Shown in pieces: positions 1 to 64,000 of a stretch of DNA of 64,000 bases. The notes beneath the pieces were generated by a model, which worked only from the letters and a program-made list of their open reading frames with translations, ran no database searches and had not been told where the DNA came from. Position 1 is the first letter of the stretch, and each line of letters opens with the position of its first letter. The translations under genes and the position numbers were made by a program. Source of the DNA: Hesseltinella vesiculosa (lineage: Eukaryota; Mucoromycota; Mucoromycetes; Mucorales; Cunninghamellaceae); the NCBI GenBank assembly GCA_002104935.1, contig MCGT01000004.1:248001-312000 (forward strand), given 5' to 3'.

Positions 1-202
1 CACACAGCAGGCTTTTTGGATTTTTACTGTATTTTTAGTGGACAAACTCTGGCCAATCAAATGCCTTGGCTATGAGATTTTGAGCTAAAGGCGAATGTTT
101 TGAAAAAAATTGTTTTGCCTGCGCCATTCTTCATCTTTTCGCGTTTTGTGACCAAGTGTCTCATTTTGGCATTTACTTTTCACTTTATTCACGGCATGTG
201 TG

Positions 203-3074
203 TTACACTTGCTGTAAATGATCGTAAAAAGCAACAACTCTTCGGTTAGCAGTGACTTTGATGGGGTTGAAATTCAAGATTTGCAGAGTTTCCAAAGAAG
301 TTGCTCGAGACAAGGCCACGTAGGCCATACCATCTTCAAACGATTCTCCTAGATCTACACGCACACGCTCCAACGTTTGGCCCTGGCTTTTGTGAATAGA
401 CATAGCCCATGCTAACATCAAGGGCACTTGGGTTCTGGAAGCAATGACCTCGCCACCTAACACACACACACACAGAGACAGACAGAGAGAGAGAGAGAGA
501 GAGAGGATAAGACAATGGTCACTTTCTTTTTTTTTTTTTTGCTGGGCGGTATACCTGGGAGCTCAATGGACCAGCTGTCCATTTCAATGGCGATTTCACG
601 ACCATTGGTGAATTCAACAATGGGTAGCTTGAGATCTAGAATGGTATTGATGTCGTCTTCCGTGGTATCTTCGCCAGACATTCTGTTGCGGTTCTGCATG
701 AGGCACTGACGGATTGCCTTTTTGGTGGTGAATCGACCTGAGCCAGCAAAGCCAGCAACCACACCCAGAGAGCCATTGACGAGGCTGGAGTCAAGGTTCT
801 TTAGCAACATGACTTGGGCTCCAGGTTTCAAACGCAGTTGCTTGGGCGCAATGCACGATTCCACCTTTTTGGAATCACCAGTATCACGGGCTGCGAATTC
901 TCGTGCGTCACCGTTCAAAGCATTCAGTCGGCTGATGTTGGAAGTCTCAACGTCTCTTCGAAGCGGGTACCTAATTGAAAAAAAAACGAGAGTCAGCAAG
1001 TTCTTCTCCTTGTTATTTGTTCTCTGATGCTTATTACAGTTCAGCAGCTTGGATCTTTGATTCTGGCAGGGGTCGTGATAAGGATCGGAACAATTCAATC
1101 GAGGCTGGTGTCAGCCGGCCAGTGCGCATTTCATTCAAAATGTCAACAAAGCCTGTAAGTAGATATGGGTAAACAGGGTCAGTCATGTGTGTGTCTTGAG
1201 GAGATGTCTATTTGCACTTGCGTTGATCTTTCTGACGGAAAACGTGGGTGAGGACGATTGTTTTTTGAATAACCTTGGACCAGGTGCTAGCTTCGAAAGC
1301 AAATTTGGTCGGCCCATGAGGATTCACAGGCGGCAGTTGGAAAAAATCACCAGTGACGACCAGCTATGAAAAGGTGCGAGGAAGGGGTGGTGAGAGCCTT
1401 GTACAGATTTTCCTAGTCACCCTCTTGCTCTCTTATTGTTCATTACCTGAATGCCACCAAAGGGTTTAACAACGCCTTTCGATCGTTGGCCAGGGTTGTC
1501 GGCACGAATGCTTCGGGCAATGGCTTCCAGCTTATCAAATAATTCACCATCCACCATGGAGACTAAGATAGGCGGTGAGTCTATGTCCTCCACAGCGCAA
1601 CGGACATAGTCTTACTTTCATCGATAATCAGCACACGTGTTCGTTTCCAACGTTGGCAAGCACGCTTGGAATATTTGACTTTCTCGATCAGCTTGTGGAC
1701 CGTTTCCGTACCGAGGCCAATGCCAGAAAAGCTAGCAAAATGAAAATATGCGACATGTTAGGATCGGCGTTCACTTCCTCAACCCATCCTTTTTGTTACC
1801 TATGTAGCGTAGACCCGTTGATGTTGCAGGCAGCAATACCCGTCGAGGCGGTCACAGCCACCGCGTCAGGGCCATACTTGTCCATGAGCGCTTCAATCAA
1901 GGCTCGCATCAGCACGGACTTGCCCGTACCTGTAGAACAAGAGAAAAAAAAATGTCACCAGACTGTCCCTCTACTTCACTTGCCACTGATTGTTACCTGC
2001 TGAACCAGTAAAAAAAATACTTTGCTGATCATTAAGAACCATGTTAAGCACACGCTGTTGTTCATTGGAGAGAGTGGGGCGATATTCAGCAGGCTTGTTG
2101 TTCTGATGGCCCCTGCCAGGGCGGCCATGATGGCCACCGCCAAAGCTTTTCCCAAACGACGAGCGCTTGGGGACTGAGCCACCAGACTTGAAAGAGGCAG
2201 GCATTTTGCGTTTGGAAGAAGCAGAAGAAACACCAGAGCCGTAGCTGGAGCCACCACGACTGGATTGGGATGACATGCCGCCTAGAGCAGAAGCCAACGG
2301 ACGCGTTCCTTGTCCAAACCGAGAGGAGCCATAGGGATTTGGATTGACATAGCTGACCCGTTGAGCAGGTGTCGATGTTGGGATTTTAGATGTCGTCTTT
2401 GGTGGATTGTATGGATGTGGCTCCCATTGCGACAAGGTCGATGCAGGTTGGAATCCCGATTTTGAAGATGTGAAAAAGAGATCTTCGTCGTCCAAAGATA
2501 GCGCAGGGGAGGCCCGGGAGGTATATGGCGACGATGGAATATCCTTTTCCACAGCAAGCGTATTTCCACTGGTGACCAAGGGATCTCGATTCGGCATGAA
2601 TGGAGGCGGCTTGACAGTGGCTCGTCGCTGAATTTCTTGTCGCGGACGACTGTCGGATTGGCTGTGGCTGATGGAGGATGGTGACCATCTTGGTTTTTCT
2701 TGACTAGAGTAGAGAGGCTTTGTTCGTATTGGTTGTGATGAGCTGTTGATGCGGTACTTGTTGGAAGAAGCCATCTCGATCACCGGCGTATCGACAGTGC
2801 GTGCGACGGGTCGAGGATCGGAATCGATTTGCATACGATCCGACTGTTGGCTAGAAGACGGTAGGTGGCGGCCTGGAATAAACAGGTCATCGTCTGTCAA
2901 GTCAATCAAGTTGCTACTCGAGCTCGATAGAATAAGAGGTTCATCGTCGGTTAAGTCCATACATGGAGCTGCTGTGCTGGCAGAGGACGTTTTAGCTGGG
3001 GCCGTTGCATCTGGTTTTGGTGCTACAGAGAAGAAGTTGTATAATCCACCTTTCTTTTGCTTGGTATTGCGCAT
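203..3074 (-). CDS. PIF1: PIF1-family 5'-3' DNA helicase
   Basis: Eight exons (3074-1997, 1929-1800, 1731-1616, 1562-1447, 1363-1222, 1152-1038, 970-555, 456-203), 788 aa. PIF1 helicases unwind G-quadruplexes and forked DNA and act at telomeres, in replication and in mitochondria. Residues 1 to about 330 are low-complexity and Ser/Pro-rich. The core starts with a Walker A reading GSAGTGKS near residue 360, split by intron 1. Later come a DE box (LIIDE-ISMVD), [18 protein letters not shown] and the C-terminal SIHKSQGQT and YVALSRAT motifs, all typical of PIF1. The N-terminus carries LYNFF (PCNA-binding PIP-like, without the usual Gln) and two SUMO-interaction-like motifs (MDLTDDE, IDLTDDD). 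The start at 3074 is preferred over an in-frame ATG at 3146 because the stretch between is T/A-rich and UTR-like. Intron 5 has a GC donor (GCAAGT). The last intron holds a CA/GA microsatellite. Confidence 0.93.
457..508. repeat. CA/GA microsatellite inside the last PIF1 intron
   Basis: An alternating (CA)n stretch passes into (GA)n, and lies wholly inside the intron between the last two PIF1 exons. On the coding strand it gives a CT/GT-rich polypyrimidine tract just before the acceptor, so it also serves as the splice-site pyrimidine tract. Confidence 0.9.
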
Positions 3075-3711
3075 ATTGTATATTTTTTTTTGACAAAAAA
3101 AATAATAAAAGGTTGTAGGTAATGGTGATAATGCTGCACTTTTCAAAAGTAATCAAGGAAAGAGCAAGCAAAAAAAAAAAAATAACAACACGCTCCGAAA
3201 AAAAAAAAAGCGTGATTCGATATCGGAATGTGAAATATTTCGGCTGGGTCACCTTCACTGATGGACTTCATTTTGTCAGGGTCCATACCTAACGCAAGAA
3301 CATGCATCCATGTATAAATTCATGTCAATACACTCAATGGCAAGCGATCCACTTCGCTTTCGGGGTTCCAAAGAGCAAAAGGGGACCCGTTTGGGATTTG
3401 ACCAAAAACCACAAGGCCGCCCTACAGTTTCATAGAGTTACCAATTGGTCCCAAATCTTCTATACACGTAGAGAATGTTGGCATCTGACCTTGGGTGAAC
3501 TAGCAGACGTCTCAAGCATTGTGGAGGTAGCCTATGAGCATCGTAAAAAAAAATCCGACAGCAAGCCAGTTGGCTGCCACTTGTCAAAGATACTTTCAGC
3601 ATGTTTATTTTTAGTTGATTGCTTCCAAATAGAATACTGTACAAGTTTGTATATACAATTAGCAAAACAAGTTAAAAATGTAATATTAAGAGTGGCAGTC
3701 AAAAGACATGG
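3075..3711. other. Intergenic: PIF1 upstream region and a repeat relic
   Basis: About 640 bases between PIF1 (start at 3074) and the 3' end of the RdRP gene, both on the minus strand. It should hold the PIF1 promoter and the RdRP 3' flank. It also contains one copy of a dispersed repeat (see 3225-3300). Short open frames here match nothing I recognise. Confidence 0.6.
3225..3300 (-). repeat. Dispersed family-A repeat, copy 1
   Basis: On the minus strand this copy reads MDPDKMKSISEGDP, directly after a TTAG acceptor-like site. It is homologous in sequence and reading frame to copies near 17.1, 36.6, 37.3, 40.9, 51.2 and 61.1 kb. The nucleotide core is GGCTGGGTCACCTTCAC (plus strand). Probably a relic of a duplicated gene or transposable element. 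Confidence 0.7.
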
Positions 3712-6700
3712 CTACAGCAGCAATTTTGCCATGTCTTCTTCGGTAGCGTCGACAGGAACAATAACACGCCTGTCGTCAATGTTGGATTGTTGAGATGGGT
3801 GTTCCAGCTGCAGCCTGAGTTTCTCCACGGTGGCAGGTAAAGACACGACGGTGATGTCATTCACTTCAAAATCAATCACATCGTTTTCGCTTGTAAGCCT
3901 TTGGTGACCACCATAATGGGGGAGGATGATGCGGGGCTCGATATCCTTGTCGGTGCTGTTTGTGCGTGTGTGCAACGGTGACGACGATTCTAGAAGACTA
4001 GACACCAATTGGGTATCTGACTTGTCCTTTGCCCAATTGTCATTAACTGGGGTGTCATTTGAGTTGGTATCCTCTTCGTCATCCACCACTTCAAACATCA
4101 TGTCGTCCTCGTCTGCTTGATTGAGTCGTATCAATTCGTCTTCATCCACAGGTTGGAGGTCTTTTTCAGTGTAGTGGATGGCTTGACGACGTTTGGCAAT
4201 GTCCACCAGGATGGATTCCATCACCCACGGGAAGCTAAGGTAAGCGCCAGTCACAGAGGTGTCGCGCAAACGTTCTTGAGGGTGGTAAGTGACGTAATAC
4301 CAGGCGGCGGCTTTTTGTTCAGCTTGTTGACCATGGTGAAGATCCTTGTAGGCATCGGGTCCCGTTTTCTGTTTACCAACGTCGGCTTCGAATTTTTGTC
4401 GCCATAAGGCTTTCACGCCTGCCACAGTCTCAGCCAATTCCTTGTGCAACTCGTACGTGTTTTTTCGATTGCGCGTGACGGTCCATTGCATGACAAAGTT
4501 TGACACCAGCTCGGATTCTGTTTTGATGCCGTATTGGTTCATCACCGCCAGCAGGTCACGGTTGTAATCCTGGCGTTCTTCACGCGCCTTTGCAATGAAG
4601 CGCTCCATGCCGCTGATACGCAGACGAGGATCATAGAGGGTGTCGGCAAGTAAATCGGATTCGTAGCGATCAAAGTCGTCGTTGTTGATCATGCGATACA
4701 TCACCCCCAGAACCTTTTCGGATTTGTACATGGGCTTATCGGTCTTGTTCATAAAATCCGGAAAGTCCCTTACTTTTAGACCTTGATCCATGGTAGCTGG
4801 ATGCCCAGACTTGGGGAAATCTGTTGAAAGAAGGTGAAGGGAATGAGGCTAAGTCAAAAAAAAAAAAAAAAAAAAAAAAGCGTACCAACAGCGTCAGAAT
4901 GTAATTCAGCCAATCGCTTGCAGGCTCCATCCATAGCCCCATCACTGGAGCGGTCAGCAGTAGCCAAGTGAGCATTGGCGATTTGACCGAGGATATCGTT
5001 ATTGATGTAGTTGACAAAGAATTTCATGATATCGCCTCGCTCTACCGAATCCTTGGTCAGTGGGCTGGGCGGCTTGTAATCCATGGGGTTGTATTCATTA
5101 GTAGGTATCAGGTCCTTGTCCCAGATAATCCTGTGAGAGCAAAAAAAAAAAAAAAAAAAAAAGGTAAATAAAATGCCAATGGTTCAGTAGCATCCGGTTA
5201 TCCCTTCTTTTCACTGAACTTACGTGAAATCATCGCCATCGAGGTCACCGCCGGAGCACATGCTTGGGATATCACGGTTTCCGACAGTGGGAAACACGAG
5301 TACGTCCTTTAGGTGGCGAAGAGCAGGGCAGTCGACGGCTGTGACAAGGCGGATATCGCCAGGATGGAAACACGGGTTACGGTAGACAATGCATTGGGCT
5401 TGGACCACTTGGTTTTTAACAATACCGCCGGTCAGCTGCAAAAACACTTCATTTTCCTTCAGCACACCGAGCTCGTCAGGCACACCCAGCAAAAAGGCAC
5501 CGCGCGGCACATGGATCTTGGCTTTTTCTTTGAGCTCTTTGAGCATTTTGCATCGGAACATGCGGACCAGATTCATAATGTAAGGGTCACGGCGGTCTAG
5601 GAAACCAGCGCCAATAATGTTGGCCATGGACTGACCAATGCCGAATTCATCAGTGTTTGACAAGATCATCTTGACGGCGTCTTCAGAGTCGGTGAGCATT
5701 TTGCTCAAGTCACGCACCAGTCGCTCGAGCATATTCAAAAAGGTGCTGTCAGGAACGCCCAGAGCGGACAGCAGGGTGATGGCTTGGCGGTTCAAAAAGG
5801 CTGAGATGTGTGAAGAAACGCGGACAACCTCGAGCATGGTGTGGTCTGATGTGAACTTGATCTGGCTAGGTCGAAGCTCGACCTTGTAGCCCTTGAGGGA
5901 GTCCTTGACCATCAGTACGCCTTTGGCACCTCCTAGTCGGAATTGGAAAGCACTTGGCACAACGCCCAGTGTGCTGGCCGCCCGTCGCACCACTTCACCT
6001 GCTAGTTCGGGAGAGATATTGCCACAGCCATCGGTAAACGTGTACCCATGGTGTTCAATATCTTTGATATTGGTGACTTGGTTGGGTTCTAATTCAATGA
6101 TTGCGCGGGTAGACGAGAAGCACTACCAAAAAAAAAAAAATTACATGCCATTTCTGCCAACGATGTCTTCCCACTAGCTTACCTGGCCAATTCGAGCTGC
6201 ATGCTTTGCTACAACTTTGATGTCAGAAAAGTCCCCCATCCAGGCCAAAATCATCTCGGCATTCATCCGGTCCAAATGAGCACCTTCGGTGAACGGGGCA
6301 AAAAACCAGCAGCCATGTTCACGAAGCTGGGAGCTGGAGAAGCCAAGGAATTCATAGTGTACGGCGCCGATTTTGATACCTGATTTGAGAGTGTTGTACA
6401 CTCGGCCGTAGATATCGTCGTTGGTGTTTTTGTCTCGGGCGGCACCAATTCGGATCATGCTGTCGTCGGTGAATTGGACTCGGATAAAACGGTCGGAGTA
6501 GTTACGAAAATGTCGCACCACCCGGTTGGTGGTTTCGAGGGTGCGGGGGATGACATAGGTGATGGTGGGGGTGACGACGGCTTTCCGCAGGAGGGCGCAG
6601 TGGTGTGGGATGGTTCGAGGCAGGGTCAGGTTCATGCGATGTTTGGACCAGATCTCGTGAAAGGCACGCTTGGGATTCCAGATGCGCTCCTTTTTGTTAT

Positions 6701-7855
6701 ACATCATGTCAAGGATGCCGCAGACAATGTCGCGATCGAGTTTACCGAGCAGATCGTAAAACTCACCGTCCAGGTTGCGTACATGAAGCACGTTGGTGGC
6801 AATGTTGGCTTCCAGCAAATACAGGATATCATAATGCATCATGGATGAGCGCTGGTGGTGGTTGATGGGCTTTGGTAGGTTTTTGTGGGATACCACTTGG
6901 ATGGCATGGGAAGAAATGTTTCCACGGGGTATCAGGTTGAATTCAGCCATGCTGGTCAGCATCGATTTGAGGAAATGCTGCCTGCGTTTGTTGAAAGCGA
7001 GACGGTAGACAGTCCAGGATCCGATGTTGATGTAGTCGTCGGGAAGGGACAGCCCAACGGGCTCAGAAAAGGGGATGTCGGTGGGGTTGGCAGTTTTGGC
7101 AAGCAGGCACAGACGGGATACGTCAAGGCGGGAAACGTAGCGGCTGTTATTTGAAGAGCCGTGGTTGGGGGTAAGTGGGCTCTTCCAGAAGCGAGCTGGG
7201 TATTTGAGGGCCATGGTCATGTAGGTTGTCTCGCCATTGACCTCCACCACAATGTCGTTGACAATGTCCTTGAACATGAATTCCATGTGGCAGTTGCCGT
7301 CCAGGTGCTGAAAGTAGATGCGGATGCGGTGCTCATTGAAATCAACGCGGATGGACACATCCTGCGTAAACATGAATTCTTCGACAAACTTGTGCTCTTC
7401 TAGGTACGATCCCAGGCTCAGGGATTGTGCGTACACTTTGATTTTATGTCGTTGATCCGTTTCGTTTATAACTGCATACTCCATTCTGACCAGGTTGCCG
7501 TCGATAAATATGGGTTTGGTCATGTCGAGGTTCAGCGGTTTGGAACTGATGAGCAACAGTGAGTTGGACGCAGAAGCTTCGCTGAAGATATGGCTTACCT
7601 AAATTCAACCTCTGCTGAATTATCGCGGTAGCCGCCTTCGTTCTCGAGGATTTTCACCTGGTGAACATTGCAATCACGGCTTTCAAATGCATCGCGGATC
7701 GTGCCAGGCAGGGTTTTGGGGTGGAGATTCGTGAGGAGAAGTTTACATTCATCCTGATGCTTTTGTGCGCTCATAGCTTGGCGAATGTGTGGGCTTTGTG
7801 TACGCTCCAGCAAATGGTCATCAGGTGGAGGTCGGCGATCCTTTCGAAAGGACAT
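3712..7855 (-). CDS. RNA-dependent RNA polymerase (RNA-silencing type)
   Basis: Five exons (7855-7599, 7545-6183, 6122-5224, 5130-4886, 4820-3712), 1290 aa. Eukaryotic RdRPs make double-stranded RNA from single-stranded templates to feed Dicer; in Mucorales they amplify siRNA signals in transgene and transposon silencing. The catalytic signature CSGGDLDGDDF lies near residues 830-840 and matches the DxDGD metal-binding motif of the QDE-1/Rdp1/RDR family. Upstream, GYTFTDGCGNIS and FQFRLGGAKGVL are also typical of the family. The N-terminal ~85 residues may be a degenerate RRM-like segment. The C-terminus has an acidic patch (EVVDDEEDTNSND). The start at 7855 is the first ATG of the exon and leaves 181 bp to the divergent helicase gene. 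Two introns carry poly-A/T runs of about 20 bases. Which RdRP paralogue this is cannot be told. Confidence 0.95.
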
Positions 7856-8036
7856 TCAAAAAAGGTTGAAAGGGGAGAACAAAAAAAGAACAAAGAAAAG
7901 AAAAAACAGGAATGGTCTTGGCTTTCTTTGTGCGACACAGAAACCTAAAAAAATGAGAATCCGCAGTGGCGCCCCTTCTTTCTCTTTCTTTACACTTTTT
8001 TTTTTTTTTTTACTCTTTTGCCATTGAGATTCCACC
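7856..8036. promoter_or_regulatory. Shared divergent promoter region, RdRP / SMARCAL1-like helicase
   Basis: Only 181 bp separate the RdRP start codon (-) from the helicase start codon (+), so the two genes probably share a bidirectional promoter. The stretch has A-rich and T-rich runs. No defined element was identified; this is inferred from gene arrangement. Confidence 0.5.
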
Positions 8037-10791
8037 ATGGTTGAAAAACTCTGTTTTTGCCAGAGCAAAGCCGTGCGCTTGCAAGTCAAAAAGCAAGGAC
8101 CAACCTATGGCCGATGGTTTTACAAGGTACGAATACGTTTGGAAAAAGCGCTGAGAGCCTGATAAAGCTTACTCTTTTTTATAAACGCCCATAGTGCTCC
8201 AGCGGGAAATGCTCCTATTTCAAATGGGAAGAAAAGCGCATCATCGCTCCCGAGATTGCTAAACAGCAGCGTGTGAAGCGGCAGCGAGAGAATGAGCTGG
8301 ATGGCTCTGGCGTGATCGCTGCGATCCGCGACCGCACTACGAGTGTGCAGTTCAGTCTTCGTTCCACCACTGAAATCGGTATTCTCCTTGGTCCCAACAG
8401 CCATGCTCTTGTCACAATGATCCAAGAGTGGAGCCATGCTCGATGGAACAATGAACTTCATGAATGGCTGATCCCTGCCACGCTTCCCCACTACAAGCTT
8501 GCCTATGAGACCATCATGAAATGCTCCAGCCCGCAGCTCCGCATCCAGTGCCAGGCTCTCTCTTCCATCGTCATACAACTCCTCAAGGACGACCAGCATC
8601 CATGTGCTTCCTTTGAGTCCCCGCCTTCTCCTCCTGCGTCGCCTCCTCAGAACACGCAGGAATACGACCAGCTTCTGGACGACGATATGGATCCTGATTT
8701 TCTTGAACAATGTGTCTTGATCGCCAATGCCGAAGAACGTCTTCACTCGTATGTCAAACCTCTTTCCATTTGGGACAACATGATGGAGTACCAGCGCCAG
8801 GGCGTCCACGATGCCCTGTTGAAGCAAGGTCGTGTGCTTTTGGCTGATGAAATGGGCCTTGGCAAATCCATCCAAGCCTTGGCCATAGCTATAGCCTACC
8901 CAGAGCATTGGCCTATCCTGATCATCTGTCCTTCGTCGCTGCTGATGACCTGGTCCGACCAAATCCAACAATGGCTTCCTTTCACCAATCAAGATATCCG
9001 CTTGACTCTCAAGGGCTCTTCTCTTTTTGGACATATACCCGCTCCTCTGTCGACTGGCGATTTTGCTGGCTTGCAGGTAAAAAAAAAAAAAAAAGGAAGG
9101 TTGGCCGTGTCCACGCTCGCCTGACCGCTTTTTTATAGCAAACACGACCAGGTCCTCGGTTTTATATCATCAGCTACGAAATGGCTACCAAAAATATCTA
9201 TCACCTGACACAAGCCAATTACAATATTGCTATCTGCGACGAAAGCCATCAGCTCAAAAACCCAAAGGTAAGAGGCGTGGGAAACAAAAAAACCATAGAA
9301 CCGAGTGGTGACCCTTTATTTTATCCTGAATCCAGACCAACCGCACAAGGGAACTGACACCGCTATTGAAAAAGGCAAAGGTGGTGGTGATGCTGTCCGG
9401 AACGCCTGCATTATCACGACCGATTGAGCTCTTCCCCCAGCTGCACATTCTCAACCAAACCCTCTTTCCGAACATGCATCAATTTGGTGTGCAGTATTGT
9501 GAAGCGCATCAAACACGTTATGGATGGAATTACCAAGGTAAGTTCGAGCACATAAACAAAAGCAACCAAGAGAGAAGATATATCATCATTTTTCAACACA
9601 AGGCGGATCCAACCTTTCTGAATTACACTTCATCTTGGAAAAATCCGTCATGATTCGTCGGCTGAAGGACGAGGTGCAGCTCGCTTTGCCAACCAAGACC
9701 CGGCACATTGTCCACCTCAATGTCGCCCCTGAGCAGTTGATTCAAGTCAACAGGTTGAAGAAGGAACTTGCATCGATCATGAAGAATCCTTTGCACCCTC
9801 ATTATGAATTTCGGCGCCACACCAAGACCTTGGAATTGGTAACGGGACGCTTTTCTTGCCTCGGTCGTGAACTCAATCTATCCTTTTTGTTAAAACCTAG
9901 TACGTGGCCACCAGCCAAGCCAAAATCCCTGCAATCTTGCAATATCTGGATGAATGGCTCCTTTCGACAGACGAAAAAGTGATTGTCTTTGCGTATCATT
10001 TACACGTGGTGGACGCATTGGCATGTTATTTAGCTAAGCATCAGGTCAGTCTCCTTTTCGATTGTTCTAGTGGACTCACCAGCCATGTCCTTTTTTTTTT
10101 TTTTTTTTTGTACTGTCACAGATCAAGTTTGTGCGAATGGATGGAAACACAAAGCAGACCGAGCGACATCGCCTTTGCCAAGAATTCCAACGCAGCGGTG
10201 ACATCCAAGTGGCTCTTCTCACCATCACTGCTATGAATGTCGGCATGAATTTCCAAGCTGCCAGCAAAGGTCTGTCCCGAGAAATAGAAAAGAAAAAGCA
10301 TGCGTAGCGATTGACAGATGCTTTCTTTTCCAGTGATCTTTGCCGAGATCTATTGGAACCCCTCGCATTTATTGCAAGCCGAAGATAGAGTGCATGTGAG
10401 TCATCCCCAAGTCGGAAGCAACCGTTTTATACTAATATTAATGCATAGCGTATTGGCCAAATGAACAGCGTCCAGATCAAGTATCTTTTGGCAATGCAAA
10501 CTGCTGGTAAGCGCTCCTATTTTTTTTGATAATGTCATGCATGATATTTCAATCCTATCAATCTCTCCTAGATGGCTCACCCTTTTTTTTTTTTTTTCAT
10601 GCTGCAAGCAGACTTCATGATGTGGTCTATGCTGATGAAAAAACTCAAAGTGGTAGGCGATGTTCTAGGTAAGGATCACTCCGAGACCAAATGACGAGCG
10701 TTTCTGAACCTTTTTCAACTTTATTTTAGACCCTAACAAGCCTGGTAGCTCAAAAATGGATGGTGTGGACGAGCCAAGCGTCTTTCTCTAG
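8037..10791 (+). CDS. SMARCAL1-like annealing helicase with N-terminal GRF zinc finger and HARP domain
   Basis: Eleven exons (8037-8126, 8195-9076, 9139-9267, 9336-9537, 9603-9838, 9901-10044, 10122-10269, 10334-10395, 10449-10506, 10612-10668, 10730-10791), 689 aa. SMARCAL1-type SNF2 enzymes reanneal RPA-coated single strands and remodel stalled forks. Domain order: GRF-type zinc finger at residues ~5-47 (CFC, GPTYGRWFYKC, GKCSYFKW), HARP-like segment ~78-137 (ending NELHEWLIPATL), then the SNF2 core with Walker A ADEMGLGKS (~245-256), box II DESHQLKNPK, LSGTPALSRPIELFPQ, and C-terminal motifs VRMDGNTKQTER and AEDRVHRIGQ. The helicase core matches SMARCAL1 better than other SNF2 groups. The GRF finger at the N-terminus, where SMARCAL1 carries its RPA-binding motif, is unusual. 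The start ATG at 8037 is required to include the first zinc ligands. Several introns have poly-T runs. Confidence 0.92.
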
Positions 10792-11235
10792 CTCATTAAA
10801 CATGTTGTCATACCAAAAGGTCATTTCTATCCATTGAAACAACACCTTCCTCCAACGTGGCAAGAAATGCAGCAATTAAAAAAAACGAATCATTGGGTCC
10901 AAGCAGCAACATTCTTTTTTTCATAGAATGCCTGGACATTCCAGGGTCGATCAGCGCTTGGCTTTTTTGATTGTTCTGGCTCCTCAACTTTCCCCTTTCC
11001 CTAAACTCTAACCTCCCTTTTTTTTTTTTTTTTTTGTTGAACGATGAAGCCAACTGCATCACATGGTCTTTTCTATTTGATCGGATATTTTTAACACGCG
11101 AGCTGGTAACTAAGCGGTGCCTGAAGATCAGTCCACCCCCCCCTTTTTTTTTGGGCAGAATCAAATTCATGCGCTCTTTTTTTTTTATTTGTTTTTGTGC
11201 CACTCTTTCATTTTTTTTTCTTCGAATTTTATAGC
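10792..11235. other. Intergenic between helicase and kinase genes
   Basis: About 440 bases between two plus-strand genes, with several poly-T runs and a short C-run. It presumably contains the helicase 3' UTR and the kinase promoter or 5' UTR. A TTTTATAG just before the kinase ATG could be the acceptor of a 5'-UTR intron. No gene is seen. Confidence 0.5.
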
Positions 11236-14087
<2,852 letters not shown>

Positions 14088-14382
14088 AAAATTAATAAAA
14101 AAAACCTTGCTCTATTCGATCATGGCTCTCACTCTCTATCTCTCTCTCTTCTGTTCACGTCCAGCCTCTTGTGAAATTTGAATAAAAAAAATGCCGTTAT
14201 CATATGGCACGATCCTATGCTGCTGGCATTGACCCCGGCCCAAGTTTGACAACCTGAAAGTCTCTATTTTGTTTGAAATACTGTGCACCTCGAGGTTCCA
14301 GAGGATCATGTTAGCGAGCTACCCCGCATAGGCTACAATGCCTTGATTTCAGCCGCCATTCCCCCTCGATCTATTTCTTGTT

Positions 14383-14418
<36 letters not shown>

Positions 14419-14486
14419 TTTTTTACAGCAGAATTCATGCAAAAGAAGGCACGACCACCATTTATATATTTTTTTTGGAGAAAGAT
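14088..14486. other. Convergent intergenic region with long poly-T
   Basis: About 400 bases between the convergent kinase (+) and SMU1 (-) genes, with a poly-T run of about 33 bases at 14384-14415. It should hold both 3' UTRs. No gene is seen. Confidence 0.6.
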
Positions 14487-16515
14487 CTATGGCCGCAGCA
14501 AATAGACGTAACCATGATCATCATGAATGGTGAGCACGTTGATCAGAGGGTGAGAGGTCATGCCAGTAACTTCGTAGGAGGACACCTTGGTTTCATGAAC
14601 GAGGTTGCCATTGCTGGCTTGGAAGCAGTAGAGCACCGAGAATTCACTGATGCCGTAAATGTACTGGCCATGTGGAGACACTGCGGCCGCGAGCATGTCA
14701 TTGGACGCAGCAATCCCGTGGTGGAATTGAGCATGTCCTTCATGCAGGGCAGGTCCAGCATAATGTTTAACGATCTGACCACGAAGGTTGACGATGTACA
14801 GGATGTTGCTCTTATTGCACACCAGAAATTGGTCAGGTTGGTTTGGCAGAGGCACAATTTGCTGGACAGCTTGCCCGCCGATGCCCCCTGTAGGATTCAG
14901 GGCTTTTGTCTTGGGCCCGCCGGGTGCCGAGGCTGTCGAGGATTTGTTCTCCACTTGGGGAATCACCGTAAAGAGGCAGTTGGTCGTCTTGTTATCCCAG
15001 ATCTTCACTGAACCATCACTGCTGCCGCTGATAATGCGGCTGCCGTCTTGTGAGTAAAGGGCAGTATTGACAAACGACGTATGGCCACGGAATTCCTTGA
15101 GGATCTTGCCAGATTTGAGACCGTGCAATCGGATAATATGGTCAAACCCACCGCTGAGGACTTGTGTGCCATCTTTGTTGAAACACATTGAACTGATGCC
15201 TTCGCTATGAGCTTTTGGTAATCGTCGAATGCACCGCCCCGTTTGGACCTTCCAGACCTAGAAAGAAAGGAGAGATGAGCGTCACCCGGGGGTTGGGTTT
15301 CCCTGTCCATCGATTGTTACAGCTATGGAACCATCGGTAGACCCAGAGGCCAGCAACTCGCCATCTTTTGAAAAGGCGAGGCACGACACGGCATTATCCA
15401 TTGCCATGAGGTTATCCTATGGGGAAGGGAAAATGATGGTGAGCCTATGTTCTGACTCATGTCGTACAAGGACCCTCCTTTTCATTACCTCCGCTTGGTA
15501 TTGAAAATCTTTGCGCAGCTTGCCCGTTGAGTAGTTCCATAGTTCAATAAACCCATCGACCGTACCAGTTGCCAAAAATTGGCCATGTGGAGGGAATGCA
15601 GCGCATTCAGCAAATGTCTTCTTGCCAGGAAACTTCAACAAGAAAGGGTGAGCGGGCGCCTTCGTCTGAGAAGTTTCGCTTTTTACATTCTAGCCTTACC
15701 TTGATGCTAACATACGGCGTAGCTGCAATGGTATCTTCGGTTTGCTGTATAGGGGCAGTGCCTTTGAATAGATCGTAGCCAGTTTCCAGCTGGAGGCCTT
15801 GCTGTTGCTGCCAGAGAAGGCTCTGCGAGAGCAAAGTCAAGAGCCGTGCTGAAGGCACATGCTTGATTTCTTGAGATATATCTAAAACATATAACAAGAA
15901 AGAAAAAATAAAAATAAACGGGAATGAGTCGATTGAGTGCAACTGCATCTGGGCAACCTACCGCCGACAATTTTTTGCCGCTGTTGGTCGCTGCTGATGC
16001 CAGGGCCAAAAATATCGGACGATGTGATCTTGCCATCGACCAGCCGATCCAGCTTGCCATAACGCTCATGATCACGTTGTCGTAACTTTTGCAGCACTGG
16101 GCTGTATAGTGTTGTCATGGCGGCTTGCTTATCATTTTGATCTACCAAATCAACCAGGACCTACCAAGAAGCGGCAGCAAAACGAAGCACTTAGTCCACG
16201 TGAACCAAGCTTTCCACTGTTTCTTACCATTTCGTAGAGATCATTAAGCACATTGGTCGGTAGGCTCAAAGTGTTCGTTTGTTTCAGGACACTGACCCAT
16301 CGGCCATGGCGGATATCCTGTAGAAAAGCATCTTTGTTGTCGATGGTGTTAAAGGATTGGGACGTTTCAGACTGCAGCGTTTTCAAGCTGTGGTCAAGAT
16401 TATTTTCTCTCAGGAATTGAGCAACCAAACACAAAGCACTAACACAGACAATCGATGAGATTACCCAGGGTTTTGGCGCTTTCCAATTGGCTTACTCTTG
16501 TGAGTTTACAGACAT
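14487..16515 (-). CDS. SMU1: SMU1 splicing factor (LisH/CTLH + WD40 repeats)
   Basis: Seven exons (16515-16496, 16438-16228, 16160-15962, 15881-15700, 15632-15489, 15416-15321, 15257-14487), 540 aa (human SMU1 is about 513). SMU1 is a spliceosomal B-complex protein that pairs with RED and affects splice-site choice. The N-terminus has the LisH/CTLH pattern (LCLVAQFLRENNLDHSL, then VLNDLYEMVLVDL). The WD40 propeller follows with HGQFLATGTVDGFIELWN, IIRLHGLKSGKILKEF and DGSVKIWD, and ends in VYLLRP. Similarity to animal SMU1 runs along the whole length, including the linker LLTLLSQSLLWQQQQG. The first exon has only 20 coding bases (MSVNSQD joined). An insert of about 25 residues rich in Ser, Gly and Pro (SSTASAPGGPKTK) accounts for the extra length. 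Confidence 0.96.
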
Positions 16516-16604
16516 GATCAAGCCGCGAAGAAAATAAAAAGAAAAAAAAAGCGTTCTTCACCAGATCTCAAAAAGGAAGGAAGCTTCAAGTTTTTTTCAT
16601 TGAT

Positions 16605-17526
16605 GATTGGCACGTATCACCTTCAATTTTGCTCCTTTTTTCATGCGCTTTGGTTCTATGGATAGCTGTGAAGGTTAGCTTTCTAACGGTGCCATTGGAA
16701 GAGCGGAAAAAATGATATGGCCAAGAGAAGAGACACTCTCCGGAAAAAAAGAAAAAAAAAAAAAAAAAAGAGAAAATTGTTAGAGGTTGGGCTTGGACGC
16801 AGCTTACGGCAGGCAAGTTTAGGCAGGAGAAAGCTTGGTCTAGATGTGGAGGAAGTGATCGAGGTGGGTTGTGAGTTTTGACACTGGTCAATTCTCACCA
16901 AGGGCGATCAGCCTGAGCAGATTGGAGGTGGAGGTCCCTTTTTTTTTGGCTGAAAAAAGAAAACCATGTCGGACATTGTAATTTTTTTTTTTTTTTTCGT
17001 TTTGCCTTTTTTTTTTGGCTGGGGAAAAGGAGGTCCCAAAAACTACTTGATACCAAATTGGCTGGGCAACCTTCATAGATTGCCTTGATTTTTTCACTAT
17101 CCATATATTGCATTAAAACCTGAACCCATGCAAAATTTAATCTTGATTCATTCATTCAAAACTGCAATAGAGTAATATCTTTTTTTGTAAAATGCAAAGG
17201 GTCTCTCTGGCGACCTGGCCAAAAAATCCTCCATTTTCATCAAAAATTTAAGCGTCCAATCTTTTGCATGTAACTGATACTTGATGAGGTGGGATGGAAG
17301 TCACAATAAAAAGATTTGTATGGGACGTGGTACCAAGCTAGAACAACCAGAAATCATGGCTGCCCAGCCATTTTGCAAGGATGGCCCATCTTTTTTTAGC
17401 TAAGCCTAGTTCTTCACCGTCTTATCCAAATGCCGTATAATTTTAACAGTCAATATTTCCCATTGAGTACCAATTCCAAGTACAGTTTGGTGTGAATCAT
17501 ATCATCTGTCATCCTTTCCCACTATG
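16605..17526. repeat. ~0.9 kb dispersed repeat, copy 1
   Basis: Matches 36132-37062 along nearly its whole length with scattered substitutions and different homopolymer lengths. It starts with CACCTTCAAT.TTGCTCC and ends at TTTCCCACTATGTA. It contains a family-A conserved peptide frame on the minus strand (17045-17160). No transposase is visible; it could be a non-autonomous element or a solo part of a larger one. Confidence 0.85.
17045..17160 (-). repeat. Dispersed family-A repeat, copy 2
   Basis: Minus-strand reading has NFAWVQVLMQYMDSEKIKA followed by a possible GT donor and an A-rich acceptor region (AKKKG). It shares the frame with the other family-A copies. Lies inside the 0.9 kb repeat copy 1. 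Confidence 0.75.
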
Positions 17527-18148
17527 TAGCAAAAACGCAACGGCTGGACCTGGCCACCCTCCCAGCGCACGCTGCGCTTGACCAGAATTGAATCTCAGCC
17601 GCAGTAAACAGGTCAACCAGTAACCATGGTGGGTAAGCCTAGGCGCACTTTTTTTCTTTTGTTTGTTTGTTTTTTCATGAAAAACTTGGAATCTCTGTTG
17701 ACAACCGCTAAATGGCCTAGTCTAAAATGCAATGAGGATGCTTGGTGCAAGGTAATCTATTATTGGCATACTTGTTGTATGCTAATCCTCAGAAAAGAGT
17801 ACAAAAAAAGAGCAGCAACTCACTCTTTTTATCTCTTTTGTTTGTTTACATCAAGAAGTTATCATCTGGGCCCTGATGGACAATGTTACGTTATGAATGT
17901 GTTGTTGCCTGATATCAAGTAAGTCTGACGCATGAAAAAAGAAGCAAGGCTTACATAGTTTTTTTCAACTTCTTTTCAAAAGGCTACCGTGATGTCTCGA
18001 GTCCACATGCATGTCGCAGGCTGTCCTAGCAAGGAACTTGCCTTCTGGTGGCGCGCCCGTACATGACGGATCAATAGATCTCTGATTGTGCCCGTGTTTG
18101 CCATAGGAATTTAATTATCTACGGATAGTTAGCTGATTGTTTCATGAT

Positions 18149-18232
18149 GTGGTGGTGCCTTGGTGTGGTGGTGCCTTGGTGTGGTGGTGCCTTGGTGTGG
18201 TGGTGCCTTGCTATGAAGGTGCCTTGGTGTGG
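18149..18232. repeat. 16-bp minisatellite, about 5 copies
   Basis: The tandem unit is GTGGTGGTGCCTTGGT: three near-perfect copies, then two or more diverged ones. G-rich on the plus strand. Not in any gene I can support. Confidence 0.9.
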
Positions 18233-18537
18233 TTGTCTCTTTGCGTCATCCTGCATCGCTAAAGGATGGCGGGTGGTGGTGGGCCTTCCTCTCTCCTCTT
18301 GGAGTCAGTTGATTGGTGTGCCAGTCCTTTTCATTGGCACACTTTTTTTTTACACAATAAAAGATGTTTACTTGCATCTCGATCTTTACTGAATTTTATG
18401 ACAGAAAAAATAAGCACATTTAACTACCAACGCTTTAGAATGAATGGAACAACGTCAAAATTTTGACGGATGCAGAAAAATCAGAGGTCATCATTCTATG
18501 CTGGTTCAACGTGGCTGACGCTGTAGGCACTGGGCTA

Positions 18538-18595
18538 CTGCCAGCCTTTGCCAGCCTTTGCCAACCTTGCCAGCCTTTGCCAACCTTGCCAGCCC
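18538..18595. repeat. Imperfect tandem repeat (GCCAGCCTTTGCCAACCTT)
   Basis: Alternating GCCAGCCTTT and GCCAACCTT blocks repeated about six times. Intergenic. Sits just upstream of the partial 0.9 kb repeat copy. Confidence 0.8.
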
Positions 18596-18614
18596 GCCTG
18601 CCCGATACTGATTC

Positions 18615-18738
18615 CCTCATATTACCTTCAATTTTGCTCCTTTTTTCTTGATCTTTGGTTCTATGAATAGCTGTGAAGGTTAGCTTTCTAATGGTGCCAT
18701 CGGAAGAGTGGAAAAAATGATATTGGGGATTTTTCCGG
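18615..18738. repeat. Partial copy of the 0.9 kb repeat (left end only)
   Basis: The left ~120 bases match the starts of the copies at 16605 and 36132, including CTGTGAAGGTTAGC and AAAAATGATATTGGGGATTTTT, then diverge. The left boundary CCCTCATAT.ACCTTCAA is shared with the 36 kb copy. Confidence 0.8.
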
Positions 18739-19239
18739 ACTGGAACTTGACAATCAACCAACGTATGGAGCACGAATTAGCCAGGAGACAAAGTTCACTG
18801 AAGAGACACAGGGTCATTTTATGTCGTAGGTTTTTTTATTTTATCAAACTCATTTCGTTTTTTCCTCATAAAACGTGCCCTGCCTGAAGTTATGGTGAGG
18901 ATCTAGAGAATGTTGAACATTGGAGTGAAGATAAGTCTTCGTCGATTTCAAAAGTAGCTGCGGCTGTTTCTTCGATTCAATCAAGCCGAGCATTACAAGC
19001 TTCCACCACGGAAGCACCTAACTGGACCTCTCTTTTCATTTCCTTTGAATATTTTCAAGTGCTGTCAAATAAATGTACTACAATGGTGGCCATGATCCTA
19101 AATGGCACCTCGAGTTAAAGCAAAGAAAAGGTATCGAATGCAGGTATGTGATTGGCTGTAACTGAAAGTTGCCAGGAAAAAGGTCGAGGAAGTTTGTTTC
19201 TTTTTCTCTTTTTCTCTTTTTCTTTCCCTGATTGACAAG

Positions 19240-21795
19240 ATGACTACCGGTAAGAAACATTGCCATCTACCTATCTATTAGATTAGATGGATACAAGTTG
19301 GTAGATGCATTTGTGCTAATCATATCATCTGCTTTTTTTATTTTTTGATTTGATTTTGTTCCATTTTACTCAATAGACGACGTTCGTGCTGCTTCCCGTG
19401 CTTCTGCTACTGCTACTTCCGGTGCTTCCACCGTTCTATCTTCCCGTGCTTCTGGCCTTAGTGCCTCCATTTGTAAGTTTTGGTTATAGACTCCATTGGC
19501 TACTTGCTGGGCATTGCCATTGCTTATGCAATGTTTGTTTACTCACATTGCTTTTTTTTTTTTTTTTTTTTTCAAGATGCTTTTTCCGGTTCAGTTCCCG
19601 CCGACGATAATGGTAAGTGCTTCGAAAAACAAGAACGAAGCAACTGAATGATTTTAACTGGTTTTTTGTTATTTTTATTATTCCATTGCTACTCTAGACA
19701 AAAAAACCAGTAAGTGACATTCACAAAATGAAAAAAAATGGTTTAAAAAAAAAGAAAAGTCAACCAATCTCCAAGAATTATCTTTCATGCAAAGATCGCT
19801 GACTTTTTTGATTTCTTCTTCTCCGCATAGAAAAAAATGGTAAGGATTTGGATCTGACTGTTACGAAACGAGTCGGACTAACTAACACCTCTCTTAATCT
19901 GTTTCCTGTGTTTGACTCGACTAGAAAACACCCGTAAGTTTGAAGCTGGCTGTAAAGCGTTTCCACAAAGAGGATTTACTTATTTCTTTATTTAATCTTT
20001 GCCGACCGTAGAAAAAACCACCAAAAGTAAGTTGAACCTACCATCAGGAGGAGTCAAATAAGATCGTGAATAATTCAACTAAAGTTTTTTCTTTGTATTT
20101 ACATTAGAAAATGCAGTAGAAAACCCAAAAAACACATATGAATTATCCACCCCTATGCCCTCTTCTTCTATGCCTTATGCCTCTTCTTCTTTGCCTTATG
20201 CCCCCTCTATGTCTTATGCCCCCTCTATGTCCTATGCCCCCTCTATGTCCTATGCCCCCTCTATGTCCTATGCCCCCTCCTCTATGCCCATTTCTCCCAT
20301 TACTATGCCCTATGCCACCACCAATATGCCTGGCTATGAAGTCAACCTTGCCGCTGTCAACGATGCGGTAATTCGACTTGCTGCAGCTGCCGTCACCGCC
20401 ACTGCTGCTGTCCCTGTTGCTGGTGACTTTTCTGCTGCTGTTCCTGCAGCAGCAGCAGCAGCAGCTGCTGCTGCTGTCGATCCCGCTGCTGTTGCTGCCT
20501 CCGTCGTCGGTGTTCCTGCTTCTGTGGTTCCACTTCTCTCGGTAGCTGCAGCCACCGCTGCTGCAGTTCTGGCAGCTGTTCCTGCAGCTGTCCCCCGTGA
20601 TGCTGCTGCCCGTCTTGTTGCCGCTGCTGTTTCTGCCGCCGTTGTTCCCGGCGTTGCCGCCGCCGCTGCTCCCGTTGCTTCCGGTGCTCCTGCTGCTGTC
20701 TCCGTTCCTGCTGGCCCTGTTGGCCCTGTTGCTGGCCCTGTTGGCCCTGTTGCTGGCCCTGTTGCTGGCCCTGTTGCTGGCCCTGTTGTTGGCCCTGTTG
20801 CTGGCCCTGTTGGCCCTGTTGTTGGCCCTGTTGTTGGCCCTGCTGGCCCTGTTGCTGGCCCTGCTGCTGCTTCTGCTCCTGTCCCTGCTCGCGTCGCAGG
20901 CAAAAAGCGACGCGGGCACGGAGAGGACAATCAACGTTTCTCTGGTAAGCATCATTAATTTAAAGAAAACAGCGTTTTCTATCTGACACTTACATTTATT
21001 GCTATCCCATATTATTCTTGTAGGCCGTCGTAGCTTGAAGTGTAAGTTGTTCAAAAAAAAAAAAAAAGACGGAGTGATGGCCAAGCGAAATTGATGTAAC
21101 GCATGGTTTATATATTCTTAGTTGCCCGCTCGTCGGCCGCGGGCGGATCTGTCACTGTTCCGGCCGTCTGGCCATGGTCCTCCCTTTGCCTTGGCTGGGG
21201 CCCAGTTTTGCCTGTTCTTCCTGGCGTTGTTTTGGTTCCGGGCCCTGTTCGCCGAGCGACGGGCCCGTACACGGCACACTATGCCGCCCTGTCAGCTTGC
21301 CCCCCTGCCCTCCGCAAGCTAAGCAAAAAGGGCATTCGGGGTAAGTCATAAAAAAAAATCTTACATGTTGTTGACCTGTCATTATTTTTTTCCTGGTCTT
21401 AGGCAAGCTGGCTCGTCAACGCCGCCCAGCAGAGCCCAAGCCCAAGCCAAAGCCTCTCTCTTTCCGCCCTCGCCGCTCCACCACAAAGGCGGCAATAGCA
21501 GCCAAGAGGGCGGTAAAGGCGATGGCCGGCTCTTCGGGTGCTGGGTGGCTGACCAGCCGCACCCTGGCCAATGCTGCTCTGTGCCAGGAAGTTCATCGTG
21601 TGCTTCCTGGCACCAACTTTGGTGCGGCATTTGGTTCTGGTGTGGAGGTGGCCCCACCCCATCTTTCTCGCGATAACATGTTGCGTAAGTTATCACTCTG
21701 TTCACCTACACATTTTATTTTGTTCTGATAGTGATCTTACTTTTTTTTTTCTTATAGTCATGAAGGACGTGTTCTCGCGAGGTGGCCACACCTAG
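19240..21795 (+). CDS. Phase-1 micro-exon gene encoding a low-complexity protein with basic C-terminus
   Basis: Twelve exons: 19240-19249, 19377-19472, 19577-19612, 19698-19709, 19831-19839, 19925-19933, 20012-20026, 20108-20944, 21024-21041, 21122-21340, 21403-21684, 21758-21795 (526 aa). All 11 introns have GT..AG ends with GTAAG-type donors and all are phase 1. Every internal exon is a multiple of three; five are 9-18 nt. Exons 4-7 encode short Lys/Asn/Thr linkers (DKKT, KKN, ENT, QKTTK). Residues ~92-120 are a YAPSM repeat, ~153-263 Ala/Val-rich, ~265-315 a GPVAGPV elastin-like repeat, then basic patches (KKRRGH; KLARQRR; PKPKPKP; RPRRSTTK). No signal peptide or membrane segment is evident. 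I do not recognise the family. The consistent phase and the frame that stays open through all twelve exons are the evidence that the model is real. Competing long frames on the minus strand over exon 8 are shadows of the repetitive sequence. Confidence 0.8.
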
Positions 21796-24700
21796 GGCCA
21801 CCACTCGCTGGTCTCTCTGGTGTCCTGTCTTGGTCTGGCTCTGGCTCCAAACTCTGGCTGGTTGTCTTTTCCGGCGCTTGGATGACTTGTTGGTAGGCAA
21901 TGCTATGACGACGCTTCCCCTGTTCCCAGTGGGGTCCCACAGGGCAGCGTTCACCAAAAGCAACGAAAGAACGAAAAAAAAAAAAAAAACGCATGCAAAG
22001 AAAAAGCATGCAAAGAAAACGCACACGCCAAAGCAACAATACCTTTTTTCATGTTTTGGACTGAATGGTACGTCAGAGCTGGAAAAAAAAAACGCTGAAA
22101 TGCTTTGCTGATCAGATGCATTGACCTATTTTTTTTTTTTTTTTTTTTTTTTTTCGCGAGAGACAGGAAACTTGGTGGTTGGCCAGGCCTCCTCTAGCAC
22201 GGCGTCTTTGCTTTGACTCTAAACGGTCAAATCATTGGCATATGCTGGGCTATGTGGCATGGCTTCTTTTTGCCTCTAGGCTTTGGGATCATGAGGGAAT
22301 GTACGGGTATTGTTGCTCCGTGCTATCAAAAAAAAAAGTTCAGTTGCTGGTGACACTGCCTGCCGGGATCCTGGGGACACTGGAAGCCCAACTGTCGTCA
22401 TAGCACCCTACTGGCAGTCATCTTAAACAAGCCCTGACCTCCAGCCTCGCAACTCTGAGCCCAAACTACCGCCCACCAAGACAGGCGGCTCTGGTATCAA
22501 GTCAACTATGTCAACACAGGTGGTGTTGTATCGTGATGGTACAAGCCAAGCCAAGCCTTGGTCGTTTATACCTATGGCTAGCGCGTACGTATTTACCAAG
22601 ATCGTCTACTATTGGCCATGCGCTGAAGTACCTGTGATGGCCCTCTCGTTTTGATCTATGGGCCTGTTAAGGCTGCACCCCTTGGCATGACTGGCTTCAA
22701 GTTACCCTTTGGTCAACATATCAATCAAGCTATGGTCTTTTTTTTTTTTTTTTTTTTTTTTGCCACAGGCAATGGTGGCTAATGCCCTGAAATCAATGGA
22801 TGGGCGAGAGATGCACCAGTGTACCTGGCCAAATCAATGACAGATCAGCAACGTGTCAGGTACGTGAAGATGTCACATCCTCTGCCTTGTCAAGCAGTAA
22901 GGTCAGACTCTCGATATTGCTGGCCAACTACCTTTGACTCTTAGTCCATTTGAGTCATGCCAGTACCATTACACATGATTGTTAACGTTCAAGACGTTTC
23001 TCTTTGTCACTCTCAACACAAATCAGTCATGGTGGAGCAATGTTATCAAGCAAGCGTTGGTCGCATTTTGGTGATATGGTAAGTTTTGGTTGCATGACTG
23101 GGCAAGGAAATAGGCTGAAGCTTACACCTCTCTTTTTTTATAGTGGGAAGCATATTTTTTTTTTGGGAAACCTGGCTGCTAGGTCACTCTCACAGCACGC
23201 CATTGTCCCCTTTGGGTTGGATTTTTCATTTTTTTGGTTACAACGTCGTCAATGGTCAAGCACAATGCATGAACAAAAAGGGAGCTTTGTGGGAAGCAAC
23301 GCGTTGGGTTGTTGGTGCTGTAAACCTCTGGCAAGCATAGTACTCTCTTGGGAGCACAAGACTTTGGTGGAATTGGCTATCATCTCTGAATACTCGATTA
23401 TGAAGGCACTTTACACTCTCGTTGGTGGTAATTTGTATGGTGGCATTATTGAACCGGTCGTCATACACGAGGCAAGGCAAGGGAAGAAACCATTGGCATC
23501 TTTGGGCGCAAGTAAGCATGTTTGTGAAAGGGAGCTACATTATAGAAGCCATCTTCTTAAGCACTGACACTTTTTATTTTCATGGTAAGGGTCTACTTTG
23601 GAAGCATTATCTTTTTGAAAGCATCTATCAAAACGCACCTCTGGCATTACCTGGTTGGGTCAGTGGATCTTTTTCAAGCAAAACCTCGGTTGTATTTGGT
23701 GGTAGGTAAGTTTTTATGAAGGTGTGATTATGATAAAGACTGCTAGAGCACAGGCATAACGAGATGATTTTTTTAGTGTGGTGGAACAGTTGACATCTCA
23801 TTGGCGGAATTAAATGGCAGCACACTTTTATGATGGCATACTCGAAGCAAGTCTCTGGCTCAAGTAAATCCTCTGGCTGCCGCGATAAATAAGGTTACGT
23901 TGATGGGATACAAATGGATGCAAGGCGGTTGATGCTCACTTTTTATTTTTAATACATCAAGATTTTATTCAAGTTTACATGGCGATACAAGCGGCTCTTG
24001 GCATTTTGCCTGGTGTGGTAGTGTGTGTGTATGGTTGCACTGGTGTTCTGTCTGGTAAAAAATGGCCACGATTCGACTTAAGGAATCCCACTTTGACCCA
24101 GGACAAGAAAGCGTTTGTACGCGCATTCGAACTTCATCTGGATGGGGAGCGCGAACAAATCTGTGACACGCGGTTGGCTCTTCGCTGAACAATGACTATG
24201 CAATTATCTTGAATTTTGACCGAGGATGACTCAAACTCGAACAACTGCGCAATCCTGCAAAAGCACAATCCTGCAAAAAGCACAATCCTGCAAAAAGTAT
24301 GCGATAAAAAAAAAAAAGAAAAAAAGAAAAAAAGAAAAAAAAAAAAGAAAAAAAAAATAGAAAAAAAAAAAGAAAAAAAAAACCATCATTCAAAATCGCG
24401 TGGCATAATAACTTGCCCTCAGCTGCTGGCAGCAAATCAAAATCACCAGCCCCTCGCGTAATACCTCTCCTCCGACTCCAATGGCATTGCTTTCTCTTGG
24501 CGCCTTCCTTTTACCATGGCAGACACTCGCATCATATACACACACGTACCACACAACAACTTGAATAGCCTGTATTAAAATAAACAAACAGACATCATCT
24601 TGAAGATGTCACAAAATAAACCTATTTCTTTTACTTGGTGGGTGGTGGTGGGTAGCTGGTGTAAGCTGAGGTAGTGTTCAGTTGCAGCACGTTCAACTTG

Positions 24701-25201
24701 ACCTCATTGTCCTTACATAGCCAAACGGCTATGTTGTCCCTCCTCAGCGAAAATCATCAGGTCCGTAGGTATGTCCATGCCAATGGTTGCGCAGTTTTTT
24801 TTTTTAGGGTGCTCCCTGCAATGATGGCTAATTAAAGGCATCTAGACACTGATCTTTTGTATTATTTCTTCACCTTGCAGCCCTCCGTTGCAAGAATGTT
24901 GGTCATCAAGGTCTCGCTCCAAGTGCATTTGATAGGAAATCAACAGTTGGGTCTAGTGATTACGACAACGCAGGGCGTCACATTGCTTTTAAAATAAATT
25001 TTTAATAAACTACCTGTATGCTGGATGCAGGCAATAGAAATGAATGAAAAAAAAAAAAGGCATATGACATAGTAACCGGAAAATGGTGTTGAAGAAGAGG
25101 TTGCCATGCCAACCGACAAACATCCGAAATGAAGCACTCCTATCCCAACAAAATGCAGTATGGTATTGGATGCCGGCTCTCAAATCAATCGAAGACAATG
25201 C

Positions 25202-25233
<32 letters not shown>

Positions 25234-27200
25234 GCGTGTTACAAAAAGCGAACAAGGTTAACATCAAACATGGTTCCGCTCTCTTCTGTGTTTGTAAAAG
25301 CAGGCAAAATCTTCTAATATGTCTTTTTAACTCGCGAGAAATATGCCTCGGCTTTGACGCTTACGCACAGTTTATACGTAAAGTAGAAAGAAACATGGCG
25401 CTAGTTGCCGCTGGTTTTTCCTGGCTGGCATTTTTTAGATACTGTATTTTCGATCGCCTGCATGAAACTCGACCAGTGTTACGATGCACAGCCTCTGTGC
25501 CTGAATTCATTCCATCTCCACAACACTATGCGCGTGATTGCATTTCTTTACACCTTTTCTATGATTTCATATCCTGTGTCTTTTGCTTTAACAAGAGCAA
25601 AGTAACTAGCAAGAAAATGCGCCTCGTTCAAAGCGCACAAGCCACCGCTGTGATTTGATTGGTCAAAAAAAATTGCTTACATGCCTGGATTGTTTTTTCT
25701 TTTTCTTATGGATCACCACACTTTCAGCGATGAGATTGTATGACAACGCTAACAAAAACGCTTTGAAAATCAAATGGTAGTAAGGCAACTTCCAGAATAC
25801 ACTTTATGGTATTTCACCCTATTGATTGGGTCCATTTTATATTGAAATGTAGCAACTGCGTTCATTATGCTGCTTGATTTGTGCCAGTCCATCTATCTCG
25901 CTCCTGCACAGCCATCTCAAGCATGGTTATTGGGTCTGTGTGCCCGGCAGACATATAAACCTTCGTGGTTGGGCAACAGTGGTCATGTCATGGGCGTGGG
26001 TCAGGTGTTACCTCCTTTTGGGGGGCTCCTGGTTTACGTTTTCTTTCGTTGTCTTTAGACTTGTCCTGCGCGCTCTTGTGTGGGTTTCACGCTCGGCATT
26101 GGCCGTTCTATCTCACGCACTTGAGTATGTGTTCTTGACTGCTGAGGCAATGGGGATTGACGGTAGGGTGGTAGGGAACGCATTGACTTGACTGTTGCCT
26201 TTTGTCCCTGGGTGCTGAACTTCCCAATGGATTAGAGCGAGCAATGGCCAAGATTTAGCTTCAGACGGCAGGCAAATGCTGGGAAGTCGTGGCCTGTCTC
26301 TTTTCTTGGTCTCGTCTCGCTAGGTGGCTGGTCACCTTTTGTGCAGGAGTTGTCCCCACTTGGTCGCGGCGCTTGCTATATGGAAACACAGTGCTCTCCA
26401 GATGCCTTTAGGCAGACGGGGAAGGAACAGGTGTCGTGGGATCTGCACCTGATCTATCACTGACGATATAGCACCACTGGGTGGACTGGAAATGCATCCG
26501 TGGCGTTCAAAGGCCTGTGGTTTGTCTTCGCTATGTCTATCAGCTCTCGTTGTACACTTCCTTCACTCTACTTTCACTCTGCTTTCACTCTGCCTTTACT
26601 CTGTCAAGGAATGACATGATATTGTGCATGCTACGAATCAAATGCCCACATTAAAATGAATGCTGCCTTTTTTTTTGGCGCACACAGCTTCCTATATTTT
26701 TATTAAAAAAAAAAAATTAACGACAGGTAAAATATCCTGGTTAGCTTTCAATTTCATTTTTTTTCTTATGTTAATATTTGCCTGTATCCAATCGTCTCAA
26801 ATTGTCCATCTGTGTACGATAATATATGATACGACCATGTTAAATGCACACACACCTCAGACATTGCTTGACGAGCTAGGGGCCTTCAAAATAGAACGTC
26901 CAGGCTGGCAGTGGGATCGTCGGCGCTTCTTAAAAATCATCGACAGAAATGACAATGGACATAGCAAAAATGAAGAAGAAGAAAAAAGAGAGAAAAGTGA
27001 AGAATAGAAAAGAAAACAAAAAAGGTTTGAGAGGAGGCTGAAAAATAAGACAAGAGCGAAGCAGGATTGGATATTTAATTTAGCTCTGCTTGGAAATTCA
27101 ACGAGCAATTGGGTTGCCATTGGTCTGTGTGCAATGCGTCGATCACAATCGATGTTCAAGTCGTTGTCAACCATCCAAAAAAATTGCTTATTGGAACACC
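21796..27200. other. Gene-poor interval without a convincing gene
   Basis: About 5.4 kb. Holds poly-T/poly-A runs (22131-22154, 22738-22760, 25207-25233), an A/G low-complexity block (24302-24385) preceded by a short CAATCCTGCAAAAAG triplication (24250-24298), and a CTTTCACTCTGC tandem stretch near 26565-26605. Fragmented frames around 22.9-24.2 kb have splice-like sites but do not join into an intact protein. A 191-codon open frame at 25083-25658 contains a poly-Lys run made by poly-A and looks accidental. Confidence 0.5.
24302..24385. repeat. A-rich low-complexity (AAAAAG)n block
   Basis: Runs of A interrupted by single G over about 85 bases, directly after three tandem CAATCCTGCAAAAAGCA units. 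Simple-sequence DNA, non-coding. Confidence 0.9.
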
Positions 27201-27239
27201 AAAAAGAAGTGATTGCCGCTTTTTTTTTTCGTCCTGTAC

Positions 27240-27360
27240 CTCCCTTCGCTTGGGCAGAAATCAAAAAGGGTATGTACGCCAGCTACCTCCACGTAGTCAT
27301 ACCTGGGCAACCAACTTTTTAGTTGGGCCAGTTACTGGCACTTTTTTTAAACTGCATGAA
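27240..27360 (+). repeat. Dispersed family-C repeat, copy 1
   Basis: Shares about 120 bases with the reverse complement of 33836-33960, from GCAGAAATCAAAAAGGGTATGTACG through GGCACTTTTTTTAAA. The plus-strand frame reads RQLPPRSHTWATNFLVG, and this phrase is kept in the other copies. Confidence 0.85.
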
Positions 27361-28554
27361 ATGAAAAAGACTAAAGGGAAGTTTCCTCGTTGGGAGCAAA
27401 AAAAAAAAAAAACGACCTCTTGAGAAACGAGTGCCTTATTTTCAAGTCTGCAATGCTTTACCGGCTTTTCATTGTTTGTCATTGAAGAATGTCTTTCAAG
27501 AAGCATCATCATTAAGTTTATTTGATGATAAAAGAGGTGCCTTGTCTCGATAACTGGCAAAGAGCAGAGCTCTATTGAGAGCGTTTGCGTTTTTTTTTTC
27601 TTCAAAATGGCTGAAGAATTTTGGTAACAATAATTTGAGAGCCCTTTACTCTGCCAGCTTTAATACTTTTCTTACCCTCTATGTGCCTATGGATGCTCTA
27701 GGTTATAATCTTTAAAATGAAACCAAGAACGCCTTTTCAATGCCATTGCACTGTCGATTTATCGTAGGAAACAGAAATGGGACAACCAAAAAAAAAATGG
27801 GGAAAAAAAGTGGATTTGAAACGACGCAATCAAGATCGATCAGCAGATCGATCGTTGCCCATTCTGGGGACAAAGTGATTTCCTATTGGTACAACAATAG
27901 AACATTCTTGGTTTCAGTCACCTTTTTTTTCCCACCAATTTCTTGATGATTTTTTGGTTGTCCTTTACTGTTTATTGCGATTACTCCACAATGGGGTGGT
28001 ATTGCCTAGGCGTGTTTAGATTCATTTTAAAGCTACGATCCAAGGCTATCCGTAGGGAAGCATAACGTTGGAAAAGCAATGAAACTAGCCGAGAAACATG
28101 CTCTCAAGTAGTTGTGTAACCAGAATTCCTCTGCTGTTTTTTTGTCAAAACGACCAAAAACAAGCAAAATGGAAGCGGGAGCTTGCTACTGTTCAAAAAA
28201 AAAGAAGGCTATCTTTTTGAAATGAAAGATGTCAAGCACAGACCAGGAGAATGTAGATCTCTATTATGTCAAACATAGTTAATTTAGCTCTGTTTGGAAA
28301 TTAAACCGCAAATTGAGTTTCCATTTGAAACCCTCTCTTTACCCTTTTTAGTTTGGCACCTTTTTATGACCAGCTGACTGCCTCCTCAGTTCTTTTTTTT
28401 TCAGGGTCAAAAGGCATGTTTTTTGATTTTTCCTTTTTTTTTCTTCACTCAAGAACCCGCTGGAACCAGGCCAAGCAAGGTCCATAAGAACAAGGTCCAT
28501 AAGAACCAAATAATGCCAAGAAACTTTTCCTACAAGAAAAAAAGTCATGTCATT

Positions 28555-28645
28555 GATGGGTATGCATGTCAGTACCTCCACGTGGTCATACCTGGGTAAC
28601 CATCTTTTTTAAGTTGGGCTAAACCTGGCATTTTTGTTTAAAACA
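28555..28645 (+). repeat. Dispersed family-C repeat, copy 2
   Basis: Core CCTCCACGTGGTCATACCTGGGTAACCAT, reading VPPRGHTWVTIFF. More diverged than copies 1 and 4. Confidence 0.75.
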
Positions 28646-29184
28646 AAGATGCAGCGTTGGTAAATGTTATTAGAGCGAAGCTTTTTGATCACGTGATTAT
28701 TTGGTGCGGAATCCCAAATACCCCACAAAAAAAAAAAAAAAAAACTGCTTTGAGCACAGCTACTCTCACTCGTATGTTTTCCATTCCTGTTAGACATCAC
28801 AAGGAAAGGACAAAAGAAGCAGGTAAACACAAAACAAAAAGTATAACAAAGTTTACTAACATTTTTGCGGTGGGAACCTAATTTATGGTTTGAATGGCCT
28901 AGCAAACTCAAGACCTGGGGAAACAAGTCATAAGCTTGACGAACTTATGGCGGGAAACCCCAGGCCCGGCTCTCGGCTCGTATTCCAGGGTGATTTTTCC
29001 CGTTGACCGTTGGCTGGAAGGAGGAAGGATGGACAGGATGGTAGGATGGCACGGTTTTTGTCTTTGCTCGAGGAGCTTTATGTCCTTACCGGTTATGAAA
29101 CGCGAAAAGGAAAAATCATAAATGGTTTTCTTCGTCTTCCCCAAGCGGGTTATGCTTCTCTTCCGCTTCAAAACAGAAGTCATA

Positions 29185-29265
29185 AGGGTGTGTAAGCCAA
29201 CCACTTCCACGTAGTCACACCTGGGCAACCATGAAAATGGGCTAGGAGTTGGCATTCTTTCTACT
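29185..29265 (+). repeat. Dispersed family-C repeat, copy 3
   Basis: Core CTTCCACGTAGTCACACCTGGGCAACCAT, reading QPLPRSHTWATMKMG, then a stop. Same frame as the other copies. Confidence 0.75.
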
Positions 29266-31494
29266 TTCTTTAGACAGTTAAAATTTTAAGAAATAAAACG
29301 ATGAAAGAGAATGGTGGCGGTAATGACTAGTTTTTTTTTTTTTGTTTACTTGATTGCTACATACTTCAAACGCTGTAGCAGTAGGTTAAAAAAAAGAAAA
29401 GTGAGTGACTGGGAAAAAGAAGTTACTTCTCATTTCCAACATCCTCATGGTAGGGAAAGATGAGAATGGAGCAAGCCAAAGTCCAAAATAAAAAAAGCCC
29501 GTATATATTTTTTTTTTTTTGCCAGATATGATTGATATAAGATATAATATTCTGAAGCAAGTTCCTCTGCTCGTTTTATTGCTTTTCTTACTTTGACAAA
29601 CGTGTGAATAGGCCTGGTTATAAATTGTGAAATAAGCAAACATGTTCAAAAAACCAAACGACCAATTTTTTTTTTCAGAGGATGGCTACCGGTATATATG
29701 AACAAATGAGAAGCAACGTCGGCCAAGGCTTGATGTTAAAGCAGGACAGTCCAATGATTCTTTGACCGTTTTGTGACAGAAGCGTATTGTGAAGCGGGCA
29801 AGAGTGTGCAAGGGAATAAATATATAGGTTGTTGGCGGGATGTGCCTATGGAAGTCATCGAGCTTTTGCATCTTTCAGCTATGGTTTTTGACAGTGACTT
29901 TTTTTTAAAGAAAAAGAACAATTCAACACTGACTTCTTTTTTAATTAATGAGAGGCAAAAAAATGTTGTTTTATCTAATCTTCCCCTTCAAAAGAACAAT
30001 CATCAGAACCAGAGCTAGCAAGAAGCTGGTTAACGTGTTCCTTGTCACCGTGCTTTTTTTCATTTTTTTTTTTTCATGTGTGCGCGTGAGTAGGCTTGGT
30101 TGTAAGCAAATTCAGCCCGCTATTGCTCCATCGATCATCTTTTCGCTGCCGTTTGCTAAAACGGCACATCCCCCATTTTTTTTTTTTTTTTTGGTTTTTC
30201 CCACATCCTTTTTCATCATCACGGCATTCCTATCCTCCTGATTAAGAGGTAGGAATGGCTTGACGAAATACAGTAGGATGTGAAGGGCTACTTCTTCTCC
30301 CTTTGCTTAAACGGCAACGAATAAAAGTTTGAACTGAACCAAATTTGGTAGAGGAGAATGGAGGATTATGTTACCAACTTTGACAGTAAAAAGTGTAATG
30401 GAAAAAAATTGGCGGCTGCTCATTGATGGGCGCTCGAGGCCTTCCATTCATTTTGTGCTACGCCTCACCTCTCTTTTTTTTTTTTGTCTCCAACAGCTCC
30501 AACACATGGCTTGCAGGTAAACAAGAAAAGCACCAAAGTTTAACCACTAGCATCCTGTCTTATCTCCATTCATACGGCCTTTGAAAAATGGTGAAGTCAT
30601 GGACTCGAATGAACATCGGTTGCAATGTTTGGTGGCAATTTGCCCAGCCAGTTTAATGGTTTTCTCACTCTTTAAAATAAAAATCAAGGGCTTTTTACGA
30701 GGTACTTTCCATTTGTTGTTCAATCATGTGAAGATGAAATGAAAAGACTAAAAATAATTGATGCGGGAAAGAGATAGAAACAAAAAAATAGGGGGGGGTG
30801 AGGAAGTGTATTCTACTGCGATCGACTGTCGACGCATTCATAAATGGTAAGCACTTTGTCAGCGGGATCGCGTTGCATAGCGTAGTTTGAATCCATCTTT
30901 TTCTCTTTTTTTTTTTCCCATCGTTTTTTTTTTTTCACTGCTTCGTACGTTTGCACGACAATGAAATGGTCTTGACTGGTCGTTCTCGGATTCATTTTCA
31001 GGCTTATAACTAACGGTTCCCATAGGCATGCATAAAGCTTGTAAAGCATTAACACTGACCAACTAGCAAGCCTTCAATTTGCGGTGTTACCATCATGCCT
31101 CAGCTGTTTTGACAAAGAGCATTCGCGCAAGCTCTCGCACAATACACATTTGATTTTGCAATGATATCTCGTTATCTCCAAATAAATAACCATCACCATG
31201 CTTTCAGTTAAGCATTTCTCATTTGCAAAGAATGAAAGAGATAGCAGAAAAAAATGCATACATTTCTCAAAGCAGCCTCTTTTTTGTTGCCATCCAGTGA
31301 ACAAGAGTCTCTGCATTCCAACTCGTTATTCAACATAATAGGAAGAAATACCCTAGACTCAATATTTTTATTATTGACAGGACTTTCTCCTTATCTTTTG
31401 TTTTTCAGACTGCTCTGTGGGAACAGGTGAATCTCAAGGGAAATCTCAATTGAAGACCTTTTTCATTTCACTGTATTTTTTTTCCTTGTTGTCG

Positions 31495-31830
31495 GATTCC
31501 CGATAGCCTGCCAGCCAACGGGTGGCATGTTCCCTTGGCCGCCTCCCTACGGAGGCCCCTCCACCTGGAGGGTAAGCGGGGGATACTTGCCTACCAGTAC
31601 GCCAAGCTAAAAGAACAGACGTCCTAGCTCCAAGGGCGCAACCCCTCGGCCATTAGGATATCGAATGTTCACTCCAAGATGTGAAGGTGCTAGCCGGCCC
31701 TAGCACCAAAGAATGATCGCGTAGGAATCACCCCACTCGGAGCCGCAGAAGGTTACCCTTACAACGAGAAAAAGCAGCGTTTGGTGGAAACAAGGGGTCT
31801 CGCCACCCTCGTATCCACCGGTGAAAAAAA
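31495..31830. other. GC-rich hairpin block, possible structured RNA or tRNA-derived element
   Basis: About 330 bases clearly richer in G+C than the AT-rich flanks. It contains three perfect hairpins: CCTCC-CTAC-GGAGG, CCCTCC-ACCT-GGAGGG, and GGTGCTAG-CCGGCC-CTAGCACC. The minus strand has TGGCCGAGGGG, which fits the RNA polymerase III A-box consensus, but no B box at the usual distance. No long open frame. It does not resemble the snRNAs, RNase P RNA or 5S RNA I checked from memory. Could be a non-coding RNA gene, a SINE, or a fragment of foreign DNA. Confidence 0.4.
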
Positions 31831-33835
31831 AAAAAAAGCGAGAAAGTCGACAGAATGGCCTCTTTTTTATACTTTTTGAAGTAAAATCAGGATTTGGTTT
31901 ATTTGAAGAATGTTTCAAGTTTTTTTTTTTCAAAATAGGTGAAGAAGCTTGGTAACACAGTAACTTGACAGCCTTTTACTCTGTCGGTTTTAACGCCTTT
32001 TTTTTACTCTATGCATGCCCATAGATAGCCTTGGTCTAAACTTTAAAATGAAACCAAGAACGCCTTGTCAATAGAAGAGCAACAGAGCCAAAAAAAATCA
32101 TGAACAAAACGATGGGAAAAAAAAGGGGATTGAAACAATGCAGTGACAGTGTAATCCCGGTGACAAATTGATTTCCATTTTTATGGCCATTGACAAGCGA
32201 GTCCCCCCATTATTTTTATTTTCACATGATTGAATAGCAATGGAGACATTTTTATAGCTTGCAAGAAGAATCTGGTTAAGGGGTTGTCACCTTGCTTTTT
32301 TTTGTTTACTCACGAGTTTTACGATGTGACACCAAGCTTTTTTTTTTCATGCACTTTCAAACTTGGTGACACAATCCTTTTCAACCCTACTCCTTCACCA
32401 AATTCGGCTCTACTCTAACTTCATATGTGCGTGTGAGTAGACTTGGTTGAAAGCAAATTCAGCCCACCATTGCATCGATAATCATTCGCTGCTAAAACGG
32501 CAAACAACGCACCCCCCCCTCTTTTTTTTGGTTTTATCCCACATCCATTTTCATCATCACGCCATTCCTATCGCGCATTGCTGGCGTCCTTCCAAATAAT
32601 GTCAATAAACTATCATGTGTTTGCCTTTTCAAAATAAACTGCCGTTTTCGTCTTTCAAGATCATTTCAACGAAGCAACACTGCACGGACCAAAAAGGATG
32701 AAAAAAAGGGGTTTCAAACTACGCCATGGCAGGGCGATCCAGGTGACAAATGTCAGATTCATTTTTTAAATGACTGATGAAAACCTTTTTACTTTTTGTT
32801 TCTTTGTGGAGAACCTTGGTCCGTAGCTTTAAAATAAAATCAGATACGATACTTAATATCAGATGTACTTCATTTCATTATAGAAAAAAAAATAATTAGC
32901 TGCGAAAATCGATGTGGGAAAAATATGAAAAAAATAGGGGGGAGGTCGTTTCTTTTTGCCTAGCTTTAAACGGCAATGACAGATAATCAATCAAGACATC
33001 TTTGGCTTTTTCCCGTTCACCACAAGACTACCGGTATTTACAAGCAAGTCCCCCCCCCCTTTCATTTTCTTTTATTTTTAGCTTTCTTCTTTTTCACATG
33101 ATTGAAGAACAATGGAAACGTTTTAGGAAAGATATTGCTTTCATTTTAAAGTTTGGAATCAAGGATGCGAGAAAGATGTTCTAAAAGTTAGACATCAGTA
33201 CAAGACATCGAGAAAATGATCTTCAAACGTTGTGATGCCGAGATTCTTCAACCTTTTATTTTAACAGGATGAGTAAAAATCAAACGCGTCAAGTTTCATG
33301 CAACGACCGATTTGCTTACTGCCTCAAAGATAGAAATACTTTTTTCACAAGGATCAGTGCATACTTTCAAATCCCCCCTTTTTTTCCCATCGCTTTAATC
33401 ATGTTTTTTTTTTTTTTTTTTTTGCCGTTGCATTGTTTTTTCCTGCCAATCAATTGACTAGGCGTTCTTGGTTTCATATTATACTTTAGAAATTGACAGA
33501 GTAAAAGGCTGCAAGTTGCTTTGTTACCAAACTTCTCCACCGGCTTTGAAAAAAAAAAAACTTCAAACATTGCACAATACGGCTTTGGTTTTTGCCATTC
33601 GTTGGACAAACATCTCTGTTATCATCAAATAAACATGATGTTTTTTTTTTGAAAAACTTTTACGAACGCTGAAAAGAGGAACTGTTGCAAAAAAAAAAAA
33701 AAAAAAAAAAAGACACGCGCTTCTCAAAGCATCCTTTTTTTTTTTTTGTTTCCATCGTGGGAACGGCGACTCCTCTTCAATACAATGCGATAAGCAAAAC
33801 GAAACAGCTTGTTTTTTATTTTTAAAAGGTATTTT

Positions 33836-33960
33836 TTATTTAATGCATTTAAAAAAAGTGCCAGTGTCTAGCCCAACTAAAAAGTTGGTTGCCCAGGTAT
33901 GACCACGTGGAGGTAACTGGCGTACATACCCTTTTTGATTTCTGCGCAAGCGTGTGCCAG
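33836..33960 (-). repeat. Dispersed family-C repeat, copy 4
   Basis: Reverse complement of copy 1 with high similarity. Minus-strand frame RQLPPRGHTWATNFLVG. Contains CACGTG within CCTCCACGTGGTCATACC. Confidence 0.85.
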
Positions 33961-33964
33961 AAAC

Positions 33965-34290
33965 AAAAGCCTTAGAGGAAAGGAAAAAAAAAGAGCACAG
34001 AGGACCTGGCCAGGGGGTCCTCCAAGGACAGGTAGAGAAAAGGAAGGGAAGAAAAGCCCAGGCAGGGAAAGGGGAGGGGAGGGAGGCCAGGGAAGGAGAG
34101 GCGGGCCAAGGCAAGAGGAGGGGAGCCAGGCAGAGGGAGTAGGGGAACCTGTCCAAGCGCGGGAGAGCCAGTCCAAGCCAAGGGGAACCAGACCAAGGGA
34201 AGGGGAGCCAATCCAAGAGAACACACCAAGAGCCAGTGAAGAAAAAGAAAAGAAAAGAAAAGAAAAGAAACGAAACGAAACGAAAAACTT
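33965..34290. repeat. Purine-rich strand-asymmetric tract
   Basis: The plus strand is almost entirely A/G with interspersed CCA. It has imperfect GGGGAGCCAG.CCAAG repeats (34000-34220), ending in an AAAAG/AAACG pentanucleotide array (34225-34287). Long open frames here on both strands follow from the base composition and are not treated as genes. Confidence 0.8.
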
Positions 34291-35160
34291 GCCCTTTTTA
34301 AAGCAAGAAAAGAGGCAACTGACGCCTGTTCTTGTTCTAAAAAGTAATTTTTTGGATGGAAGGTGTGTGGGAAAAATCAAAAAAAATGGGTCGTTTCTCC
34401 TTTACTTACCGTAAACGGCAACGATCTACTCACATCTTTATGAAAACTTCGAACTGATACACATTTAGAGAGGAGAATGGTCAAAAGGATTGTGTTACCA
34501 ACATTGACAGCAAAAAGTGTCAGGAAAAAAAAGCTCCAGGCCATCCAGTCCATTTTCTGCTACGCCTCACCTCTCTATTTTTTTTTCTCAACAGGTCGGA
34601 TGCATGACTTCAAGTAAACAAGGAATGCAACTATCTTTAGTCATTAACAACCTGCCTTATTTCCATTCATACCACCTTTGTAAATAGGTGAAGTCATTGG
34701 CTCGAATAAGATGCAGATTGCTTGCCAGGTTTATTGACCTTCCCAGTCTTTGAAATGAAATCAGGGTTTTTACGAAAAGCTTTCCATTACTCGTTTCATG
34801 TGAAAATGTTACGAAAAGACCAAAAATAAATGATGTGGGAAAAAGAAAAGAATGGGGGGGAGGGGTGAAGGATTGCTTTCTTCAAAATGGAAAGCTCTTT
34901 GTCACCAGGATCAACTTACCATAGCGTAGTTTCAATTCCCATTTTTCTCCTATTTTCCCCAATTTTTGCTAACAGTGAAAGAGATGGCTTCTAACGCAGA
35001 CTCATTTTTTCTTGCTATTCTGCATTCCAGCTACTTTTTCAACACGATAGGTAGGAATAAACTTTATGATTTTATATAGTTGATAGGGTGTTCTCTTTAT
35101 CTTTTTTTTTCAGACTTCTCTGTGGGAACCAGTGAGAACCAAGGAGGTTCAGGCGGATGA

Positions 35161-36131
35161 GGTGACACCGAGTGTATGTCCAAACCAAGCAAAGCAATGA
35201 CTGTCGCTTGTTCTTGTTCAAAAAGCTATTTTCTGGAAATATGACAATGATGACACGAACACTGATGATGATAGACGTGCACAGACCAGTAGCACCAAAC
35301 TGTCGGTTCACATCCAAACAGAGCAAAATTAATACAGCCAATCGCGTTTCGCCTTCCTTCATCTTTTTTTTTTTTCTCTGAACGTCCTTGTTCCTTTCCA
35401 CTGCCGTTGAAAATAATAGAGCAAAAACAAGAACTGCAACAGCATCACATCTTTAATCGTAATGTCAAGCAACCATGCCTTTTGCTCTTGCCATTGATAT
35501 GCAGATCTCGATGCTATTCTTTCTTTATTCTGTCAACGACCAACTTGAATCCTTGGCGACTGCATCTGCAATGGAGCAAGGCAATAGTGCAAGATGCAAG
35601 GGTTATTACGAATATGAATAGAAAAGGATAATATCGTTCTTTTCACAGGGATGGTAGTAGCTGGAGCATCAATGTTATCCGTGCAGCAAAGAATGACAAA
35701 TCACGTCCTGAGCACGGCTGCCCTTGTATGCCCACAGCTGCGATGAAGTGCACTCGACTAGACTTTATATATCAAGCGGTAAGCACTGGGGTGTAATGAA
35801 TTTGTATTTTAGAGAAGATAGCGCACACACCTGCAGCGGGATAATAAAGGAGCGATGGACCTCAATCAATAGCAAGCTTACGAAAAAGACGGGCTGCGCA
35901 CTGGGAAGCATGATAGTTGTCCACCATCAATGCCTCCCAGGATCATTCCCGCGATATGTTTTAGTTTGTATGATTGTTGCGTGTAAGAGGATGGAAAAGT
36001 AAGAATGTAAGATGCTTGGAAAAATTTCAGATCATGCATGTGTGTGCTAGTTCTGAAATTAGAGTGTCTCTGCAGTTTTTTATCATTTCACACCAAGGCA
36101 GCATATCGTTGTCATCAACTCCATTTTTCCC
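35161..36131. other. Intergenic, nothing recognised
   Basis: About 970 bases of AT-rich sequence with only short, unrelated open frames. No repeat match to other parts of the window was noticed. Confidence 0.4.
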
Positions 36132-37062
36132 TCATATCACCTTCAATATTGCTCCTTTTTTCATGCGCTTTGGTTCTATGGATTGCTGTGAAGGTTAGCG
36201 TTCTAATGGCGCCATTGGAACAACGGGAAAAATGATATTGGGGATTTTTTCTGGGCCAAGAGAAGAGGCACTCTTCCTGAAAAAATGAAAAAATAAAAAA
36301 AAAAAAACTGTTAGAGGTTGGGCTTGGATGCAGCTTACAGCAGGCAAGTTTAGGCAGGAGAAAGCTTGGTCTAGCTGTGGAGGAAGTGATCGAGGAGGGT
36401 TGTGATATTTAACAATGGTCAATTCTCACCAAAGGCGATCTGCCCGAGCGGTTTGGAGGTGGAGGTCCCTTTTTTTTGGCTGAAAAAAGAAAACCATGTC
36501 GGACATTGTAATTTTTTTTTTTTTTTTTCGTTTTGCCATTTTTTTTTGGCTGGGGAAAAGGAGGTCCCAAAAACTACTTGATACCAAATTGGCTAGGCAA
36601 CCTTCATAGATTGACTTGATTTTTTCACTATCCATATGTTGCATTAAAACCTGAACCCATGCAAAATTTAACCTTGATTCATTCATTCAGAACTGCAATA
36701 GAGTAATTTCTTTTTTTGTAAAAAGCAAAGGGTCTCTCTGGCGGCCAGGCCAAAAAATCCTCCATTTTCATCAAAAATTTAAGCGTCCAATCTTTTGCAT
36801 GTAACTGATACTTGATGAGGTGGGATGGAAGTCACAATAAAAAGCTTTGTATGGGACGTGGTACCAAGCTAGAACAACCAGAAATCATGGCTGCCCAGCC
36901 ATTTTGCAAGGAAGGCCCATCTTTTTTTAGGTGAGCCTAGTTCTTCACCGTCTTATCCAAGTGCCGTATAATTTTAACTGTCAAGGCCTCCCCATTAATC
37001 TACCAATTCCAAGTACAGTTTGATGTAAATCATATCATCTGCCACCCTTTCCCACTATGTAC
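36132..37062. repeat. ~0.9 kb dispersed repeat, copy 2
   Basis: Near full-length match to 16605-17526 in direct orientation. The left end is CCCTCATATCACCTTCAA and the right end CACTATGTA. Includes family-A copy 3. Confidence 0.85.
36575..36690 (-). repeat. Dispersed family-A repeat, copy 3
   Basis: Minus-strand frame NFAWVQVLMQHMDSEKIKS, very close to copy 2, inside the 0.9 kb repeat. Confidence 0.75.
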
Positions 37063-37224
37063 AGGGTTTACTTTTTTTGTTATCTAAATAACAAAAAAAA
37101 AATAGACCGTGCAGTCCTAGCTGGTGCATGCTGGGCAATTAGAAGGTGGCGCTGCGCGGAGGCTGAATGCAGCGATCTGGTTTTTTTGCTATTTTGAAAA
37201 AAAAAAAAAAAGAATAAACGCTGC

Positions 37225-37400
37225 ACAGCATATTTGAGTGATTGGATCGATGTGAAATTTTATGAGAATGCGCAAATTCATGAATGATGATGATTCTGAG
37301 AAATTCAAGTCCATTGGTGAAGGTCACCCAGCCAACTTTTGTCAGGTTTCGGTTTTGGCACCTCTGAATTGCCAGCTAAAAAAATGAAAAATCGGTCATT
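37225..37400 (+). repeat. Dispersed family-A repeat, copy 4
   Basis: Plus-strand frame NFMRMRKFMNDDDSEKFKS then GEGHPANF, then a CCAG|CTAAAAAAATG acceptor-like junction (AKKMKN). Same order of elements as in the other copies. A stop codon follows the initial ATG. Confidence 0.7.
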
Positions 37401-37794
37401 TTCACCAGGGGACCCCCAGGTAGCCCCATTAAAAACCACAGTGCAAACTTACACTAAATGATTTCGTTCCAAACTTTGCATATAACGATGTGAAATGACC
37501 TTGATGAATGATTTCATACGCATTTGATTTTGATGCACGCTAGCACTTGAAAATGATGTAGCAGTTCGTCTCACATGACGGAAATCTGCTTTGCAAACTG
37601 CAAATCAGACCACCTTGCTCCAATAGCAGGTATGCGTACAAAAAAAAAAAAAAATGAGCCACCAACCATTTTTTTTATCAGTTACCAAGTATGCTATGCC
37701 ACGGAATCATAATAACCACAGACAACAAGCATCACTTGCGCACAAAATCTTGCACACCCCTTCTCTGACCTACTTTGCCCTATCCTCCGCTTAC

Positions 37795-37900
37795 AAGCTC
37801 ACTCTGCCATTTTTTCTGTGGACTTTTTCTTCCAAATCGGGAATCGTACCTTTCACCCGTCGTCATGGGTGAAAGCTTGCAATTGTAATTCAATCCCTCT
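37795..37900 (+). repeat. Repeat B with conserved hairpin, copy 1
   Basis: Contains CCAAATCGGGAAT followed by the 8-bp inverted repeat TTTCACCC-(8 nt)-GGGTGAAA and then ATTCAATCC. The reverse complement of 41150-41245 has the same parts in the same order. Confidence 0.8.
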
Positions 37901-38824
37901 GAAAACCAGTCAGTCACCAACAGAATATATATTCTATTGGTAGAATCTAGGAAAATTCATGAGCTCTCCTTGGTCAGAAAGTCGATGTTACAGGCGTGGA
38001 TGCTGAGCCGTCATTCAAAATGAACAATTCTATTTTTTTTTAAAAAAAAAAAAATAAAAAGCTGCGGGTGGTGGGCATATTTTGTTATCATCATGTCTCT
38101 AAATGGTATTAAACTCAAAAAAGCCGTTTTTGTACATGTTTTGTCTTTTGAGACGCTTTGGCTGGTTTTCAGGATCGCCTTTTGGTGACGGGCGGCGATG
38201 GGCTTTCCTTTTTTTGCTAGGCTCAAGTCTTTGGTAAGTCGGGGAAAAAAAAAGAGGGCTGCTATTTACACTGGGTCATGATTCCTACGCTTCAATACCT
38301 TCCAATGCGTTTGGGGCAGTCTGGTTTGGGTGGGTAGTGGGATCCCTTCTAAGTTCAAGTCACCGTGACTAGCCCTAAAAAATGAAAAACTAGCCTTTTG
38401 GCATTTTTCTTGCTTAACATGACCCAGTTTTAGCGGTGATGCTCTGGCTTTATATCGAATCATGGCCCTGTCTATCTATCGAGATGGACCATAGGGCTTG
38501 ATCCCAGAACACCTGAGTGTTGATAGCGATATGACCGTAGGATATGAACACGCCTCTTGATAATCTTCACGGGATCCTGACGGAATAAAGCTCGAATGCT
38601 CTGGTCACACTCAAATGTTAAGCGTCGCATTTACTTACTGTCACTTTTTATTCGATTAACGTGACAAAGGAAAAATAAAACCGTAGCCACTGGAAAATGG
38701 CAATTGCTATCAAGCAGAAGAGGAAGTGAATTCTTCATTACCATGATTAGACGAGTCGTAGAAGTGATCCAAGCGTGAGCCAAGAGTGAGTTCAGCCAAG
38801 AGTGAGCTATGAAAAAAAAAATGA

Positions 38825-38920
38825 GAGACAAGGTTGTCAACTTTCGGCCCAAGATTGGTTGCCCAGACGTGACCACGAGGAGGTAGTTGACGTCCACGTC
38901 CGTCCCCCCTTTCTCCCTTA
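38825..38920 (-). repeat. Dispersed family-C repeat, copy 5
   Basis: Minus-strand frame QLPPRGHVWATNLGPK. Core CTCGTGGTCACGTCTGGGCAACCAAT. Confidence 0.75.
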
Positions 38921-40849
38921 ATAAATAAAAAACTAAAGAGCAATAGTTCTATCCTATTCATTTCTACCCTAACTTGACGACGACCAGGCCGACACGGACG
39001 CTGTATAACAAGTCATAAACAAGTTATACCACACGCACTGTTAGCCTTTTTTTTATTCACGGCCGCCACCAACTTATCAACGATCACCACTGAGCTAAAT
39101 GGAGTTTCTTTTCACCTTTTAGTGACCGAGAGAAACCACAGCCACCCCATGACCGGTCTGAGCAGGACACAGCTAGGGTGGCCACCTCACCAGGTGTTGG
39201 GTCTTCCACAGTACTCCAGTGAGGGTCTGTTGATTCAGATAAAAAAAACTTGGTCGATGGAAGCAAGAAGTGAAGCCCAATAAAGTCCAGAAAATAGCAG
39301 GGGGGACCCAGACGTAGAGTTTGTCAAAAATACATCTGGTGGAACACCATCATTGCTGCCCTGGGGCACAGCTCAGGCGGGCACAACACAAGCCAAGGAC
39401 CAGGGAGAAACGGACACACTTTTCTTGCTTTGCTTCCATGTCATCCTGAAAATGGAATCCCAAAGATCTTGCATAACCCTTCTTGGTGGGGTCTCTTGGC
39501 ACAGATCTTGCTGACCAGGGGGAAAACCATCCAAGGTCTGTTTGGCTTGAATGCACTGCACGTCCAGTTGCAAAAACCTCGGCCCCAGTGAAAATCCATG
39601 TTGGCTGTTAGCTCATCAGCGTCGCATGGCATCAAAAGAGGTAGTCCAAGGCAGCAAAAGGATAAACTTGGGCTAGCAGCGATATCTTTGAATGCTAAAT
39701 GGGAGTGACCCCATCGTCGCATTGCAAACATCAAGTCGGCCATGATATTCTCAAACGGCAAGAAATCACAGTTGATCCAAACTTGTCAACACCAAACGCT
39801 CCATCAACCCTGAAAGGGAAGAATCTGAGCACCAAAGACTTCTACGATTGCCCATTTGCTTTGGTAGGAATGGGAAATAGCCCGAACAAACTTGAATCAA
39901 TGACAGTAAACCACCATTGGAGGAAGAACTTGACAGTAACACGCCGAGGCAAAAGGCGACTTTTACCAAGAGACGACCAAAAGCATGGCCGAGAACTTGA
40001 AACCAATGGACTTGCTCCAAGTGCGCAATCAAGAGGTGCGGTTTTGGTACGATGCTCTTATTTATCTTGGTGTCATCAGGCATTCCGCAAAATGCCCATC
40101 ATCATAGTTTGCTAGTCGGATGCACCTCAAGAGGGTTGAAAAATACCTGCAGCACCCCCCAACATACAGGGACAGTATAGCCCGTAGGCAACTTCGGATC
40201 TTTTTTTATGTGTGGATCGAGGGTTCCAAAAGTCGGGAGAATCCTAGTAGCACACAAGTGACCGTTGACGTTTACGTGGTGATATGATCAGACGATGATG
40301 AAAAAAAAGGGTTGTTTACCAAGGCTGCTTTTTTATAAAAAAGAAAAATTGTGACGGTGAAGGAGTGTGGCCAATCAGAAGCTCCCCTTTCATGGTGAAG
40401 GTCAAAAGCCAGTTTCTCTTTGATACTTCCAGAAAGACAAGCAATCCTTGAAGAATGAAAGTAGAACGAAAGAAGGAACGTAAAGATTGATCCGGAGACA
40501 AGTGTTGCTGTCATGCAGATGCTAACTATGCTGTCCAATTCGGCAGGTCTCAGAGCTGTCGTGCGACCAGCCCGAAAAAAAAAGAGCTTACTCGCGCTGG
40601 GTCGATCCAGACCACTGCCCACTTTGCATGTACTGAAGTTAGTCAACCATCATTAGGAACCCCGAGTGTTCGCTTTTATTGATTGTCACTTGATTTCTGT
40701 ACAGCATACGCGATTCGAAGTGCCTGGTGCAGCTCCTAAGGCCGTTGAGTTCAAAGCGGCAATCAAGCGGACATGACGGTGACTGAATATTAGCTCAAGA
40801 AGCAAAGAGATTCGACGTATTATTTTGAAACTGTGTAAAAATTGGCTGG

Positions 40850-40950
40850 ACAGTCGCTACTAATCAACATGGATTTTCCAGCATCAGATCAACTAGTGAG
40901 TTCCTGCATTCCTGCAAAATGGCACATTGATTCATTTCGTCAAGCATGAT
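40850..40950 (-). repeat. Dispersed family-A repeat, copy 5 (frameshifted)
   Basis: Minus-strand sequence TGTGCCATTTTGCAGGAA...GATGCTGGAAAATCC...GTCCAGCCAATTTTT aligns with the 51.2 kb copy, but the peptide frame is broken by small indels. Confidence 0.6.
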
Positions 40951-41149
40951 TTATACCAACCTCTTTATTTTACAGAGACGACGCCCTCTGATTATGGCAA
41001 AAAATCTGAATTTACCTGCGACCGAGTCCAAATATCTGTGAAAAGGTACATGAAAAGCCTTATTTTCGACCCATATCATTGATATTCACGAAGCCGCAAG
41101 GACACCGGCCCAAACGCAAGGATGTGAGCCAACCTTGGCTGATTGCCCA

Positions 41150-41245
41150 ATTTTCAGAAGGATTGAATAACAGCCGCGTGCTTTCACCCATGAGGGCGGG
41201 TGAAGGCAGAATTCCCGATTTGGAAAGAAATGGTCAACAGAAAAA
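41150..41245 (-). repeat. Repeat B with conserved hairpin, copy 2
   Basis: Reverse complement shares CCAAATCGGGAAT, TTCACCC-(8 nt)-GGGTGAA and TTATTCAATCC with 37795-37900. The hairpin stem is kept and the loop differs. Confidence 0.8.
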
Positions 41246-41709
41246 ATAGCAGAGCGAACGAATGACGGAGGCAAAAACGAGTGTATAACTCGTCAATATA
41301 GAGGCATGGTGAGTGAGTAAAAACATGATTTCATTAGGGTTGTACAATGACTGGTTGAGGAGATATGGCTAGGAAAGGCTATAGGCTTGTTAGCGGAGAA
41401 AAGGGCAAAATAGACACAACCAAGTCGCCGATGAGCTAAGCACCTTTTGGTGTCAAAGTTGTAGATGTTCCAGTCAGTGGGTCGAGCGAGGATGAAGTAG
41501 ATGTGTCATGTCATAACGCTCGTTTGGATCGCAATTGATTGACGCTAGACAATGACACCTGTATATAAATAAAAAGGGTTTGCTTTTTTTTTTTTTTTTC
41601 ACTCCCACTTACTTTCGCAGCTACGTAAAATCTCAGCATGACGCCTGTCAACCCAAAGTGTATCGACAAGGTTTTCAGGCTTTGTGGGTTGAATCTGGCA
41701 CAGCGACAA

Positions 41710-43044
41710 TTAAAGATGGAAAAGCCATGATTGCGAAGAACCTTGGTGAAGACGAGGGGGAAACGTCCCGTCGGCGATCTCGTTTTTGACAGCTGCGTTT
41801 GGCTTTGGATGGATGCAATCGTACTGGAGCTGAAGGTCGATGGCATGTGGAAGGTATGTAATGATGCACCGCTGTATATGATCTTTGTCACTGCGTACGA
41901 TAAACGGGGCCGTTTCTGTGCAAACCAAATGCCAATCTGGGACTTTTGACAAGAAATGGCGTGCCCAAGGGCTAGGTGCGGTGATCTGTGTGGACAAGGT
42001 GATATGCCATTCGTTGCCTGTGCTCCAATCCTCAAGGCGTTGCAGCATGGTTGCCATGGTAGACAAAGCCATATGTGGAAATCGGGTGACTGTGGCTGTT
42101 GTGATCGTCATTGGGAAAGCTGTCACGTCAGGTTGGTCAGGGGCAACGGTCCCAATATTCACATTCGATAGTCCCAGGGTCCCGACAGTTTGATCATCAC
42201 CACATCGATATACACTTCCGAGGCCGCAACTTGTTCTCCGAACAAAGGCAAAGGCAGTCCAGTCGCCGAGGTTGTAGGTGAAGTGACCGAGGGAGTAGAT
42301 GCAGAAGTCAATAACCAGCGTTCACTCGCTTGAACTCGGGTCATTCTGGGGGAAAGCTGAGGTCATTGGCGATGACCGCATACATGTATACAGCATAGGC
42401 ATGTACCCTCCCCCCCCCCCCCGATTCAACTCCTAGAAATAAAACGAGGTGAGCGTTCGCTTTCCGCTTAGATTCCTTTATGCATACTGGCTTTCGACAG
42501 AGTTGAATTCGTGACTAGTGAAATCACCACATCTGATCTGCCACAGTTTGAGGCGACTGGTAAAGGGATGGGCTTGCCATCGTCGTCTTTTGGGCCAGAG
42601 GCTGCTGTGAAGAGAAAAAAATGAGCGTCAGGACAGAGAACGCACGGGGGTAGGGTTACATTGACATTGTTGAAAGCTGGTTTCGAGATTAGCACGAAAA
42701 TCAGCTGACCGACTTTCCCAGATTTTCATATCAGTGAAGTGACTCAATAAGCTTTCTCTTGGTGTATTTGTCAAGGCTGGAGCTGGTTGAGTCCGGGTGC
42801 TTGATGAGGTTTTTTAGTCCGTGCTTCAGGGTAGTTGGCCACTCCACCGAGCGATGATTTGCTATGGACTCTCTGTCAACCCTTGTGTCTGGACACAGTG
42901 CTCGATGATCGTGAGACATGACGAGCGTTGGCGGCTTCCGTTTCTCCAGCTTTTTCAAGGATCACGGCGGCTGCGATGCACATTGGCCAGGGACGTTGAT
43001 CCTCTTCTCGTTGAACCGCACTCTCAATAAATTCATCGGGCTTC
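41710..43044 (-). pseudogene. Possible orphan or decayed multi-exon gene
   Basis: Three open minus-strand segments look coding but are not in one frame: ~43044-42880 (begins MKPDEFIESAVQREEDQRPW), ~42800-42468 (LLSHFTDMKIWESRSADF, with a clean GTAACC...CACAG intron joining to SASGPKDDDGKPIP) and 42322-41710 (about 204 codons, with PWARHFLSKVPDWHLVC and HIQRCIITYLPHAIDL). The segments are separated by stop codons or unclear splice sites, and a poly-C run lies at 42409-42422. I do not recognise the protein. It could be one real gene with introns I cannot place, several remnants, or chance open frames. Confidence 0.35.
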
Positions 43045-43939
43045 ATCTTTTTCTCGTCGACATTTTGTTTCCTTTACGTTGCCGAGTACGACCTCCCCTG
43101 TTCGTTGTCTTTTCGGCGTAACAAAGGGGTAAATAGCAAGTGTGAGGCGTCAGCTTTTCGTCAAAAGCCAAAGATCAATGACCAAGAAGGATCATCGGTT
43201 TCACCTTCTTCATCCTATTCGCTGCATTCATCAATGCGGTCGTATTCTAAGCGTTTGAATTTCAGTCGCTTCAATTGTCATGGCAAAGCGCTGTAAAAAA
43301 GCAAGGAAGAGCAGTGTAAAAAAAAACGGAACGGAACTGAAAAAAAAAAAAAAAACAAAAACCTGCATCCCAAGCTGGTTTCAATCCGGTACAAGCTTGT
43401 TATCCTTCATCCAGATGCGCGCAACACCCCGGAAACCAGCACAAAGCGCATTTAATGGGAGATTTACTGGACCATTTGCTTGATTTCATGAATAAACGCG
43501 TTTTTTTATTGACGAGCGGCGGTGGCTGAAGCACTACCACGGGAAATGCGAAATGGTGAGCCAATTAAAAACGCCGTGATAATGCTATTACTAAAGTGAG
43601 GAAGCGAGATTAACCAACGAGACGTGGTACAAAAAAACCATGAAGAGTAGCACTGGCAAACTGGTTCATTGAAGGTGTCATGAATGGAGAAAAGAGAAAG
43701 TGAGAATTGATGCATCCACCCTTCCTAATTTAGAAACGGTAAGCTTATGCAAGGGCAATTTCGTTACGCCATTGGCTGCTAACTTTTTTATTTTTCCTTA
43801 CGTGTGAGGCTTCTCTGGTTTATTTTGCCTATGAATTGGGATTTCTTACTTTTTGCCACCTAGAAATAATCGTTTTTTTTTTTGCCCCTCCTTTTTGTTG
43901 TTCTTTCCCTTTCTTATCTTTTATTTTTTTTTAATTTAA
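43045..43939. other. Intergenic upstream of ORC2
   Basis: About 900 bases. A Ser-rich plus-strand frame at ~43105-43296 (VSPSSSYSLHSSMRSYSKR) might be an exon fragment, but no gene model holds. The last ~150 bases before ORC2 are T-rich and probably promoter. Confidence 0.4.
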
Positions 43940-45670
43940 ATGGAGCGCACTATCCAAAGTGCGGATGCTATTCCGGTACATTTTGTTAATCGGGTGAATG
44001 AACGGCAACAGCGACAAGAAGAGCAACTAGCACGGAAAAACGGTGGGTCACTCAGGATCAGACGAATGCCCGATCTCTCCATGGGTTTGTCTGGTGAAAG
44101 CGACAAATTTTTGGACCATCTGCAAGAACGCTACGAAAAGGAAAAGCAGGAGCAACAGCCAGACACCAGTATTACACATGATCACGACCGCGCCATGCAA
44201 ACGGCCCAGCAATATGCCTTGCACCGATCAGCCAGCAATATGTCTCCTCCATCCCAGCCTGCTTCCCAGTTTTCCGACAACGACAACAGCGATGATGAAA
44301 AGGAAAACATCGACGTGTCTGGTAGACAGCTCTTTGGCTTTGTTAATAGTGCCAAGCGTCGTGCCAAGGAACCTGCATCCGACTCGTCCATGGCCCTTGC
44401 CAGTAAAAAAGCAAAAACCAAGGAAACCGCCGGCTCCCGCACAAAGTCAAAGAACCTCTCGTCTGCTTCCGCCTCATCTTCCACAGCTCCCAACCCGGCA
44501 AAGGGAAAACGCACCAAAACTCGCAAGCAGGAACAAGCACCTGAACCTGAGCCGGAAAGCGATCATGAGGATGCTGACGACGACAATGAGGACGACGAGG
44601 ATGACGAGCCTGCTGCAGCCTCGACCTCGCTAGAAGCCGATAGTTATGAACGGTATTTTGAAGCTCTCCATGGCCCTTCCGTCACTTCCAACCACACCTT
44701 GTCAAACCTGCCTGCCCTCGAGCCTGAGGAATTTGAGTCTCTGCTAAAGGCGACGACGGTTAAGCACAAGCGAGAAATCGCGACCCTTGTGGCTCAGCAT
44801 GAACGATGCTTCCCTCAGTGGTTCTTTGAGCTGACCAACGGCTTCAACCTCATGTTCTATGGCTATGGTTCCAAACGGCAGCTTCTCAACAAATTTGCGA
44901 TGGACACGTTGCGCGACGGTCCCCTGGTGGTCATCAATGGCTACTTTCCAAGCGTCTCTGTCAAGGACGTTTTGCAGAAAATCCTAGTAGGCGCTTTGGA
45001 TGTCGATCATGTGCCTGGTAGTGTGCAAGATCAAGTCAATATGGTGCGCAGCTATTTTTGCCGGCCGCGGCGGCTCTACAACAAGCTTTACCTGGTGATC
45101 CATAATCTGGACGGCCCAAACTTGCGCAACGACGCCGCCCAGGGAGCCTTGGCTGCTCTAGCAGAAATGCCCCATGTGCATCTGGTGGCATCGATGGATC
45201 ATGTCAATGCTGGTCTGCTTTGGGACAATGTCAAGACGGCCAAGTTTGGTTGGATCTACCACGATGCTACAACCTTTGACAGCTACCTTGTGGAAACCAG
45301 CTTTGAAAACACGCTGATGATGAGCTCACAGCAACATGTTGGTGCCCGTGGTATCCAGTACGTGCTTGCATCTCTGACCAGTAATGCCCGAGGTATCTTC
45401 CGCATCTTGGCTGAGCACCAGCTGATGGAAATGGAAATGAACAACATCGACCGTGCTTCAGAAAACGTTGCCCTGGCCTTTCATCAATACTACGATAAGT
45501 GTCGTGACAGCTTTTATGTGTCCAGTGAAGTCGCGATGCGGTCCCAGCTCACCGAATTCAAGGATCACAAGGTGATCACTGCCAAACGCCTGCCCGATGG
45601 TACCGAAGTCTTTTATATCTCCTTGGACAAAAACACCCTTATCGACATTGTCTCCAATACCACCGATTAA
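43940..45670 (+). CDS. ORC2: Origin recognition complex subunit 2
   Basis: Single exon, 576 aa. ORC2 is a core subunit of the six-protein complex that marks replication origins and loads MCM helicase. Residues 1 to ~230 are disordered with charged and Ser-rich stretches and a long acidic run (HEDADDDNEDDEDDEP), as is usual for ORC2. The conserved region starts with YERYFEALHGPSVTSNHTLS and contains QWFFELTNGFNLMFYGYGSKRQLL (degenerate P-loop of the ORC2 AAA+-like fold), VVINGYFPSVSVKDVL, LYLVIHNLDGPNLR and LVASMDHVNAGLLWD. The C-terminal winged-helix part holds QLMEMEMNNIDRASEN and FYVSSEVAMRSQLTEF.DHK. It is one of only two intron-free stretches of this size in the window. The stop TAA is at 45668-45670. 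Confidence 0.96.
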   Translation: MERTIQSADAIPVHFVNRVNERQQRQEEQLARKNGGSLRIRRMPDLSMGLSGESDKFLDHLQERYEKEKQEQQPDTSITHDHDRAMQTAQQYALHRSASNMSPPSQPASQFSDNDNSDDEKENIDVSGRQLFGFVNSAKRRAKEPASDSSMALASKKAKTKETAGSRTKSKNLSSASASSSTAPNPAKGKRTKTRKQEQAPEPEPESDHEDADDDNEDDEDDEPAAASTSLEADSYERYFEALHGPSVTSNHTLSNLPALEPEEFESLLKATTVKHKREIATLVAQHERCFPQWFFELTNGFNLMFYGYGSKRQLLNKFAMDTLRDGPLVVINGYFPSVSVKDVLQKILVGALDVDHVPGSVQDQVNMVRSYFCRPRRLYNKLYLVIHNLDGPNLRNDAAQGALAALAEMPHVHLVASMDHVNAGLLWDNVKTAKFGWIYHDATTFDSYLVETSFENTLMMSSQQHVGARGIQYVLASLTSNARGIFRILAEHQLMEMEMNNIDRASENVALAFHQYYDKCRDSFYVSSEVAMRSQLTEFKDHKVITAKRLPDGTEVFYISLDKNTLIDIVSNTTD

Positions 45671-45967
45671 GCTCTCTTGCCATGTCTCTCTCTCTCCCTT
45701 CTCTCCACTTTTTTTTTCTTTCATCTGTTTATCCAGCATCCCCTTGTAAATAATATATATATGTCATCTGTCCTCCATCATCATTCGTTCTTGCCGACCC
45801 TGATATCTCTTGGAAAATTAAAAAGAGCGCTTATCTGACAATGAGCGAGGGAGCTTCGATTTTTTAGTTTTCATTCATACAGAGAGTGAAAGGTTGGGAT
45901 ATCAAGAGGGAGTGATTTTTTGTCCGTTCATAGTGGAGTGCTGTGGTAGAAGTCAAAGATGAGGCGT

Positions 45968-48900
45968 TCAAGATTCGTCGTCAGCCAAGAAAGGATGGGA
46001 CAGTAATTCATTGGCAGTGGGTCGCTTTTCGTGGTCCCTGAAAAAAAAAATAGTTGAGACTCTCCGTTTTTTTGATGCAAATTGTCTCGGGAAATTACAG
46101 TTGGAAGGTGCATTTCAAAAAATCCTTTGCATCGGGACTGATATGGGTTGGAATATCGGGCATCGTGTAGCTGCCAATCTAGAAGCCATCACAAAAAAAA
46201 AAAACCAGATTAGTCACTCTTCTTTCGCGGCTTGATGCGAGCAGCCAACTATACCTGGAATATGGCTTGCATTTGAGAAAAGGCAGGGAAGGGATGATCA
46301 CCAGTGAACATTTCCACCACCATGCAGCCTAGAGACCAAATGTCTGCTTTCTTGGTATATTGAGTTTGCTTGACCACTTCAGGGGCCATCCAGAAGATGG
46401 AGCCCTGTAAGCTTGGACGATGTGCTGCTGTTGAGGTCACTTGTAGAATGTCTATGTCAAAAATAAACAGAGGTCCAGTGAGTGTCTGCTTTATCGACAT
46501 CTCAGGACCGTACCTTCTTCCACTTTTTTGGAGATACCAAAGTCGGAGATCTTAACACCGCCTTTGTTGTCGACCAGGACGTTAGCACCTTTGATATCGC
46601 GATGGATGATATCTTTGCCATGAAGATAAGTAAGACCCTTGAGGATCTGTCGCACAAAGCTCTTGACCAAAGGCTCTTGGAAAGCTCCATAACTGGATAA
46701 TAGGCCTGCTACTGAGCCTCCAGGCACGTATTCCAAAAAGATGCTAAAGTGAGCATCGTCAGATTCTGATCCCAAGTACTGCACAATGTTGTCGTGTTGC
46801 AACTCCTGGAGCAGAGCAATCTCACGACGCAAGGCCTCCACCATGGATTTTTTGCGTTCTTCAGTGGCGGAATTCTCTACTGGCAGTTCCACTTGTTTGA
46901 CAGCCATCAGCTCACCGCTCAGGGGATTCAAGCCAAGGTACACGTCACCAAATGTGCCGCGGCCGATCAACGATCCTTTCATCCATGTCACACCATTGCT
47001 TTCCACTAATGAAAGGAGAATAAGTTGTAAGAGTCAGAAGCCAGGCTTTTTTTTTCTGGCCATCCCATCTTACCTGGACAAAAGGCGGTGGGTGGGGCAA
47101 AGTGAGCAATGGTTGCCGGAGGGGACTTGAAATCGTCCTCGTCGGATTTGCTAGTGATAGAAGGAGGCTGCTTGTTGCCGTTAAGATAAGAGAGACTGGT
47201 GGACCGGTTGGCTTGCAAAGAGGGCGAAAGAGGTGGTTTGACGCTATTGATCAGTGGTGAGACAGGTGGAGCAGGCGATTTGCTACGCGGTAAATGTTCA
47301 GAGGACTTGTCATCTGGGTGGCGTGATTCATCGTGTGACGCTTGGGAGGATAGCCCCAGCGACAGGGTCGAGGGCTGGAGTTCCAAGGCAGATTGCAGGT
47401 CGTCATCCAGATCCGAGTCGTCCAAGTCCAGCGATGCCAGGCGGCTGACGATTTGTTTGGCATGGTCGGTGGCATCCCTGCCGTTGGAACCTTCGTCGTC
47501 CTCAACCTCGTGATCCAGGAATTTGTCCATGTCGACGCCCAGGACCGATACGAGTTCCGGCAGCACGGAATTGCGAGAACTGTTTCCGCTTTCATTGCGG
47601 CTGGCTTGGGACAGGCGACGCGTGGTAGACAGGCGCTTGGCATTGATGCCTGCTGTCTCCAGCAGGTCCCGCTTGTGGTTGGGGAAGAAGGAGGTCAGGT
47701 TGGAGGAAATGACTTCGGATGGAGGCCGTTCGCCAAAGAACCGTTTGATGCGAGGGTAGTTGCGAGCACGGAAAGACGAGCCTGAACGGGCTGCGGCGGC
47801 CGGAACGATCCGAGCGTGCTGCTGCTGTTGTGGTGTGAGGGGGAGCAGTGGAGGTGAAGCAGACGCAAATGAAGGGACAGGTGACGATGCTGAACCTGGC
47901 ACAGTCGATGAAGTGGCAGGCCGGGGCATGATGTCGATGGGGGAATGCGGTAGTGACAGCACAGAACCAGTAATGATTTCCATGGTGGTCTGCTTGTCAT
48001 AGCCAGTGGAAGTGTGAGGGCCAGCGAGTGTCGCAGCTGACGGCGAAGGTGACAGCATTGTCAAGTCCTTTTTGGCCGATCCATTCAAACCAAGTTGCTG
48101 TTGTCGTCGTGCATTGCTGCCTTTTCGCCGAAACTCTTCATAGGTCGGATACAAGTGTCGTTTGCGCAAAATCAGGCGTTCTTTTTCCGGCCGATCAGCC
48201 GATCGGCAAATGTCAGTCAATTCAGCATCAGACAAGGCGCGTGCTTTGAAAAAAAAAACCATGAGTGTCTTCACATTTCCTTGGCTTTCGTACCTTCACC
48301 GTTTGTACTTGACCCTACAAAAATGCAATAGCGGTCTGCGTTGCTTTCATCGATGCCAAATTTGTGCAGCACTTTGCCCATGACCATTTTTGCGGTGGTG
48401 GCATTGTGGACGTTGACGATCCGGGTTTGTCCATCTTCACCAAACACCTTGACACATGTCTAACGGAAGTCATAGGAGGGTCATCAATGGGATGTTTTTA
48501 ACAACACATGGGATATCCTATTGTGATACCTGTTTCACTTTTTCCATGGACATGATTCCGCCTTCGAGTGAATTTCGCTGTAGGCGGAGATGGAGGCGTT
48601 AGTGATTCCAATCCGACGACGAAGCGAGATTTGAATACCTTTTGAACAGTACGTGGGCTGGGAGGCAAGTGAGCAATGTCTTGGGTAGGGGTCCCATTAC
48701 CATTAACATTAGTGTTGCGGGTTTTTTTAGAGTCTGAGCGACCAAGGAAACGAGAGAATGAATTAGATCGATTCAAGAGTGATTTGCCTTCTGCTGGTCT
48801 TGATTTTTCCGTAGTGCCGTCCGTTCGCGGGTGGTGTTCGGTGGTGGAGATGACAGGGACAGACACAGTAGATTGGTTGACAGATCGGTAGTCGTTGCGA

Positions 48901-49511
48901 GCATAGGCAAAGCCGGTCGCTGGAGGAGGAGGCGGTACGTTTGCAGGCGGAGGGTAATGGTGCAGATAGGTGGATTCTGACGGCTGTTGCTAAAGCAAGG
49001 GAAAAAAAAAAATGCTCAGAGCCATCAGAGCAGAGGGATTTTTTTTTCTTTACCTTGAGACGAGCAGCCGTAAAAGTGGATGCGTAACATTCCTGACGTA
49101 ATGATTTCACAGCCACCATGATACGTACTCGTTCGCCGACAAGGCTCACACCTATAGACTTGAGTGCTTCGTTATCGAGATCAAGGACTACTGAACCAGT
49201 GATGTGATGGTCTGGACAGAAAAAAGCAAGAACGTTAGGGCTGTTGTGACGAATGACGAGGTGCTGCAAAAGGTGATCATAAAGAAACATGGACGGGGAT
49301 TACCTTTAAACCGAGAGCAAAAACGAGAGAGAGTGACATGGGTAAGCCATTCAGCGACTTGTGCTGTGGACCAGCTTCTTACATCTTCCAGGGTGTAAGG
49401 CCGCTTAATCGCATCATGTGTAGGCGTGGTTGGTGAAGCACCTCTTGAGGTTGATTGGAAGTAGTGCCTTGCTGAAGGAGATGACGGGGTATGGCTGTTC
49501 TGTAGTGCCAT
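45968..49511 (-). CDS. STE11: STE11-type MAP kinase kinase kinase
   Basis: Ten exons (49511-49304, 49211-49054, 48989-48639, 48577-48530, 48459-48294, 48243-47074, 47005-46514, 46451-46255, 46178-46099, 46037-45968), 979 aa. STE11/Byr2 kinases head pheromone, filamentation and osmotic MAPK cascades. Domain order: SAM domain (~35-110; [27 protein letters not shown]), Pro-rich linker, Ras-association-like domain (~265-330; [37 protein letters not shown]), long Ser-rich regulatory region, and the kinase domain from ~710 ([57 protein letters not shown]). The C-terminus [16 protein letters not shown] is the usual kinase end. The start at 49511 is the only ATG placing the SAM domain near the N-terminus. 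The gene is convergent with ORC2 and divergent from CENP-W. Confidence 0.95.
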
Positions 49512-49650
49512 TTGTATAATGACAAAAAAAAAAAAAAAAAAAGGTAAAAGAGGGTAGTCAATGGAAGGCAAGGAAAAGGCAATAAAAAAGGGGGAAAAGA
49601 AAAAAAAAACATTTCCCGCTTTTTTTTGTCTCCTTTTATCCCTTGATTCC
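49512..49650. promoter_or_regulatory. Shared divergent promoter region, STE11 / CENP-W
   Basis: 139 bp between the start codons of STE11 (-) and the CENP-W-like gene (+), with poly-A and poly-T runs. Probably a bidirectional promoter, inferred from spacing only. Confidence 0.5.
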
Positions 49651-50043
49651 ATGGCAAAACCAACCATCAATCGTGATCAATTACGCTCAAGACTTCAAAA
49701 GCGTTTAGGAAATGGATACACTTTAGACGCCAATGCTGAGCTGCTAGTAAGTCTTCCATCAGCCCTCTCCATTCTTCTCTTTCATCTTCAGCCCTCGATT
49801 TTCTATCGCTGACAATGTGCTCTAGATCTACTTGGATTATATCATTTTTATGCGCCAGCTCTCGCAAGAAGTGTACAATAATGCCATCACTGAAACCTCC
49901 AAAACAAGCAAACTGGTCAATGTCAAAGAGTCCCATATCAACAAGGCGAAACTCGTAAAGCGTGGTTTTTTCTCCCACCACCTCTGACTCTTTTTTTTTT
50001 TTTTTTTTTTTTTCAGAACCTCTTGCGGAAGTTCCGTGGGTAG
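49651..50043 (+). CDS. CENP-W-like centromere histone-fold protein
   Basis: Three exons (49651-49746, 49826-49954, 50017-50043), 83 aa (human CENP-W 88 aa). CENP-W pairs with CENP-T through a histone fold in the T-W-S-X complex and helps link centromeric DNA to the outer kinetochore. The basic N-terminus (INRDQLRSRLQKRL) is followed by a compact histone-fold pattern: LLIYLDYIIFMRQLSQEVYN (helix 2), then VNVKESHINKAK and the C-terminal LLRKFRG, which resembles the CENP-W end LKKSRG. The last exon codes for only eight residues plus stop, after an intron with a 23-T run. It is too short for naive gene finding; the assignment rests on length, fold pattern and the C-terminal motif. Another small histone-fold protein cannot be excluded. 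Confidence 0.78.
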
Positions 50044-50203
50044 GATCCTGTCTTGCCTACAAAACCAAATCTGTTGCTCCCTCACGATACCCTTTCCTTC
50101 TTGCTACCCGGCACATCATCTACCCGAATTAGACTTTACTGTCAAATAAAAAGGTTCCAAGACCAAATCAGATCAAATCAAACGAGGGGATGGTGGTATT
50201 CTT

Positions 50204-50972
50204 TCATTTTTTGTGCGCGGATCGTCGCTTTTTTTTGCTTCGCTTCTTCTTGTGTTTCTTTGCCTCGCTTTCGCTTTCATGGGTGTCTTTGCTTGGATCG
50301 TACGATGTCGCAAAGTATTTGTCCATGGCGGATCCTTCACTGGTTTTGCCTCGGCCACGCGCCAGAGGTTTCCTTTTGACGGTCCGGTTGTCTATGGACT
50401 CTGTGCCGCTACCATCAGTGCTGTCTATACTGCTACGTCGCCGTTTTCTCGACCGTTCTTCTTGGAAAGTTTTGGCTCGTTCTTCTGCTGCCCGGATCAC
50501 TGACTTGTTATGGTTATCTGTTGCCTTGACAATATGCTTTAAAAACCGGGTATTGGGCTTCAATGATGGCGAGGCTGGTTTACTAATATAGATGGGTTAG
50601 TTGCTATTGAAAGACTGGCATAAGCTTACCTTGTCAAAGCATTGAGTCCAACTTTTTCATATTTCTGAACTTTAGCCCTCGCATCTCTGGCAATCATGTT
50701 GGCAATGTGTTCCTCGAGATCATCGTCATCTACATTACGAGCTTCTTTCCCTGCAGCGGAGCGTATAAGATCATTGACGACCGTTGAGAATAAGCTTCGC
50801 TTCATGACTAGTACAAAAAAATACGAGAGAAAAGAGCAAAAGCTCACCTCTTCAATGGAAGCCAATTAGATTTCTGAGCAACATGATTGGACGCTTCCTC
50901 TTTTGGTGGGCGCAAGGGGTTTGCCATCGGCATTTGAGTCTCCGCAAGCACACCTTTGCCAGCAGGAGCCAT
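50204..50972 (-). CDS. Small conserved-looking basic nuclear protein, function unknown
   Basis: Modelled as three exons (50972-50848, 50794-50630, 50582-50204), 222 aa. Exon 1 (MAPAGKGVLAETQMP...KSNWLPLK) joins exon 2 (SLFSTVVNDLIRSAAGK) through a 53-nt intron with a GAAGCGAAG acceptor. If instead TACTAG is used, the protein starts at an ATG at 50805 (184 aa) and exon 1 is 5' UTR. The middle has DLEEHIANMIARDARAKVQKYEKVG and KPNTRFLKHIVKATDNHNKSVIR, a pattern I believe recurs in fungal hypothetical proteins. The C-terminus is highly basic (RKRRRS; KHKKKRSKKKRRS) and looks like a nuclear localisation signal. No enzymatic motif. Its 3' end faces CENP-W convergently. Confidence 0.65.
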
Positions 50973-51562
50973 TTCCCGAAATCCCAGTGCTCACGCACCG
51001 AATGTATTGTTTTAATGTTAAAACATGGCTTTCCTCAAAGCATTTGCTCTGTCCATAAGTCCGATCCATAGACCACTACCCAAAAATAAAAAAAAATAAA
51101 AAAAATGTTGCATGGGAATGCGCTCAAGAATGCCTGGGCAACCCAAGACTGATTTTTCATTGTTTTTGCGGAGGGAAAAGAAATCGGTCAAAGTTTGGCT
51201 GGGCCACCTTCGCCAATCGACCAGATTTTTTCAGCATCAATGCTATTCATGCATTTACACTTTCCTGCAAAATTGCACATCGTTCAGGTCACCTAGGCGG
51301 GCTGCACAGATTTTGGCTATTTTGTTTCCCTAAGCGAAGAAAAAGAGGTTGGGCTGCCAATGTGGGAAGCTATAGGGAGGCGTTGCAAAGTAAGGGCTCA
51401 AGGCACGTAGATGTGTGCCTTAGCCAGCCAAAAGGAAGCTCACAGGTCCCTACCGCATGCGATAATTAACAATTTATTTATTTTTTTGACAGCAGCCTAG
51501 CAAGCCAACAAATGAGGCATGGCCCGTTTTTTCTGCCATGCTTTTGGATCCATTTTTTTCCG

Positions 51563-51598
<36 letters not shown>

Positions 51599-51603
51599 GA
51601 GCC
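50973..51603. other. Intergenic with family-A repeat and long poly-T
   Basis: About 630 bases between divergent genes. Contains family-A copy 6 and a poly-T run of over 30 bases (51566-51597) immediately before the ZNG1 start codon. Confidence 0.6.
51190..51285 (-). repeat. Dispersed family-A repeat, copy 6
   Basis: Minus-strand frame CNFAGKCKCMNSIDAEKIWS then IGEGGPAKL, matching copies 2-4 and 7 at the D.EKI.SI.EG..A. positions. Confidence 0.75.
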
Positions 51604-53367
51604 ATGGACGACGATTTCGACGAGATTCCTGACCTTATTGCAACGTAACGATGGGCACAGAGCATCTTGTTTTCACACATGGAGAGATTCAAACTCTCAT
51701 ACATTGTTGCTCTTGTCTGATATAGATCTGACACGACGTTGCAGCCTGAACCTGACCGTGAACCTGAGACAAATGTCACAGCTCAAACAGACAAGCGCAA
51801 AATCCCAGTCACCATCGTGACAGGTACGGAAGTTCATCGAGCAGCATGAAGCAATGGCTTACATTAATCATATTTAGGATTCCTGGGAAGTGGTAAAACG
51901 ACGCTCCTCAATTATATCATGACAGAGAAGCACGACAAGAAGATTGCGATTATTCTCAACGAGTTTGGTGAAAGTAAGAGGGTCTGAAAAGCACCAAACA
52001 CTGTCTCACACTCTGTTCCTTTTCATCTGGCCACGTAGCGAGTGATATCGAAAAATCGCTGTCGGTCAACCAGGACGGCAATCTCTTTGAAGAATGGCTT
52101 GAACTACGCAATGGCTGTCTCTGCTGCACTGTCAAGTATGACTGGACCTCACCAATGTATCGGTCCAAAGGCTAATCAGGCTTTTTATCGCTATGTTATT
52201 GATAGGGATAATGGCGTGGTAGCCATCGAAAATTTGATGAAGAAGCGAGGCAAGTTTGATTATATCCTTCTGGAGACCAGGTAATGGAGAGTGAATGGAT
52301 TAGCCCTTGGACCCACTTATAAATGTGTGACCGACATTTCTCTTTACGACTGGTAGTGGGCTGGCTGACCCTGGGCCGATTGCGTCGATGTTTTGGTTGG
52401 ATGATGGACTTGGTAGCGAGATCTATTTGGACGGCATCGTGACGCTGGTGGACGCAAAACATATCCAAGAGGTAATCATCAATAAGAAATGGAGCCTCGC
52501 GTACTCACTTTCTTCAGTACATTGGTGAGCGAAAGCAAGACGTGGAGATCAATGAGGCTATCAAGTAACCCCATAAGATCCTGTTGCGGAGAGGCATTGA
52601 CAACCTTGTTACATTTAGGCAAATCGCTATTTCGGATCGAATCGTGATCAACAAGACGGATTTGGTCACGGCGGATGAATTAGCTTCGGTGGAAGAAGAT
52701 ATCTTTGACATTAATGCTGTGGCCGACACCATCAAAACGTCCCGTTCAAAGTAATCCAGCGTAAAAAAAAGTAGATTTGCAAGCTTTCTCAACGAGGATG
52801 AACGTTTATTATTAGAATTCCTCTGGATTTTGTGTTGGACATTGCTGCTTACGATGTCCACTCTTCCAACAACTTGGCGACGAAAAAGTGGGAAACCTTT
52901 GGCCATGGCCATGCTCACCATATCAGTCATGTAAGTCACAAGCAGCATCCGAAATGGGAGACCTGATGCTTCATTTTACACGATGATAGGATGTGCAAAC
53001 GGTTTGCTTGGAGTTCGAACAACCCCTGGAGACATTGGAACGGGTGGAAACCTGGATCCAGACGTTGCTCTGGGAACATGGTGTGCCTAATCCAGAGACA
53101 AACCTGGCGTACGAAGGTGGCGAAAAATTGACTGTATTGCGACTGAAAGGCATGGTGCATCTGCCTGATCCCACGAGATCTCAAAGACAAGCCATGGTGC
53201 TCCAGGGAGTGCAGGAACTCTACGACATCCAACCCGGCTACCAAGACCAAGTAGAGCCCATCAACAAGATCGTCTTGATCGGCAAGAATCTCCAACCTGA
53301 TAAGTTAATGACTTCCTTTTCAAAGTGGGTACAGCTAGATCCGACCAAGGTCAAATGCCTACAATAA
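51604..53367 (+). CDS. ZNG1: ZNG1/CobW-family zinc-chaperone GTPase
   Basis: Ten exons (51604-51644, 51726-51823, 51878-51973, 52039-52135, 52206-52280, 52357-52471, 52518-52564, 52619-52750, 52816-52930, 52990-53367), 397 aa. ZNG1 (CBWD) proteins are COG0523 G3E GTPases that deliver zinc to methionine aminopeptidase 1. Motifs: Walker [17 protein letters not shown], the metal-binding [10 protein letters not shown] (CxCC), Walker B/swit LLETSGLADP, and base-specificity VINKTDLV. A His-rich loop [10 protein letters not shown] precedes the C-terminal CobW domain ([19 protein letters not shown]). The N-terminus reads [14 protein letters not shown], without the CPELVP motif found in animal ZNG1 for client binding. 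The end, [14 protein letters not shown], is typical. The start ATG at 51604 directly follows a poly-T tract. Confidence 0.95.
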
Positions 53368-53539
53368 ATGACAAGCTCTCTATCATGTTTTGTTTCTTAT
53401 GCACGTTTTTTTTTTCCCCTGCGGAGGATGAAATCCGCTGTTTGAAGTGGAAATTGGGCGTGTCTCTGTTGTTTTCTTCTTTTTTCTTTTTTCTTTCTTA
53501 TTCTCTGCACGCTTTGTTTAATCGTCCATCCGGTGAACA

Positions 53540-56500
53540 ATGACAGATTCAAATACTTACATGGTGGCAAATCTTTTGGAAAAGGTACCTCTTTTGGTTA
53601 TAACGATGTGACCGAAAGAAAAAAGTTGTCCTTGAAGCAAATAGAATGCGCCATGACGCAAGGTGCTCACCGCCTCGTTTTTTTTTATCATGTAGATGAC
53701 AAGTACCGATAGAGATTTTCGATACATGGCTCTGAACGACTTGATGAATGAGTTACAAAAGCAATCATTCACTCGTGATCCTGTGGTTGAAACCAAGGTG
53801 GTGGAGGCAGTGTTGCGATTGATGGGCGACAAGAACACAGAAGTGCAGAACTTGGCCGTCAAATGGTAAGACAGCATTTCCCTCTTACCCGGGAGACCGT
53901 GGTCTGCAGGCACTCAAGGCACTCACCTCTGTTTATGTCTAGTCTTGGTCCTCTGGTCAAACAAATAAAGCCGGAGCATATTGGCAAAATCATCAAAACC
54001 TTGTGCGATTTTATGTCGCAGCAAAAAAATGTGGAATTGCGTGGTATTGCCAGCATCGGTAAGTCTACTTCCCGCTTGCCATCTAAGCAGGAAAAACTCA
54101 AACACGCTTCTTTTATGATCAGGTCTTAAATCGGTTGTGCAAGAAGTCCAGAGCCAACATGGCAAGCTTGTTGCCTCAACCATCATACCCGAATTCCTTC
54201 AAATCATGAACAATGTAAATCCAGCTCACTGGACACACATGCTTTGGTTTCACCAGCGCTGACACTTCTATCCCTTTCTCCGTTAGGAAAAAACGGAATA
54301 CGAGACCCAATTGGACGTCCTGGACATTCTGGGTGATGTGGTTCACCGCTTTGGAGCTCAACTGACAGCCGAAGAACAACAGACCATTCAACAAGCGCTT
54401 CTTCCTCGCCTGTCGCACTCGCGTGCCACCATCCGGAAACGCAGTGTCATGGCCCTGGGCCACCTTGTCGCTCATGTCAGTGATGCTCTGTTTGATGCCA
54501 CGCTCAAATTCATCCTGGACGGCCTAAACAGCCAAATATTCTCTGGTGACAAATTACGTACGTTTGTTCAATGCACGGGTGTTCTTGGGTAAGGATGAGC
54601 AGAAAAAAAAAAGGACCAGATCCGTTTTGACAAAACCCCTGCCTTATTTTGATATTTTTTATAGCCGCTATAGTGGCATTCGCCTGGGCAAATATCTTTC
54701 CCATATCATTCCCATTGTCACGGAGTATACCAAAAAAGCCGACGAAGACGACGAACTGCGCGAAATCTGTTTGCAAACGCTAGAATCATTTGTGCTACGC
54801 TGTCCAACCGATATCGCCCCTTTTATCAACAATATTGTCGATCTTGGCCTGACCTATCTCAGCTATGACAACAACATGGGTGACATGGATGACGACGATG
54901 AAGACATGGAAAATCAAGATGAAGACGATGACGAATATGATGACATTGTGTAAGAAACCTCTTTTTTTTAAAAAAAAAAAAAATGATCACACTTCTCACC
55001 CCCCCCTCTCTCATCATTTTTTTTATTTTGTACGCGCTCCCGCTAGCGATTTCTCGGATGATGATGACATGTCTTGGAAGGTCCGTCGCTCGGCATCAAA
55101 GCTGCTGTCATCGATCATTGAAACACATGCTGACCTATTGGCACAAATGTACGAGCACGTGGCACCTGCATTGATACGACGCTTTAGTGAACGAGAAGAA
55201 TCTGTACGCGTGGATGTGCTTCGAACTTTCATCGCATTACTGGCACAGACAAGTGTGTATCGTGGTGGTGAGCTGGAAGTATCAACCGACCAATACGACC
55301 TGGAATTCGACGTGTCTGGCTGCGGTGAAGAAGCTGTACTGAAGCCTACGCGTCGTGATGGGTCTGCCATGGACGCCTCCTCGGATACAGATATCCCTGC
55401 TCAAAAGTTGGCCGAGCAAGTCCCTGCCCTTTGCAAAGCCCTGGCCAAACAGCTCGCTGGCAAATCCGTCCAAACTCGCCAAGTTGGCTTCCAGCTATTA
55501 CGCATGGCTATCGCAGTGTTGCAAGGCGGTCTGGACAAGGAAATTACCCAATTTATGCCAGCCATCGAAGTCTCGCTGATCTCATCCACGGCTGACCCCC
55601 ACCAATCGTTGTCATCCAACCTCAAGATTGAAGTCCTTGCCTTCTTGCGTGCCCTCTTCCACTACCACGATGCCGATGTTACGCGTCCCTACTTGGCGTC
55701 CCTGTGCCCCATTGTCACCCAGATGTTGTCCGACGCCTATTACAAGACTGTATCGGAGTCGTTGCTTGTGTGCATTGAGATCATCAAAGTTATCCGCCCC
55801 ATCTCAACAGCCAAGACACCTCTGGACCAAGCTTCCATCGACGCATTACAAAATCTGTACGAACGCACACTGCAGCTGCTCTCTACCAACAATGCTGACC
55901 AGGAAGTCAAGGAACGCTCGATCATGGTCCTTGGTGCCTTGCTTGCGCAAGTGCCCGATGCCTTGGCTTCCAAGCAAGCCGAAGCCTGGCAAATGTTACT
56001 TGACCGCCTGAAGAACGAAGTCACTCGGCTCATCAGCGTCCGTACCTTGGCCATTGTGTCCCAAAGTCCACTAGCCGCCGGCCCCGAGCTCGAACAGTCT
56101 GTCCTTCTTGCCGTTGACGATATTGCTCTACTGCTTCGCAAGAGCAATCGCTCCCTACGCATTGCCAGTTTGGAATGCCTTAACATCCTTGTGCAACGGT
56201 AAATGGACGAAACCGCAAAAAAAAAAAAAAAAAAAAAAAAAAATACCTTTGGAGGATCAACGCCTGATATGCCTTCCCTTCCTTTTCGTCAGATTTGGCA
56301 CTGCCATCTCGGAGGAGCATTACCAGCGGTTCTTGAACGAAGTGCGTCCATTGCTGTCGGACGTCGATTTGCATCTGTTGCCATTAGCATTGAAGTTGAC
56401 AGAATCCATCATTGTGATCCATCCGAGCTCGACAGAACACGTCAATGCCGTGATACTGCCTGGCCTGTTCCAGCTTATCCAATCGCCTTTGTTGCAAGGC

Positions 56501-58541
56501 GCTGCGCTCAAGCAGCTGTTACTGTTGTTTGCTGCTCTAGGAAAGGCCAGTCCTCAGGATTATGACGCCTTCATCCGCGGTCTGATCGACCCATTGCGTC
56601 AGCCCTCTACCGCGCCTTCGAATGGTGCTGCTGTACCCAACAAACAATGCGCTTCAACTGCTGCCCAATGTGTAGCCGTCTTGGCTGCCCAAACAGACCC
56701 TGAACGCTGCCTGCCTACCGTCCGTGAATTCCAATCGGAGCTGACTGTAAGTCTTCGCCTACTTTCCGCTGGTGATCCAGTTGACCGACTATTTTTTTTT
56801 TTTTTTTTTGATCGCCCCTGTCTTCTTTATTTTTTTTTTTTCGGATTTCAAGAAACCTGACACAACCGACGCATCTCGCTACCTTAGCTTGCTGACGCTG
56901 GGTGAAATTGGCCATCGCTTGTAGGTTGATACCTGCACGTTAACAAAAAGGCTACTCACTTTTTTTTTTTTACTGATCATAGGGACCTGTCACAACTTGG
57001 TGATATTTATGATCAAGTCTTGCAATTATTCAGCTCATCGTCAGAAGAAGTCAAATTTGCTGCAGCCTTTGCCTTGGGAAGTCTGACTGTCGGCAACTTG
57101 AGAACCTACTTGCCATTGCTGGTGACTCAGATCAAAACGGATACCAAGCGCCGCTTCTTGCTCTTCCATGCCTTGAAAGAGGTAAAAAAAAAAAAAAAAA
57201 AAAGACATTCTCTAAGAGATGACCTGCCATTCTTTAGGTTATCACGCGCTGCAATTACCAATCATCTATGAGTAACCTTGCAGATGCTTCAGGTGAGATC
57301 TGGATCCTGCTACTTGCCAGTAGTGAAGAAGACCATGAAGAAGGCACTCGATCTGTTGTGGGCGAATGCCTAGGAAAGCTGGCCCTGACCAACACTGCGA
57401 AATACCTCCCTCAACTCGAGGTAACACACATAACAACGGCCCTGTGCAGGACTAGACGCCAACCTGTTTTCTTTTGAAAAAAAAAAAAAAACTAGACTGG
57501 CTTGGGCTCATCCTCAGCTCCCTTGCGAGCCACAGTGGCCACAGCCTTCAAATACATTGTGGTTGATCCTTCTCAAGACAGTGATAACTTGCTCAAGCCT
57601 ATCATTGATCGATTCCTGACGTTGCTAGAAGATGTGGACATTGTAAACCCTTGCAAGAAAAAAAATAGAATCCTGACCAGGTCTTATTTTCGTACGCACT
57701 AGAATGTTCGCCGCTTGGCTCTCTTGACGATCAACTCGGCTTTGCACCGTAAACCTTATTTGGTTCGTGATGTCCTGGATACCTTGTTACCGTTGCTGTA
57801 TCAAGAAACCATTGTCAAGGTAGGAAGGATGTGTTGATAAATAGATGACCACAATCTCACATTTTTTAATAGGAAGAGCTGATTCATATGGTGGAGATGG
57901 GGCCTTTCAAACACAAGGTGGATGATGGTTTGGAAATCCGAAAGGCTGCCTATGAATGTTTGTACAGCTTGCTGTCCACTTGCTTAGACAAGATTGATAT
58001 TCATGGCTACATCACCTCGGTGCAAATTGGTTTGGAAGACCAGCATGAGATCAAGATGCTGGTGTATTTGATGCTGATCCGCCTGGGCAAAGTGGCGCCT
58101 ACAGCAGTGTGTCAAAGTAGGAAAAATAGAAATGCTGCTGCGCAATGAACCTCCTGTACTTACAGCCACCCCTCGTTTCCCTCCTTTTTTTCATGGTAGA
58201 ATTGGATGACTTTGTGGCTCCTATGAAAGCCACTTTGGATACCAAATTACGAAACAATGCTGTCAAACAAGAAATGGAAAAGAACCAGGAAGTCGTGCGT
58301 GCCACATTGAGATGCATTACATCGCTTTCCAATGTTGCTGACACTGGTAAAAGAAAATTTCTTTGAAAGAAAAACCTCCCATTGACACTTTTTTAAAATT
58401 TTATCAGGCAACAGCCCCAAGTTTAAAGAGTTCATCGAGGCCGTCAAGCTGGGACCACTGGGTGCTGACTACAAGGCAACGATCGAAGAAACCGATAAAC
58501 GTGAATCTCGACCTGGTGACTTGATGGATCTGTCGGCATGA
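53540..58541 (+). CDS. CAND1: CAND1 / TIP120 cullin-RING exchange factor
   Basis: Sixteen exons (53540-53584, 53696-53865, 53943-54058, 54123-54214, 54287-54588, 54665-54949, 55047-56198, 56293-56746, 56853-56920, 56983-57181, 57238-57420, 57496-57642, 57703-57819, 57873-58116, 58200-58346, 58408-58541), 1284 aa (human CAND1 about 1230). CAND1 is an all-HEAT-repeat protein that wraps unneddylated cullin-RBX1 and swaps substrate receptors of SCF ligases. The start reads [23 protein letters not shown], split across exons 1 and 2, and matches the animal N-terminus. An acidic loop ([20 protein letters not shown]) lies at the expected place after LTYLSYD. Late conserved phrases include [64 protein letters not shown] and, in the TIP120 domain, [10 protein letters not shown]. 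The first ATG at 53540 is chosen to keep the aligned N-terminus. Nearly all introns carry poly-T/A runs. Confidence 0.96.
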
Positions 58542-59106
58542 ATGCAACCTCCTTCCTTTCCGCCTCTAAAGTAACCTTTGTAGCCATATAAAATAAAATT
58601 CTATTCCAATGCCCTTTTGGATGTGGGGACGACACCCTTGAACAAAATGAATGAAAGCTTAAATTTAAGGAGATGGCAACATGGGTGACAAGGAAAGACT
58701 CTTTCTTTTTTATTCAAAAAAGGAGCTGGTCCACGTCATCTGAAGGAGATTTGGAACCAACAGAGCAACCAAGCAGTAGGAAAACATGGCTCAAGCAGCG
58801 ATCAAACTCAACGAGGAAATCCCGCCCTTGAGCCGTTCAAAAAACATTGATAACCCTTGGTGATTCGACTTTCCACGAAATAAATAATAAAAGGGGTCAA
58901 TATGGTACATTCATCAATCGTAGAGCGGCAAAATAGTATTAGAATAGATAAAGAGTCGAAGAATAGGGGACCCCGTCTACTCCTAAATGATCATAATGCT
59001 TTGCACAAAAAAAAAAAAAAAAAAAAAAGGAGGCTTTTTTTACGCCTTGCGGTTTTTTTTTTTTTTTTGCCTCGCTCTTTGTTCTCGTTTTTTCTCAGCC
59101 TTTCCG
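58542..59106. other. Intergenic between CAND1 and the RGS gene
   Basis: About 560 bases, with poly-A (59008-59028) and poly-T runs just before the RGS gene. No further gene is seen. Confidence 0.5.
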
Positions 59107-60673
59107 ATGCTGTTTAGTGGAACGAATAAGCGTCGCCCCTCATCGTACATCAATACGACGGACACCAGTGCCTTTGAGGCATTGCTGTCGCTGCGGACCC
59201 CGAAATCGATCAACAAGTCGACCAGGCGCACGTCCATGGTGGCCGATGTGTTTGTGAACGAAAACACCGGTGCTCGTCGCCGTAGCAGCATGATGCAGAT
59301 GTTGGCTCAAGGCATGCTGGACGATATGATCCACCCAACCGCTCAAGTCTCCGCCATGGATGTCGACGTGCCGGACTACGAGCAGCTACAGATCCCGGAC
59401 CTGTATTCCTTTACGTCGTCCTCGTGTGACAACAACTCATCTGCCTCGCTGTCATCGTCCACAATCACCACAGCCACCACTACCTCGGCATCGTCCATTG
59501 CCTCTACCCAGACCTCGTCTACAGGTCCCTCCCCACGAATGCAACGCTCAAGCTCCATCTCCAGCATTACTTCCTCTGTTGTGTCCAAGATCAACCCCGA
59601 TCACACTTTCCCAATCTCCATCGACACCCAAACCATGTACAAGGTCCGGCGACGCCACTCCTCGGGCGACATCATTCAAGCACCGCATCGCAGCTACCTG
59701 GCCAAAATTGCCCAGGACGTGTGCCTTCAGGAAATCCAGCAAAACGGCCTAACCTCGCTACTGTCGTCCAAGGTTCCCTTGTGCTATTTTTTATATCATC
59801 TCTTACAAGAATACAGCTATGAAAATTTGGTAGGTCACCCTCCCCCTCCTTTTTTCTCTCTCTGCTTTTTCTCTCCACACCCAAATCTTTCGGCAAAAAA
59901 AAAAAAAAAAAAATCGGGAGCACACTCCTTTTTTTCGCATCTTGACTGATCTCCTGACTTTATTTTTACCTAGTTTTTTTATTTGGAATTGGAACAATAT
60001 GACAAGATCTTATCTGATGCGCAGAAATGGACAACAGCGAAGCATGTGTATGAGACCTATGTGTCAAAGAACAGCCATTTTGAAGTGAATCTGGATGACC
60101 AAGTGCGCAGTGACATCATTGCAGCTATGGAAGCCAGGCGACTTGATCGATGCTTTGACAAGGCAAAGCGAGCCGTTTATTTATTATTGGAATACAGCTT
60201 TATGCAATTCATGCAAGCTTCCACTTGGGAAATCATGGTGTCCTCATGTGGTAAGGCGGAAAAAAAATGATGAGAACTGCTTCATTTGACGGCTGCTCTT
60301 GCCTTTCTAACACCGGCCGATAGGCTTAAACAACGTCCATTATGACGACCAGGTTCGGGAAAGAGCTGTTGACTTATTGATCAAGCATTTGGAACGTGCT
60401 CATGCCACCGTTTACCAAGGCACTGGTTACATAGATCTCAATCCAGCCATCAAGCAACGGTATGAGATCACCAAAACCATGATCCATGAATTCTGCCAGA
60501 CTTGTGTAGGCGTCGAGTTTGATTATTACCAGCCCGTAGCTTCACAGTCTTTCCAGCCGACGCAACATCCCCTGACCGTCGAATCACCCGCCTTCATCTC
60601 TCCAAAACCCCAGCCTCGTCCAAAACGAGGTTTAAAATTAGCTTTTGATCTCTTTGCCAAAAGGAAGCATTAA
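59107..60673 (+). CDS. RGS-domain protein (regulator of G-protein signalling)
   Basis: Three exons (59107-59829, 59974-60250, 60324-60673), 449 aa. RGS proteins speed GTP hydrolysis by G-alpha subunits. Residues 1-220 are Ser/Thr-rich and disordered, with long Ser runs and basic phosphosite-like patches (RRRSS, RRHSSGD). The RGS box spans ~227-350: CYFLYHLLQEYSYENLFFYLELEQYD (split by intron 1), ThxxAKHVYETYVSKNSHFEVNLDDQVR, FDKAKRAVYLLLEYSFMQFM; its order and conserved Tyr/Asn/Leu positions fit the family. The C-terminus is Pro-rich and ends basic (FAKRKH). The ATG at 59107 is preferred over an in-frame ATG at 58987 because the intervening sequence is poly-Lys/Phe from homopolymers. Which pathway it controls is unknown. 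Confidence 0.9.
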
Positions 60674-62023
60674 TACAATAAACTGTTCTTCAGCAGCTTT
60701 ATTTTTAAGGTGAGTGAGAGGTTGCCCCGAAGTCAGGATGGCTTTTGGATGAGTTCATTCAAGGAGTGTGGTGGCTGTGGCTGTTTTTGAAGTTGCCACG
60801 ATCTGGCTAGAGAGCTGCGATTTAACCGTAGACATGCGTTATGATGGGCTACCATCATAGGATATAATAGAATTAGGTTAGTGTTCTCTTATGAAGAGTA
60901 ACCCAAAAACATGCTGATGAATACAGTACATCAGCACTCGGTTGCTATCCACACCAACCGTTGAAAATGAAATATTCTGCCAGCATGAGCAAAAAATGAC
61001 AGATGCTCCAGAGCTCTTTTACGTCATTGAATCGATGTGAAATTTTGCATGAATTTACAAGCGCTGGAGTTGTAATGATGGTGAAAAAATCATGTCGATT
61101 GGGATAGGTCACCCAGCCAACTTTTGCTCAGGCTCATTTTTGCACAAGGTTTCCTCAGCTAAAAAAAAGGCGAAAATTGAATCATTTTCCTTCCCCCAGG
61201 CCATCTGATTAAAAAAATTCAGTGCAAAAATATCAGAAAATTGAATCTCTCCAAACTCTGCTCACAACTAGTGCATGATGAGCTAAGGCTATGGCTAGCG
61301 TTCAAAGGTCATTTCATCCCTGTGGTATACATCTCGAAACCCAAGACCCCAGAGCACCTGCAGCCAGCCAGCAAAGATGAGAGGAAAAGCACACATCCAA
61401 CCCACACCAGCTCCATTTCACCTTAAGAGGTTCCCGACTGTCTCGAGTCAGTCTACCGTATCATGTGGTACTGTATGAAGGATGGAGTGTATCCTGTGAA
61501 TCATCGCATTTGATACTGTACTTGGCTGCTGTCGCCCTGCCTCGTTCATTTAGAAGTGCAAGACTTGTCGAAACGCCCTACGATAGAAAATGTGCACCAT
61601 GCTTAATTTACGAATCATTTTTCTTTTAGCTTCAAGTCAAGGGTTTCCCAAGCGCGGCAGGCGGTCTTCTTTCACCTTGACCCTGATTGTCCTCTCCAAA
61701 AATACACTTTATTCACAATGTAATGTCGCAAGTGAAAGAAACAAAATGTCACCAAAAGATCTAATAAAAATAGAAATACGAGGGGTAAGTTTAGCAACGA
61801 GTCGCAAATAATAGATGAGCTTACCAATATCCCAATGGGCGCCATACGCATGAAAAAAAAAGTGAATTGACAATGAATTTTTTTGAAGGTGACTTACGTT
61901 GTTTTCACATCTTCATGATGGGGCCGCCGACTCACACTTGCAAAGCATGTGACATTGTACAAAAAAATAGAATTGACGATTGATACTGAGGAGTAGAGTT
62001 AAAAAACTGTGGGAGGCAGAAGA
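60674..62023. other. Intergenic downstream of RGS and Fanzor-like genes
   Basis: About 1.35 kb between convergent genes. Contains family-A copy 7 (61020-61165). The ~600 bases directly 3' of the Fanzor-like gene (62023 down to ~61430, minus strand) is where a guide RNA would be expected if the locus is active. I see no clear conserved structure there by eye. Confidence 0.5.
61020..61165 (+). repeat. Dispersed family-A repeat, copy 7
   Basis: Plus-strand frame NFA.IYKRWSCNDGEKIMS, then IGIGHPANF, followed by a CTCAG|CTAAAAAAAAGG acceptor-like junction (AKKKAK). One in-frame stop. Same element order as copy 4. Confidence 0.7.
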
Positions 62024-64000
62024 TCAAAAAATGGGGTCCTTGGTGAGTTGACCATAGGCACGTAGTGCGATGCATGTTGCGGACAGAGTATCCCGGCCAA
62101 ACGAGTTCTTGCATTCTTTGTAGCAAGCACAATTTGGATTCGCACAGCAGCTTGTTCCAAGGTTCAGCTTCCTTTTGCCCATCGTCAGCTTCCTTGGGTG
62201 AATGATTCGTTCGCGGCAATATGGGCAAACCATGCTGGTCCGTGCTTCGTTGGTGATTAGAGCGATGGAATGCTGCCGGGTGAATTGTCGATGCCACTTT
62301 CCACTTAATCGCAAATGCCCCTTATACGAGTACCAGTTCCTGTCCCTGCATGGCCGATAGCTTGTATCAGAGTTTTTTGAGGGTGTTGACGTTTCTTCTC
62401 GACCACGATCTTGGTTTTGACAAGCTTGGTTCGCCAAGCAATAAGGCGGCGCCTTCGTTCAAACTTGGGCTGGTGGTAAAAGGCACGGATGGCTGGGGTC
62501 TGTTCTCGGATCCGGTCATATCGATCTTGGAATGTTTCTAGGTTAAAAGCAGTTGAGAGGATGTTCTCGGCAACGATAGTCTCAGCCTGTTGTGCAGCTT
62601 GGCCACTGGGGGACTACAAAAAAAAACAACAGTTGAGCTTGGTCACACGCCAGCGAGGTGAAAGAGGTTGTATACCTTGGCTTTGTCATGTTTCATTTTC
62701 TTGTTGAACTGGTGTTGACCAGTCTTCCATGATATGTCTCGAGCAGTGATCAAAGTGGGCTTGCCAAGTCTCACCATCTGGCCAGCCTTGATTGCTTCCA
62801 GATCAGAAACCGAATGGGTCACGGTGGTGGCGAGAGTAACAACACCATAGTCAGTTCCAGAAATCAGGAGGTCATTGGTATCGATTTTCAAGATGGTGTG
62901 CCGAGGATCTTCCTCCACACGTGTGGTTTTCTTGAGTTCAGTGGGAGGGAGGGGCGATTCCTTGTCCTTGGATTTCTTCTTTCCTTTCTTTGCTTGTTCT
63001 TCCTCAGCCTTTGGAAAAAAAACAATCGGGTCACGTTCGTCCTGCTCCTAACCAACTCCCCACCAAAACGCATACCTTTTGAAGAGTATAGCGGGTGGAC
63101 CGCAAGTTTGCCAGACCGTCCTGTACACTGTGCACATCTCGTGTTGCTTGCTGGAGGCTGTTCTTCAATGTACGTTCGACCTTCACATCGTCGAATTTTT
63201 GTGCAGCAGGGTCTAGTGAATAAAAAATAAAAAAAATGAGAGGTACAGATGAGACTACATATCTTTTCACTCTTTGGAATTACCATTGTTCTTCATCGAT
63301 TGCCGATGCTTCATCAAGGCATTGCTGCAGTCCCGCTTGGTTCTGGAGAGTCGATCTCGTTCTTTTTCCTTCTCAGCAATATTGGTCATCAGAGTGTCAA
63401 GTGAGTGTGGAGTGGATGGAGGCACGGGGTTGGACTGTTCTTGCTTCAATCGCTGTGCGTAGAGGGAGATTTGCCTTGGCTTCACTGTTTGACCTTGCAT
63501 GGACGCATCGTTTGCAGGGCTAATGTCCATCCTGTGCATAAATTCAATACCATTTTTTTGGCAGATGGAGTTGATGGCAGACATGTCGAAAAGGCAGCCA
63601 AATACTTGATCTTTTCGCCGGCGCGCTTCGTTGGCAGACGTAATACCTTGACTGCGCTTCATATCCAAGGGCTTGCCAAATAATTCGTAGATAACGGCGG
63701 CATCAATGGATAGAGCGTAGAGCGAACCGGTGGACACAGCTGGGGCATAGCGCATGCAGAATTGGTGGTATCCACAGAGCCGAAGCAAGGCGTTGCCAAA
63801 AAACAGTAGGTTCACTCGGCAGTACTTGGGCTGGTCTACAGAGATAATGAACGGCTTGATGTTGCTGTAAATGAGCTTCAGGGCTTGTGATTCCTTGTCA
63901 GAAAGGTCTAGTTTCTTGGTGTAGGACTTCATCACGTCCTCTGTCAAGCTAGACACGTTTTCATTGTAGATCATGCGTGTCAGGATACCTTGCAATGTGC
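62024..64000 (-). CDS. TnpB/Fanzor-like RNA-guided nuclease (5' end outside window, apparent frameshift)
   Basis: Partial gene; exons 64000-63284, 63212-63076, 63008-62676 and 62613-62024, continuing past the right edge. Fanzors are eukaryotic relatives of transposon TnpB and cut DNA with an omega-type guide RNA. Seen: a RuvC-I-like segment LLISGTDYGVVTLATT (Asp near 62850), a charged helical insert (KKMKHDKAK...QAAQQAETIVAENIL), then IGHAGTGTGTRIRG, TNEARTSMVCPYC (alternative Glu near 62247 and first zinc-knuckle Cys pair), CCANPNC (second Cys pair) and GRDTLSATCIALRAYG (RuvC-III Asp near 62091). Between TRIRG and HLRLSGKW the frame moves by -1 at a run of four G (plus-strand CCCC, 62318-62321), so the last exon is not one open frame. 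This may be decay, a sequence error or an unrecognised intron. The assignment to Fanzor1-type rather than another TnpB-like group is inferred. Confidence 0.75.

Follow-up and report, generated by a model that had tools for sequence, protein, structure and literature searches.

The gene at positions 19240–21795 of the window, the 64,000-nucleotide stretch of Hesseltinella vesiculosa DNA analysed here, carries a series of micro-exons and belongs to a family of this mucoralean fungus (Cunninghamellaceae) that is best read as young and dispersed, with a uniform intron phase that arose by duplication of exon units. The account that we favor as probable is that of a dispersed H. vesiculosa family that grew by such duplications and that encodes basic, probably intracellular proteins in genes with skippable micro-exons. 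The twelve exons of the window gene (Table 1) join into a single open frame of 527 codons (526 amino acids plus the stop); each of the eleven introns is in phase 1, starts with GTAAG and finishes with AG, and the length of every internal exon is divisible by three. Among the internal exons are very small, symmetric ones (9, 9, 12, 15, 18 and 36 nt, flanked on both sides by phase-1 introns), and exons of at most 36 nt account for 99 of the 1581 coding bases (6%) of this copy and for 207 of 2202 in B1, a member of a second subfamily described below. This exon set and its phase pattern had been proposed by a sequence-only reading of the same DNA; both are borne out in full, as all of the exons are in the sequence, 11 of 11 introns and the exon lengths follow the stated rule and a gene finder returns the identical model.

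Table 1. Exons of the window gene, the repeat unit that carries it and the copies of its family (window positions, or locus labels for the copies).
Feature	Position or loci	Strand	Description
Exon 1	19240–19249	+	10 nt, start codon; splice model and gene finder
Exon 2	19377–19472	+	96 nt, Ala/Ser-rich; splice model and gene finder
Exon 3	19577–19612	+	36 nt, GSVPADD unit, multiplied in subfamily B
Exon 4	19698–19709	+	12 nt; splice model and gene finder
Exon 5	19831–19839	+	9 nt; splice model and gene finder
Exon 6	19925–19933	+	9 nt; splice model and gene finder
Exon 7	20012–20026	+	15 nt; splice model and gene finder
Exon 8	20108–20944	+	837 nt; YAPSM, poly-Ala and GPVAGPV repeats; deletion scar at ~20332
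Exon 9	21024–21041	+	18 nt, RRSLK; belongs to the RFxG/RRGxK module
Exon 10	21122–21340	+	219 nt
Exon 11	21403–21684	+	282 nt, basic
Exon 12	21758–21795	+	38 nt, stop codon
Conserved 3′ tail	21798–22670	+	0.87 kb after the stop codon
Dispersed repeat unit carrying the gene	18738–24697		~6 kb; genome similarity search
Subfamily A (six copies)	window, C67, C24:111k, C19, C49, C24:38k
Subfamily B (five copies)	C1:1465k, C1:1510k, C4:375k, C4:480k, C4:532k		divergent, on C1 and C4
Remnants	C1:36k, C1:1533k, C4:521k

The gene finder, a dynamic programming procedure trained on the window's other open frames, scores splice sites and three-periodic composition while permitting every phase, and it nevertheless reproduced the twelve exons exactly; chance or hand-picking as the origin of the exon set was rejected in view of this phase-blind recovery, which extends to the relatives of the gene. 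Twelve further multi-exon genes predicted in the window, each of at least 230 residues, have 38 introns, distributed over phases 0, 1 and 2 as 13/12/13 (12/11/10 without two genes that are probably antisense artefacts), so that a single phase in eleven of eleven introns departs widely from the local pattern. The nominal chance of such an outcome is ~3e-6 if introns are taken as independent, an assumption that the duplication of exon units partly violates; one comparison gene (46249–48387) is likewise entirely phase 1, with three introns. On the minus strand, a 324-codon stop-free stretch (20143–21117) faces exon 8 and is probably a by-product of GC-rich repeats.

As a consequence of the uniform phase, gain, loss or skipping of an exon is harmless to the frame. 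The suggestion of the sequence-only reading that any subset of the internal exons can be skipped thus holds as far as the frame is concerned, but not with respect to stop codons: 904 of the 1024 subsets of the window copy are stop-free, and the other 120 make a stop, a TAA being created where exon 2 is spliced straight to exon 5, 6, 7 or 8.

Eleven fuller copies of the gene, along with remnants, were found in the 27.05-Mb H. vesiculosa genome, from which all family members considered here come. Exon 11 has four genome copies at 94–96% identity and two at 78–81% over half its length, and a pattern for the GSVPAD core of exon 3 (up to three mismatches) gives 26 matches at 13 places, versus 4 for the reversed control. 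Modeled with the same finder, the remaining subfamily A copies have 13 (C67), 13 (C24), 12 (C19), 13 (C49) and 13 (C24:38k) introns, all in phase 1, and B1–B5 have 19, 16, 16, 17 and 16 phase-1 introns plus one phase-2 intron per model. The latter lies near the 3′ end in B1 and B3, at GRF/VSIAPG, and is probably real there because identical residues appear at this point in the deposited proteins P0123 and P0122; subfamily B is therefore probably not wholly phase 1. In B2 and B5, the phase-2 intron falls in doubtful stretches of models that are degenerate or mis-modeled in places (exons 12–13 of B2, around exon 15 of B5), and two short two-exon predictions adjoining these two genes carry a phase-2 intron as well. 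The C49 copy is without the start codon of exon 1. Overall, the tiny phase-1 exons are conserved among paralogs of the same genome, and those A copies that hold the small exons keep both their lengths and their splice sites. Two of the B loci, C1:1465k and C1:1510k, form an inverted pair ~44 kb apart that is ~97% identical over 7.8 kb.

Outside the species, a protein search with a B model that required shared five-residue words returned no relative among 7995 scored candidates; the five matches with E up to 0.1 are all hypothetical proteins of H. vesiculosa. The ORC2 protein encoded in the window finds its nearest matches, over almost its whole length, in Halteromyces (50%), followed by Absidia and Cunninghamella (46–47%), so relatives from these genera are represented in the protein database. 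A second search, with exons 10–12, gave no match among candidates of ~98–313 residues, a range that leaves full-length relatives beyond its reach.

Several observations support the view that the family consists of real coding genes. In the A copies, all 49 length differences between homologous exons can be divided by three, versus 28 of 115 for introns, and alignment gaps are divisible by three in 122 of 137 cases in exons and in 28 of 194 in introns; these counts exclude exon 8 of the window and the C1:36k remnant, and the gene finder's requirement for open frames favors multiple-of-three exon differences. Purifying selection on the C-terminal exons is shown by comparison of exons 9–11 with C24:38k (dN/dS 0.40–0.44 at dS 0.76–0.85, five comparisons), with close A pairs giving 0.41–0.89 over the C-terminal exons at dS 0.03–0.17, where changes are few. 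For the N-terminal exons 2–7, the comparison with C24:38k yields dN/dS values of 1.25–1.31 and reveals no purifying selection. Moreover, between the window and C24:38k, exons 2 and 10 have accumulated 0.53 and 0.61 substitutions per site, respectively, and the eleven introns 0.12–0.35; as these two exons outpace all introns, change is rapid in parts of the protein. In C24:38k, exon 2 shares ~75% identity with subfamily B and 59% with the window, although the remainder of that copy is nearer the window, a pattern for which recombination between copies or subfamilies is a possible explanation.

How the phase pattern came about may be read from the arrangement of the exons themselves. The genes would have grown by repeated duplication of small units made of exons plus introns, with phase-1 introns as their borders, the units concerned being an N-terminal set of 36-, 12- and 9-nt exons and, further on, a two-exon RFxG/RRGxK module. 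The first of these is multiplied in subfamily B, whose arrays read (39,12,9), (36,12,9), (36,12,9), 36 nt in B1 and (39,12,9), (30,12,9), (36,15) in B3–B5; in B1, a 250-bp stretch of the array is repeated at 92.8% identity, introns included. The second module consists of an exon end with the pattern KKRxGxxDDxRFxG followed by an 18-nt exon, RRGxK, and is present twice in most copies. The window copy is derived in this respect: relative to C19, it has lost its first module through a 284-bp deletion between TGCCTG repeats, which removed two phase-1 introns and one 18-nt exon from inside what is now exon 8 and kept the frame. In C19, GTAAAC comes after the inner 18-nt exon, which the finder omits without a change of frame. 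The uniform phase thus has a simple history, since phase-1-bounded units were duplicated and lost. Mobile introns as the origin of the window's introns were rejected, with no self-similarity found within 19560–20130.

Descriptions of alternative splicing in fungi usually concern intron retention, and the splicing machinery has difficulty with exons as short as 9 nt. In the putative mechanism, the spliceosome would include or miss single exons of 9–18 nt and, given the symmetry of the array's internal exons, most combinations would still specify a full-length protein; each gene would thereby give rise to a set of proteins among which a lysine-rich linker and the count of GSVPADD units vary. Models deposited for four subfamily B genes, which are independent of those built here, bear on this point: they contain exons of 9, 12 and 15 nt and differ in the micro-exons that they leave out, the frame being kept throughout the matched stretch. 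From exon 2, agreement with the predicted set extends over 202 residues in P0121 and over 83 in P0122 once exon 5 (9 nt) is taken out (after these 83 residues, the comparison of P0122 with the B3 model shows seven extra residues at one exon start); P0123 matches minus exons 7 and 8 over 175 residues; and P0124, whose first exon differs, is without exons 4, 5, 7, 8 and 11 in its 72 matched residues and, by eye, lacks exon 12. Depending on how exon 12 of B2 is counted, 28 or 29 of 38 small-exon instances are used in the deposited models. These models, which may be ab initio predictions, are suggestive of exon skipping.

It is quite possible, on the other hand, that splicing is constitutive and retains all micro-exons every time, the uniform phase being a mere by-product of duplication and the differences between the deposited models annotation errors that predictors make where exons are very small. 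Duplication of units introns and all is sufficient by itself to keep the phase, and the exons that are skipped have the weaker sites (mean splice score 15.8 versus 18.4), as would also be expected from an annotation artefact; exons of 9 nt are those left out most often, with 4 of 10 instances used. Two features speak against this explanation: the splice-site letters of exons 4, 5 and 11 are the same in B1 as in B2 and yet the deposited models of the two genes disagree in their use of these exons, and the copies differ by in-frame exon loss at the DNA level too. Tentatively, the family may represent an independently evolved fungal case of combinatorial splicing of phase-1 exon units multiplied in tandem, in which a dozen loci would yield hundreds of variants.

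More than the gene itself is copied: in the fullest copies, similarity spans the entire ~6-kb unit of Table 1, introns and non-coding DNA included, and the unit sits with intact introns at several unrelated places, its start varying (18819 in C19, 19243 in C49). These properties raise the question of whether the gene is the passenger or payload of a mobile element, its copy number and fast change reflecting the spread of that element rather than a role in the host, which we regard as rather unlikely as a full explanation and which is compatible with the duplication history favored above. Also in keeping with such an element, the right part of the unit (23440–24697, with a sharp edge at 23440) recurs in other multi-kb repeats, two on C6 and three on C21, and the most conserved part of the unit is its non-coding tail. 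In the window, the latter shows 76–77% identity to subfamily B and 94.6% identity to C24:38k, versus 55–61% (subfamily B) and 58.5% and 75.6% (C24:38k) for coding exons 10 and 11, and its indels suggest that it is non-coding (8 of 32 gaps divisible by three). Either constraint or homogenization between copies would account for this conservation, and the tail may be a structured 3′ UTR, represent a non-coding RNA or contribute to dispersal. The purifying selection documented above for the C-terminal exons argues against a mobile element, as may two further results: a Pfam search of ten chosen open frames from the tail and related repeats detected no transposase or reverse-transcriptase domain, and no constant ends were found, the copies of the unit stopping at different points, with one piece permuted. 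The stretch 24697–24898, which lies to the right of the unit in the window, is found to its left in C67 and C24:111k, as in a permuted or rearranged repeat.

The product is basic and of low complexity. Pfam recognized no domain in the spliced window protein, in two deposited proteins or in the other sequences searched: the spliced protein gave only a match of its Gly/Pro/Val repeat to a sperm-protein family, just under the cut-off, and one weaker relative of it; the two deposited proteins gave only weak matches far under the cut-offs; and no match was returned for one deposited protein or for part of the C67 model. Folded alone, exon 11 was predicted with low confidence (mean pLDDT 60.5), and Rfam found nothing in the window at gathering scores, permissive scores adding only far-below-cut-off matches in exon 8. 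That the family might make variants of a secreted protein, in the manner of schistosome micro-exon gene products, is suggested by the symmetric micro-exons and the fast-changing exons 2 and 10; it is nonetheless very improbable and was rejected, as hydropathy analysis of five models shows no signal-peptide-like start, the first 40 residues being free of strongly hydrophobic segments, and the composition is basic. The product is thus predicted to be probably intracellular, and Ala/Val-rich internal stretches, with a 19-residue hydropathy above 1.6 in four of the five models, may permit contact with membranes. Lastly, that the small exons are chance or artefact can scarcely be credited even though it is difficult to demonstrate exons of 9 nt from the DNA sequence by itself, given that micro-exon lengths and splice sites are kept among the A copies, that the recovery was phase-blind and that deposited models contain exons of this size.

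The sequence-only reading had likened the gene to the micro-exon genes of schistosomes. In the portions of the published account that bear on this comparison, the coding region of those genes is made up largely of very small, symmetric exons whose skipping preserves the frame, all of the products have a signal peptide, the genes are described as restricted to flatworms and the families show recent copy expansion and fast protein change and are linked to transposable elements (PMC4350168). To the extent of these portions, the fungal genes share the tiny, symmetric, in-frame-skippable exons, the expansion in copy number and the fast protein change, but differ in that micro-exons make up 6% of the coding sequence and no signal peptide is visible; of the proposed likeness, the symmetric micro-exons stand, and the secreted product is not supported. 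The fungal family follows the exon logic of micro-exon genes and is not a member of the schistosome family. In the available parts of their description, aphid bicycle genes have many small internal exons, nearly all of phase 2, with ~17 exons on average, and their products are implicated as gall effectors (PMC9168663); judged on those parts, they resemble the H. vesiculosa genes in near-uniform phase, small internal exons and a divergent family recognizable by structure, whereas the latter are in phase 1 and have most of their coding sequence in a few large exons. Closer in taxonomy, arbuscular mycorrhizal fungi possess SP7-like effectors, in which a conserved intron precedes the first repeat; the sections of the source covering them report no hint of the family in Mucoromycotina and make no mention of a micro-exon array (PMC11333574). 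Compared by this partial description rather than by the SP7 signature, they are, like the present proteins, repeat-containing products of Mucoromycota, but unlike them the window gene has eleven introns and its product no signal-peptide-like segment.

The micro-exon gene design was thus previously known mainly from parasitic worms and aphids, and a literature search for a fungal counterpart gave none among the matches listed. If the combinatorial reading is true, the family would be the first such micro-exon system outside animals, as far as that search shows. A fungal family that retains many exons of this size, duplicates them in register and tolerates losing them would also offer a culturable system for studying how micro-exons are recognized, and for asking if arrays of symmetric exons are maintained because they diversify the protein or are just tolerated. 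In this regard, the genome provides a natural experiment, as it contains copies that have one, three or four exon units.

Two further repeats accompany the family. Downstream of the B genes lies a ~300-nt unit with splice-like sites that is tandemly repeated (~7056–8553 of L030 in the case of B1), and window positions 37156–37459 hold a dispersed repeat of ~300 bp that is also present near several family copies.
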